The position numbers were made by a program, and so were the translations under genes. From a virus, in IMG/VR virus record IMGVR_UViG_3300024515_000012, positions 1-48,390 of that record: 48,390 nucleotides of DNA; one strand, written 5' to 3'. How positions within the stretch are numbered: the first letter of the stretch is position 1; every line of letters begins with the position of its first letter. A model generated the notes under the pieces. It had not been told where the DNA came from. It saw nothing but the letters and a program-made list of their open reading frames with translations, and made no database searches. Positions 1 through 48,390 of this stretch are shown in pieces.

Positions 1-1
1 A

Positions 2-3000
2 ATTTCTGTCTTTACATACTATGCCTACACAGGATATTTTGCAGAAAACGGTGGAAGAATCCGTGCTGCTAACGGAAACTGTTCTTATGGTTATTTTGGT
101 GCAGTAGCCGAAGGTTATGATTTAGTAGAAGATCCGATTAGTGCAACAGTAGACAATCAAACATTTGAAGCAACCGCAAGCGTCCAACAGTCATTTGGTA
201 TAGAAGCATCACTGTTAAAATTACAATACAGCAATGCTGGAATTGAATATATCCAAACTGTAACAAACTTGTTAAACTATAGCAATAACTTCTTAGGAAC
301 AGGGTGGACAACAGATGGAAATATTAATCTAGCTAAAAATTTAATTAGTCCTAATGGGTTAAATGACGGCTGGACACTAACTGGTACAACATCAAATACT
401 GATAGTTCTTATATCTATAAAAACATAACAATTCCTCCGCAAGGTGCTGTTTACACTAACTTAGCAGGATCAAATGTTTCAGGAAGTGGTTCAGGTGCAA
501 CATTTGACGTTACAGTTAGTGCTACAAGTTATAGCGTTATTGTATCACTATCTGGTTCAGGCGGAAGCGGTTACGTTTTAGGAAATCAAATTACTATTTA
601 CGGAAGCCAAGTAGGTGGTCTCGATGGCGTAAACGATATTACTTTAACTGTAGCAAGTCTAGTTGGTTCAACTATTATTACTGTAACTGCAACGGGTACT
701 GTTCCTGCTGGATCTGCTTTACGATATACATTTAGTATCCATGCAAAGAAAGCTACTTCAAACACGTTTGATTTATATGCAATCTTTTCAGGATCTAGTA
801 CACGAACAAGTTACATATCATGGAACTTTAATACAGAAACTTTAACAGCAGGCAACGGTGGCGATGGCGGATTAACACCGACAACTGCATTTAGAGGAGT
901 AGAATATCTTAATGATGATTGGTACAGAATTTGGTTCAGTGTATATGACACTAGTGCTTTAAATAATACTGTGCAATTAAGAATTTATCCAAGAAGCCAA
1001 CTTGGTGTAACAGGAGCTACGTCTTTTTACGGAGCACAAGTTGAAATTGGAAGCTCTCCTAGATTCTATCTGTCAACTACTACTGGCTTATACGATGCTT
1101 ATGCTGATTATATTATTAGTGGTGCAGGTATTAACGCTCAATTAGTAGCTGATGAGACAAGATCTAATAGTATTTTCCAAGCAAGAATAACTGACCCAGG
1201 GTCTGGCGCTGGAGGTTCTGGCTACTTAACATCAAGCAACAACGCACAGGGAGGAAATAGTTCTTTTATTACACTTGCTCAAGCAGACATCAATACTGCT
1301 GCAAACTATAACGGAATGCGAATTTTTATTAACAGCGGTACTGGAGCTGGACAATATGGTTTTATTTCAAACTATGATGAAAATTCAAAAATAGCGTATG
1401 TTCTTAAAGAATCTGTTACTCCACTAACTGTTTCTTCTGCGTCCACTGCCGACGATTCGTTTAGTTTAGGAGACTTAACGGATGATATTAATACACTTTA
1501 TGTCGATCAACCAGTTCAATTTATTCCAACATATTATAGCACTTCTGTTGTTAATACCTCAGAAGAATCATATAGTATTATTAGTATAGTTGGCGGCACA
1601 ACAAACACTATGGCTATTTCAGATACTGCTGTTTTATATTACAATATGCCAATTAAATTTAGTGGTAATATTCCTGAAACAGCAGGAGTAATTTCAAATT
1701 ACACATACTTTGTAGCAGAAATAGTCGATGATTATTATTTTAAAATTTCAAGTACGTCTTTTGGACCAGTGCTTCCATTAACTTCTAGTACCCCAACAGG
1801 AATGAATATTGATATTCCGTCAAATACTAGTTTCTTAAAAGTAACTTCAACAAGCGGCATGTCTGCAAATATGCCAATTCAGTTTACAGGTACAGCACTT
1901 GGCGGTGTTACACTTGGACAAATTTACTACATTAATGATGTAATTGATTCAGTAAGGCTTGCGATTTCTACAGTATTACTAACTCCTGTTGTAACTGCAA
2001 CAGACTCGTCAACAAATAGGCTAACAGTTAGTGCTACTGGAAGTCTTTCTCCACTGAGCCCAATTACATTCTCAGAACCAACTATTGGCGGAATATTTGC
2101 TGATACAAAATATTACATTAGTAAAATAACTAGCGGAACTTCTTTTAGAATTGCAGAAAGCATTTTAACGGTTACTGTTTCGCATACTGCATTTAGTACT
2201 AACTTGATAACTTGTGACAATACATCAGGATTTGTTCCAGATAATCCAATTAAATTTACCGGTAATGGTTTTGGTGGTATTAATGCAGAACAGACTTATT
2301 ACATTCTAGCTGTTAACGACTCAACTACATTTACTGTAGCAAGTTCTGTTGGCGGATCAAGTATTCCGTTAACTACAGCTGATGGATATATGACTGCAAG
2401 AACATGTCCAGCTGAATATAGTGTCATAACTGATGCAGGTTCAATGAATGGTAAAACAACTTTTGCAAAAACAACTTTATCAAGAGGTTCAGGTGCAACT
2501 ATGAATGCTGTGTTTTCAACACCAGTATTTGGAGGCGTAGATCAAGGAACAACCTATTACATTAAAACAATTACTCCAGGAATACCTAACAAGATACAAG
2601 TATCTGCAAGTCCAGGCGGCGCTGTGTTGAATCTAACCACAGGAACAGGTACAATGAAAATTGGAGAAGTTGGTTGGGACCACGTTAATCTTGGAACACA
2701 ACCAGCAGTTGCATTTGATACAACAACATTGTATTATATTGAGCCTCGTCTAACGTTTGCAGAGCCAACATTTAGTCAAACATCTACAACATTGCCAACA
2801 GCTGGCGTAGGAACAACTTATGTAGCAGTGGCTTACGGAGATAATTATTGGATTGCTGTTCCAAATGGAAACACTACTATTGCAGGATCTCCAAATGGAT
2901 CAACTTGGACTACATATACACTACCAGTAACTAGTCCACAAACATGGACTGACATTTGTTACGGAAATACCGCGTGGGTATTGATAGCCAGTGCAACAGA

Positions 3001-4759
3001 TAAAGTTTTATATTCATTCTCAAAAGGCCAATCTTGGAAAACAGGAACATTACCAAGCAGCAGTAACTGGTCAAGTGTGGCGTATTCGAATGGAATATTT
3101 GTTACTGTTGCATCAGGAACCTCCAATGCAGCCTACTCAACTAATTACGGTGCATCTTGGACCGCAAGTACATTGCCTGGTGCTACTGCTACATGGACTA
3201 ATGTTGCTGCCGGAGCTGGAAAATTTGTTGTATTAGGTAATAATACTACACGAGCATTATTGAGTACCGACGGCGGAGCAACATGGAGTGAATATGTCCT
3301 ACCTCTTGCAGCAACTTGGACAAAAGTATCCTACGGTAACGGAAGATTTGTTGCTACATCTAATACAGCAGGAAATCCGGTTTATAGTTTTGATGGCGTA
3401 ACATGGTATCAATCACCATATAGTATAGCTGTTGATGTCCTTGCATACGGAAATGGTGTGTTCTTAGGCTTAATAAGCGGCGGCTCGTACGGATGGCAAA
3501 GTGAAGACGGCCTTGTTTGGAAGAAGAAAACAACTTCAGTAATTTCATACGAAGACGCTGCATTTGGATTTGCATCAACACATCCAGGAAGATTTGTAAC
3601 TGTAGCAGGTTCAGCAATAGGTAGTTACATTATAACTGGCGCAAGAACAAAAGGTCGTCCAATTGTTGAAAATGGTATTGTTACTTCTGTAACTGAATTT
3701 GAGACAGGCGGCGGCTATCTTGCAGCACCAGCAATAACATTATTTGACCCTAACGTTACTACTGCAGCCAGCATTATTCCTAGGTTAGGTAATGGTGTTC
3801 TAAGCGCACCAACATTCATTAATGCAGGTGAAGGATATAACACTAGCTCAACAACTATTATTATTAACGGAAGTGGATACGCACAAGAATATCAAACAGG
3901 ATTAGCTTTACGAGTTAGTAACTTAACCCAACTACCAAGACCAGGAGATGACCTAGTTGTCAACGGAAACAGTACAATCTATAAAGTTACAAATGCAACA
4001 ATATTAAACGGAACCAGTGCACCTAATTTAACTGCTGAAATACAAATTTCTCCAGATATGAGTGTTGCACTAAGCCCTGATCACGCAACCTCACTGATTA
4101 TTAGAGAGCGTTACAGTCAGTGCCGCTTAACAAATCACGATTTCTTGAATATTGGTTTTGGTACAGAACGTCAATCAGGTTATCCAAACCCAGTACCTGA
4201 AGAAACTACTCTTCAATCACAGAATCAAACTATTGAAAATAATTACGGTCGTGTATTCTACACAAGTACAGACCAAGACGGTAATTTTAAAGTTGGTAGT
4301 TTGTTTGGTGTTGAACAGGCAACGGGTATTGTTACGTTAAGTGCTAGTCAATTTGGACTAACTGGTTTGGAAACACTTACACTCGGTGGTATTGCAGTTG
4401 GTGGAAGTAGCGTTGTAATTACACAATTTAGTACAGATGCTACGTTTGTTGCTAACAGTGACACAATCATCCCAACACAAAAAGCAGTTAAATCTTATTT
4501 AACAGCACGTTTAAGTCAGGGCGGTTCTAATACGTTTACTGGTAATACAACCGCAGGTAGTGTTACAATCGGAGGACCTAATCAGATCGGAAGTACTATT
4601 CCTGTGGGAACACCAGGTTATGGTGTTTATATGCTTAATAGAGTCAGTTTTACTGGACTAGAAACAGGTATGGTTGATGGAGATATGCCCGCATTTGACT
4701 TCTTCTTGCGCGGCAAAGGATTTGAAAGGTTGGTTGACCCAAATCGCATTATAAGATAA
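2..4759 (+). CDS. Giant tail-fibre-like structural protein, 5'-truncated by the window edge
   Basis: The frame is open from base 2 with no stop, so the N terminus lies outside the window and any internal start, such as the TTG at 269, is not real. The first 80 codons match the end of the beta-helix region of the next gene (shared RAANGN/RATNGN and SYGYFGAVAEG/SYGTYGVLAEG segments), so the two are paralogues. Following parts are: a phage carbohydrate-binding-like domain (about 269-1100) ending in a GAQVEIGSSPRFY motif; five tandem copies of a FTG..FGG...YY module (about 1600-2660); a sialidase-like propeller with repeated YGNG.F and DG.TW motifs (about 2810-3600); GGGY.AAP repeats; and a C-terminal domain with STDQDGNFKVGSLFGVEQAT and PTQKAVKSYL (4250-4500). 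It probably forms part of the tail-fibre or host-recognition apparatus. The virion role is inferred from context and from cyanophage relatives; no enzyme site is visible. Confidence 0.8.
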   Translation: MSVFTYYAYTGYFAENGGRIRAANGNCSYGYFGAVAEGYDLVEDPISATVDNQTFEATASVQQSFGIEASLLKLQYSNAGIEYIQTVTNLLNYSNNFLGTGWTTDGNINLAKNLISPNGLNDGWTLTGTTSNTDSSYIYKNITIPPQGAVYTNLAGSNVSGSGSGATFDVTVSATSYSVIVSLSGSGGSGYVLGNQITIYGSQVGGLDGVNDITLTVASLVGSTIITVTATGTVPAGSALRYTFSIHAKKATSNTFDLYAIFSGSSTRTSYISWNFNTETLTAGNGGDGGLTPTTAFRGVEYLNDDWYRIWFSVYDTSALNNTVQLRIYPRSQLGVTGATSFYGAQVEIGSSPRFYLSTTTGLYDAYADYIISGAGINAQLVADETRSNSIFQARITDPGSGAGGSGYLTSSNNAQGGNSSFITLAQADINTAANYNGMRIFINSGTGAGQYGFISNYDENSKIAYVLKESVTPLTVSSASTADDSFSLGDLTDDINTLYVDQPVQFIPTYYSTSVVNTSEESYSIISIVGGTTNTMAISDTAVLYYNMPIKFSGNIPETAGVISNYTYFVAEIVDDYYFKISSTSFGPVLPLTSSTPTGMNIDIPSNTSFLKVTSTSGMSANMPIQFTGTALGGVTLGQIYYINDVIDSVRLAISTVLLTPVVTATDSSTNRLTVSATGSLSPLSPITFSEPTIGGIFADTKYYISKITSGTSFRIAESILTVTVSHTAFSTNLITCDNTSGFVPDNPIKFTGNGFGGINAEQTYYILAVNDSTTFTVASSVGGSSIPLTTADGYMTARTCPAEYSVITDAGSMNGKTTFAKTTLSRGSGATMNAVFSTPVFGGVDQGTTYYIKTITPGIPNKIQVSASPGGAVLNLTTGTGTMKIGEVGWDHVNLGTQPAVAFDTTTLYYIEPRLTFAEPTFSQTSTTLPTAGVGTTYVAVAYGDNYWIAVPNGNTTIAGSPNGSTWTTYTLPVTSPQTWTDICYGNTAWVLIASATDKVLYSFSKGQSWKTGTLPSSSNWSSVAYSNGIFVTVASGTSNAAYSTNYGASWTASTLPGATATWTNVAAGAGKFVVLGNNTTRALLSTDGGATWSEYVLPLAATWTKVSYGNGRFVATSNTAGNPVYSFDGVTWYQSPYSIAVDVLAYGNGVFLGLISGGSYGWQSEDGLVWKKKTTSVISYEDAAFGFASTHPGRFVTVAGSAIGSYIITGARTKGRPIVENGIVTSVTEFETGGGYLAAPAITLFDPNVTTAASIIPRLGNGVLSAPTFINAGEGYNTSSTTIIINGSGYAQEYQTGLALRVSNLTQLPRPGDDLVVNGNSTIYKVTNATILNGTSAPNLTAEIQISPDMSVALSPDHATSLIIRERYSQCRLTNHDFLNIGFGTERQSGYPNPVPEETTLQSQNQTIENNYGRVFYTSTDQDGNFKVGSLFGVEQATGIVTLSASQFGLTGLETLTLGGIAVGGSSVVITQFSTDATFVANSDTIIPTQKAVKSYLTARLSQGGSNTFTGNTTAGSVTIGGPNQIGSTIPVGTPGYGVYMLNRVSFTGLETGMVDGDMPAFDFFLRGKGFERLVDPNRIIR

Positions 4760-4788
4760 CGCATTGATTATAATGTCAGATTATGGTT

Positions 4789-4799
4789 TAGATAAATAT
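4789..4799 (+). promoter_or_regulatory. T4-type late promoter box
   Basis: The sequence TAGATAAATAT resembles the T4 late -10 element TATAAATA, which is recognised by the phage sigma factor gp55. It lies in the 62-base gap before the 3667-aa structural gene. Transcription would start near 4804, leaving a short leader that contains the AAAGGA ribosome-binding site. The same core recurs before gp13 and before the gene at 44777. Confidence 0.6.
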
Positions 4800-4821
4800 G
4801 ATATCAAAGGAATAGAATAAA

Positions 4822-7800
4822 ATGGCAGAATTTATACTAGGTAGAATTAAGTTTGTTTACAGAAACAACTGGGCAAGCTCTACAGCGTATGTAGTTGACG
4901 ATGTTGTAACTAAAGGCGGAAAAACCTTTATTTGTATTGACAACCATACATCAAGTTCAATATTCGAAACAGACTACGATCCAAATCCAGCCTTATCAAA
5001 GTGGAATTTGTTAGCAGACGGTCAACAGTGGAGAGCAGACTGGTCTGCAAGCACCGACTATAACGAAGGAGACTTGGTTAAGTATGGCGGCTTAGTTTAC
5101 ATTTGTAACACACCACACACTTCTGCCACATATACTAGTCCTACATGGTTAGGGTTAGAACAAGATCAAGCCAAGTGGGATGTATTTGCTACATCTCTTG
5201 ATTGGAAAGGCAGTTGGTCTACAAGTACAAGATATAAAGTAAACGACATTGTATCTTATAATGGATATACATATATTTGTATAACTAAACATATTTCAGC
5301 AGCAACTGCTAGCCTAGGGCTTGAAAATGACCAAGGCAAGTGGCAAACAGTTAATCCAGGTATAAAATATCTAGGTTCTTGGGTAAGTTTAGGCTCATCT
5401 TACAGATATAAATTAAACGACTTAGTAAAATACGGTGCCGATCTATGGATCTGTACCGCTGCACACACATCAACTGCAAACTTTGAAGACGGCAGCTGGT
5501 CAATTTTCTTAAACGGTTTTGAATTTGAAAACAGTTGGAGCAATTCTACCACTTATCAGATTGGTGATATTGTAACTTACGGTGGTTATAGCTATGTTGC
5601 AAAACAAAATCACACAGGCAAAAAACCATCAGCAGAACCAACCTACTGGGACGTATACACAACAGGATTCAGCTTTGAGGGCGACTGGAATAATTTAACA
5701 ACTTACAAAATAGGTAGTGTTGTCCGTAACGGAGGATACACATATCTTGCAGAACTTGACTGTCCTAGCATCAGTTCAACTGCAACAGCTACAACAGTAT
5801 CTACAGACCCAACAAATCCAAATACAATTTCTGCTGACACTACAGGCTTTGTTGCAGGAATGATTGTATACTTTGGAAGTTCATTTGGCGGCATCGTTGC
5901 AAACACAAAATATTACATTTTAAGTTCAGGTTTAACTGGATCTAGATTTAAAATAAGTACCGTTGCTGGCGGATCACCAGTCACACTAACAACTACTACT
6001 GGTCAAAGCGTGAGCATTACTGTTGCTCCAGAACCAGAAAATACAACATATTGGTCAAAATTAAATTCAGGATTTAAGTGGAGAAATAATCCAGCTACAT
6101 ATACAGCAGTTGCTGGTACAGTTCAAGGATCAAGTCTTGGTATTAATCAAACATTTGATATAACAAGAACAGGAACTGTATATAGTGTAACTGTAAATAA
6201 TGGCGGAAGCTATTTTGTTGCAGGTGATCAGATTAAAATTTTAGGAACCGCACTAGGCGGAATTAGTCCTGCAAACGATTTATTAATTACTGTAAGTACT
6301 GCTTCTTCTGGTGTTATTACAGCAGTAACACATGAAGGTATAAGTGTAACATGGACATCAGGAACACTTTATGTTCTTGGGGATGTTGTTTTCTTTGGAG
6401 CAAGCAGCTATACATGTATACAAGAACATGTTGGATCTACAGGAACTCGTCCAGATAACGACATAACTGCAACTTATTGGAACATTGTTTCTGTTGGTGC
6501 AGAAATTGCAACATTAACTACAGCAGGTGACACACTTTACTATAGCCCTATTGGACCAACAAGACTACCAATTGGCCGCGACGGCCAAGTGCTTCGTGTT
6601 AAAGACGGATATCCAAGTTGGGAAACATACGGGCATGTTTTCAATGCTGTGTATGTTGGTCCTACTGGCGTAGACTTGCCTTATCCTCAAAGCGGATTTA
6701 GTATTGACCAGCCATGGAAAACTGTTAGATATGCCTGCAAACAAATTGAAGAAGGTTATCGCAATCCACAAGCAAAACATATACTGCAAACAAACAAAAC
6801 ATTTTTAATTAAAGAAGCATTCAATTATCTTGAATACACATATAAAGCTTCAGTTACAGGAACTTCTAGCGGTTCATTCTTAACAGCAGATACTTCTAAA
6901 TTAAATTTAAAAATGCCTATAGTGTTTGAAGATCAAACAGGCAGTCTAACATTAAATTCAAGTGCAATTAACTCAAGCACAACTTACTATGTCAAAGCTA
7001 TTGTATCTAATACTAGCTTTACAGTTTCATCAACACCAACTGGTTCTGCATTAGTAGCAGCAGGTACTGGAACTGCAACTGCAAAATTTAGTTACAACAA
7101 ATCAAAAGCAAAACGAGATGCTGGAATTGTAATTGAAGGTTTAATATATGATATAAGTCGTGGAGGAAATTATAAAACTACTGCAAATACTTTAGCATTT
7201 TATGATTCAACAGGAACAGCTTATATCACGACAAATACAGAACTTCAAATTACACAATTTATACAAAGTCATGCGTATTTGAAATCAATATTACCGTATG
7301 TGCTATCAAATACTGTTGTGCCAACCAGTTATCAAACACTAAACAGCGATACAGACCCAGTTTACCAAATTCGTGATACTGATTACACAGCAGAAAGTGA
7401 TGTTGCAAGTACCGTTAGTGAATTAATGGACATTTTAATTGATGGTTTAACACAAGGTGATACATCAACTACAGCTATTGCAAAAACACCAAACACAACT
7501 ATTAATATAAAAACAGGTACCTATTTGGAAGTCCTACCTATTGTAGTTCCTGAATATACAGCACTAGTTGGCGATGAACTACGTTCAACTGTTGTTCAAC
7601 CAAAAGGTGGTAACGATATCTTAATCAACGATCAGCCAAAAACTAAGAGTGCATTAGAACGTGTTAAAGCAGTATTACCAAGCGTTTTATCTAACACAAC
7701 TGTGTCAGTGAGTTCAGGAAACACAGCAACACAAGAATTTTTATACACAGCAAATGATAATACTCTAACCGCAAGTATAACAAACAACACTAATGTAATG

Positions 7801-10800
7801 GTCACTTGTATTGTTGACGGTGATAATTTTAGTTCTGCATCGCCAACAGCAGTTCTTCCAACACCAACTGGCGGAACCGGCAATGCATATACAGCAGGCT
7901 ATTTTAACGCAGCAAGATTAATTAAACTTAATAGAGCATTGATTATTGATGAAGTTCAATATTTGATGAACTCAACTTACGGTACATTATGGAACACAAC
8001 ATTTACAGCAACACAGCGAGCACAAACACTAAGAGATGCTGGTTATATCGTTGATGCTGTTGTATATGATTTGACTTATGGTGGAAATCTAGCAACTGTT
8101 ATTGCCGGACGCTCATATTACAGCAATGGAAGCATTGTAGTTCCAACAAGTAAAACAGAAACTCTGGCATGTCAAGCACGTATTAAAGATATTATTGACA
8201 ATATTGCACAAGGGTTAACTACTGGTTGGACAAAATACAGTTCTATAGCTCAAGATACTAGCGGTACAGCTGGTACATTAGTAGCCGCACAATTTGCACA
8301 AGCTCGTGTTCAAGAAATATACGATGCAACTAATACTGGTACAGCACCAACAACTACTGCACCAGACATTACATGGGTAAGCGCATCAAAATTAGCTGCA
8401 AATACAGCTATTGTTGCAGCAACAACTGATATACAAGCTGAAACACAACAGTGGATTCAAGATGCATATCCACTACTACCTTACAATATAACAACATGCG
8501 ATAGAGATATTGGTTATTTTATTGATGCACTTCGTTACGATATGATGTTCGGTAGTAATTATCTAAGCATTAAAAACGGTGAATCATATCGCCGAGCATT
8601 GACATCATCGCAGTTTGTCATTGACAATCAGCTTGAAGCTGAAGTAGGTATGATTGGTTTCTTAAGTGCCGCACTAAAGGAAATAACTGGAGGCGGAACA
8701 TCAGGTAGTGCTGGTAGTTTCCGTGCAATTAGAAGAGTTGAAAGCGCAGCAAAAACTGTTTACAACATCATTTCTTCTGGATTTACAAGAGTTCCAAGTA
8801 TTCAATTTACAACTCCAACAGGATACAATACTTCCACTCTAACAAATACAGCATACGCTGCAACAGGCTATGCTACAGGAGACACATCTAACTTTGGTGA
8901 CGGTAAAGCACAGATAGTTCAAAACTACGATTTTATTGTAGCAGATACATTACAATATTATGCAAATGGAGCATACGGTGGTGTATGGACATCTACTACC
9001 ACCGAAGGCCGTGATAAAGGTAAACGAGATATCAAATATATCTTAGATGCGATCCAACATGACATGACCTACGGTGGTAACTATCAAGCATCAATTGCCG
9101 GTAGTGCATACTATAGTTCTTACTTACTAAACATTAGTGAAGCAGAAAAACCTGCGTTCATTGATTTGTTTGGTTTTATGAAAACACTAATTGGTAAGAT
9201 TGTTCGAAAAGACGCTATTGTTGCACAATCAGGAAACACAGTAACTAGAGTTACGACAGGTACAGCAGGTAGTGCTGCCGCTGGAGCATTTGCAGAAGAT
9301 AGAGTTCAAAACGTAATTGATTGGATTACTAACGGCGAAGCACCAACACAAGTAGCACCATACTACGGTTGGGCAAGTACAACGCTACAGAACGCCTATG
9401 CTGCTGTACAAACAAAACGTTCAGAGATTGCTGCAGACGCAACAAGTTGGGTGCAGAAAAATTACCAAAGTGTTGTTCTTGATTTAGTTTTAACAACACG
9501 AGATGCCGGACTAGTTGTTGACGCCATTGCTTACGATATGGTATTAGGTACAAACTTTAATGCTTTAAGTGCAGGTAGAAGATATCTAGCAGGTACTACT
9601 TCAACTGAAGCATTACTAAACGGACCTGAAAAAGATCCAACACTTGGCGCAATTGATTTTATTAAATTTAAAACTAAAACTATTGCAGCCTATGGTGCTG
9701 TTGCACAAACACAGTCTATTCTATCTGACATTATCAACAAAACATCATCTAATTTTACACCAAAATTAGCTATGATTGAACCTGTTCTTCCAGCAGCGTC
9801 TTACTCAGCAGTTTCGGGAACTAACGTTGTTGGTTCGGGTTCAAGTGCAACATTTAACTTTGTCAGAACTGCCGCAGGATTTACCGCAAGTGTAAATGCT
9901 GCTGGTTCAGGTTATGCCGCAAATGATCAAATTAAGATTCTAGGATCTAATATTGGTGGTGCAACACCTGCTAACGATATCACAGTTCTTGTAACTGCTG
10001 TATCAGGTTCTGGAATTACTACAGTTAAAGTGTTAACAGATAGAGAAGCAGTTGTTCTTTTAGAAGATAACAGAGATTTCTTGTTATCAGAAGTTATTGC
10101 CTATATTGATTATACATATCCAACACTAGTTTATAATAAAGATTTAACAGTTAGAGATGCTGGTTATATTCTTGATGCAGTACACTACGATTTGTTGTAT
10201 GGCGGTGATTTTGCTAGCCAGCAAGCCGGTCAAGCATATTACAGTTTTGGAACTAGTGAAATTAGTAGTTATGTTAAAACTGCTACACTAGCAGCAATTA
10301 ACAGACTAAAGACAACAGCAAAACAAGTTATTCAAAATACTAGTGTAACAATAACCACTGGTAACACTAAAACACAAGTGTTTAAGAATGGTGCTCAATT
10401 GCAAGGTAGCTCTGCTACAGCAACAATGATTGATGCATTAATCACTAAGATCTACAATTATGTAGATTTAGGATTAACCAGCGGAGCACCAAGTATTACT
10501 GTTACAACTATTGCAACTGGCGACACATTTACATCTAACGCACACGGTCTTGCAAACGGTGATTATATTGTAAATGAAGGTGCTGATGCAAATGGATTAG
10601 TAAGCGGCACAAGATACTATGTAGTAAGTGCAAGTACAAATACATTTAAACTTGCGGCTACTTATGGAGGAACAGCGTTAACTTCATTTACTAACGGAAC
10701 AGGATTAACATTATCACTACACTATACTAATAATCCATATATTGGTTGGGTAAGTACAGATTTACAAACACAGTATTCAACATTGATGGCGGCAAGAAGC

Positions 10801-13800
10801 ACTCTTACAACAGATGTTGTCAGCTGGATTGATACAAATTATCCTAATTTAGTATACGATACTGCTTTAGCAGCACGAGATGCTGGATTAGCTGTTGATG
10901 CAGCCTGCTTTGACTTTATGTTCAATAGCAATTTTAGAGGTGTAAAAGGTGCACAATCTTATGCTCGTCCACAATCCTCTGCTTTATTAAAAGGAATTTT
11001 AGCAAAAGCAACCAGAGAATCGTTCAAATATCTAACAGAACAAATTTTAGATGATTTAACAGATGCAACTGCAATTACAAGAGCAAGAAAATCTTTAACT
11101 TATGTTATTGATTATCTAGCAGGCAAGAGTGTTGATGAAGATACCGAACTAAACGGAACAACAACCTACAACGTAAATGAAGGTGTGTTGCGTGGTGTTG
11201 AAATCTTAAGAGCTAATACTAATTTCTTAGCTAATGAATCTTCAGCTTGGGTAATTAGAACATTTGGCGGTACTGCAACCTCAACATCAAGCAGCGGAAA
11301 CTTAATAACAACAAGCAGCTCACACAAACTGTCTGTTGGTGATCCAGTTAAGTTTTCTTATACAGAGTTAAATTTTGTTGCTACAAGTAGTAGTTCAACT
11401 ACTAATAGATTTGTTTTAAACAGTACAACAGGTATTGTTATTGGCATGCCAGTGACATTTGCTGGAACTCCATTATTTGGAGGAATTGTAAATTCAACAG
11501 TTTATTATGTCGACAGCATTGCTGGAAACGAAATTTCAATTAGAGCAACTAATGGCGGATCAACCTATGCTCTAATTGATGGAACAGGAATTATGTCTGT
11601 TACTGTTGGAGGACTAATGGGCGGACTTTCAACATCTACTACCTATTATGTCTTAACAACTCCAAGTGTAACAACATTAACAGTAACAGAAACACAATTT
11701 GATTCTACCCCTGTAACATTGACAAGCATGGTTGGATCAATGCATGTTGGTTACGCATTTGATGAAACATCATGCAAACGTGACATGACAGAATTTGTAA
11801 ATGCCCTAGTGTACGATACACAATATACAGGTAATTACAAATCTAAGAGAGCAGCTATTCTATACTTTAATGCTATTAAAGGTTCTAAGAAGAGCGACAT
11901 GTGGCATGTACGTAACGGTACAGGTGTTCGTAACATGACTATGAATGGTCTAGAAGGAACACTATCTATACCAAATAATTTTGGAACACGTAGACCAGAA
12001 GCCGGTTCATATACATCACTAGATCCAGGATTTGGTCCATACGATACAAATGCATGGGTATTCAATCGTTCTTGCTATGTACAAAACTGTACACTATTTG
12101 GAACAGGAGCAACGGCCCTAAAGATTGACGGGGCATTACACGCAGGCGGTAACCGTTCTATTGTTGCTAACGATTATACAACATTCATTAGCGATGGTAT
12201 TGGAACATGGTGTAGCGGTTCTAACGCACTAACAGAACTTGTTTCAGTGTTCGCTTACTACTCATATGCAGGATATATTGCTGATTTAGGTGCTAAGATT
12301 CGTGCTACTAACGGTAACAGTTCTTACGGTACATACGGTGTTCTTGCAGAAGGTGTTGACACTTACGAAGAACCAATTGTTGGAGCATTAAACAATCGTG
12401 GTGCAGAAGCATATATCACAAACGTTGTAACAGACGGTGCTGAAGAAGTATTACGTATTGAATTCGCTAATGCTGGTCAGGCTTATACAAATGCAGAATG
12501 GACCGTAAGTGGTTCAGGATATAATGCAACAGCAGTTGGCGATGAATTTAGAGATCGTGCTGTTACAGAAACACGTTTAATTGACCTTAACGATGGTTAT
12601 GGATACGGTGGTTCAGGTTATATTACAGCAGCCAATGCGGCACAGATCAGTACAATTGGTACTATTGTATTAGCCGCTTCAGATACTCAGCTAAGTTCTG
12701 CTTACATTGGTATGAGAGTAATAGTTACTGCTGGTACAGGTGCAGGACAAGTTGCTGCAATCTTAACATATACTAACGGTAGCAAAGAAGCTAAGATTTA
12801 CAAAGAATCATTTACTAATTTAACAGTAACAGCTTCTAACTTATCTACTGATAGATTAACTGTGGCAAGTACAGCATCATTATATGCAAACATGCCAATC
12901 TACCTAGGTACAGCAATCGGTGGTGCAAGTGCAAACACACTATACTATGTCAAAACTATTGTAAGTACAACTGAATTTACTATTAGCACAAGTTCGGGTG
13001 GTGCAACATTTGATATTACATCAACAACTAGCGGACAAACAGTAACATTATATGCTGCAGGTTGGGATCATCTTGTTCCAGGTAAGACCGTCTATGATGC
13101 ATTAGATTTAACATCAACATATATTGTTGAACCTAGAATTACATATACTGCACCAGGATACACAGCTACAGCAAGAACATTACCAAGTACAGCAACTTGG
13201 AAAGAAGTTACTTACTCTGCTGGAAGATTTATTGCAATTTCTTCTGGAGCAACATCAACAGCAACATCAACAAACGGAACAACTTGGTCTACAGGCGGAA
13301 ACCTACCAAGCTCAACTACATGGCAAGCTGTTGCATACGGTGGTGGAGAAGGTGCAACAGCAACAGCAGTTGTTGGAGGGTTAGGAGGAATTGGTGCTCA
13401 ACTTACAGCAACAATAACTAACGGCCAGGTAACTGCTATCAACATTATTAAAGGCGGATACGGATATCTAACACCGCCAACAATTAAATTTAGTAGTGGA
13501 TTAGCGGCTGCTACTGCTGTAGTGTTAAATGGTGAGATTGTAGATGTTGTAATTTCAATTCCTGGTTCTGGCTACGTTACTGCACCAACAGTAACAGTAA
13601 GAACAGATATTATTACTTCGTTTACAATGAATTCTTATGGTAAAAACTACACCAGCGCACCAACAGTAACAGTTAGTGGCGGCGGTTCAAGTAACCAAGC
13701 AACAGGAACAGCAGTTGTAAACACAAACAACGGTATTTCGAGTATTACTGTTGGAAATAGTGGTGGCACAGGTTACACTAGCCAACCAACTGTTACAATA

Positions 13801-15825
13801 CTAGATGCAAATGCTAAATTTGTTGCTATACCAAGTACAGCCAGCGGCGGCACTACAAAATCTGCTTATCAAACTGTAGCAGGAGCGGCAGCAGGAAGCG
13901 CATGGACAGCATCAACCGGTTCTTTACCTAACGGTTCTTATGCAGCGATTGCATTTGCCAGCGGTTATTGGGTAGCAGTAGGAGGAACAGCAACTGGAGC
14001 ACGTTCAGTTGATGCAGATACAACATGGAACGCAGTGACATTGCCAACACTAGGTGCAGGAACTTATTCAGGTATTGCATACGGTCACGGCGTATTCATT
14101 GCAATTTCTACTGGTAATAATGCAACAGCGGTATCTACAACATCTGGATCAACTTGGTCAGCAGGAGGAAGTTTACCTTCTAGTGCAAGTTGGTCTAGTA
14201 TCGCATATGGTAACGGACGTTTTGTGGCAATTGCCAGCGGAAGTAACAAAGCGGCTGTTAGTGTTGATAAAGGAACTACATGGGTTGCCAGCAACGCAGG
14301 CCTTCCAGCCAGCGCAACGTGGACTAAAGTTGCTTACGGCCAAGGCGTATTTGTAGCAGTTGCAAGCGGAACAACAACTTGTGCTATTAGCTACGATGGT
14401 TTAACATGGAATACACAATCATTACCAAGTTCAAGTAACTGGAATAGTGTTGCATTTGGTAATCCAAGCAATGCACCAATATTTGCTGCAATTTCAAATA
14501 CTTCAGGTACAATAGCCGCAAGTATTAGAACAGGTGCTCAGGCGCAAGGTCGTATGAAAGTTGCATCAAATACCGTAACTGAAATCCGTATGATTGAGCC
14601 AGGATCAGGATATCCAGCAGGCACAGTTACAGCCACAACAACAAGTACTAATATTATTACTACAAGTGATACAACTAACTTGATAAATCTACAACCAGTA
14701 GAATTTACAGGCCTTGATTCATACGGCTTAACAACTGGAAAAACATACTATGTTACAACTGGTAGCATTGTTGCAAATACATCCTTTAAAGTTTCAGCAG
14801 ATGCTACATTGGCAGCAGCTGGAACAGCCGTAAATCTTACAACTGGCACTGGATTAACTGGAACATACCAAGCAGGCCCAATTGTAACTCAAGTTGATCC
14901 TAACAAAACACGTACAGCACCAACAAGAGTTCGTATGGCAAACGGCGCCTTGGCTAACCCAGGATTTACAAATCGTGGTAACTTAAATACAACTGCTACT
15001 GCAAACGTAACTGGTGACGGTTATAGTGATTTGTATCAGGCAAGTAACTTTATTAACGTAAGCGGATTATTTGAAACACCAAGAGCAGGTGCAAACGTTG
15101 AATTTGCAAGTATTCCAGATACATGGTTTAAACTTGTTGCAGTTACAAACAAACTTGGAACAGCAGGTAACTATAGTGCTACTTTCCAAATTAACCCTGC
15201 ACTGAGTGTACTAAATGCACCAGATCACGGCGATGTAATTACAACAAGACTCAAGTATAGTCAGGTTCGTTTAACAGGACACGACTTCTTGTATATTGGT
15301 ACAGGTAATTTCAGCTCAACAAATTATCCGTTTGTTGATCCGTCAACTTCAATACAGAGTAATCAAGCATTCTTCTCCGATGGAGGACGAGTGTTCTTTA
15401 CAAGTACTGACCAAGATGGTAACTTTAACGTTGGTAACTTGTTTGCGGTTCAACAGGCAACTGGTACAGCTACATTAAATGCTAGTGCGTTCAACTTGTC
15501 AGGTCTACAATCCTTGCAACTTGGTACTGTTAGTGTTGGAGCTGGATCAGCAGTTATTACTAGCTTCTCAACTGATCCGTATTTTACTGCTAACAGTGAT
15601 AATATTCTACCAACACAGAAAGCTGTTAAATCATACATTACAGCCCAGATTGGTGGCGGACAAAGCTCACTAAACGTAAATACATTGACTTCGGGTGTGA
15701 TCTACGTAGCTAATAATACTATAAGTACTACTAGCGGAGTTCAAATTAACGTTAGATCTAAGATGTACTTCCAAGGCGGCATTGACGGGGATCCTGTCGC
15801 CCTAGCTTATTTCATGCAAAGATAA
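4822..15825 (+). CDS. Giant (3667 aa) multidomain tail-fibre-like structural protein
   Basis: No signal peptide is visible. The N-terminal part holds seven copies of a W..ST.Y..GD.V..GG..Y.C..HT repeat (4857-5750 and 6352-6450), resembling carbohydrate-binding modules of family 5/12. Next comes a beta-helix start typical of pectin-lyase-like phage proteins (NAVYVGPTGVD and PWKTVRYACKQI, near 6636-6750). Eight degenerate RDAGY..DA..YDL.YGGN repeats follow (7111-11871). The beta-helix then resumes (11900-12360: VRNGTGVRNMTMNGLEG, LKIDGALHAGGN). A sialidase-like propeller follows (13190-14520), and the C-terminal domain (15240-15640: STDQDGNFNVGNLF, PTQKAVKSYI) is shared with the preceding gene. 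The start at 4822 has an AAAGGA site upstream. It is probably a distal fibre or tail-surface protein that binds polysaccharide; that is inferred from domain types. Cyanophages are known to carry similar very large proteins. Confidence 0.85.
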   Translation: MAEFILGRIKFVYRNNWASSTAYVVDDVVTKGGKTFICIDNHTSSSIFETDYDPNPALSKWNLLADGQQWRADWSASTDYNEGDLVKYGGLVYICNTPHTSATYTSPTWLGLEQDQAKWDVFATSLDWKGSWSTSTRYKVNDIVSYNGYTYICITKHISAATASLGLENDQGKWQTVNPGIKYLGSWVSLGSSYRYKLNDLVKYGADLWICTAAHTSTANFEDGSWSIFLNGFEFENSWSNSTTYQIGDIVTYGGYSYVAKQNHTGKKPSAEPTYWDVYTTGFSFEGDWNNLTTYKIGSVVRNGGYTYLAELDCPSISSTATATTVSTDPTNPNTISADTTGFVAGMIVYFGSSFGGIVANTKYYILSSGLTGSRFKISTVAGGSPVTLTTTTGQSVSITVAPEPENTTYWSKLNSGFKWRNNPATYTAVAGTVQGSSLGINQTFDITRTGTVYSVTVNNGGSYFVAGDQIKILGTALGGISPANDLLITVSTASSGVITAVTHEGISVTWTSGTLYVLGDVVFFGASSYTCIQEHVGSTGTRPDNDITATYWNIVSVGAEIATLTTAGDTLYYSPIGPTRLPIGRDGQVLRVKDGYPSWETYGHVFNAVYVGPTGVDLPYPQSGFSIDQPWKTVRYACKQIEEGYRNPQAKHILQTNKTFLIKEAFNYLEYTYKASVTGTSSGSFLTADTSKLNLKMPIVFEDQTGSLTLNSSAINSSTTYYVKAIVSNTSFTVSSTPTGSALVAAGTGTATAKFSYNKSKAKRDAGIVIEGLIYDISRGGNYKTTANTLAFYDSTGTAYITTNTELQITQFIQSHAYLKSILPYVLSNTVVPTSYQTLNSDTDPVYQIRDTDYTAESDVASTVSELMDILIDGLTQGDTSTTAIAKTPNTTINIKTGTYLEVLPIVVPEYTALVGDELRSTVVQPKGGNDILINDQPKTKSALERVKAVLPSVLSNTTVSVSSGNTATQEFLYTANDNTLTASITNNTNVMVTCIVDGDNFSSASPTAVLPTPTGGTGNAYTAGYFNAARLIKLNRALIIDEVQYLMNSTYGTLWNTTFTATQRAQTLRDAGYIVDAVVYDLTYGGNLATVIAGRSYYSNGSIVVPTSKTETLACQARIKDIIDNIAQGLTTGWTKYSSIAQDTSGTAGTLVAAQFAQARVQEIYDATNTGTAPTTTAPDITWVSASKLAANTAIVAATTDIQAETQQWIQDAYPLLPYNITTCDRDIGYFIDALRYDMMFGSNYLSIKNGESYRRALTSSQFVIDNQLEAEVGMIGFLSAALKEITGGGTSGSAGSFRAIRRVESAAKTVYNIISSGFTRVPSIQFTTPTGYNTSTLTNTAYAATGYATGDTSNFGDGKAQIVQNYDFIVADTLQYYANGAYGGVWTSTTTEGRDKGKRDIKYILDAIQHDMTYGGNYQASIAGSAYYSSYLLNISEAEKPAFIDLFGFMKTLIGKIVRKDAIVAQSGNTVTRVTTGTAGSAAAGAFAEDRVQNVIDWITNGEAPTQVAPYYGWASTTLQNAYAAVQTKRSEIAADATSWVQKNYQSVVLDLVLTTRDAGLVVDAIAYDMVLGTNFNALSAGRRYLAGTTSTEALLNGPEKDPTLGAIDFIKFKTKTIAAYGAVAQTQSILSDIINKTSSNFTPKLAMIEPVLPAASYSAVSGTNVVGSGSSATFNFVRTAAGFTASVNAAGSGYAANDQIKILGSNIGGATPANDITVLVTAVSGSGITTVKVLTDREAVVLLEDNRDFLLSEVIAYIDYTYPTLVYNKDLTVRDAGYILDAVHYDLLYGGDFASQQAGQAYYSFGTSEISSYVKTATLAAINRLKTTAKQVIQNTSVTITTGNTKTQVFKNGAQLQGSSATATMIDALITKIYNYVDLGLTSGAPSITVTTIATGDTFTSNAHGLANGDYIVNEGADANGLVSGTRYYVVSASTNTFKLAATYGGTALTSFTNGTGLTLSLHYTNNPYIGWVSTDLQTQYSTLMAARSTLTTDVVSWIDTNYPNLVYDTALAARDAGLAVDAACFDFMFNSNFRGVKGAQSYARPQSSALLKGILAKATRESFKYLTEQILDDLTDATAITRARKSLTYVIDYLAGKSVDEDTELNGTTTYNVNEGVLRGVEILRANTNFLANESSAWVIRTFGGTATSTSSSGNLITTSSSHKLSVGDPVKFSYTELNFVATSSSSTTNRFVLNSTTGIVIGMPVTFAGTPLFGGIVNSTVYYVDSIAGNEISIRATNGGSTYALIDGTGIMSVTVGGLMGGLSTSTTYYVLTTPSVTTLTVTETQFDSTPVTLTSMVGSMHVGYAFDETSCKRDMTEFVNALVYDTQYTGNYKSKRAAILYFNAIKGSKKSDMWHVRNGTGVRNMTMNGLEGTLSIPNNFGTRRPEAGSYTSLDPGFGPYDTNAWVFNRSCYVQNCTLFGTGATALKIDGALHAGGNRSIVANDYTTFISDGIGTWCSGSNALTELVSVFAYYSYAGYIADLGAKIRATNGNSSYGTYGVLAEGVDTYEEPIVGALNNRGAEAYITNVVTDGAEEVLRIEFANAGQAYTNAEWTVSGSGYNATAVGDEFRDRAVTETRLIDLNDGYGYGGSGYITAANAAQISTIGTIVLAASDTQLSSAYIGMRVIVTAGTGAGQVAAILTYTNGSKEAKIYKESFTNLTVTASNLSTDRLTVASTASLYANMPIYLGTAIGGASANTLYYVKTIVSTTEFTISTSSGGATFDITSTTSGQTVTLYAAGWDHLVPGKTVYDALDLTSTYIVEPRITYTAPGYTATARTLPSTATWKEVTYSAGRFIAISSGATSTATSTNGTTWSTGGNLPSSTTWQAVAYGGGEGATATAVVGGLGGIGAQLTATITNGQVTAINIIKGGYGYLTPPTIKFSSGLAAATAVVLNGEIVDVVISIPGSGYVTAPTVTVRTDIITSFTMNSYGKNYTSAPTVTVSGGGSSNQATGTAVVNTNNGISSITVGNSGGTGYTSQPTVTILDANAKFVAIPSTASGGTTKSAYQTVAGAAAGSAWTASTGSLPNGSYAAIAFASGYWVAVGGTATGARSVDADTTWNAVTLPTLGAGTYSGIAYGHGVFIAISTGNNATAVSTTSGSTWSAGGSLPSSASWSSIAYGNGRFVAIASGSNKAAVSVDKGTTWVASNAGLPASATWTKVAYGQGVFVAVASGTTTCAISYDGLTWNTQSLPSSSNWNSVAFGNPSNAPIFAAISNTSGTIAASIRTGAQAQGRMKVASNTVTEIRMIEPGSGYPAGTVTATTTSTNIITTSDTTNLINLQPVEFTGLDSYGLTTGKTYYVTTGSIVANTSFKVSADATLAAAGTAVNLTTGTGLTGTYQAGPIVTQVDPNKTRTAPTRVRMANGALANPGFTNRGNLNTTATANVTGDGYSDLYQASNFINVSGLFETPRAGANVEFASIPDTWFKLVAVTNKLGTAGNYSATFQINPALSVLNAPDHGDVITTRLKYSQVRLTGHDFLYIGTGNFSSTNYPFVDPSTSIQSNQAFFSDGGRVFFTSTDQDGNFNVGNLFAVQQATGTATLNASAFNLSGLQSLQLGTVSVGAGSAVITSFSTDPYFTANSDNILPTQKAVKSYITAQIGGGQSSLNVNTLTSGVIYVANNTISTTSGVQINVRSKMYFQGGIDGDPVALAYFMQR

Positions 15826-15840
15826 TGGAGAAAATATAAC

Positions 15841-16167
15841 ATGGCAACAGGAAGATTAGCAGCGGCAGCTCAGCTAGCCGCAACAACAAATACAACTGTT
15901 TATACAGTTCCAACAGGTTACTATGCAGTAGCAAACGTTTCATTCACTAATACAGGCACAAGTTCTGTAACAGTTCGTTTAGCTATGGCAACTAGTGCTT
16001 CGCCAAGTTCGGCAGAATGGATAGAGTATGATACAGTTATCGTTGGTAAGGGTGTTTTTGAACGTACTGGACTTGTATTACAAGCAGGTCTAAATTTGGT
16101 TGCGTACTCAAACACAGGTTCTGCCGTAAACGTAACTGTTTATGGATTTGAAACAGCAACAACATAA
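15841..16167 (+). CDS. Small virion structural protein (108 aa)
   Basis: This compact beta-rich protein follows the giant fibre gene after 15 bases and has a TGGAG ribosome-binding site. It has no cysteine and no membrane segment. Its pattern of alternating small, Thr and Val residues (TVYTVPTGYYAVANVSFTNT, then VTVYGFETATT at the end) looks like a single beta-sandwich. Comparable small proteins sit beside fibre genes in cyanophages and are annotated only as structural. A role as a fibre-associated or capsid-decoration protein is inferred from position. I do not recognise a named family. Confidence 0.6.
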   Translation: MATGRLAAAAQLAATTNTTVYTVPTGYYAVANVSFTNTGTSSVTVRLAMATSASPSSAEWIEYDTVIVGKGVFERTGLVLQAGLNLVAYSNTGSAVNVTVYGFETATT

Positions 16168-16183
16168 TAGGGGATAGAGCAAT

Positions 16184-16753
16184 ATGGCACGTTATAATAC
16201 CGTTAATACGGCAGCAACATCAAGCGGAACAGCAACGTTCAGTACACCAACACAAGGTCTATTGACAACGCTAACAGGTACTGCACCTTACACAGTTACC
16301 TTGGCCATGCCGCAGATGTTTACTGGTATTACGCAGAGCTTTTTTAATAACACCGGCGGTACTGTAACCTTATCTACCCCAGGTGGCAATATTCTTGGTA
16401 ACGGATTTACTGCTGCAACTACACAGACAATACCAGCTAACGCAACGTATACGCTTACTTCAGACGGCACTAACTATGTTATTGTTAACAACGAGGGTGG
16501 TCCTACAACTGTTACAACATTAACCGCAAGCAGCACTATTACTGCTAACGGTTCAGTTCAGTTTAATCCAGCAAACGCAAACGTAACAATTAGTCCTACT
16601 GGTACAGGTACATTAACAATTAATCCTGCAACAACAGGAACATTGAACAACGTTACAATTGGTGGAACTACAGCGGCGAATGCTACATTTAATACCGTAA
16701 CATTGAATACATCACTGACTGGAAATGGAACAATTGACGGTGGAACGTTCTAA
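16184..16753 (+). CDS. Fibre-associated structural protein (189 aa)
   Basis: The start is preceded by AGGGGATAGAG, a good ribosome-binding site. The protein is almost entirely Thr, Gly, Asn and Ala in beta-strand periodicity. Residues 1-100 look like one beta domain (ending TYTLTSDGTNYVIVNNEGG). Residues 105-189 are a run of short repeats (LTASSTITANG, VTISPTGTG, LTINPATTGTLNNVTIGG) like the shaft repeats of phage fibres. It ends abruptly at TIDGGTF just before the three adhesin-like genes, so it could be a shaft or adaptor for them. Function is inferred only from composition and neighbours. Confidence 0.55.
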   Translation: MARYNTVNTAATSSGTATFSTPTQGLLTTLTGTAPYTVTLAMPQMFTGITQSFFNNTGGTVTLSTPGGNILGNGFTAATTQTIPANATYTLTSDGTNYVIVNNEGGPTTVTTLTASSTITANGSVQFNPANANVTISPTGTGTLTINPATTGTLNNVTIGGTTAANATFNTVTLNTSLTGNGTIDGGTF

Positions 16754-16759
16754 TAAATA
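16753..16759 (+). promoter_or_regulatory. T4-type late promoter box overlapping a stop codon
   Basis: ATAAATA begins inside the TAA stop of the 189-aa gene. A start of transcription near 16765 would leave a leader carrying TTGGAG before the ATG at 16779. It is positioned to drive the three tandem adhesin-like genes. Confidence 0.5.
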
Positions 16760-16778
16760 AAGAGAAATTGGAGAGTAA

Positions 16779-17720
16779 ATGCCTGTAATTAAGATTAAAA
16801 ATAGTACAACCGCTAGTAATGTTCCAAGTTCTCTAACTAACGGCGAACTAGCGGTTAATATTGCCGATCAAAAATTATTTGTTGGACAAGGTGGCGTTAC
16901 AAAAATTGTTGACTCGTTTGGAAGACAAGATTCAAATAGCGTAGCAATCACTGGAGGAACTATTAATAATGTTCCTTTATCAAACGCCAGCGGAACAGTT
17001 TCAACAACTAATTTAAGTTTAGGCTCAGGGCAAACTTTAACTACAATTGATAATGATACTACTTTGAGTGCAAACAGCAACTCAAGAATCCCAACACAAA
17101 ACGCTGTAGTTGGCTACATTAATAATTTACAAGGTTCTTTAAAGAACATTTATACATTTACTACTAACGGAACTTACACTAAATCGGGTAGTGATGTAAA
17201 ACGAATTCGTGTAGTTTGCATAGGTGCTGGTGGTGGTGGTAGAGGATATGCCGAAGCTGGTGGTGCTGGTGGAATGTCTGAACTAAACATTGACGCTACT
17301 AGTATTACTACTGTTAGTGTAACTGTTGGAACAGGATCAGGCGGTGGCGTTTATTTTGGATTTAGTGGTCAAGGTGGTACTACTAGTTTTGGTGCATATT
17401 GTTCAGCAAGCGGCGGTTACGGAGCAAATCAAAACTACCAACACAGCGGAGGACACGGTGGCGTAGGTTCTGGTGGAAATATGAATATTTACGGTGGTGG
17501 CGGCTCAGGACATAAAAATGACCACAGTCAGGCATACCATAACGGTTCTGGCCACGGCGGGTTTAGTTTCTTTGGCGGTGGAAATAATGGACATCACTAT
17601 TCGTCAAGATATGCACAAAACGTTCAAGCATTTGGTTCAGGTGGCGGTGGCCACAACAGTTATTTCCAGTCGGGTTACGATGGAATGTATGGAATTTGCG
17701 TAGTTTACGAGTACAAATAA
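16779..17720 (+). CDS. Glycine-rich adhesin-like protein 1 with Mtd-type N terminus
   Basis: Residues 1-48 (MPVIKIKNSTTASNVPSSLT, then GELAVNIADQKLFVG) match the short N-terminal domain seen in many phage receptor-binding proteins, known from the major tropism determinant Mtd. Residues about 120-313 are very rich in Gly, with runs such as GAGGGGRG, GGAGGM, GTGSGGG and GSGGGG, plus His-Gly stretches. This resembles the poly-glycine-II sandwich fold of T4-like gp38 adhesins. The protein ends in GICVVYEYK. It is likely a receptor-binding tip protein. It is the first of three tandem paralogues; the next start lies one base after this stop. Known family biology supports an adhesin; the receptor is unknown. 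Confidence 0.7.
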   Translation: MPVIKIKNSTTASNVPSSLTNGELAVNIADQKLFVGQGGVTKIVDSFGRQDSNSVAITGGTINNVPLSNASGTVSTTNLSLGSGQTLTTIDNDTTLSANSNSRIPTQNAVVGYINNLQGSLKNIYTFTTNGTYTKSGSDVKRIRVVCIGAGGGGRGYAEAGGAGGMSELNIDATSITTVSVTVGTGSGGGVYFGFSGQGGTTSFGAYCSASGGYGANQNYQHSGGHGGVGSGGNMNIYGGGGSGHKNDHSQAYHNGSGHGGFSFFGGGNNGHHYSSRYAQNVQAFGSGGGGHNSYFQSGYDGMYGICVVYEYK

Positions 17721-17726
17721 TATGCC
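17691..17726 (+). repeat. 36-bp direct repeat, copy 1
   Basis: These 36 bases are identical to 19201-19236. The repeat covers the last ten codons of the first adhesin-like gene including its stop (protein end GICVVYEYK), one spacer base and the first codons of the next gene. The flanking bases differ on both sides. Perfect identity at synonymous sites points to recent duplication or gene conversion. Confidence 0.85.
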
Positions 17727-19230
17727 AGTAATTAAAGTTAAAACAGGAACAGCAACACCTTCGGGAACACAAACAGAAGGTGAAATCAGACATAATACAA
17801 CTAATGGACAAGTGTTCATTGGTAATTCTTCTGCTGGCACTACAAAACTAGTAGGAAGCGTAGCCAGTCAGACTAGCAATGCTGTAGCAATTACAGGCGG
17901 AACAGTTAACGTTCCAACGATTACTACAACAAACGCCAAATTTACAAACTTAACGTGGAATAGCGGCGAACGACTATACTATGACGAAGGACTAAATGCA
18001 GCAGCTTTTACTGCCAACTGGAATTATACAGATACAACCAATATGACGCAGTGGGCAGATTTAGGATCTGGTACTGCACACGGTTGGAGAGGTTCTGCAA
18101 GTACATATCAACTGTCGTTAAGTGGTCTTCCAAGTCATACAGAAATCATGTACGAATGCTATTTTCACATGGTAGATTCGTTGGATAGTGAAGGATATTG
18201 GACCTTAAACACCTCAAACAGCGCAAATGCTGACGTACTCCAAGCCCAATGGTACAAAGGATGGAATACTAGACCATATAACCTTAGTACATATAATTCC
18301 TCAACTTTTAATTGGAGAGCTAATCAGTTTTATAGTTATAGTCCTTGGGGAGGCTATTATTATAACAGCGGTTATCAACAAACAGACTCCAACTCTGGGG
18401 GCGGTAACGGTTATGCTATAGTTAACACAGGCTGGTATAGTCATACTAGTTCGTCTTTCATAGCTAAACATTATATTGCAGCTGATCAGGTTGCAACAGA
18501 CGAAGCGGGATATATTAGTCATGTTAGAGTATGGATTAGAGGCGGAAATACAAACGCTGTAGCCAGTGTTCCAACCAGCGTCACTAACGATTCAACAACA
18601 TTACCGACACAAGCAGCTGTTAAAGCGTTTATTGATGGTAACTATGCAACAACATTAAAAAATATCTATACATTTACAGGTAATGGAACATACACTAAAT
18701 CTGGTAGTGATGTAAAGATGTTAAAAGTTATTGTAGTTGGAGCTGGTGGCGGCGGTCGCGGTTACCACGAATCGGGTGGTGGCGGCGGCTATGCTGAACG
18801 CTTAATACAAGCAGATGGCGTGTCCACAGTATCTGTAACCGTTGGAACCGGATCAGGTGGCGGTTATTACTTTGGATTCAGCGGCCAAGGAAATACAACT
18901 AGTTTTGGATCATTTGTAAGTGCCACTGGCGGTTACGGAGCAAACCAAAATCGTAGTCACGCCGGCGGACATGGTGGTGTAGGTTCTGGGGGTAACATCA
19001 ACTTTTATGGTGGCGGTGGTGGTGGTCACGCACCAGGACACAATAACCAGCAAGGTGGTGAAGCGGGACAAGGCGGCGGAACATTCTTTGGTGGTGGTAG
19101 TCCCGGACGTCATGGCGGAAACAGCTTTAGCGATATTGGAGCACCAGGTGGCGGCGCATTTGGCGGCGCAGGAAATCATAATGGCGGAACCGGCCTTACA
19201 GGAATTTGCGTAGTTTACGAGTACAAATAA
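17722..19230 (+). CDS. Glycine-rich adhesin-like protein 2 with an extra middle domain
   Basis: This has the same plan as its neighbours: an Mtd-type N terminus (MPVIKVKTGTATPSGTQTEG, then QVFIGNSSAG), a shared linker (TLPTQAAVKAFIDGNY), and a C-terminal Gly-rich domain from about residue 310 (KSGSDVKMLKVIVVGAGGGG) ending in GICVVYEYK. It is about 190 residues longer because a Trp/Tyr-rich domain sits at residues about 75-265 (NWNYTDTTNMTQWADLG, FSYS/YSPWGGYYYNSGY region). That domain looks like a carbohydrate-binding beta-sandwich, but I cannot name it. The gene starts one base after the upstream stop, so translation is probably coupled. A receptor-binding role is likely from family and context. 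Confidence 0.7.
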   Translation: MPVIKVKTGTATPSGTQTEGEIRHNTTNGQVFIGNSSAGTTKLVGSVASQTSNAVAITGGTVNVPTITTTNAKFTNLTWNSGERLYYDEGLNAAAFTANWNYTDTTNMTQWADLGSGTAHGWRGSASTYQLSLSGLPSHTEIMYECYFHMVDSLDSEGYWTLNTSNSANADVLQAQWYKGWNTRPYNLSTYNSSTFNWRANQFYSYSPWGGYYYNSGYQQTDSNSGGGNGYAIVNTGWYSHTSSSFIAKHYIAADQVATDEAGYISHVRVWIRGGNTNAVASVPTSVTNDSTTLPTQAAVKAFIDGNYATTLKNIYTFTGNGTYTKSGSDVKMLKVIVVGAGGGGRGYHESGGGGGYAERLIQADGVSTVSVTVGTGSGGGYYFGFSGQGNTTSFGSFVSATGGYGANQNRSHAGGHGGVGSGGNINFYGGGGGGHAPGHNNQQGGEAGQGGGTFFGGGSPGRHGGNSFSDIGAPGGGAFGGAGNHNGGTGLTGICVVYEYK

Positions 19231-19236
19231 TATGCC
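19201..19236 (+). repeat. 36-bp direct repeat, copy 2
   Basis: Identical to 17691-17726. It again spans the end of one adhesin-like gene, the stop and the beginning of the next. Two identical junctions in a row could support unequal crossing-over that adds or deletes whole adhesin genes. Confidence 0.85.
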
Positions 19237-20188
19237 TATAACATGGAAATTTAAAAGAAGTTCAACTCCAGGTGCAGTACCTAGTTCACTAGCACAAGGA
19301 GAAATTGCAGTTAATATTGCAGACCAAAAAATGTGGGTTGGCAATGCATCTGGCACACCTGTCAAAATTGTTGGAAGCATCGCTAACCAAGAATCAAATG
19401 CCGTAAATATTTCAGGCGGAACAGTTTCAGTTAGTGATTTAGGAACATCAACAGCAACAACAGCAACATTAGGTACTGTTACACTTGGCGGAACTAGTAT
19501 GACAGCACTAACCGCAACTAATACTAGTACAAGTACAACTAATCCAATGCAAGGTGCCGGTGTTTATAACGAAGCCAATAAACTAAGAGGACGACTAAAA
19601 AACTGTTATACATACACTGGATCTGGAACATACACTTACGTAAAATCAGGACCTGATGTAAAATCTCTACATGTACTGTGTGTTGGTGGAGGCGGCGGCG
19701 CAAGAGCATATTCAGAATGTGGAGGCGCTGGGGGCTTTGGAGAAAAATTAATAGATGCAACAAGTATAACAACCGTTACTGTTACAGTAGGCGGTGGTTC
19801 TGGCGGCGGCGTTTATTTTGGCATAAGCGGACAAGGCGGAACAAGTAGTTTTGGTGCATACGTCAGTGCTACCGGCGGTTATGGTGCAAATCAAAACGAA
19901 CAACACAGTGGTGGACATGGGGGTATAGGATCTGGCGGAAATATAAATTCATACGGTGGTATGGGATCTAGCCATAGTAATAACGATCAATACAGTCCTT
20001 CAAACGCCTGCCAAGGCCAAGGCGGCGCAAGTTATTTTGGTGGTTCAATGGCAGGCGACAGACCTGATTGGACAATATCACAAGTCGCAGCACCGGGCAC
20101 TGGCGGAATTGCAATCAGTCCAGGTCACAACGGCCAAGGCGGACGTACTGGCCGAGATGGCGCCGTAATTGTTTACGAGTATATTTAA
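19232..20188 (+). CDS. Glycine-rich adhesin-like protein 3 with Mtd-type N terminus
   Basis: The N terminus (MPITWKFKRSSTPGAVPSSL, then GEIAVNIADQKMWVGNASG) is of the same Mtd-like type as the two preceding genes. The C-terminal region from about residue 140 has the same Gly-rich plan (SLHVLCVGGGGGARAYSECG; GGHGGIGSGG) but a different end, AVIVYEYI. It starts one base after the previous stop. The three genes probably arose by tandem duplication and then diverged in the Gly-rich loops, where receptor contact is expected in gp38-like adhesins. No tyrosine- or serine-type recombinase or reverse transcriptase gene is nearby. Confidence 0.7.
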   Translation: MPITWKFKRSSTPGAVPSSLAQGEIAVNIADQKMWVGNASGTPVKIVGSIANQESNAVNISGGTVSVSDLGTSTATTATLGTVTLGGTSMTALTATNTSTSTTNPMQGAGVYNEANKLRGRLKNCYTYTGSGTYTYVKSGPDVKSLHVLCVGGGGGARAYSECGGAGGFGEKLIDATSITTVTVTVGGGSGGGVYFGISGQGGTSSFGAYVSATGGYGANQNEQHSGGHGGIGSGGNINSYGGMGSSHSNNDQYSPSNACQGQGGASYFGGSMAGDRPDWTISQVAAPGTGGIAISPGHNGQGGRTGRDGAVIVYEYI

Positions 20189-20201
20189 TTAGGAATTAAA
20201 A

Positions 20202-20831
20202 ATGAAAAGAGCACTTATTGACAGCAACAATAACAGAGTCGTTCAAATCGCAGACGAAGATTTTGAAGTTCACGGATCTCTTTATTGGGTAGATTGTCCT
20301 GATGATTGTGGTACATATTACATATATGACCCTGATAATTTAACATTTGAAGATCCACATGCACATACAAAAGACGAATTTGGCAATCCGGTCGAACCGT
20401 TTTCTATGCAAAGGATGAGAGCTTACCCAGGTGTTGGCGATCAACTTGATTTGTTGTTTAAAGAAATACGTGATACAGGTACTATCTCAACATCTGGTGC
20501 TTGGTTTAAAGCTATAGAATCTGTTAAACTTGCGATACCTAAACCAACTGATCCCAAAACTCCAGTACAGCATTTAAATAGCGATGGTAGTCTAGCAACA
20601 TTCTACGACGATATAACAGGAACAACATCAGGCTCTGGAACTGGTGCAAAATTAAAATTTAGAAAATCTGCGTTAGGCCTTCAAGTAGCTGCTACAACTG
20701 CTGGATCTAAGTATGCTGAAGGCGACACTATTACAGTTAAAGGTTCCGATGTTGACGAATCTGGAAATATTACAGTTGGTGTTTTATCTGTAACAGATGC
20801 AGGCGGAATTGTTATGTTGGAAATTAAATAA
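20202..20831 (+). CDS. Fibre-module accessory protein with a C-terminal insert module (209 aa)
   Basis: Residues 1-60 (MKRALIDSNNNRVVQIAD, SLYWVDCPDDC, YYIYDPDNLTFEDP) and residues 70-90 (MRAYPGVGDQLDLLFKEI) follow a pattern common in short proteins at the end of cyanophage and other myophage fibre operons, similar in part to XkdW-like proteins. From about residue 140 the protein gains a GTTSGSGTGAKLKF...KYAEGDTITVKG module. The same module occurs inside both giant fibre proteins. An AGGAA site precedes the ATG. It could be a virion part or a fibre chaperone; the sequence does not decide. Its last eight bases overlap the end of the convergent oxygenase gene. Confidence 0.6.
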   Translation: MKRALIDSNNNRVVQIADEDFEVHGSLYWVDCPDDCGTYYIYDPDNLTFEDPHAHTKDEFGNPVEPFSMQRMRAYPGVGDQLDLLFKEIRDTGTISTSGAWFKAIESVKLAIPKPTDPKTPVQHLNSDGSLATFYDDITGTTSGSGTGAKLKFRKSALGLQVAATTAGSKYAEGDTITVKGSDVDESGNITVGVLSVTDAGGIVMLEIK

Positions 20832-21417
20832 CTGTTGAATTAAAAGCAATAACTATTCTTTTATCTTTTCCCAAGTATGGTTCTGCATAATGCAGCATTG
20901 TACTTGGGAAAATTACGAGTTTACCAGCACAAAAATTTACCTTATACTGCTCACTAAAAAACTCATATCCTTTAATCGGCGGCAACGAGAAGTGGTTGAA
21001 AAACCAATTAACTCCAGTAGACTCGTCGTCCGCATAAACATAAAAAATTCCACTCCAAGCAGAAAGTGTATGTCTATGCGGACCGTGAAATCCGCCAGGC
21101 CGAGTTACATGAGCCCAACTTTCTGTAATTAATATTTTATAGTTTGTTTTATTAATATAGTTTACAAAATCTGCTGTAGCAATTTCCATCCAAGTTTTTA
21201 ATGGATTTAATTCTTGTTTTTGTTCTAAAAAGTTAAATTCTGATTCCCACAAGTTATTTTTAATTTGTGTTCCAACGCCAGATTCAACAGTATTTGGTTT
21301 TTCTGATTCCAAACAAGTGTTAACTAACAAATTTTGGTATTGATAAAAATCTTCCCAAACTAAATGTCCAATAGGTACAGACCCCAAAGTGTCAATTCTA
21401 GCATTAGTATTAATCAT
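20824..21417 (-). CDS. 2OG-Fe(II) oxygenase-like protein, HxH type (197 aa)
   Basis: The core (ESWAHVTRPGGFHGPHRHTL, then SGIFYV, then GKLVIFPSTMLHYAEP, then R187 in KDKRIVIAFN) fits the putative 2OG-Fe(II) oxygenase family often seen in marine phages (2OG-FeII_Oxy_5 type). Expected iron ligands are His114, His116 and the distal His176; Arg187 would bind 2-oxoglutarate. Such enzymes use O2, Fe(II) and 2OG to hydroxylate a substrate; the substrate here is unknown. It is the last gene of the minus-strand array, and its ATG overlaps the upstream gene's stop by four bases. Its 3' end overlaps the convergent fibre-module gene by eight bases, with no visible terminator. Confidence 0.75.
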   Translation of the reverse strand: MINTNARIDTLGSVPIGHLVWEDFYQYQNLLVNTCLESEKPNTVESGVGTQIKNNLWESEFNFLEQKQELNPLKTWMEIATADFVNYINKTNYKILITESWAHVTRPGGFHGPHRHTLSAWSGIFYVYADDESTGVNWFFNHFSLPPIKGYEFFSEQYKVNFCAGKLVIFPSTMLHYAEPYLGKDKRIVIAFNSTVI

Positions 21418-22100
21418 CTATTTCGAAAAAAACCTTTTAAATTGTTATTAATAACAATTCTATGACCGTTAGATGGTCTCGTTGATGTATGATATCTGTA
21501 TCCATTAAAAAAGACCATCCTGCCTTTTTTAGGTGTTATTGTTTTGTAAATTTTAAATTCTGACTTGTCGATCATACTATCAACAATTTCTAGTGCTCCT
21601 GGACCAGGCATTGAAAAATTTATGTTTTCTAAAGCCTGTACAATATCAGGTCTATCTAAATAATCATTTATACATTTGTCAAAAAATACAGTATCACCGT
21701 CTGCATCATTTACATAGTATAAACTAACTAAATGAGGCTCTATCAAATCTACGTGTATATGATCAAATTTACTATCAGTATTTGGTATAGGAGTAGTTAA
21801 AAAACTTCGAGAAAATAAAGTTTGTTCAACTACAAAATCAATTTTATCACAGGCCTCTAAAATTAACGGAAAAATTGTATTGAACAGCGGTGTTTGTGCT
21901 TGAGTTGCTAAACTAAAAAATGTTTTACTAAATCCATATTTAGATACATGATTGCCTCGTTTAATTACATCGTCTGCAAACGCAATATCTTTGCTGAAAA
22001 ACCAAGGACTGTCGTTGGCTATTAACCAATTGTATATTGTGTCTTGAACTTGCGGACCAAACACATCATCAATTACAATAATTTCATCTCTATCTAACAT
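21414..22100 (-). CDS. 2OG-Fe(II) oxygenase-like protein, HxD type (228 aa)
   Basis: The metal triad is visible as His116-x-Asp118 (FDHIHVDLIEPHLVSLYYVN) and His204 (GYRYHTSTRP), with Arg214 (NGHRIVINN) as the likely 2OG-binding residue. The double-stranded beta-helix core lies at residues 110-218. It is a clear paralogue of the next upstream gene: both share PHLV.LYYVND.DGDTV and ITP/QPEKG..V.F.G.YYH. Residues 141-185 form an insertion missing from that paralogue. The gene overlaps its downstream neighbour by four bases and is two bases from the upstream one. Known for the family: hydroxylation of amino-acid side chains or small molecules. The actual substrate is unknown. Confidence 0.75.
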   Translation of the reverse strand: MLDRDEIIVIDDVFGPQVQDTIYNWLIANDSPWFFSKDIAFADDVIKRGNHVSKYGFSKTFFSLATQAQTPLFNTIFPLILEACDKIDFVVEQTLFSRSFLTTPIPNTDSKFDHIHVDLIEPHLVSLYYVNDADGDTVFFDKCINDYLDRPDIVQALENINFSMPGPGALEIVDSMIDKSEFKIYKTITPKKGRMVFFNGYRYHTSTRPSNGHRIVINNNLKGFFRNR

Positions 22101-22102
22101 AA

Positions 22103-22675
22103 TTAAACCACATCAAAATTGATAACACAACGTCGATTAACAGTTGGGTTACTACTGCTGTGGTAGTACTTACCATCAAATAAAACAACCTTACCTTTTT
22201 CTGGTTGTATTCTTTTTTTAACTGTAAAATTTGTTTTACTTACTTCTTCAGGCAATGTATCATCTAATGTTTCGTTATAAATGACAGTATCACCGTCTGA
22301 ATCATTTACATAGTATAGGCAAACTAAATGCGGAAACGTTAGATCTGTATGAGGATTATTTGCAACAGCTCTTTCTTTAGGATACTGTAAAAAACTTCTT
22401 GCCATAAAAGTATCTTTATACCTATAGTCAATTTTATCTAAACTAAAAAATATTAAAGGTAATAAAAAATTAAACAGCGGGCTTTTTATTTGCCCGTCAA
22501 CCTTTATTGGATGCACTAACCCAGGATTGTGCGTACTCAAGGGATTTTCACTACCGTAACTAATATCATTAAGTAATAACCAAGACGACATCATTTCACC
22601 TAACAAATTATGTTCAATTGCATCTTGATAGGCTTTTGGAATTACATTTTCAATAATTACGATATCTTCAATCAT
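22103..22675 (-). CDS. 2OG-Fe(II) oxygenase-like protein, HxD type (190 aa)
   Basis: The catalytic motif His109-Thr-Asp111 (NNPHTDLTFPHLVCLYYVN), the distal His172 (FDGKYYHSSS) and Arg181/182 (NRRCVINF) are all present and correctly spaced for a small 2OG-Fe(II) enzyme. It is closely related to the neighbouring 228-aa protein. The start overlaps the stop of the upstream gene by four bases, so the genes are probably translationally coupled. The substrate is unknown. Confidence 0.75.
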   Translation of the reverse strand: MIEDIVIIENVIPKAYQDAIEHNLLGEMMSSWLLLNDISYGSENPLSTHNPGLVHPIKVDGQIKSPLFNFLLPLIFFSLDKIDYRYKDTFMARSFLQYPKERAVANNPHTDLTFPHLVCLYYVNDSDGDTVIYNETLDDTLPEEVSKTNFTVKKRIQPEKGKVVLFDGKYYHSSSNPTVNRRCVINFDVV

Positions 22676-23415
22676 TCTAATTCAGTATCTCTCTTGTCTA
22701 AAGTATACTTGATCTTATTTTTTATAAACGGTCTCCAGCTGAATCTTGTCAGCAATCTTAAACCGTGTAGTGATTTCCAACGTTTAAAGTCTGTTTCCGT
22801 ATATTCTCTGCTTACTGCCGAAACATTCTCTCTTTTAAAAGGTATGATTTGAACTAACGGATCACCTAGTTTAATTAAAGTGTTTTTTCTTTCAAGAAAC
22901 ATTATATTAATAGGCATTTCGTTTGGGATAGTATCACAATCTAAAACAGCAGGCAATGCTTGATAATTATGATTATGATAAAATAAAGGCAACCACATGA
23001 CACTATAACCTGGCTTAGTTCTAATACTCCAAGGACTAAGTAATTTTACAGCAGTCCTATGTTCAAATCGTTCTATCATTCCAGGAAATTGTTCTTCCGG
23101 ATGCATGCCGTTACCATAGTCAGGATTAGAAAATTTCATGTGCCACGAACCTTGCTCGCCAAAAATAATTTCCATATCTTGCCAAGCAGGTATAATGTAT
23201 CCAGCACCCATATATTGATTTAATGCAGGACAGATTCTAGCAGTTAATAAAGATGCGTTATGAAAAGGATCAAACGGACAAATTTGTCCAGGGTCTAAAT
23301 TTTTAAATTCTTCTGGTAAAAAATGACTTGCCGGCATAATTGGCGCATATTTTCTAATAGGCCATTCTCTACAACTAAATTCAATAACAGGTTGCTCTTT
23401 TTTCTTAAACCACAT
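22672..23415 (-). CDS. Uncharacterised beta-rich protein flanking the halogenases (247 aa)
   Basis: I do not recognise a characterised family with confidence; the pattern recalls the DUF6065 type of cupin-like phage and bacterial proteins. Visible features are ICPALNQYMGAGYIIPAW, DMEIIFGE, KLLSPWSIRTKPGYSVMWLP, a possible LDCDTIPNEMPINI strand pair, and LIKLGDPLVQIIPFKRE. The same order of motifs (CPAF...WVIKSP, a Pro-rich centre, IKRGQPLAYIKF) occurs in the protein at 30078-30839, so the two are distant paralogues. Together they bracket the halogenase block exactly. The C terminus is basic and aromatic (FSWRPFIKNKIKYTL). It lies one base from the halogenase gene upstream. Confidence 0.5.
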   Translation of the reverse strand: MWFKKKEQPVIEFSCREWPIRKYAPIMPASHFLPEEFKNLDPGQICPFDPFHNASLLTARICPALNQYMGAGYIIPAWQDMEIIFGEQGSWHMKFSNPDYGNGMHPEEQFPGMIERFEHRTAVKLLSPWSIRTKPGYSVMWLPLFYHNHNYQALPAVLDCDTIPNEMPINIMFLERKNTLIKLGDPLVQIIPFKRENVSAVSREYTETDFKRWKSLHGLRLLTRFSWRPFIKNKIKYTLDKRDTELE

Positions 23416-23416
23416 A

Positions 23417-24991
23417 TTATTCGCCGTATTTTTCTTTTAAAAATTCGTATATTGTTGGTGCAGATTCAGCAACTTTATTCCAATGATCCTTATTAGCTTC
23501 CCACACATCGAACGCATCGTTTACAAAATTTAAGGATTTTCCTGTTTTATATTCAGCTCTTAAGACATTTGCTTTAGATATCGGAAAATAATTCAATCCT
23601 ACAGCAATACAAATAGAGCCACCCATTCTATTTTCAAAACTTGAAATTACATCTCTGTGATAAATTAAATTTTCAAATCCAAAATTCATATATTCACCAG
23701 GATCGTGTTTTGTTTTAAAGCGTCTTTCTTTTGCTTCTTTCCAATACACAGTATCTTCTCTTTGATTTAACAAATAGTGAACGCTAACAAACTCAGCAAA
23801 AGATCTAAAGTAGGCTTTGCAGGCAATGTTAAATCCTGCTTTGTCTAAATAAGCAATATTATCTCTAGATAGTGTTTTAACTAAATGATGTAAAAATTCA
23901 TGAACACTTAATAATCCATTTGATTCTAAAGGTTCGATGAATCCTGCAGATAATCCAATTGCACAGACATTTTTATGGAATAGTTCATCGTGAATTCCTA
24001 TCCTCATTGAAATAAATTTAAACTCCAATTTATCAACTACTTCTTCGGGTATACGAACTTCCCTATCATTTTTCAAGTAATCTTTAAATTCTTCAAGAGC
24101 ATCTTCTTTAGAAATATATTTGTCGCTAAAAACATAGCCAGTGCCAATGCGCGACCATAAAGGTATATTCCAAACCCACCCATTTTGAATTGCGGTGCAA
24201 TTTGTATAACCTTCGAGTTCTTTGATCTTATCTGTATATGGAACCCTAGTTGCCCAAGCAGCATTATTAGGTAAAATATCTGCATAACTTTCAAAAGGAA
24301 CATTTAATGATTTTAACAATAAACTCTTCCAACCAGTACAGTCAATATATAAATCTGCTGTTATTTTTTCGCCTGTGGTTAGTTCTAAATATTGAACACC
24401 AGTGTCGTCCGTAGTAATTTCTTCTTTTATTGTACCAACAATGTGTTTGACACCTCTAGGAATACAAAACTTGTCTCGTAACCATGCACCAAATTTTGTA
24501 GCATCAAAGTGATAAGCAACGTCACTGAGATATCTAAATCCAGGAAGTTCATTGTTTTCATTTTTAATTACTTTATTCTGATAAACCAAGGGCATTGCAG
24601 GATAAAAACAATCTACAAAATCAGATGTTGGTGTATCGGGATACATGGTTTTCTTTATAAACCAGTCATTTAGCCCAAACTTAGTTCCTACTGCCCAAGG
24701 ATCACCGAACGGGTAATGAAATGCACCAGTTCCTTTGCCGCCCCAGTCAGTAAATTTAATACTTAATTTTAAACTAGCATCACAATCTTTCATAAAATCG
24801 TCTTCATTGATGCCTAGCGTATATAGCCATTCGTTTATTTGACCTAACGTACTTTCTCCAACACCGACTATTGGGACGTCTTTACTTTCAATTACACAAA
24901 TCTTTTTATTTGGAAAATTCTTTATTAGTGTTGCAGCAGTCATCCAACCGGCACTTCCGCCTCCTACAACAACAATTTTATCTGTTTTCAT
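23417..24991 (-). CDS. Flavin-dependent tryptophan-halogenase family protein, copy 1
   Basis: The FAD-binding motif GGGSAGW (residues 10-16), GVGEST (43-48), and a Lys at position 75 in DASLKLSIKF correspond to the known halogenase Lys79 of PrnA/RebH that handles HOX. The diagnostic WxWxIP motif is intact (Trp272, Trp274, Ile276, Pro277). EPLES (353-357) holds the catalytic Glu-Ser pair. The length of 524 aa is normal. I chose the ATG at 24991 because it is directly before the Rossmann strand (MKTDKIVVVGGG) and overlaps the upstream stop as TAATG; a longer ORF start at 25024 would add 11 unconserved residues. Of the four copies this has the most canonical halogenase motifs. FADH2 must come from a reductase encoded elsewhere. 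The substrate is unknown and need not be tryptophan. Confidence 0.88.
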   Translation of the reverse strand: MKTDKIVVVGGGSAGWMTAATLIKNFPNKKICVIESKDVPIVGVGESTLGQINEWLYTLGINEDDFMKDCDASLKLSIKFTDWGGKGTGAFHYPFGDPWAVGTKFGLNDWFIKKTMYPDTPTSDFVDCFYPAMPLVYQNKVIKNENNELPGFRYLSDVAYHFDATKFGAWLRDKFCIPRGVKHIVGTIKEEITTDDTGVQYLELTTGEKITADLYIDCTGWKSLLLKSLNVPFESYADILPNNAAWATRVPYTDKIKELEGYTNCTAIQNGWVWNIPLWSRIGTGYVFSDKYISKEDALEEFKDYLKNDREVRIPEEVVDKLEFKFISMRIGIHDELFHKNVCAIGLSAGFIEPLESNGLLSVHEFLHHLVKTLSRDNIAYLDKAGFNIACKAYFRSFAEFVSVHYLLNQREDTVYWKEAKERRFKTKHDPGEYMNFGFENLIYHRDVISSFENRMGGSICIAVGLNYFPISKANVLRAEYKTGKSLNFVNDAFDVWEANKDHWNKVAESAPTIYEFLKEKYGE

Positions 24992-25614
24992 TAATAATGC
25001 CCTATAAAATTCATGCTCACACAAACTCGTTCATCGTTTGTTTGACTAGTTTGAGTTCTGTGTTTTAACCAACTTGGGAATAAAACTAACTCAAATTGCG
25101 ATGCATCTACTTCCGTATACATGTGAGAAATGCCAACAGGAGTATATTCGCTATACTCATGTATTGGCGTCATTTTATGTATATATTCTAGTGGATCTAC
25201 AAATTCTATATTTCCGGATAATGCTGGTTTTTTAAAATAATAAGCAGCAGATATGTGTGCTCTAACTGCACCACCGCAATGACTGTGTTCGCCGGTTACC
25301 TGTCCAAATTTATGAGAATTAGCCCATGCACTTGTGCATTCAATTTTGGCACCGGTCCTGTAATGTAAGGCGCTCCAGTAGTGATATACACATTCAAACA
25401 CTTTGGGCATTAACCATTGCGATTCGGGTCGTTCGTGTAAAAATAGATTGTATTCGCCTGTTGATTTCCCAGTTTCTAATGCCCACGCATCTTCGGTTGC
25501 TCTATTAAACAGGGCATTGAGGTATGTATCAAACACTTGATATTCCTCTTGTGAAGGTTCAATTTTGTATTTTTGAACTAGTATGGGAAACAAATTTAAA
25601 TTATTGATGAACAT
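24991..25614 (-). CDS. 2OG-Fe(II) oxygenase-like protein between halogenases (207 aa)
   Basis: Residues 95-200 carry the pattern SAWANSHKFGQVTGEHSH, YYFKKP, GNIEFVDP, LVLFPSWLKHRTQ and DERVCVSMNF. Likely iron ligands are His110, His112 and His185, and Arg196 would hold 2OG. This is the same HxH-type family as the genes at 20824 and 34250. It is the only oxygenase placed inside the halogenase run, overlapping halogenase 2 by 14 bases and meeting halogenase 1 at a TAATG junction, which suggests the products act together. The substrate is unknown. Confidence 0.75.
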   Translation of the reverse strand: MFINNLNLFPILVQKYKIEPSQEEYQVFDTYLNALFNRATEDAWALETGKSTGEYNLFLHERPESQWLMPKVFECVYHYWSALHYRTGAKIECTSAWANSHKFGQVTGEHSHCGGAVRAHISAAYYFKKPALSGNIEFVDPLEYIHKMTPIHEYSEYTPVGISHMYTEVDASQFELVLFPSWLKHRTQTSQTNDERVCVSMNFIGHY

Positions 25615-27127
25615 TTTGAAATCCTTGAATTTTTTCCATATGTTCTTTATATTTTTCTAAAAACAATTCTAGAATTTTCTTATGAGGCATGTGTACTAGT
25701 TCTTGTTCTAGTTTTTTATTCACATCGATAATTTCTTGAGATCGAATCTTAATGTACGGCGATAACATAGATACTTCTCTTTCAACATTTTCTCGTTTTA
25801 TTAGTTGCATTCCGTGTAGTGTAACTATCCAATTAGACGCAGCAAATAAACTGTATTGCTTATTAAAATCAACCACCATAGGCAATCGTTTTTCCCACTT
25901 GGCCAGTTTTGTTTTTAACGATTGCGGCATCCATTGTTCACGATTATCTTTAAGATCCCTCCAAAAGGCTGTATCTTCTCGCGGACTAACATAGTGTACA
26001 GCAATAAAATCTAAGATGTTTTCACACAAGTTATCACACTTGTCATTGTAAATTTCTGCTATTTCTTCATTATTGTTAAGCCAACAAGGTAATAAGTTTG
26101 TAATTAAAAATGCCTGTAGAACTGTTTGACTAATAGCAGAGCTTTCGAGCGGCTCCACAAAGCTAGAACAAAGCCCAATGCTGGCACAATTTTTAATCCA
26201 GGCTTTATCTAACTTGCCTGCTTCAAATTTAATCTTTTTAGCAATATTAACTTTTTTACCTAATACACGCTCTACTTCTGCTTGTGCTTGATCAAAATCA
26301 ATGTACTTGTCGCAAAATACGTAACCATTTCCCCATCTTCCTCTAACAGGAGTGTTCCACATCCATCCGTAATCTAATGCAGTTGCTTGGGTACATACAG
26401 GATATTCATCGGTGTCTTCGGTTGGAAAGGCAATAGCACTATTCAACCATAAGTGATCTTTGTAACTAACCCACTTTGCACCTAATTTGCTGATTAATAA
26501 TTTTGAAAATCCTGAACAATCGATAAAAAAATCTGCTGAATATGAATCGTTGCCTCCGTGAAGAGTTTTAATATAACCGTCATCAGTTAGTTCTACATCA
26601 GTGATTTTATCATCAATTACAGGTATATTTCTATTTTTACAAAGTTTATGTAGGTAGTCGTTGGTACTGAATGTATTAAAATGAAATTGATTTACAGGAC
26701 ATGCTGCTGTACCTTCTAACCAACCAACTGGTATTTCATTGTTAACACATCGTCTATCAAAAATAATATCAATAGGACTAGCACCTTGGCTAATCATAAG
26801 AGCATACACAGCAAGATAATCTCCTGCAGCTTGAGAATAAGGTTCACAAGTTGCATGATAATAATCAGGTACTCCCCAGTTGCTGAATTTTATTCCTGCC
26901 TTTAAAGTAGCGCCGCATTCGGCTAGTGTTTCTTCTAAAGGTATACCTATAAAATCACAAAAATGATGCCAGTGCTCAGTTGCACCTTCTCCTACTCCAA
27001 TAATTCCAACAGCAGAACTTTCAATAACCCTAATATCTTTATCTGGGTATTGAGTTTTCATCATTAACGCGGTAATCATCCCACTTGTTCCTCCCCCGAG
27101 GACTATCATTGTGTCAATCTTGTCCAT
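25601..27127 (-). CDS. Flavin-dependent tryptophan-halogenase family protein, copy 2
   Basis: FAD motif GGGTSG (11-16), GVGEGATEHW (44-53), catalytic-type Lys76 (GATLKAGIKF), and EPLES (325-329) are present. The signature motif reads Trp255-Met-Trp257-Asn-Thr259-Pro260, so Ile of WxWxIP is replaced by Thr. It is most like copy 4: both have GVGEG.TEHW, GAT.K.GIKF.NW and NQ.HF.T, pointing to duplication within the cluster. The start overlaps the end of copy 3 by 14 bases. The family acts as FADH2-dependent halogenases on indole, pyrrole or phenol groups; with the altered motif, halogenase activity is likely but not certain. Confidence 0.85.
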   Translation of the reverse strand: MDKIDTMIVLGGGTSGMITALMMKTQYPDKDIRVIESSAVGIIGVGEGATEHWHHFCDFIGIPLEETLAECGATLKAGIKFSNWGVPDYYHATCEPYSQAAGDYLAVYALMISQGASPIDIIFDRRCVNNEIPVGWLEGTAACPVNQFHFNTFSTNDYLHKLCKNRNIPVIDDKITDVELTDDGYIKTLHGGNDSYSADFFIDCSGFSKLLISKLGAKWVSYKDHLWLNSAIAFPTEDTDEYPVCTQATALDYGWMWNTPVRGRWGNGYVFCDKYIDFDQAQAEVERVLGKKVNIAKKIKFEAGKLDKAWIKNCASIGLCSSFVEPLESSAISQTVLQAFLITNLLPCWLNNNEEIAEIYNDKCDNLCENILDFIAVHYVSPREDTAFWRDLKDNREQWMPQSLKTKLAKWEKRLPMVVDFNKQYSLFAASNWIVTLHGMQLIKRENVEREVSMLSPYIKIRSQEIIDVNKKLEQELVHMPHKKILELFLEKYKEHMEKIQGFQNVHQ

Positions 27128-28625
27128 AAACTATATTTCTCCACTGTTCTACAGTATAACACACATCACAGATATTATCAATTTCTTTTGACAAAACGGA
27201 GTAATGTCTTTTAAAATCTTCGAGTATATTTGGGCGTTTTGACAACAAACGGTTCTTTAATTTTTCCACATTGATTAAATCCAGTGCCTGTGCAACTACG
27301 GTATAGCTTTCGAATCCGTAACTTGGAGTGTTACCTAATCCCAAAAATCCCTCAGAAAATAAGTCAAGGCGATGTTGCAGACTGTCAGGAATTCTTGTTT
27401 TATCCCTGGCATGTTGTTGCCAAAATTCAGTATCTCTTCTGTGACCTCGATAGTGCATAGCGAGGAAGTCTCTAATATCATTCATCCTATTCAAAAAATC
27501 TTGATTAAATAATCGCTGTGTTATGGAATTGTGTTCCATATTAGGAGACCAATACTCACTTAAATGTTCTAGTTGTGCCACAACAACAATTAAACCATTA
27601 GATTCTAACGGTTCTAAAAATCCAGAACTAAGGCCAATTGCTATAACATTTTCACGCCAGGAATTTTCTAACTGCGCTGGTGTAAATTTTAAATTAGCAA
27701 CAGGTTCAATTTTTTTACCAACAGATTGTTCTATTTCTTGAATAGCTGTATCAACAGAAATTAAATCAGGATCGAAGATATAACCGTTCCCAGAACGATG
27801 TTTTAAATTTATACCCCATTTCCATCCATATTTCATGGCTTCAATGTTAGTATAATTAATTAATTTTGGATTATCTTCCCACCAAGCAACTACTTGTCTT
27901 GCAGGAAAATATTTTGTTAAATCAACAACCGGCTCGCCTATTACTTTGTGCAATAACAGTCTAGCAAACCCTGAACAGTCAATGAACCAGTCGCCAACAA
28001 CAACCCTGTCGTGGTCTAATTTAAGACTTGCTATACCGCCTGTTTTTAATCTAACTGATTCTAGATATCTTCCTTCAATAAGAGAAATACCTCGTTTTAA
28101 TCCTAACTTTTTTAAAAAATCAGCATTAGCCCTACTGTCAAAATGCCACATTGGCATAGTTAACAAATTAAATTTAAGAGAATTGTCACCAGATGCTGTT
28201 ATTGGAAGTTTGTTTATTCGTTGCAAACGGCCGTTGTAGTAGATATTTTCTTGTTTTATTCCTTCAACAATAGCACAAGCCACATAGTCGTTATTTTTTC
28301 CAAACTCAGGAAACTCTGCATCATATTGCAATTTATACCAATCCGGTATTAAACCGTGAACGTAGTCTGTACCAACACCGTTCCAATTTGTAAACTTGCC
28401 TCCTAGCTTAGGCATGGCATTTGTTGCCTTGATCCACTCGTCAAAATTAATGCCTAAAAAGTTATATAATTTATTAAGTAATGCAGATCCGCTTTCACCA
28501 GCAATAATAGGTGGCGTATTTGGATCTTCAATAACTACAACATCACAAGCCGGCCAGTTAGCCTTTATAAACAATGCTGTTAGCCAGCCCGCAGATCCTC
28601 CTCCTAAGATAACTATTTTATTCAT
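27114..28625 (-). CDS. Flavin-dependent tryptophan-halogenase family protein, copy 3 (divergent)
   Basis: The FAD-binding GGGSAGW (8-14), Lys73 (AMPKLGGKF) and EPLES (338-342) are kept. The signature motif is degraded to Trp268-Lys-Trp270-Gly-Ile272-Asn273, with Pro replaced by Asn, and the usual GVGE(A/S)T is AGESGS. It is therefore the most divergent copy. It may have changed substrate, or use its flavin for another oxidation. The length of 503 aa is normal and the frame is intact. It overlaps copy 4 by eight bases and copy 2 by 14, consistent with one polycistronic message. Confidence 0.82.
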   Translation of the reverse strand: MNKIVILGGGSAGWLTALFIKANWPACDVVVIEDPNTPPIIAGESGSALLNKLYNFLGINFDEWIKATNAMPKLGGKFTNWNGVGTDYVHGLIPDWYKLQYDAEFPEFGKNNDYVACAIVEGIKQENIYYNGRLQRINKLPITASGDNSLKFNLLTMPMWHFDSRANADFLKKLGLKRGISLIEGRYLESVRLKTGGIASLKLDHDRVVVGDWFIDCSGFARLLLHKVIGEPVVDLTKYFPARQVVAWWEDNPKLINYTNIEAMKYGWKWGINLKHRSGNGYIFDPDLISVDTAIQEIEQSVGKKIEPVANLKFTPAQLENSWRENVIAIGLSSGFLEPLESNGLIVVVAQLEHLSEYWSPNMEHNSITQRLFNQDFLNRMNDIRDFLAMHYRGHRRDTEFWQQHARDKTRIPDSLQHRLDLFSEGFLGLGNTPSYGFESYTVVAQALDLINVEKLKNRLLSKRPNILEDFKRHYSVLSKEIDNICDVCYTVEQWRNIVYGQD

Positions 28626-30081
28626 TAAATTTATCAGACATTATATAGTCAAGTGCTGCTCTGTGATTAAACGCTTTTTCAGCATCTTGATATAAACGAA
28701 CATTGGAGATTTTTTTACGAGCTTCATCTATAAGACCTTGATCTTGTCCCATCCAAATATTGGTTATAGATGCCATGTTGAACAAATCAAGCCCATACAT
28801 AATCTGAAGCCAATTTTGTTCTGTGAATAAAATAAAAGGTTCTGCAAAATGAGAACGGAGAGGAATGACATTTTTAAAATACTCTAACGTTTCTTTATTA
28901 AAATCCGTTAACTTTATATCGTGTTTACAACTTTTCCAAAACGCAGAATCATTACGTTTAGTGAAATAATGAATTTGCACAAAATCAATGATATTTTGAG
29001 ATACTTTGCTAAACTGATTATTATATTTTTCAGCGGTAGCATTGTCGCCAGGAATCCAATTTAGTAGAGCTGCACTTAATCCAAATGCCTGCTGTATTGA
29101 TGTGCCTATACTACTTGCTTCTAGTGGTTCTACAAACGATGCAGAAAGACCGATGCTGGCACAATTTTTAATCCACGGATTTTCAAGATATCCAGCTGAA
29201 AATTTAAAACTCTTCTTTACCTCTACTTCATGTGGATAGTATTGTTGTATTTCTGCAAATGCTTGATCATCGTTTAAAAAATTATCTGAAAACACGTAAC
29301 CATTCCCATAACGTTCTTGTGTAGGAATTCTCCACATCCATCCGCTAGACAACGCTCTACTTAAAGTATGAGATGGAATTTTTTGTTCTCCAGGTGTTGG
29401 AAAAGCAAAGGCTCTATTCATAGGCAAATAGTCTTTACAATCTTTCCATTTGCCTCCTAACTTAGATGCAATAATTCGTTTGAATCCGCTAGAATCTACA
29501 AAAAAGTCAGCAGTATATTTGTTTCCAGCAGAAATTAAAGACTCAACATTGCCTTGTTGATCTAAAACAACATCTAAAATATCGTCATCAACAAATTTAA
29601 TACCCATCCCAACAGCTTTCTTATGAAAGAAGTTATTGAGTTTATATGTGTCAAAATGATATTGATTAACAGTAGATGTTAGTGGATGAAAATGTATTGA
29701 TTTTAATATGCTATCTGGTGTTAAATGTTCTGCCTTATCTACCATTAACTGAATCATAATAGCAGGCACACCTGACGGAATAGGTTCAGTGTAATTGGCA
29801 TGTAAAGAATGCATATAAAATTTTCCATCACCATTCCAATTTTCAAATTTAATTCCTGTTTTAAAAGTAGCACCAGTTTCTGTTATAAGATCCTTGAGCT
29901 TAATATCAACAGCTCGCATGAATGTAGACCAGTGTTCAGTACTTCCTTCGCCAACACCAACAATACCTATATTAGAACTTGCTATGACTGTTACATCAAT
30001 ATTAGGGTACCACTTTTTTAAAATCATTGAGGTTATAAGTCCAGCAGTACCGCCGCCTAAAATACAAACTGACTTGATCAT
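28618..30081 (-). CDS. Flavin-dependent tryptophan-halogenase family protein, copy 4
   Basis: FAD motif GGGTAG (9-14), GVGEGSTEHW (42-51), Lys74 (GATFKTGIKF) and an intact WxWxIP (Trp248, Trp250, Ile252, Pro253) are visible. The catalytic segment reads EPLEA (318-322): the Glu is present but the following Ser is Ala, as I recall also occurs in other members of this family. It is the closest relative of copy 2. It is the first of the four to be transcribed, and its ATG overlaps the stop of the upstream unknown gene as ATGA. The substrate is unknown. Confidence 0.86.
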   Translation of the reverse strand: MIKSVCILGGGTAGLITSMILKKWYPNIDVTVIASSNIGIVGVGEGSTEHWSTFMRAVDIKLKDLITETGATFKTGIKFENWNGDGKFYMHSLHANYTEPIPSGVPAIMIQLMVDKAEHLTPDSILKSIHFHPLTSTVNQYHFDTYKLNNFFHKKAVGMGIKFVDDDILDVVLDQQGNVESLISAGNKYTADFFVDSSGFKRIIASKLGGKWKDCKDYLPMNRAFAFPTPGEQKIPSHTLSRALSSGWMWRIPTQERYGNGYVFSDNFLNDDQAFAEIQQYYPHEVEVKKSFKFSAGYLENPWIKNCASIGLSASFVEPLEASSIGTSIQQAFGLSAALLNWIPGDNATAEKYNNQFSKVSQNIIDFVQIHYFTKRNDSAFWKSCKHDIKLTDFNKETLEYFKNVIPLRSHFAEPFILFTEQNWLQIMYGLDLFNMASITNIWMGQDQGLIDEARKKISNVRLYQDAEKAFNHRAALDYIMSDKFNE

Positions 30082-30839
30082 TTTCTTAGTATAAATCTAA
30101 AAAATTTACAAATCCACGGTTCTGTTTTTACTAATTTTTTACCTTTGCGTTGATTATTTGGAATATTTCCAGCAACAACTTGCCAACTTAGATTAGGTTG
30201 ATATGTTTTAATAGTAACGCATGAATTTGCTAAATGTTCTAATTCTTCTGTTCTTTCTTGTTTAATTGGTTTAAACAAGTCTTGTGGATTTTTACTTCTA
30301 AATTTTATATAAGCAAGAGGTTGCCCTCGTTTTATATTAATTTCATTTGCTAACAATTCAAATGTTGGAACTACTGGACGTTGCCATGTGTTAATATTAA
30401 AACTTGCAGGCATTAAACGCCATCCAGGGTCAATACTATTAAAAGGAGGTAAAAAATCAATCCAAACATCATCGTCTGCTACAAACAAATATGAACTATT
30501 AATAGCAACAATCGGCCTGTCTTTTTCAACATCAAAGTCTCCCCAGTGCGTTCTTATCATAGCATTATGCGCCATTTCAGGAAGATTGCTATGTAGAACT
30601 TTGTTAGTATCATCCCAACGTATATCTAAGTCAATAGGAGACTTAATTACCCATGTTTGATCTACATATTTTACAAATGCAGGACATTTCATAAATCCAG
30701 CAGATGAATTTTTCCACGTGTCGATTTTTTCTAACTCAAAATTTACAACTTCATTCCAACCATAGTAGTTCACAGATCCTTGATCAGTGTAAGGAGATTT
30801 TTCAAACCACGGCACGTATCCAATTTTTATAACTGACAT
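30078..30839 (-). CDS. Uncharacterised beta-rich protein flanking the halogenases (253 aa)
   Basis: I place the start at the ATG at 30839 (MSVIKIGYVPWFEKSPY), one base after the upstream stop; a longer reading to 30944 would run back into the upstream gene. Motifs are CPAFVKYVDQTWVIKSPIDL, DVWIDFLPPFNSIDPGW and INIKRGQPLAYIKF. Their order matches the 247-aa protein at the other end of the halogenase block, so I infer a shared fold, possibly DUF6065-like. The C terminus is basic (KKLVKTEPWICKFFRFILRK). No catalytic site is evident. Candidate roles are substrate carrier, recruiter or partner for the halogenases; all are speculative. Confidence 0.5.
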   Translation of the reverse strand: MSVIKIGYVPWFEKSPYTDQGSVNYYGWNEVVNFELEKIDTWKNSSAGFMKCPAFVKYVDQTWVIKSPIDLDIRWDDTNKVLHSNLPEMAHNAMIRTHWGDFDVEKDRPIVAINSSYLFVADDDVWIDFLPPFNSIDPGWRLMPASFNINTWQRPVVPTFELLANEINIKRGQPLAYIKFRSKNPQDLFKPIKQERTEELEHLANSCVTIKTYQPNLSWQVVAGNIPNNQRKGKKLVKTEPWICKFFRFILRK

Positions 30840-30840
30840 A

Positions 30841-31143
30841 TTAATCCCATTTTGATGCCCAATAACCTTTAGGACAATGCATTCCTTTTTGTCTTGTAGT
30901 CTTAGGTAAAAAGTTATTTGTAACTTTACAACCCCAGTCTTCAAATGACTCGCAACTTTTACAAATGTTCATTCTTTCTTCTCCTACGGCAGGATCAACT
31001 AAAAGAATTCGTTCATTGAGCGGTTTTATTGGCGTTTTTTTCAACGGCCTTATTGTGCGAGGAACTTTTGCTCCTTCAACAGACGGAACATTGTCTGTCC
31101 TTACCAGTTGATTTTGAAACTGAGCTAGTGTAATTTTACTCAT
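30841..31143 (-). CDS. Small Cys-rich protein with Trp-rich tail (100 aa)
   Basis: Residues 1-55 are basic and Pro-rich (PRTIRPLKKTPIKPLNER). Residues 58-95 hold four Cys in a C-x2-C...C...C pattern (NICKSCESFEDWGCK and GMHCPKGYW), resembling small zinc-binding phage proteins that end in CP.G.W. The tail is GYWASKWD. It sits directly upstream of the halogenase block and overlaps the preceding oxygenase gene by eight bases. It is most likely a zinc-knuckle protein of unknown role. Because it has Trp residues near the C terminus and lies beside four halogenases, it is also a candidate substrate, which is speculation. Confidence 0.6.
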   Translation of the reverse strand: MSKITLAQFQNQLVRTDNVPSVEGAKVPRTIRPLKKTPIKPLNERILLVDPAVGEERMNICKSCESFEDWGCKVTNNFLPKTTRQKGMHCPKGYWASKWD

Positions 31144-31762
31144 TGTTGTCTAATTTTTTAATTTCTGAAAAATTAACAGAACTTGTTCCCCATGCTTTGT
31201 CGACTTGTAACTTCATAGTAACAAATTTTCTTAAATGCGGACATTCTTTTGTTGGTGCTAATCCTCGATGCGGAATATTGCTATCAAATGCAATAGCAGT
31301 ATTAGGCATTGGGTGATATGCAGCGATTATCTCGCCCTTTTCGTTAAAAAATTGAATTTCTCCACCCCATTCTGCATCCCATTCTTTGTGCGGAAAATAA
31401 CAGAATGTCATAAATCCGTAACCTTCTTCTGTAAATTGAAAATCGTTGTCAATATGTATGCTTCCGTCTAGTCCATGAGTACGGCCACCGCCCTGACAAT
31501 TTAATAATTTAAAAACGTAATTTTTTACGTTTGGATCAATTTGTTCTAGCCTATCAATAATGTTTGTTACTAGTGTTTCGTGCCACCGATTTTTTACTAA
31601 ATCGCACCACCATTTTGGCTTTGGGTCTTCGACTTCCCATGCATACGTTGGCTCAGCGACCCCAAATCTCCAAATATCTTTATCTAAGTCAGATGACAAG
31701 TTTGCAAAAACATCAGGTGTTGCTGCATTTTCAACACAAAAAATCTCTAATTTTTTATCCAT
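31136..31762 (-). CDS. 2OG-Fe(II) oxygenase, prolyl-hydroxylase-like (208 aa)
   Basis: The HxD motif is His103-Ile-Asp105 (GSIHIDNDFQFTEEGYGFMT), followed by WGGEIQFF, the distal His165 (SNIPHRGLAP) and Arg178 (LRKFVTMKL). This spacing and the G.MTF.YFP...W...WGGE.QFF strand pattern match prolyl-4-hydroxylase-like 2OG enzymes. Such enzymes hydroxylate proline, other side chains or small molecules. It has a GGAG ribosome-binding site and follows the only real gap (42 bases) in the cargo array. That gap has a weak late-promoter-like TTAAATA on the minus strand (31782-31788). Confidence 0.78.
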   Translation of the reverse strand: MDKKLEIFCVENAATPDVFANLSSDLDKDIWRFGVAEPTYAWEVEDPKPKWWCDLVKNRWHETLVTNIIDRLEQIDPNVKNYVFKLLNCQGGGRTHGLDGSIHIDNDFQFTEEGYGFMTFCYFPHKEWDAEWGGEIQFFNEKGEIIAAYHPMPNTAIAFDSNIPHRGLAPTKECPHLRKFVTMKLQVDKAWGTSSVNFSEIKKLDNNE

Positions 31763-31804
31763 ATGTGCTCCGTTAAGGTAGTATTTAACTTGTTTTTTTA
31801 GTGT

Positions 31805-32404
31805 TTAGAGTATTACTGGAACAAAACCCATGTTATCCATAATCCTGTCAGTGCATTCTAAATCGAACCCAAAAGTAACTCGCTCACCTTCAAACGGCTC
31901 TACAATTTCTATATGATGAAATCTGTAACCAGGCCCAATATAAATGTTACCAGGCTCGTTTTTTATTCTATAAAGTTCAGTACCGTTTGGTTTGTCTGTG
32001 AATACAGTATAGGTATTTTTTGGATCTATGCTGATATAACCATGCCAAGGCCAATCGTGGTTATGAGATTTAAGTACTTGATTTGGAGTATGACTGTTTA
32101 TCCAAGATTGTAACCATAACTGACGAGGTGTTGGAGTATTAGTTAGTTTAAAATACTCACGTATAGCATTTATTTGTGCAACATACATGTCATAAAACCA
32201 TTCATTACAACAACATAGCCCGTAAACATTATAGTTTGTAAATTGCCATGTGATATTGTCGTTTTTAACGTTGTGATTTATTTGATTAAATTTTCTTTTA
32301 AACTTTTCTACACCTATTTGTGTAATTCTTTTCATGTTTTCTACATTTGCAGCTACACTTGGAATATTGACTACCAAATATTTGTATTCATCGTTATAAT
32401 ACAT
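31805..32404 (-). CDS. 2OG-Fe(II) oxygenase-like protein, divergent (199 aa)
   Basis: The second half reads WLQSWINSHTPNQVLKSHNH, HGYISIDP, NEPGNIYIGPGYRFHHIEI and ERVTFGFDL. Likely ligands are His114 and His116 or Asp117, distal His163 or His164, and Arg175. The fold assignment rests on this His...G..Y..PG...H.....R pattern and on the neighbours; sequence similarity to the other oxygenases is weak. The N-terminal half (1-95) is unlike them and has a CCC run at residues 64-66. It overlaps the upstream gene by 11 bases. Confidence 0.6.
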   Translation of the reverse strand: MYYNDEYKYLVVNIPSVAANVENMKRITQIGVEKFKRKFNQINHNVKNDNITWQFTNYNVYGLCCCNEWFYDMYVAQINAIREYFKLTNTPTPRQLWLQSWINSHTPNQVLKSHNHDWPWHGYISIDPKNTYTVFTDKPNGTELYRIKNEPGNIYIGPGYRFHHIEIVEPFEGERVTFGFDLECTDRIMDNMGFVPVIL

Positions 32405-32966
32405 GTTTCTTCCTTTTTAATTCTTCAATTGATTGATTACTAGTAGCAAACTCTGCTCTGCCATCGTATCTTTTATTTGCATAATTACCTTGCTGATCAA
32501 CATAATGAAAAAATGCCTGGTATTGAAAATTAGTTTTTAATGGCATTCTCCAGTGTAAATTTTCTATTCCTTTGTAAACTAATATATCGCCTTCGCATAA
32601 GATTTCTTCTGTTGTGGCATCTTTAGTTTGTATAAAAAATGGCCATACATCAGTGTCATATTTTAAAGTTAACGTAAAACTAAACTCACATTCTTCTCTG
32701 TCAGTATGTGGTAACAACACTTCATTTCTTTGATATATTCTAGCGTAGGTATAGGTTGGAAACAGTTTCTTTCCTGTTATTTTTTCAATTGCAGGTAAAA
32801 ATTCTAAAGCCTCGTCATTAAAAATTCCATAAAACGCTGGGCTAATAATACATTGATTATCTGGTGGTAACGATAAGTTTTCTTTATAAAGATTGTCAAG
32901 TTTATTAGCCATTGTGTAACAACGATCTTTATCAACAAATTCTTTAATAACAACAAAATCTTTCAT
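32394..32966 (-). CDS. 2OG-Fe(II) oxygenase-like protein (190 aa)
   Basis: Residues 72-155 form a typical core: YTYARIYQRNEVLLPHTD with His87 and Asp89 as HxD ligands, then EFSFTLTLKYD, WPFFIQ, GDILVYKGIENLHWRMP with distal His138, and QAFFHYVD. This pattern is common in cyanophage 2OG enzymes. The stop lies one base before the SGNH-like gene upstream in transcription order, and the 3' end overlaps the 199-aa gene. The reaction is presumably a hydroxylation; the substrate is unknown. Confidence 0.75.
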   Translation of the reverse strand: MKDFVVIKEFVDKDRCYTMANKLDNLYKENLSLPPDNQCIISPAFYGIFNDEALEFLPAIEKITGKKLFPTYTYARIYQRNEVLLPHTDREECEFSFTLTLKYDTDVWPFFIQTKDATTEEILCEGDILVYKGIENLHWRMPLKTNFQYQAFFHYVDQQGNYANKRYDGRAEFATSNQSIEELKRKKHVL

Positions 32967-32967
32967 A

Positions 32968-33609
32968 TTAATACCAATAATAAGACAAGTCGTCTTGAGG
33001 AACTTTGAAATCAGTTTGATACAATTTTAAAATTTTTTCTTTTTGATCGAATGCATTTAAAATTTTTTCATATACAACTAAATTATTTTCCTTTGTCAAA
33101 TGACATTTTCTTCTTTCGTTATTACCCGCATGAGTTAGGCCGTAGTGATACATTTCTAAATCGGCAAGATGACACAGCGAAACGGAATTAATTCCAGGCA
33201 TACTTTCAAGAAATGCTGGTATTACAAGTGTATTACTAGATTTTAGGATGTCTTCTAACATAAAATTATGAAATGCATTTTCTCTTTCTTCAGAATAGAA
33301 ATACTTAAACCACAATTCGCCAAAATTAATTCCAAACCATCTTGGCCATGTTGTAGGATTAACATTTAAGTGTCGATCCAACGACTCAACATAAATTCTT
33401 CCCGGTATTGTTATTACAAATATGTTATAATCGTTTGTATGGTGGTCTTTCTTCCACTGTTTATAAGACCACCATAAACTAGATCCGCTTAATGAATAAT
33501 TTGTAATTTTAAAATTAGCAGTTAGAAGTTCCGGCCATGCAAGATATTTTTCATTTTTAGCCCATGTTGGTTCTGAAAAACTATCTCCAAATATTGCTAA
33601 TTTTTTCAT
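32968..33609 (-). CDS. SGNH/GDSL-hydrolase-like protein (213 aa)
   Basis: Block I is clear near the N terminus: LAIFGDSFSEPTWAKN, with Ser10 the expected nucleophile. NYSLSGSSLWW (about residues 38-47) fits block II, VITIPGR (65-71) sits where block III is expected, and a His at residue 170 in CHLTKENN fits the catalytic His region. The Asn of the classic GxND block III is not obvious. The family comprises esterases, lipases and carbohydrate O-acetyl esterases. It could remove an acyl group from surface glycan or from the product of the oxygenases. It overlaps the upstream gene by four bases. Confidence 0.6.
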   Translation of the reverse strand: MKKLAIFGDSFSEPTWAKNEKYLAWPELLTANFKITNYSLSGSSLWWSYKQWKKDHHTNDYNIFVITIPGRIYVESLDRHLNVNPTTWPRWFGINFGELWFKYFYSEERENAFHNFMLEDILKSSNTLVIPAFLESMPGINSVSLCHLADLEMYHYGLTHAGNNERRKCHLTKENNLVVYEKILNAFDQKEKILKLYQTDFKVPQDDLSYYWY

Positions 33610-34250
33610 GACGAATACTTTATATTACAAAAAAATGGCTGTATTAGACGCCCTGAATCTTTATCATTACCAAAGTAACGATCAGATTTATGCCATACAG
33701 AAGGTGAATACAATACAGCTCTATTATACTTGTTTTCAACAGATAAATTCAAAGTCCACCAACGATTAAATTCTTTACTGTCTTGATCTCTGTTTAGTTT
33801 CCTCCATATATGATTATGTTTTTCTGAATATTCTAAAAATTCTTGTTCATACTCTTTGTTAAAATCATATATTAAAGTACCAGAATTAGGTGGAGGATTT
33901 GGATTAAGATACACTACTCCAACATGCGTGATTTCCCAATCTTTAGGATCGAAGTCGTAGTGTATCCAGGAATCACCGTCAGTTTCATAACATAATTGAA
34001 AATTAGTTTCAAAATAACAATTATAATTTGTGGGCACACCTTCAAGTAAGCTGTGCATTAAACTGTCTCTAAATTCTTCGCAAAGTCGAGGATTGATATC
34101 GTTGATAAATTTTGATCGACGTCCAGGCCAGTTACCAAATCTTTCAGGATGACTTTCAGGTAAAAATTCTTGATTTAAGGCAAGATTTCTAACCATGTCA
34201 GGATCTTTATAAAAATTTTCAACAATAATAACTTTATTTGTTAGGTACAT
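33606..34250 (-). CDS. DUF6445-like 2OG-oxygenase-fold protein (214 aa)
   Basis: The N terminus (VIIVENFYKDPDMVRNLALN, then GNWPGRRSKF) is the pattern of DUF6445 proteins, which belong to the 2OG-Fe(II) oxygenase fold. Candidate ligands are His97 and Asp99 (DSWIHYDFDP), with distal His187 (PSVWHKSDRYFG) and Arg201 (SGRLIQPFF). Residues 130-165 are an insertion rich in charged residues. The family name is recalled from pattern, not from a search. It abuts the upstream oxygenase gene and overlaps the SGNH-like gene by four bases. Confidence 0.65.
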   Translation of the reverse strand: MYLTNKVIIVENFYKDPDMVRNLALNQEFLPESHPERFGNWPGRRSKFINDINPRLCEEFRDSLMHSLLEGVPTNYNCYFETNFQLCYETDGDSWIHYDFDPKDWEITHVGVVYLNPNPPPNSGTLIYDFNKEYEQEFLEYSEKHNHIWRKLNRDQDSKEFNRWWTLNLSVENKYNRAVLYSPSVWHKSDRYFGNDKDSGRLIQPFFCNIKYSS

Positions 34251-34819
34251 TATCTTTCCAATGTTATATCAAAACTTATTGATATGCGATCCTCGTCATT
34301 TCTATTAGGCAATACAAAATGTTCAAGATACGAAGGAAACAAAATAATCATATTATCAAAAGGAACAAAGTATTCACTATCACCGTAGTTAAAAATTCTA
34401 TCGGGCGCATGAACAGATCCTGGACGAGGATCTCTAAAAACTATGCTACCTGAATCTTGTGGAACTTTAAGATAACATACTCCAGATAAATTAAATGCAT
34501 TACTGTGAGAATGAATTAAATTTTGATCATGTTTCTTATTAATACAAGCCCACATTTGATGAAACTTAGTACCTTTTACATCAAAAACTCTAGTGCATAA
34601 ATCTGCAACATGACTGCATATGGGGTTGAAAATTTCATTTTCATATAAGTTGGTTTCACTTTGCCAACCGCCATAGTTTGATTTTTTTATAGTGTTAGGG
34701 CTACTGGCAAGTTTATAAACTTCTTGTATCATATTGCTTGGATCGGCCAACAAGGTTGTCATCATTAAATGTGTTGGCCAAAGTGTAATAAATCTTATAT
34801 CATCTAAATTGCGGTCCAT
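34250..34819 (-). CDS. 2OG-Fe(II) oxygenase-like protein, HxH type (189 aa)
   Basis: The core MWACINKKHDQNLIHSHSN, LSGVCYLKVP, GSIVFRDPRPG, IILFPSYLEHFVLPN and DEDRISISFD is a near-textbook 2OG-FeII_Oxy_5 pattern. Predicted ligands are His103, His105 and His167, with Arg178 for 2OG. It belongs with the genes at 20824 and 24991. It overlaps the upstream prolyl-hydroxylase-like gene by 20 bases. Relatives are frequent in marine T4-like phages, but their substrates are not established to my knowledge. Confidence 0.8.
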   Translation of the reverse strand: MDRNLDDIRFITLWPTHLMMTTLLADPSNMIQEVYKLASSPNTIKKSNYGGWQSETNLYENEIFNPICSHVADLCTRVFDVKGTKFHQMWACINKKHDQNLIHSHSNAFNLSGVCYLKVPQDSGSIVFRDPRPGSVHAPDRIFNYGDSEYFVPFDNMIILFPSYLEHFVLPNRNDEDRISISFDITLER

Positions 34820-35381
34820 GACACCATCCTACTAAAGTATATCTAGTTCCACGAGTCACTGGCGTAACTTCGTGTATAGTCCAGCTTGGAAATATAGATA
34901 ACAGTCCCTTTTCTCGTTTTACTTCAAAAGGATTGTCTAATTTAAATCGATATATCAACAAGTCGCCGCCGTCATAGTCTTCTGGATCAGATAATTGCAA
35001 ACTAAAACTAATTTTTCTTCTAAACTCTTCGAAGCCGTCATCAGTGTGATTGCGATACATGCCCTGATAACTGGCATCATACTCGCTAAATTGAATATCT
35101 TCCATTGTTGTTAATTCAAAATTATAAAAATCTCTATTGATTTTTTGAATAGCAGTAGAAATTCTATGAAAAATAAACTCAGTATTTAGGGCAGGACAAA
35201 TCCAAGAAATTTTACTTCTGCGTGTTTCTAATTTTGCAACACCTGTATTATTAACACCACCTTCTTCTTGAGGTAAAGATTTTCCAAGATCTAAGATAAG
35301 ATCAATTTCTTCAGGACTAAAAATATTAGTTGCCCACGCATACGGCTCATTCGGCGATTGTTCTTGAATCATCGAATACAT
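34800..35381 (-). CDS. 2OG-Fe(II) oxygenase, PKHD/prolyl-4-hydroxylase type (193 aa)
   Basis: Strong matches: His112-Thr-Asp114 (GMYRNHTDDG), RRKISFSLQLSDPEDYDGGD, GLLSIFPSWTIHEVTPVT with distal His170, and Arg180 in GTRYTLVGWCHGPQFR. This is the clearest 2OG enzyme of the cluster and resembles PKHD-type hydroxylases and cyanophage homologues. It is a one-base overlap from the Nudix gene and is the first oxygenase of the array to be transcribed. Confidence 0.85.
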   Translation of the reverse strand: MYSMIQEQSPNEPYAWATNIFSPEEIDLILDLGKSLPQEEGGVNNTGVAKLETRRSKISWICPALNTEFIFHRISTAIQKINRDFYNFELTTMEDIQFSEYDASYQGMYRNHTDDGFEEFRRKISFSLQLSDPEDYDGGDLLIYRFKLDNPFEVKREKGLLSIFPSWTIHEVTPVTRGTRYTLVGWCHGPQFR

Positions 35382-35830
35382 TATATTAACTCCACTAAAT
35401 CAAAGATTGTTTGTAATTTTGTTCTAATTGTTTTGTTGCTAAAACTATTTCTTAAACCTTGATGCAACGGCTTAGGCGGAGTATCTATATTAATCCATGC
35501 CCACGCACTATGTTCTTCACTGAGTATTGGTACAAATTCGTTGTTTGTAACGCAAAGATAAGTGTGGAAATTAAAGACTTTGTCGTTTGAAACAAATGTT
35601 TCTAAAGGTATAGTTTTGATGATTTCTGGAAAAGAACCAATTTCTTCTTGGACTTCGCGTTGTAGTCCTTGCCAAGGGTTTTCTTTTTGTAGGTTTGTTC
35701 CGCCTACCAGTCCCCAAGTTCCTTGATGTTTGCCGTTGGCTTTTTGTAACAGTAAAATTCTTCGTGTAGATTTAGCGTAGAATAATGCTCCGCTACAAAC
35801 TATACGATCTGTTACAACTCTAGTCTCCAT
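35381..35830 (-). CDS. Nudix hydrolase (149 aa)
   Basis: A nearly perfect Nudix box spans residues 44-65: Gly44, Glu50, then REVQEEIG (58-65), with the catalytic Glu pair at 62-63. Length and position of the box fit a small Nudix pyrophosphohydrolase such as a MutT- or ADP-ribose/NDP-sugar-type enzyme; the exact substrate cannot be read. Its first 19 bases overlap the 3' end of gp15, so it is coupled to a late structural gene. It could serve nucleotide sanitation or belong to the cargo pathway. Confidence 0.85.
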   Translation of the reverse strand: METRVVTDRIVCSGALFYAKSTRRILLLQKANGKHQGTWGLVGGTNLQKENPWQGLQREVQEEIGSFPEIIKTIPLETFVSNDKVFNFHTYLCVTNNEFVPILSEEHSAWAWINIDTPPKPLHQGLRNSFSNKTIRTKLQTIFDLVELI

Positions 35831-37302
35831 GAACCTGCCCTGTACTCACCCTCAAACGATTTGGTCCAATATACACCGTTCCACACATATTGTACTCCAG
35901 TGTATATATTCGTTTGATATATAAGGGTATCAGATTCTTGACTGCTGTTAAAAATTACATTCCACTGTGTTCCAGTCCATTCAATAATGTCATTTGCACG
36001 GGCAACAAAATCTGCTCCACCGCTAGATTTCCATGCATCTGGACCATCTTGATTATCAACGTGTCCAATATCTTCAACAATTAAGAATCTGTCTCCAACA
36101 GTTACATTTTGCATACCGTGTCCAGGATAAACTTTTTGAGGATCAATAATAGCATCAAAAGTTCCAGGACTGTTTGGACGATTACTTCCAGCTGCATCAT
36201 AATCAGGATCAGTGTCTAAGTTACCGTTACTGTCAATGCCAGTGTTTGTGTTTAAAGTATCAGAATCCCAAGAAACTGTTAGTATTGTAGGATCTAATGG
36301 ACTGATTGCTACAGTTCCTACAATCTCAGTTCCGTTGGATTGTGTCAAGTAAAGAGAACTTGATCCTGCTGTGTATTTCCCAGGATATTTGTCAAATACT
36401 GTTTGCCATTCGATTGGAGTTCCTTGACGCACAGGAATGTCTAGCGTAGGTTCTCTTGGTATGCTGCTTTCAGATTTGTTAAGTAGTATAGCTTGGTTGT
36501 TGTAAACCTGAATGTTATAATCTGTAATTGAAACAACATCGCGTGTTAGTAGCTGGCCCATAGTTATTTCTGGACCTGCCAACGGTTGTCCAAGTCCGTC
36601 AATATAAGTATTCTTATCAATTGCAGATCCTTGATGTATACTAGTAATAATTTTTGTAATAACACCAAGGTGTTTAACCTTAACTGGGGGACTAATCCAT
36701 ATAGGAGTGTCAAAATTTAGACTAGCAATATCAATAGGAGTATCGTTGCCAATTGGAACAGTACGACTTGTCCAATTTACCTGGCCTAAATTTAATACAG
36801 TCAAACTGGTCCAGTCGATATAATTGTCTGTTGTTTGTAGTTCTAAACTAGGATTGAACAATACAAGTATTTGTTCTAATAACTGTAATTTTTGTTCAGT
36901 GTTAGCCGTCCATACATCACATTTTAAACTTAATTTAAAAGGTGTTGGCATTAATCTTTCAACAGTATAATTGCGACCTTGACCAGTAGTGTAAACAGGA
37001 TTTGCAGGATCGCTGTCATTAATTTCTCGTTCTCGAACATGCACCTTGCCAACATAACTAGGATCGCCTAATCTATTTCTATCTAGTTCTAATCCGCTTA
37101 TGTAAACACTCATGCGAGGAACACTATTAATTTTGTTTTCGCTGTTTTGACGAATTATTGAAGCAGCTTGTCTATCAGCATCTCCATACATTACTGGAAC
37201 ACGTACAAGTGTACCATCTCCGTAACGCACAGTAAAATTACTTAACACACGAATTGTTTGTGTGATATATCGTCTAATTTGGCCGTCATAAAAATGCTGC
37301 AT
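35812..37302 (-). CDS. gp15: Tail terminator / sheath stabiliser gp15, C-terminally extended
   Basis: The N terminus (FYDGQIRRYITQTIRVLSNF, then VRVPVMYGD, then VPRMSVYISGLELDR) aligns in pattern with T4 gp15 (FYNSSFRRYATLMGDLFSNI, RVPITYAS, LPRINLHLVDFSY). gp15 caps the completed tail tube and sheath and joins the neck. At 496 aa it is much longer than T4 gp15 (about 272 aa). The extra C-terminal part includes two EW.GTQW and YVWNGVYW repeats at residues about 420-480 (35840-36020). It starts directly at the gp14 stop on the same strand. Confidence 0.82.
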   Translation of the reverse strand: MQHFYDGQIRRYITQTIRVLSNFTVRYGDGTLVRVPVMYGDADRQAASIIRQNSENKINSVPRMSVYISGLELDRNRLGDPSYVGKVHVREREINDSDPANPVYTTGQGRNYTVERLMPTPFKLSLKCDVWTANTEQKLQLLEQILVLFNPSLELQTTDNYIDWTSLTVLNLGQVNWTSRTVPIGNDTPIDIASLNFDTPIWISPPVKVKHLGVITKIITSIHQGSAIDKNTYIDGLGQPLAGPEITMGQLLTRDVVSITDYNIQVYNNQAILLNKSESSIPREPTLDIPVRQGTPIEWQTVFDKYPGKYTAGSSSLYLTQSNGTEIVGTVAISPLDPTILTVSWDSDTLNTNTGIDSNGNLDTDPDYDAAGSNRPNSPGTFDAIIDPQKVYPGHGMQNVTVGDRFLIVEDIGHVDNQDGPDAWKSSGGADFVARANDIIEWTGTQWNVIFNSSQESDTLIYQTNIYTGVQYVWNGVYWTKSFEGEYRAGSWRLEL

Positions 37303-38708
37303 TATAAATCTGCCTTAGGTCTAAGAGCCTTGCTAAGGCTTTGTCGTTGTGCTTCTCTATTATTACATAAGCTAAGTTTCCAAGTACCTTGATATGGAAT
37401 AGCCTGTTGTTCACTATCAATTATTGGTAATGTGACATGTATCTTTCCACCTACATCAGTTATCATACCAACATGTTCTGCAATAGTAAAAGCAATTTCT
37501 ACTGTCTCTAATTTTAGAACTAGATATAGTGCAGTTGTTGTATAGTCAATGTTAGTGTCAAAGCTGAAAACATCTTTTTCAAGATTAATCCAATCAATAG
37601 CAATCGCTTCATTATAAATGTAAGTGGTATTATTAATAAATCCAGTAGTATGTGTTTGTCGTGTGTCGTTGTTGGTCATGTTCATACGAACTGCATCTTC
37701 AACCTTAACCCAACGAGTTCCATCAAACCTAAACAGTCTGTTAGGCATAAAATCTGTACGAAGGAAAAAATCATCAGGTCCTGGTGATTCAGGAAACTGT
37801 ATGCCATGCCCAAAGTCATAACCGTTTTGCGGAAAGCCATCCCCAACTAAAAATCCTGTGTAACCTGTTCTTACAGGACGTTTATTGCTTTCAAGAGCAG
37901 TGATTGTTGTTATACTTGCATCAAGTGAACTAGTGTCAGATGTATTAAGGGTAGTCTTGCCCTTTTCGTCAACTGCTAAAGTATAAAATTGTCTAGTTTC
38001 GTAACCACTTTGTGGACTATCTGCTTCTGCTTGTAGAATAACAGCGTCATTAATCTCTAGTTCTTTGGCTCGTGTGCTGAGTATTTCTCTCAGAGTCTTA
38101 TCAGTAGGATCACCGTTAGCATCAACTGCTGGTTTATCAAGAATGTCAGCAAATTGTTGAGCATCAGTAATCCTTTTAAGTCTTAGTCTGTACAAATGAG
38201 GATACCATGTAGCACTAAAACCTTCACTTGCACGACCAACATCTTCTATTACATAGTATCTTGGTAATCCAATTTCATATTCATTTAACGCAAAATTATC
38301 TCGTAAATGCGGCAACTCTAAAACATCACCGCTAATAGGTTTACGACCAACATATTTGATAAAATCATTAATATGCACAGTCATATAAATTGTGTCGTTA
38401 TCAATAAACAAACCAAATTGGCTTAGGTTAAAGTCAATATTTTGTACGTTATAGTGTCCGCGAATTCTGTAGATTTCTTCGTCGTATTTTCTATCGCGAT
38501 TTTCTAAAAACAGCAAATCTTGAATGTTTGTTTCTTTAACCGCATCATATATAGGCTGATCTGCGGTGCCTTCTGTGGCAATTTTAGGGCCTAGATACTT
38601 GTGCAAATACACATCCGTACCGCCAACCTGAAACATCTCAGAAATCTGGCGATCCATAAATTTGTAGTCTTGCCCTCTTTCGGGTTTGTATAATGATAAA
38701 CGTGGCAT
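37302..38708 (-). CDS. gp14: Neck protein gp14
   Basis: The N-terminal segment (PRLSLYKPERGQDYKFMDRQ, then GGTDVYLHKYLGPK) and the central region (NLSQFGLFIDNDTIYMTVHI, then GDVLELPHLRDNFALNEYEI) fit gp14 of T4-like marine phages; the latter corresponds to FSNFGMQVQDEVTLSI and GDLIYFP in T4 gp14. gp14 with gp13 forms the neck between head and tail. At 468 aa it exceeds T4 gp14 (256 aa); residues about 295-345 add a PDDFFLRTDF...FRFDGTRWVK module. It is the first gene of the minus-strand array and lies divergent from gp13. Its ATG is only four bases from a minus-strand late box. Confidence 0.82.
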   Translation of the reverse strand: MPRLSLYKPERGQDYKFMDRQISEMFQVGGTDVYLHKYLGPKIATEGTADQPIYDAVKETNIQDLLFLENRDRKYDEEIYRIRGHYNVQNIDFNLSQFGLFIDNDTIYMTVHINDFIKYVGRKPISGDVLELPHLRDNFALNEYEIGLPRYYVIEDVGRASEGFSATWYPHLYRLRLKRITDAQQFADILDKPAVDANGDPTDKTLREILSTRAKELEINDAVILQAEADSPQSGYETRQFYTLAVDEKGKTTLNTSDTSSLDASITTITALESNKRPVRTGYTGFLVGDGFPQNGYDFGHGIQFPESPGPDDFFLRTDFMPNRLFRFDGTRWVKVEDAVRMNMTNNDTRQTHTTGFINNTTYIYNEAIAIDWINLEKDVFSFDTNIDYTTTALYLVLKLETVEIAFTIAEHVGMITDVGGKIHVTLPIIDSEQQAIPYQGTWKLSLCNNREAQRQSLSKALRPKADL

Positions 38709-38712
38709 AATG

Positions 38713-38720
38713 ATATTTAT
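38713..38720 (-). promoter_or_regulatory. Minus-strand late promoter box for gp14 array
   Basis: On the minus strand this reads ATAAATAT. If it works as a T4 late box, with the start of transcription six bases after the last A of ATAAATA, the first base is the A of the gp14 ATG, giving a leaderless message. It is the mirror arm of the plus-strand box at 38727-38734. Confidence 0.5.
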
Positions 38721-38723
38721 CGC

Positions 38724-38734
38724 TAGATAAATAT
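38724..38734 (+). promoter_or_regulatory. Plus-strand late promoter box for gp13
   Basis: TAGATAAATAT, the same 11 bases as at 4789-4799. Transcription would begin near 38739 and leave a 12-base leader that includes GGAG before the gp13 ATG at 38751. It forms an 8-base perfect inverted repeat with the minus-strand box, separated by six bases. Confidence 0.6.
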
Positions 38735-38750
38735 ACTAGGAGAACTTAAT

Positions 38751-39545
38751 ATGGCAGATATTTACCCAACAGATCCAGGTGAATCCGACAGCACTATAGA
38801 GCGTAATAAAGCATTTGATTACGTTAAAACCATGTTGGGCGATGGAATGGTTGAAGTAGAACTAGATCCAAAGCACTATGAAATAGCACTAGATCGTGCT
38901 CTAACAAAGTTTCGTCAGCGCAGTAGTGCAGCAGTAGAAGAAAGTTACATGTTCTTAGAACTAATGCAGGATGTTAACGAATATAGACTGCCAAATGAAG
39001 TAATTGAAGTACAAAGTATTTTTAGACGTGCAGTAGGTTCACGTAGCGGTTTAGGTGCAGGCGGAACATTGTTCGAGCCATTCAACTTGGCGTACACAAA
39101 CAGCTATTTGTTAACTGGTAGTATGATGGGCGGACTAGCAACCTACGAATTATTTGCGGGTTATCAAAAACTAGTTGGTCGTATGTTTGGAGCATATATT
39201 GAATTCAAATGGCGACAAAGCAATCACGTACTAACTATTCTACAGCGTCCATTTGCACAAGGTGAACAAGTGCTATTACGCACACACAACTATCGTCCTG
39301 ATTTTGTACTGCTTCAAGATATCTATGCAAAACAGTGGTTGTATGATTATACTCTAGCAGTTTGTAAGCAGATACTTGGTGAAGCTCGTAGCAAGTTTGG
39401 AAACATCGCTGGCCCTGGCGGCAGCGGCATACAACTTAACGGTACAGCACTCAAAGCCGAAGGCGACAAAGAAGTTGAAAAACTTGAAAAAGAAATTTAC
39501 GAACTAGTACCAGGCGGCACTCCATACACATTTGTAATTGGTTAA
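38751..39545 (+). CDS. gp13: Neck protein gp13
   Basis: The protein starts with MADIYPTDPGESD and carries NKAFDYVKTMLGDGMVEVEL, YEIALDRALTKFRQRSS, YMFLELMQDVNEYRLPNEVI and VQSIFRR, the pattern of gp13 in T4-like marine phages. gp13 (T4: 309 aa) forms a neck ring with gp14 that completes the head for tail joining. At 264 aa the length is close to the family. It has an AGGAG ribosome-binding site and its own late box, and is transcribed away from gp14. Confidence 0.85.
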   Translation: MADIYPTDPGESDSTIERNKAFDYVKTMLGDGMVEVELDPKHYEIALDRALTKFRQRSSAAVEESYMFLELMQDVNEYRLPNEVIEVQSIFRRAVGSRSGLGAGGTLFEPFNLAYTNSYLLTGSMMGGLATYELFAGYQKLVGRMFGAYIEFKWRQSNHVLTILQRPFAQGEQVLLRTHNYRPDFVLLQDIYAKQWLYDYTLAVCKQILGEARSKFGNIAGPGGSGIQLNGTALKAEGDKEVEKLEKEIYELVPGGTPYTFVIG

Positions 39546-39552
39546 AAAACTT

Positions 39553-39581
39553 TTGACCTTGTAATAATTCTGTTATATACT
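39553..39581 (+). promoter_or_regulatory. Host sigma70-type promoter for the dNMP kinase gene
   Basis: TTGACC (39553-39558) and TATACT (39576-39581) are separated by exactly 17 bases, close to the TTGACA/TATAAT consensus. The ATG of the dNMP kinase is 23 bases downstream, after a GGGGAG ribosome-binding site. This suggests early transcription by the host polymerase, within a late region. Confidence 0.65.
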
Positions 39582-39603
39582 AGAACTATTACAGGGGAGT
39601 TCT

Positions 39604-40302
39604 ATGATCATTGGAGTATGCGGTTTCATTGGATCGGGCAAAGACACTATTGCCGATTATCTAACAAATTACCATGGTTTTCGAAGAGAAAGTTTTGCTA
39701 ACACACTAAAAGATGCTGTTAGTAAAGTTTTTGGATGGGACCGAACACTCTTAGAAGGGCGAACTAAACAAGCCCGCGAATGGCGTGAACAAGTAGACCC
39801 ATGGTGGGCAGAACGTTTGAATATGCCCAATCTAACTCCTCGTTGGGTTCTGCAATATTGGGGCACAGAAGTTTGTCGTAAAGGTTTCCACGATGATATT
39901 TGGATTGCCAGCTTAGAAAACAAACTTCGTAATTCTACCGATGATATTGTTATAAGCGACTGTCGTTTTCCTAACGAAATTGAAAGTATTCGAAAAGCAG
40001 GCGGGATTATTGTATGGGTACAACGGGGTGAATTACCAGAATGGCATGAGGATGCAGTAAACGTCAATAGAGGCCCTAACGGAAATGTTAGATGGGCATT
40101 GAGCAAAAGTAACCTAGATAAATTTAAAATACACGCCAGCGAAACTGCGTGGGTTGGTACTAAATTTGATCACATATTTGACAACAATGGCAGTATAGAC
40201 GAATTGTTTGGTAAAGTTAAAGGTCTGGTACTAAATCACCTTGACGCCAACGAATCCCCTCTTTATGCAGGACACGCTGACAGTTTGCACACACAGTCTT
40301 AA
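39604..40302 (+). CDS. gp1: Deoxynucleoside monophosphate kinase gp1
   Basis: The P-loop is GVCGFIGSGKDTIADYL (residues 4-20). ESFANTLKDAVSKVFGWDR, LLEGRTKQAREWREQVD, TPRWVLQYWGTEVCRKGFHD and VISDCRFPNEIE are characteristic of the T4 gp1 family. The enzyme phosphorylates dNMPs to dNDPs for phage DNA synthesis in the host cytoplasm. At 232 aa it is close to T4 gp1 (241 aa). It lies alone between gp13 and gp18 behind a sigma70-like promoter, as expected for an early metabolic gene. Its last 86 bases overlap the convergent HNH-like gene. Confidence 0.9.
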   Translation: MIIGVCGFIGSGKDTIADYLTNYHGFRRESFANTLKDAVSKVFGWDRTLLEGRTKQAREWREQVDPWWAERLNMPNLTPRWVLQYWGTEVCRKGFHDDIWIASLENKLRNSTDDIVISDCRFPNEIESIRKAGGIIVWVQRGELPEWHEDAVNVNRGPNGNVRWALSKSNLDKFKIHASETAWVGTKFDHIFDNNGSIDELFGKVKGLVLNHLDANESPLYAGHADSLHTQS

Positions 40303-40552
40303 GATTTGTATGTTTACAGTTGTTTAAATCACCATCAACGTGAAAAACTGCAAACACTTCTTTATGCGGTGACTTAAATCCGCATTTATCGCAGATATTT
40401 TTTATCTTATAACCTGCACGAAACCATCGTGCTATACCCGCATACTTGCCACCTTTAAGGCAAGCTTCGCACAATTTACGATAGTAAGTTCGACCGTTTT
40501 TAATATAGTTTACTGCTGCTGGTCGAAAACCGCATGTACATAAAGGTCTCAT
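40217..40552 (-). CDS. HNH/zinc-finger endonuclease-like protein (111 aa)
   Basis: I place the start at the ATG at 40552 (MRPLCTCGFRPAAVNYIKNG), because relatives in marine T4-like phages begin there; an upstream start at 40612 would add 20 unconserved residues. Cys pairs CTC, CEAC, CDKC and CANC suggest two zinc sites. VFHVDGDLNNCKHTNLKTVC followed by ANCQRVLHK is an HNH-like core (His, Asp, Asn, His). Such small proteins are common and unassigned; homing or packaging nuclease roles are possible. Its 3' end runs 86 bases into gp1 on the opposite strand. Confidence 0.7.
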   Translation of the reverse strand: MRPLCTCGFRPAAVNYIKNGRTYYRKLCEACLKGGKYAGIARWFRAGYKIKNICDKCGFKSPHKEVFAVFHVDGDLNNCKHTNLKTVCANCQRVLHKEGIRWRQGDLVPDL

Positions 40553-40659
40553 AACGATATTTAAGCCTTTTCGATCCCTTTTTGATAGTTGATAACTAGT
40601 GTAAAAAGCCAAAATCCACTAAATACAAATAGGAATATAGCATTCATGGAGATCACAAA

Positions 40660-43600
40660 ATGGCTCAACTAAGTTCACCAGGCGTAAGCGTAACAGTTAT
40701 TGACGAAAGTTTTTATACTAGTGCCGCTCCCGGAACAACCCCTTTAATTATTGTTGCATCAGAGCAAGACAAAGCAAATGGTGCAGGTACTGGTACAGCA
40801 CAAGGTACAACTCAAGCAAATGCCGGTAAAGTATTTTTATTGACAAGTCAAAAAGATTTATCAGATACATTCGGAACACCAAGTTTCAAAACTGATGCAA
40901 ACAACAATCCAATCCACGCTGGAGAGCAAAACGAATACGGTCTCCAAGCAGCTTACAGTTATTTAGGTGTTAGCAATCGTGCGTATGTAGTACGTGCAGA
41001 TGTTGACCTAGCACAGCTAGAAGCAACACCACATGCGCCAGCAGGACAGCCTGAAGATGGACAATTATGGTTTGATACTGGAAGTACAAAATTTGGTATT
41101 TTTCAATGGAATAGCTCAGCTGCTACAACAACAAGTGGGCAGACATTTACTAACAAAGTTCCACTAATTATAACAAGCGACGATCAACTTTCTGGAAGTG
41201 CTCCAAAAGCTAGTGTTGGCTCTGTTGGCGATTATGCTATTGTTTCAAAAGATGCTGAATATTCTTTATGGTTTAAAAAAGCAAAAACAGATACTTCAGC
41301 AGGTATTTGGGTAGAAGTTGGTTCTTCTAACTGGGTCGCAAGTTGGCCTGCTGCACAAGGCGGAATTAGTAACCCAACATTGCTTTCTGGTGATACACTA
41401 TCTATCACAGTTGATGGAAACACAAACAACTACACTGGTCATACTTCATTGACATCATTAGTAACTGACATTAATACTGTTAGTCAAGGCGGTGGCGATG
41501 AAACTGATGCACACGGTATTACTGCAGCAATTATTAATAATCGTTTAGAACTATATACAACAGGTTTAGATTTTTCAGTAAGCGGAACCAGTGTACAAAA
41601 ACTAGGACTAGTTCCAACGCCAACAGGCTACGGAACAACTGGAACTTTTAAAGCTCCAACACTTAAGATTAGCCCACACTATACAGTTCCAGATTTCAAA
41701 CGTTCAAGTTCAAGCGTTCAAGGCGTCCCAACTGGATCTGTATGGGTCAAAACAACAGAACCAAATTTAGGTGCTCGTTGGAGAATTAAAGTATACAACA
41801 GCGCAACTGGCAGCTGGACTGAAAAGTCTGCTCCATTGTACGGTTCAAACGCTGAAGCATTAAAGAATTTAGATGCATCAGGTGGCGGCATTAATTTAAC
41901 ACAGAATTCATTGTATGTAAAATACAACATTGAAGAGCAAACAACAAATGATAATCCAAACATGGCAAACTTTAAAATTTATGCCCGTAGATTATCAGGA
42001 GCAACAGAAATTGTTTCTTTAAGCTCATTCTCAAGTTTTGCAACCGCAGGAAGTAATTCATTCACAATTCAAGAAACTGTTAAAGGTAAAACAACACTTT
42101 CAGATCCATTGACAGTAGAATTTACAGGATCAGCGGGTATAGATGAATTTGTTTCTGCACTTTCAGCTAAGTTAAGTGATGCAACTTGGGGTTCTAACCC
42201 AATCACAAGCCGAGTTTCTGTATCTAAAACTTCAACAGGAACAGTTTTAATTCGTCATAACGATGGCGGCGACATTCACTTTGCTGATTTATCAGGTTCG
42301 GCAATTGGAGACTTGTTTACTCCTTATACTGTTGATGTAAACGGTGTTGGCCAAGGAACAGCAAACTTCTACACTGACATCGATCAAGGACATGACTTTA
42401 TTGCTACACTATGGAGTCCATACGCAGATGTTACAACAAGTGACACAGCTCCAACTACAGAAGCAGCAGATGGTCGCTTATGGTACAACTCAATGGTTGA
42501 TGAAGTTGATATCCTAGTACACAATGGTAGTACATGGGTTGGTTATCAATACGAAGCAGGCGCTGGTCTTTCTAATACTGCATCTCCTTATTGGTCAGCA
42601 ACTAACGAAGAATTAACTGATCCTAAAGGACCAATTGTATCAGCTACAAAACCAAAAACACAATCAGACGGTACAAATCTAGTTACTGGCGATCTATGGA
42701 TTGATACTAGCGATTTAGAGAATTATCCATCATTGTACAAATACAATGCAGATTTAGGTAAATGGATTGCTATCGATACTGGTGACCAAACAACAGAAGA
42801 CGGCATTATTTTTGCAGATGCTCGTTGGGGTGTAGACGGTGGAACATCTACAGCACCAACAGAAAGCACAATTGAAGAACTACTACAAAGCGACTTCTTA
42901 GATCCAGATGCTCCAGATCCAGCACTATATCCAAAGGGAATGTTGTTATGGAATCTACGTCGTTCAGGATTTAACGTTAAGAAATTTGTACGTGATAGCA
43001 TTGATGTACTTGCTGATAACGAAAGACAAGAAGGCGCATCTATGTCATCATACTACCCACATCGTTGGGTAACAGAGTCCGGCAACCAAGTAAACGGTGC
43101 AGGAACATTTGGCCGTAAGGCACAACGTAAAGTTGTTATCCAAGCACTACAAGCTCTTGTAAACAGCAATCAAAGTTTACGTGACGAAGAAAGTCGTGTA
43201 TTCAACTTAATTGCTTGCCCAGGTTATCCAGAGTTAATTGGAGAAATGATTAGTCTAAACTATGACCGTGGATTAACAGCGTTTGTAGTAGGCGATACAC
43301 CAGCACGTTTAACACCAGATGCTACAACATTGAACAACTGGGGTAAAAACGTTGCAGGTGCAGTTGAAGATAATGATTCAGGACTTGTATCAAGCGATGA
43401 ATATTTAGGTGTGTTCTATCCATGGGGTTACACTAGCGACAATGCTGGAAACAACATTGTTGTTCCTCCAAGTCACATGATTTTACGTACTATTGCGTTA
43501 AATGACCAAGTAAGTTATCCATGGTTTGCACCAGCAGGTACACGTCGTGGTGGAATTACAAATGCAACAGCAGTTGGTTATATTACCAGCGAAGGCGAAT

Positions 43601-44055
43601 TCCAGTCAGTATCATTGAATACTGGACAAAGAGATACACTAGCTGACAGTAAAATTAACCCAATCACATTTATTACAGGAACAGGCCTTGTTAACTACGG
43701 ACAGTACACTCGTGCTAAAAATGCTTCAGCATTAGATCGTATTAATGTAGCCCGCTTAGTAATTTACTTACGTCGTCAGTTTGCACTATTAGCAAAACCA
43801 TATGTGTTTGAACCAAACGACAAAATTACTAGAGATGAACTTAAAGGTGCAGCAGAAAGTCTGCTACTTGAGTTAGTAGGACAACGTGCTCTATACGATT
43901 ACATTGTAGTATGCGATACAAGTAATAATACACCAGCACGTATTGACAGAAACGAACTTTACCTAGACGTTGCGATTGAACCAGTTAAAGCAGTTGAATT
44001 TATCTATATTCCACTACGCTTAAAGAACACTGGCGAGATCAAGGGCCTAGCATAA
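40660..44055 (+). CDS. gp18: Tail sheath protein gp18, enlarged (1131 aa)
   Basis: The N terminus (SSPGVSVTVIDESFYTSAAP, then PLIIVASEQDKANG, YSYLGVSNRAYVVRADVDLA) and the C-terminal third (from MLLWNLRRSGFNVKKFV near 42940; NVARLVIYLRRQFALLAKPY; FEPNDKITRDELKG) are typical of contractile sheath gp18. The sheath contracts to drive the tube into the cell. T4 gp18 has 659 aa; the extra length lies between residues about 124 and 760. It holds several G.LW.DT...Y....W modules (41038-41118, 41209-41335, 41716-41830, 42436-42546, 42643-42777). These are probably surface-exposed decorations. A GGAG site at 40650 and a weak CTAAATA box (40619-40625) precede the gene. Confidence 0.9.
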   Translation: MAQLSSPGVSVTVIDESFYTSAAPGTTPLIIVASEQDKANGAGTGTAQGTTQANAGKVFLLTSQKDLSDTFGTPSFKTDANNNPIHAGEQNEYGLQAAYSYLGVSNRAYVVRADVDLAQLEATPHAPAGQPEDGQLWFDTGSTKFGIFQWNSSAATTTSGQTFTNKVPLIITSDDQLSGSAPKASVGSVGDYAIVSKDAEYSLWFKKAKTDTSAGIWVEVGSSNWVASWPAAQGGISNPTLLSGDTLSITVDGNTNNYTGHTSLTSLVTDINTVSQGGGDETDAHGITAAIINNRLELYTTGLDFSVSGTSVQKLGLVPTPTGYGTTGTFKAPTLKISPHYTVPDFKRSSSSVQGVPTGSVWVKTTEPNLGARWRIKVYNSATGSWTEKSAPLYGSNAEALKNLDASGGGINLTQNSLYVKYNIEEQTTNDNPNMANFKIYARRLSGATEIVSLSSFSSFATAGSNSFTIQETVKGKTTLSDPLTVEFTGSAGIDEFVSALSAKLSDATWGSNPITSRVSVSKTSTGTVLIRHNDGGDIHFADLSGSAIGDLFTPYTVDVNGVGQGTANFYTDIDQGHDFIATLWSPYADVTTSDTAPTTEAADGRLWYNSMVDEVDILVHNGSTWVGYQYEAGAGLSNTASPYWSATNEELTDPKGPIVSATKPKTQSDGTNLVTGDLWIDTSDLENYPSLYKYNADLGKWIAIDTGDQTTEDGIIFADARWGVDGGTSTAPTESTIEELLQSDFLDPDAPDPALYPKGMLLWNLRRSGFNVKKFVRDSIDVLADNERQEGASMSSYYPHRWVTESGNQVNGAGTFGRKAQRKVVIQALQALVNSNQSLRDEESRVFNLIACPGYPELIGEMISLNYDRGLTAFVVGDTPARLTPDATTLNNWGKNVAGAVEDNDSGLVSSDEYLGVFYPWGYTSDNAGNNIVVPPSHMILRTIALNDQVSYPWFAPAGTRRGGITNATAVGYITSEGEFQSVSLNTGQRDTLADSKINPITFITGTGLVNYGQYTRAKNASALDRINVARLVIYLRRQFALLAKPYVFEPNDKITRDELKGAAESLLLELVGQRALYDYIVVCDTSNNTPARIDRNELYLDVAIEPVKAVEFIYIPLRLKNTGEIKGLA

Positions 44056-44074
44056 TAACAACGGAGCATACAAA

Positions 44075-44698
44075 ATGGCAATCGCAAGTTTATCAAAATT
44101 TACAGTACCTTTAGCAACTGACCAATCAGCCAGTGCTCAAGGTATGTTGATGCCAAAGTTAAAATATCGCTTTAGAGTGATGTTTGAAAACTTTGGAGTT
44201 TCAACACCAACAACAGAATTAACTAAGCAAGTTCAAGACGCAGCTCGTCCACAAATCACTTTTGAAAATCAAAAGATTATGGTTTACAACTCAACAATTA
44301 ACTACGCAGGTCGCCCAGCATGGAGCGAAATGACAGTTAAATTACGTGATGATGTTACAGGACAAGTTTCAAAACTAGTAGGCGAACAGATGCAAAAACA
44401 ATTTGACTTCTTTGAGCAGTCAAGTGCAGCATCAGGCGGCGACTACAAGTTCTTAATGCGTGTTGAAATGCTAGACGGCGGCAATGGCGCACAAACACCT
44501 AACATTCTTGAAACATGGGAGTGCTATGGTTGCTATGTACGTCAAGCTCAGTACAATACACTAAGTTACGGTAACCAGGAAATGTTAACAATTGACTTAA
44601 CAATTCAACCAGATAACTGTATTCAAATTACTGGCGGCGCAGAAGCACCAACTTCAAGACGTACTGGAACAGCAGCTACAGCAGCTGGATCAAGATAA
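44075..44698 (+). CDS. gp19: Tail tube protein gp19
   Basis: The sequence MLMPKLKYRFRVMFENFGVS, TKQVQDAARPQITFENQKIM, YAGRPAWSEMTVKLRDDVTG and LETWECYGCYVRQAQYNTLS is the gp19 pattern of T4-like marine phages. The protein polymerises into the inner tube through which DNA passes. At 207 aa it is somewhat longer than T4 gp19 (163 aa), mainly in the Ser/Thr/Ala-rich C terminus. It follows gp18 after 19 bases with a CGGAG site, and ends just before a strong terminator. Confidence 0.9.
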   Translation: MAIASLSKFTVPLATDQSASAQGMLMPKLKYRFRVMFENFGVSTPTTELTKQVQDAARPQITFENQKIMVYNSTINYAGRPAWSEMTVKLRDDVTGQVSKLVGEQMQKQFDFFEQSSAASGGDYKFLMRVEMLDGGNGAQTPNILETWECYGCYVRQAQYNTLSYGNQEMLTIDLTIQPDNCIQITGGAEAPTSRRTGTAATAAGSR

Positions 44699-44705
44699 TA
44701 AAATT

Positions 44706-44728
44706 GGCCTACTTAGTAGGCCTTTTTT
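44706..44728 (+). terminator. Rho-independent terminator after gp19
   Basis: GGCCTAC (44706-44712), loop TTA, GTAGGCC (44716-44722) and six T. This is a perfect 7-bp, GC-rich stem with a T tract, directly after the gp19 stop. It would end the gp18-gp19 message; a new late box follows at 44762. Confidence 0.88.
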
Positions 44729-44761
44729 ATGAGTTTTCATTAACTACTCAGTTAATAACCA

Positions 44762-44771
44762 TAGATAAATA
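44762..44771 (+). promoter_or_regulatory. T4-type late promoter box, apparently leaderless
   Basis: TAGATAAATA lies after the gp19 terminator. The last A of ATAAATA (44771) is six bases before the A of the ATG at 44777, so transcription by the T4 late spacing would begin on the start codon. No ribosome-binding site precedes this ATG. Confidence 0.55.
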
Positions 44772-44776
44772 ATTGT

Positions 44777-45787
44777 ATGGCATTCTCATCTAACTTATTT
44801 TTATACAGACCCAGCAACGTGACGTTGAAAGACTATGCTCACGCAGCTCGTGTTTTTACGGACGATCAGTTTAGGCTTGCTCCTAAAAGTAAGTTTTTAT
44901 TTCATGTGGCATTTAACATTAATCAAGCTGCTTTAAAAAATATTGATCTTGTACAGCGTTATAGAAATGAGATTAATGTACTGGTAAAGTCGTGTGATTT
45001 GCCTAACTACAAAGTATCTATAGACACTCTTAATCAATACAACAGAAAAAAGAACGTACAGTCAACGCACAAATATGAACCTATCAACATTGTATTCCAC
45101 GATGATAATATGGGGCTAATTAACCAACTATGGCAAAATTACTACAGTTATTACTATGCTGACTCGACTAGTTCTTTAGATCCTAGTGCATATAAAAGAA
45201 ATGCAACAAGAAACAGTAACTACATTACAAAACCTTACGGCCTAGACAACGGAAGTACAGCACCGTTTTTTAATTATATTACAATTTATCAAATGGCTCG
45301 ACACGAATATGTCAGCTACACATTGTTAAATCCTGTTATTAATTCTTTTAATCACAATAAATTAGACTATGCAAACGGAAATGCTCCGCACGATTTTCAA
45401 ATGCAAATTGCCTATGAAGCAGTAGCTTACGGAAATGGAACCGTAACTGTTGGTGATCCAGAAGGATTTGGATTTGAACACTACGACCAAACTCCAAGTT
45501 CACTTCAGCCAGGTGATGGCGCAAGATCAGAGGGTTCTTCCTTTACTGGCGGATTGTCACTAAATGCACAGGAAGTTGCAAATACTGTTGCTTCACAACT
45601 TAACACATATCAAAATACAAAAGAAAATCAAAATACAGGTTTAACAAAAATTGTTTCGGCTGTGAAAACAACTCCCCAAACTGGCGGATTACAAAATTTT
45701 AGTTTCCCTCAAATTAATATTAATATCCAACAAAATAACAATACTATTGTTGCTAAACAAGTAAATCTCAACATTAATAACGGATAA
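44777..45787 (+). CDS. Tail-tube-like / baseplate tube structural protein (336 aa)
   Basis: MAFSSNLFLYRPSNVTLKDY, APKSKFLFHVAFNIN, VLVKSCDLPNYKVSIDTLNQ, KYEPINIVFHDDN and NAPHDFQMQIAYEAVAYGNG form a pattern conserved in cyanophage structural proteins. The DLP.Y......YNRK......Y.P..I.F.DD layout is that of the tube fold shared by gp19 and gp54. Length fits the T4 tube initiator gp54 (320 aa), but I cannot separate gp54 from another tube-like protein. The C terminus is Asn/Gln-rich (NININIQQNNNTIVAKQVN region). It has its own promoter box, and no ribosome-binding site. Confidence 0.65.
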   Translation: MAFSSNLFLYRPSNVTLKDYAHAARVFTDDQFRLAPKSKFLFHVAFNINQAALKNIDLVQRYRNEINVLVKSCDLPNYKVSIDTLNQYNRKKNVQSTHKYEPINIVFHDDNMGLINQLWQNYYSYYYADSTSSLDPSAYKRNATRNSNYITKPYGLDNGSTAPFFNYITIYQMARHEYVSYTLLNPVINSFNHNKLDYANGNAPHDFQMQIAYEAVAYGNGTVTVGDPEGFGFEHYDQTPSSLQPGDGARSEGSSFTGGLSLNAQEVANTVASQLNTYQNTKENQNTGLTKIVSAVKTTPQTGGLQNFSFPQININIQQNNNTIVAKQVNLNINNG

Positions 45788-45791
45788 TGAA

Positions 45792-46160
45792 ATGCCAACA
45801 AATTTACCTTTACAATCATCTGCTGACTCGGGTAACGAAGTAAAACAGTTCTTTGACAAGTACTATGTAAATCAAGTCAGCTTTCCAAGCAATCAGATTG
45901 ATGCAGTTGTTGGGTTTTTCTTACAACACGGTTTTGATCAAGAAAGTGCAAGAAGCACAGGTATTGTATTACTAAATCAAGCCAGAGAAGATAACGTTAA
46001 TGTTTTTGAATTAATTGATTCGTTAAAAGCATTAACTGATGTTCAGTTGAGTCAAGTAGTGGCTCAAATTCTCAATGCCTACAGAGAAAATATAAGTGTG
46101 TTAGGTTATCGTGTTGCTGGTGTCATTGACGAATACGAAAGCAGAAATATTTTAGTATAA
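45792..46160 (+). CDS. Conserved T4-like phage protein of unknown function (122 aa)
   Basis: The gene follows the tube-like gene after four bases. It is mainly alpha-helical by composition, with SFPSNQIDAVVGFFLQHGFD, STGIVLLNQAREDNVNVFEL and LSQVVAQILNAYRENISVLG. It resembles small conserved proteins beside gp4 in cyanophages. No Cys, no membrane segment and no catalytic motif are seen. A virion-assembly role is inferred from the flanking structural genes. Confidence 0.6.
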   Translation: MPTNLPLQSSADSGNEVKQFFDKYYVNQVSFPSNQIDAVVGFFLQHGFDQESARSTGIVLLNQAREDNVNVFELIDSLKALTDVQLSQVVAQILNAYRENISVLGYRVAGVIDEYESRNILV

Positions 46161-46161
46161 T

Positions 46162-46599
46162 ATGCCAGCGAAATTTGCCCGTGGAAAATTTAACATGACC
46201 CAACCAGAAAAGTATGTAGGAACAAAAATGCCTACATACAGAAGCAGTTGGGAATTTCAATTCATGAGATTTTGCGATACACATAAAAGTGTACAAAAAT
46301 GGGCAAGTGAAGCAATTAGCATCCCATATCGAGATCCGTTAACTGGACGCCAAACAATATATGTGCCTGATTTTTTTATTCAGTACGTTGATAAAAACAA
46401 CGTCATGCACGTAGAATTAATTGAAGTAAAACCTGCAAGCCAGACAATACTAGAACGTGTGGGCAAAAACAAATACAACCAAGCTCAGTATGTAAAAAAC
46501 CAAGCCAAGTGGGCTGCTGCAAATATTTGGTGCAAACAGCAAGGAATTAAGTTTCGTATCTTAAACGAAAATGATATGTTCCATAATGGTAATGCATAA
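46162..46599 (+). CDS. gp4: Head completion protein gp4
   Basis: TYRSSWEFQFMRFCDTHKSV, WASEAISIPYRDPLTGR, IYVPDFFIQYVD and HVELIEVKPASQT match the pattern of T4 gp4 (gp50) head completion protein. The E...PDFF...EVKP arrangement is that of a TnsA-like nuclease fold. The protein acts after packaging to make heads competent for tail joining. At 145 aa it is close to T4 gp4 (150 aa). It starts one base after the previous stop. Confidence 0.85.
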   Translation: MPAKFARGKFNMTQPEKYVGTKMPTYRSSWEFQFMRFCDTHKSVQKWASEAISIPYRDPLTGRQTIYVPDFFIQYVDKNNVMHVELIEVKPASQTILERVGKNKYNQAQYVKNQAKWAAANIWCKQQGIKFRILNENDMFHNGNA

Positions 46600-46606
46600 G
46601 TAAAGT

Positions 46607-47092
46607 ATGACTAAAAAACTTGAAGAATTATTAAACCTCCCCGAGAGCAAAAAAATTATCAAGGACGAGGAGAAAAAAGCAGCCAAAGCTGAAGTAAGCA
46701 AACCACAACCTTTTTTGCGAGATATTGCAGAATTTGACAAAATTAGTGCAGCTTTACCGCAAGTTAAAGGCCTGGGCGATGCAAGCGACAGCGAGTTTGA
46801 CGCTCTAGCACAAAGAGCTACAGATGCCTACGATGATCTTATGGATCTAGGTATGAATGTTGAAGCCCGCTATAGCGGACGTATTTTTGAAGTTGCCCAA
46901 GCAGCACTTAAAAACGCTATTGATGCTAAAGCTGCAAAGATTGATAAGAAGCTCAAAATGATTGAGCTACAACTTAAGAAACAAAAACTTGACCAGGAAA
47001 CTACTGAAGATAACGGTGTAAATCTCAGTGGTGACGGCGTAATTATTACGGATCGTAACAGCCTACTGGAAAAATTAAAGAATATGAAATAA
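46607..47092 (+). CDS. gp16: Small terminase subunit gp16
   Basis: YDDLMDLGMNVEARYSGRIF followed by EVAQAALKNAIDAKAAKIDK and KLKMIELQLKKQKLDQ gives the central coiled-coil pair expected of gp16 in T4-like marine phages. Length (161 aa) equals that of T4 gp16 (164 aa). The N terminus is Lys-rich and disordered-looking. gp16 recognises DNA and regulates the large terminase gp17 during packaging. gp17 is not in the window. It starts seven bases after gp4. Confidence 0.75.
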   Translation: MTKKLEELLNLPESKKIIKDEEKKAAKAEVSKPQPFLRDIAEFDKISAALPQVKGLGDASDSEFDALAQRATDAYDDLMDLGMNVEARYSGRIFEVAQAALKNAIDAKAAKIDKKLKMIELQLKKQKLDQETTEDNGVNLSGDGVIITDRNSLLEKLKNMK

Positions 47093-47095
47093 ATA
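47089..47095 (+). promoter_or_regulatory. T4-type late promoter box overlapping the gp16 stop
   Basis: ATAAATA overlaps the gp16 stop codon. Transcription would begin near 47101; the leader carries AGGA before the ATG at 47114. It would drive the prohead-type genes that follow. Confidence 0.5.
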
Positions 47096-47113
47096 TAGTA
47101 TCAGGATTATATT

Positions 47114-47734
47114 ATGAAATCATTTAAAGAATATCTAACAGAAAGCAAGAAAGTATACGAGTTTAAAGTCAAATTAGCCGGTGATTATAAAAAAGCAGGC
47201 GAAATGATTAAAACAGCTCTTGCTCAGTACAAAGTTGAAAGTTGCTCAGCAGGCAAGCGTTTACCTATTGCTGAAACTCATGCAGATTTCCCACATATCG
47301 CAAACACAAATGTTACAATGTTTGATGTTTGCACAGCTTACCCAGTTACTAGTCAACAAGTTAGAGCTTTAATTGCAGAAAAATGCCGTTGTCCAATTGA
47401 TAGCGTAAGAGTTCGTAATTTGGCAGAAGCAGCAGAAGATGAACTTAATCATGCAAACGATAACAAATCAGGTGAAGCATTGCTGAACAAAGAATACGAA
47501 ACAGAATCAGCAGGTCAAAAACTTGTTGGTGAAAAACAAAAAATGAGTTTGATAAAAGAGTTAATGAAAGACAAAAAGACTCTTGAACAATACAAAGGTG
47601 TCAATGATGCACTTCTAGCATCTAAAGCACCATCAGAATCTGTTGCGGCAGATACTGCAAAAGTTAATACAAAAAGCCCCGTTGGCAGCACGAAAGTTAA
47701 AAAGCCAACAGCTAAAACTGTTGGAGTAAAATAA
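47114..47734 (+). CDS. Putative internal head protein with prohead-targeting N terminus (206 aa)
   Basis: The N terminus MKSFKEYLTESKK closely resembles the capsid-targeting sequence of T4 internal proteins such as IPIII (MKTYQEFIAEA). LTE is a fitting cleavage site for the prohead protease gp21, which cuts after (L/I)xE-type motifs. The rest has a compact domain at residues 15-110 (VYEFKVKLAGDYKKAGEMIK; RLPIAETHADFP; CRCPIDSVRVRNLAEAAEDE) and a Lys/Ala-rich tail. A role inside the capsid is inferred from the leader; the domain itself is not one I can name. Confidence 0.6.
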   Translation: MKSFKEYLTESKKVYEFKVKLAGDYKKAGEMIKTALAQYKVESCSAGKRLPIAETHADFPHIANTNVTMFDVCTAYPVTSQQVRALIAEKCRCPIDSVRVRNLAEAAEDELNHANDNKSGEALLNKEYETESAGQKLVGEKQKMSLIKELMKDKKTLEQYKGVNDALLASKAPSESVAADTAKVNTKSPVGSTKVKKPTAKTVGVK

Positions 47735-48276
47735 TGAACTTTCAAGATTTATTGTTAAAAATAAAAAAAATAGACGAATCACCTTTAGCAGTTCCAATGG
47801 AACCAGTTGATAGTCCTTCAGATATTGAAGACATGGAAGAATGTGGTGATGACGGGATGAAACCATCAGGTAGCCCAACTAGTGTTATGCCTAGCAACGA
47901 TGACGATATACTAACTGGTGAATGCGGAGGCATGATGGATATGCCAGGTGCTAATAAACAACCAGACAGCGTTACAATGAATGTTAGCATGAACGGAAGT
48001 GGTGCTGGCGGCATTAAAGACCTATTAGATATACTACGTAACATAGAAAATGCTGGCGGACAAGACAGCGACGACGTTCTAGTAGGCATTGGCGCAGAAG
48101 AAGAGTTTGACAACTCTCCAAAGCCAACACAAGTTCCAACGCCAGACAGTGGTGATGACTTGCACCGTGAAAAAGATGAATACAAAAAAGCTAATGGCGG
48201 CGGAAATCCGATGCGTATGCACGAAACACTTGTTGCAAAATTAGCTGCCAAATACGAAAGTATTAAAGGAAACTAA
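47734..48276 (+). CDS. Acidic prohead-associated structural protein (180 aa)
   Basis: The start overlaps the previous stop (TAATG). The N terminus MNFQDLLLKIKKIDES again looks like a prohead-targeting helix. The body is very acidic and disordered-looking (DIEDMEECGDDG; DDDILTGECGG), with a conserved segment SVTMNVSMNGSGAGGIKDLL and a C-terminal helix LVAKLAAKYESIKGN. This layout matches acidic structural proteins near the packaging and capsid genes of cyanophages. A scaffold or internal-core role is plausible but not shown. Confidence 0.6.
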   Translation: MNFQDLLLKIKKIDESPLAVPMEPVDSPSDIEDMEECGDDGMKPSGSPTSVMPSNDDDILTGECGGMMDMPGANKQPDSVTMNVSMNGSGAGGIKDLLDILRNIENAGGQDSDDVLVGIGAEEEFDNSPKPTQVPTPDSGDDLHREKDEYKKANGGGNPMRMHETLVAKLAAKYESIKGN

Positions 48277-48277
48277 T

Positions 48278-48390
48278 ATGTCAACTCTAGCAGATCAAAT
48301 TCGTGAATTGCAAGCTCGATTAGAACAAATTAATGAAGAACCAGCACCACCAGAGCAAAGTGCAATGAATGTTGCATCGGGTAACATTCC
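48278..48390 (+). CDS. Unknown protein, 3'-truncated by the window edge
   Basis: An ATG one base after the previous stop opens a frame to the window end, giving MSTLADQIRELQARLEQINE and then a Pro/Glu/Ala-rich stretch. The first 20 residues form an amphipathic, coiled-coil-like helix. Only 37 codons are present, so no family can be assigned; position suggests a further head or scaffold-associated protein. Confidence 0.5.
   Translation, partial: MSTLADQIRELQARLEQINEEPAPPEQSAMNVASGNI

Follow-up and report, generated by a model that had tools for sequence, protein, structure and literature searches.

Inserted and nested domains described so far

Deeply nested domain insertions are uncommon. One parallel lies in the Si3 region of the β′ subunit of cyanobacterial RNA polymerase, where HABAS domains, all of one family, are nested within each other to six levels (PMC13114784, PMC11515920), and a survey published in 2026, whose main text runs without viruses or phages, names these six levels as extreme (PMC13114784). 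In phages, the insertion domain (I-domain) of the P22/CUS-3 coat protein is an autonomously folding six-stranded β-barrel inserted in a virion protein (PMC11243222). Promiscuous domains and domain-level mosaicism are likewise already known among the virion proteins of phages, and domain databases cover tail fibres poorly (PMC10684548). The literature that we searched, which covered few subscription papers, gave no report of nested or promiscuous insertions in tail fibres; promiscuous virion domains and recursive insertion are both known there, and a self-inserting fibre domain with graded states that still segregate was not found.

Here we describe a module of ~75 residues from the giant fibre genes of T4-like phages, and we consider it very probable that this module is inserted into fibres, exchanged between them and nested within itself. 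It resembles the HABAS domains of Si3 in that domains of the same family are inserted into each other, but protein and domain are different, and the Si3 nest is presented as an ancient episode (PMC11515920), whereas the fibre insertions still differ between close relatives. With the P22/CUS-3 I-domain it shares a six-stranded β-barrel inserted in a virion protein; however, the I-domain is present as one copy in a coat protein of the HK97 fold, with no nesting in the literature examined, whereas the hosts of the module are tail-fibre-like proteins of phrog_9851. Phage Ig-like and BACON domains are also small accessory domains shuffled among virion proteins, yet their fold differs from that of the best matches of the module, and the module interrupts host domains as well as itself.

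The module and its two host genes

The window, meaning the whole 48.4 kb viral contig analysed here, bears a set of T4-like myovirus structural genes including those for tail sheath, sheath stabiliser, tail tube, head-tail adaptor and tail fibres; a tryptophan halogenase-like gene is found on the minus strand at 25604-27127 (phrog_2928, E 2.9e-95). Two giant fibre-like genes adjoin each other on the plus strand, to which all features below belong. Fibre gene 1 (2-4759) is an open reading frame of which 1585 residues are seen, its 5′ end lying outside the window, and it matches the phrog_9851 tail fibre in its C-terminal part; residues 192-361 (575-1084) score 41.6 bits, above the cut-off of 36, with NCBIfam NF048003, which describes a phage head spike/GTA fibre domain. 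Fibre gene 2 (4822-15825) encodes 3667 residues, matches phrog_9851 with E 1.7e-144 and begins with CBM5/12 repeats of the chitin-binding type (Pfam CBM_5_12, E 2.3e-33, six stretches). Relatives of its protein in the isolate collection are mainly cyanophages, S-CAM1 and P-SSM2 among them, together with pelagiphages and others.

A hidden Markov model built from the window copies finds twelve modules; gene 1 has five and gene 2 seven, one of the latter being split by another copy and matched as two separate pieces. Every copy was recovered at 34-60 bits by leave-one-out models, while 100 locally shuffled versions of both fibre proteins reached at most 14.5 bits with the same seed model and 18.1 bits with the enlarged one; the copies are not a chance finding. 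All places to which the preliminary description had assigned the ~75-residue unit do hold a module, with borders slightly shifted: an array in gene 1 (1568-2668) and, in gene 2, site S321 in a CBM5/12 loop (5767-6027), site S600 between a host helix and an RDAG motif (6850-7086), site S1736 (10492-10719), site S2283 (12820-13062) and site S2811 (14623-14874). The one further place, given as 11278-11745 (site S1923), is in fact occupied by two modules, one within the other.

Empty and occupied loops in related fibres

We collected 77 orthologous fibres from IMG/VR contigs, the window included, cut out their modules in silico and aligned the hosts; sites are numbered by residue along the module-free window host. 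Both states, empty and occupied, are found at eight loop regions. The counts (occupied/empty) are 17/35 at S321, 37/25 at S600, 12/43 at S1355, 20/7 at S1736, 59/6 at S1923, 47/26 at S2283, 12/61 in the propeller hairpins and 39/38 at S2811, to be read with the host alignment being uncertain between distant orthologues and minor sites possibly misplaced. Parsimony on the host tree requires 2-5 changes of state per site, and 5 for the alternation between nested and simple occupancy at S1923, with sister fibres differing there (L016 nested, L022 simple).

The CBM5/12 loop gives a clean example. One repeat is cut by the module into an N-terminal part (5686-5769) and a C-terminal part (6028-6075); the loop is occupied in L006 and empty in L003, L004 and L011, and the alignment reads YTYVASADNTG-EQPPNASYW without the module and YTYLAELDCPS[module]PEPENTTYW with it. 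Relatives carry an uninterrupted YTYVASADNTGEQPPNASYW, and the host domain, which is discontinuous around the module (A1-B-A2), is whole where the module is missing. The preliminary description had proposed such reading through at this loop, at the loop joining EYTYKA to FSYNKSKAKRDAG and at that joining EPGSGY to GPIVTQVDPN, and relatives are uninterrupted at all three. Further empty loops are S600 and S2811 in L006 and L011, S1736 in L011, and S2283 in L006, L011 and L027. The module copies are genuine inserts, and the host sequence reads through where the loop is empty.

Gain, loss and exchange between loops

DNA comparison of 214 fibre-like reading frames brought out differences between close relatives. 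L207 and L188 share 83-84% DNA identity over ~7.3 kb, and the CBM-loop module is present in L207 only; L091 and L151 are 83-89% identical in DNA, and L091 has an extra module. The junction sequence of L188 is nearest to those of other empty alleles (L195, L213, L214, L206), while its wider flanks are nearest to occupied ones, a pattern that fits allele exchange by recombination, and its empty CBM loop may be a local loss. Local tandem duplication was rejected as the source of the extra L091 module, which resembles one elsewhere in L269 and in L288, with 74% identity to the L288 module at another loop.

The preliminary description had proposed comparing loop positions and DNA identity between copies, and this comparison revealed module-sized transfers between different loops. 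In 62 module pairs the modules are at least 60% identical while both flanks fall below 33% identity, the level under which we counted flanks as unrelated. Two modules within one protein, at residues 395 and 2966 of L263, are 68.6% identical, and the module at residue 757 of L048 shares 79% identity (74% in DNA) with that at residue 1381 of L301. Because some modules match those at other loops at 69-79% protein identity whereas their flanks are unrelated, we take them to have been transferred between loops, and local DNA alignments of these matches stop within ~15-20 nt of the module borders. No between-loop transfer was seen at very high DNA identity, the best being ~74%, and when the inner module of the nested window pair was used to look for near relatives, five weak matches and no recent donor came up. 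Modules at the same loop usually diverge only slightly faster than their flanks (e.g., median 0.79 versus 0.86), and therefore vertical inheritance dominates. In L032 the S2283 module is like S2811 modules chiefly in its second half, which suggests recombination inside the module; residues 2494-2570 of L032 form a chimeric module whose second half, unlike its first, is nearly identical to a module at another loop of that protein.

It could be argued that the modules are ancestral to the fibre and that the variation reflects repeated deletion only. Some sites do look old, as S1923 with 59 occupied and 6 empty orthologues, and L188 may represent a local loss within an occupied clade. Deletion alone is nevertheless very unlikely, given that the module-free distant relatives L011, L086 and L087 show clean read-through sequence, that modules resemble those at other loops, that the extra copy of L091 matches one at another loop, and that nesting cannot arise by deletion. 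An intein, an intron or a transposon-like element inserting at the DNA level would account for clean in-frame presence or absence between close relatives, but we regard it as extremely improbable: neither fibre protein has an intein/Hint match (up to E 1) or a nuclease match in Pfam, the segment of ~225 bp contains no separate gene and is modelled with high confidence as a folded domain, and its GC content is close to that of the flanks. No mobility machinery was seen for the module, and ordinary recombination is therefore the likeliest means of its movement. Of the term “protein-level mobile insert” used in the preliminary description, the part that stands is that the module is gained, lost and exchanged; it seems to be moved by recombination, with no sign of a dedicated mobile element, and is mostly inherited vertically. 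The broader idea of a promiscuous insert placed in equivalent loops gains support from empty and occupied states, from differences between close relatives and from between-loop transfers.

Insertion of the module into itself

At S1923 of gene 2 the HMM positions run in the order 1-33 (outer N-half, 11272-11376), a complete module (inner copy, positions 1-76, 11377-11613) and 33-75 (outer C-half, 11614-11760), and the outer copy scores 37.6 bits in a leave-one-out model once the inner copy is removed. L004 is nested in the same way at the aligned position. In L003 and L006 a single uninterrupted module fills that position, and the inner copy is also absent in L022. The self-insertion point lies between strands 3 and 4 of the outer module. 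A copy split around an inserted module was called 28 times, in 25 proteins, and the split always falls near module positions 30-41/23-37, which is the strand 3-4 loop.

Deeper nests were read by scoring N- and C-halves separately, that is, from half-module order. In a propeller hairpin of L070 and L071, close relatives that we count as one case, seven N-halves and seven C-halves follow each other as (((((())))())), which reads as nesting to a depth of six, although some of the half scores are weak (3-6 bits, <7). Five further proteins (L048, L049, L252, L286, L291) have four N-halves followed by five C-halves, one C-half more than N-halves. The recursive arrangement A1-B1-C-B2-A2 is thus found by model in the window pair and, from sequence only, in the half order of L070/L071.

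The array of gene 1 occupies the loop at which gene 2 has just one copy. It had been described as about five units in tandem at 1600-2660, and five copies are indeed present (1568-1810; 1811-1993, a short form without the last strand; 1994-2179, also a short form; 2180-2401; and 2411-2668), all five recovered by leave-one-out models. The array is, however, probably nested inside a split outer copy, with a putative N-half at 1424-1528 that scores a weak 3.3 bits with the half-module model and with the C-half of copy five (2525-2668) probably closing it; in the L003 orthologue of the array both outer halves are clear, the N-half at 14.4 bits. Such rows recall ordinary tandem-repeat expansion and contraction by slippage, as do tandem pairs elsewhere (39 “()()” blocks). 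Slippage as the general explanation is highly unlikely, since copies lie at separate loops kilobases apart, since a row of N-halves followed by a row of C-halves is impossible by tandem duplication of whole units, and since the copies within the array have diverged from one another; the array shares no more than a 35-base DNA match with the rest of the window, from which we conclude that the window copies are old at the DNA level.

That the nested order is an artefact of metagenome assembly might be suspected because the relatives are all uncultured contigs, but the chance of this is vanishingly small. Many contigs, taken from different samples and with reading frames open, show the two-level nest, the deep nest recurs in L070/L071 and in the five proteins named above, and a BFVD protein matches the whole length of the window nest (TM 0.82, 46% identity).

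Fold and affinities

In the AlphaFold2 model of the nested pair (pLDDT 93.9) a host helix leads into three strands; then come a complete unit of six strands, another three strands and a host helix. The outer module is formed by strands 29-36, 41-44 and 55-59 of its N-half and 155-162, 165-169 and 183-191 of its C-half, the inner one by strands within residues 63-142, and DSSP assigns six strands to each. In the model of the CBM-loop site (pLDDT 88.6) the insert stands apart from the host strands as a separate domain, and a PDB comparison of the host part gives matches to chitin-binding domains. Had the segments been integral strands of the host, the notion of an insert would have fallen; at the two sites modelled each is a separate barrel between intact host elements.

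Sequence affinities are faint. No Pfam match below E 0.05 exists for the window modules, 58 module members yielded two stray Pfam matches, each in one member, with no family fitting, and there is no significant Ig match in Pfam, nor are the best fold matches Ig; the module is thus a recurrent domain that has no Pfam model. Matches in PHROG are no more than partial and fall variously on tail fibre, major tail and virion structural proteins, and many fibre and baseplate proteins of cyanophages are among the matches to viral structures. A tblastn search of the phage collection with the module consensus gave no match, perhaps masked by low-complexity filtering, and the module-only profile found no significant relative among PDB sequences.

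The nearest fold is that of E1 enzymes, with Foldseek probabilities of 0.96-0.98 to UBA1 chains over ~83-100 aligned columns at 4.1-4.9 Å, none of these matches falling below E 0.001 (E 0.15 for the chain of highest probability). The aligned part of E1 is what we take to be the FCCH domain, a domain of a cellular enzyme, the ubiquitin-activating enzyme, with no sequence match to the module; a literature search for FCCH-like domains in phage tails gave only ubiquitin papers. Similarity to the P22 coat insertion domain is weak in sequence (E 0.029; hhalign probability 38.6%), and the likeness is suggestive only. The module profile also meets residues 190-256 of phi92 endosialidase (PDB 4hiz) at a weakly significant E 0.0077, this being a solved phage tailspike with a single copy of the module-like segment. 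HABAS domains of Si3 have a barrel-sandwich hybrid fold, and among the best 50 fold matches of the module there is no RNA polymerase chain. The module is not filed as a member of the FCCH, P22 I-domain or phi92 families.

A model for module spread and its possible role

In our explanation the module is a small, independently folding six-stranded β-barrel whose chain enters and leaves the host at one place, so that the host fold stays undisturbed, as the model and the empty sites show. A limited number of permissive loops of T4-like phage giant fibres gain, lose and exchange it in frame; it is for the most part inherited vertically at each loop and sometimes replaced or copied from another loop. 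The module's own strand 3-strand 4 loop is equally permissive, and modules are therefore inserted into modules repeatedly, to two levels by the structure model and up to six as read from half-module order. The movement itself is most likely due to ordinary recombination in phages, acting between fibre genes as well as between copies of the module.

As for function, the module may be an exposed accessory domain of the fibre, lending variety to surface contacts or to the binding of glycans and determining spacing, although a receptor or glycan role is a tentative suggestion that we hold to be rather less probable than not. A nested form might project outward as a side arm, with two chain crossings per level. 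Bolder, and in our opinion unlikely as a whole, is the picture of a recursive unit that spreads through fibres by entering loops first and its own copies afterwards, to as many as six levels, and so builds projecting arms with a tip that can be swapped while the fibre stays untouched, as an ongoing counterpart of the frozen RNA polymerase nest.

Within one alignable gene family, loops are found empty, with a single module, with one nested in another or with many nested levels, and these graded states differ between close relatives; because they coexist, the stepwise growth of nested proteins becomes testable. Some of the variability and size of giant fibre genes in T4-like phages is also explained by the module.

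Other insert types

Three further kinds of insert were noticed. Type B (YTAVAGTNVSGSG...GSGY..GDQI.I.G..LGG..P.ND) is present in both fibre genes, at 452-700, 6100-6339 and 9802-10041; L006 and L011 lack the second of these copies (6100-6339). Type C, made of repeated GSGYTSAPTVTVSGG, lies at 13348-13815 and interrupts a blade of a β-propeller-like region (WQAVAYGGG[...]KFVAIPS). Type D (GTI.VGM.ISG..I.AGTYI...GTG...WTV) is seen in L048 (residues 2640-2710), L071 (residues 2270-2725) and L299 (nucleotides 945-1170 of the reading frame); it sits among nested halves and also fills the CBM loop in other phages, and the CBM loop of L299 and L042 holds a different module type. Lastly, nucleotides 4308-4538 of the L264 reading frame form an insert absent in L149, with a module-like pattern that the HMM missed, and the module family is therefore wider than counted here.
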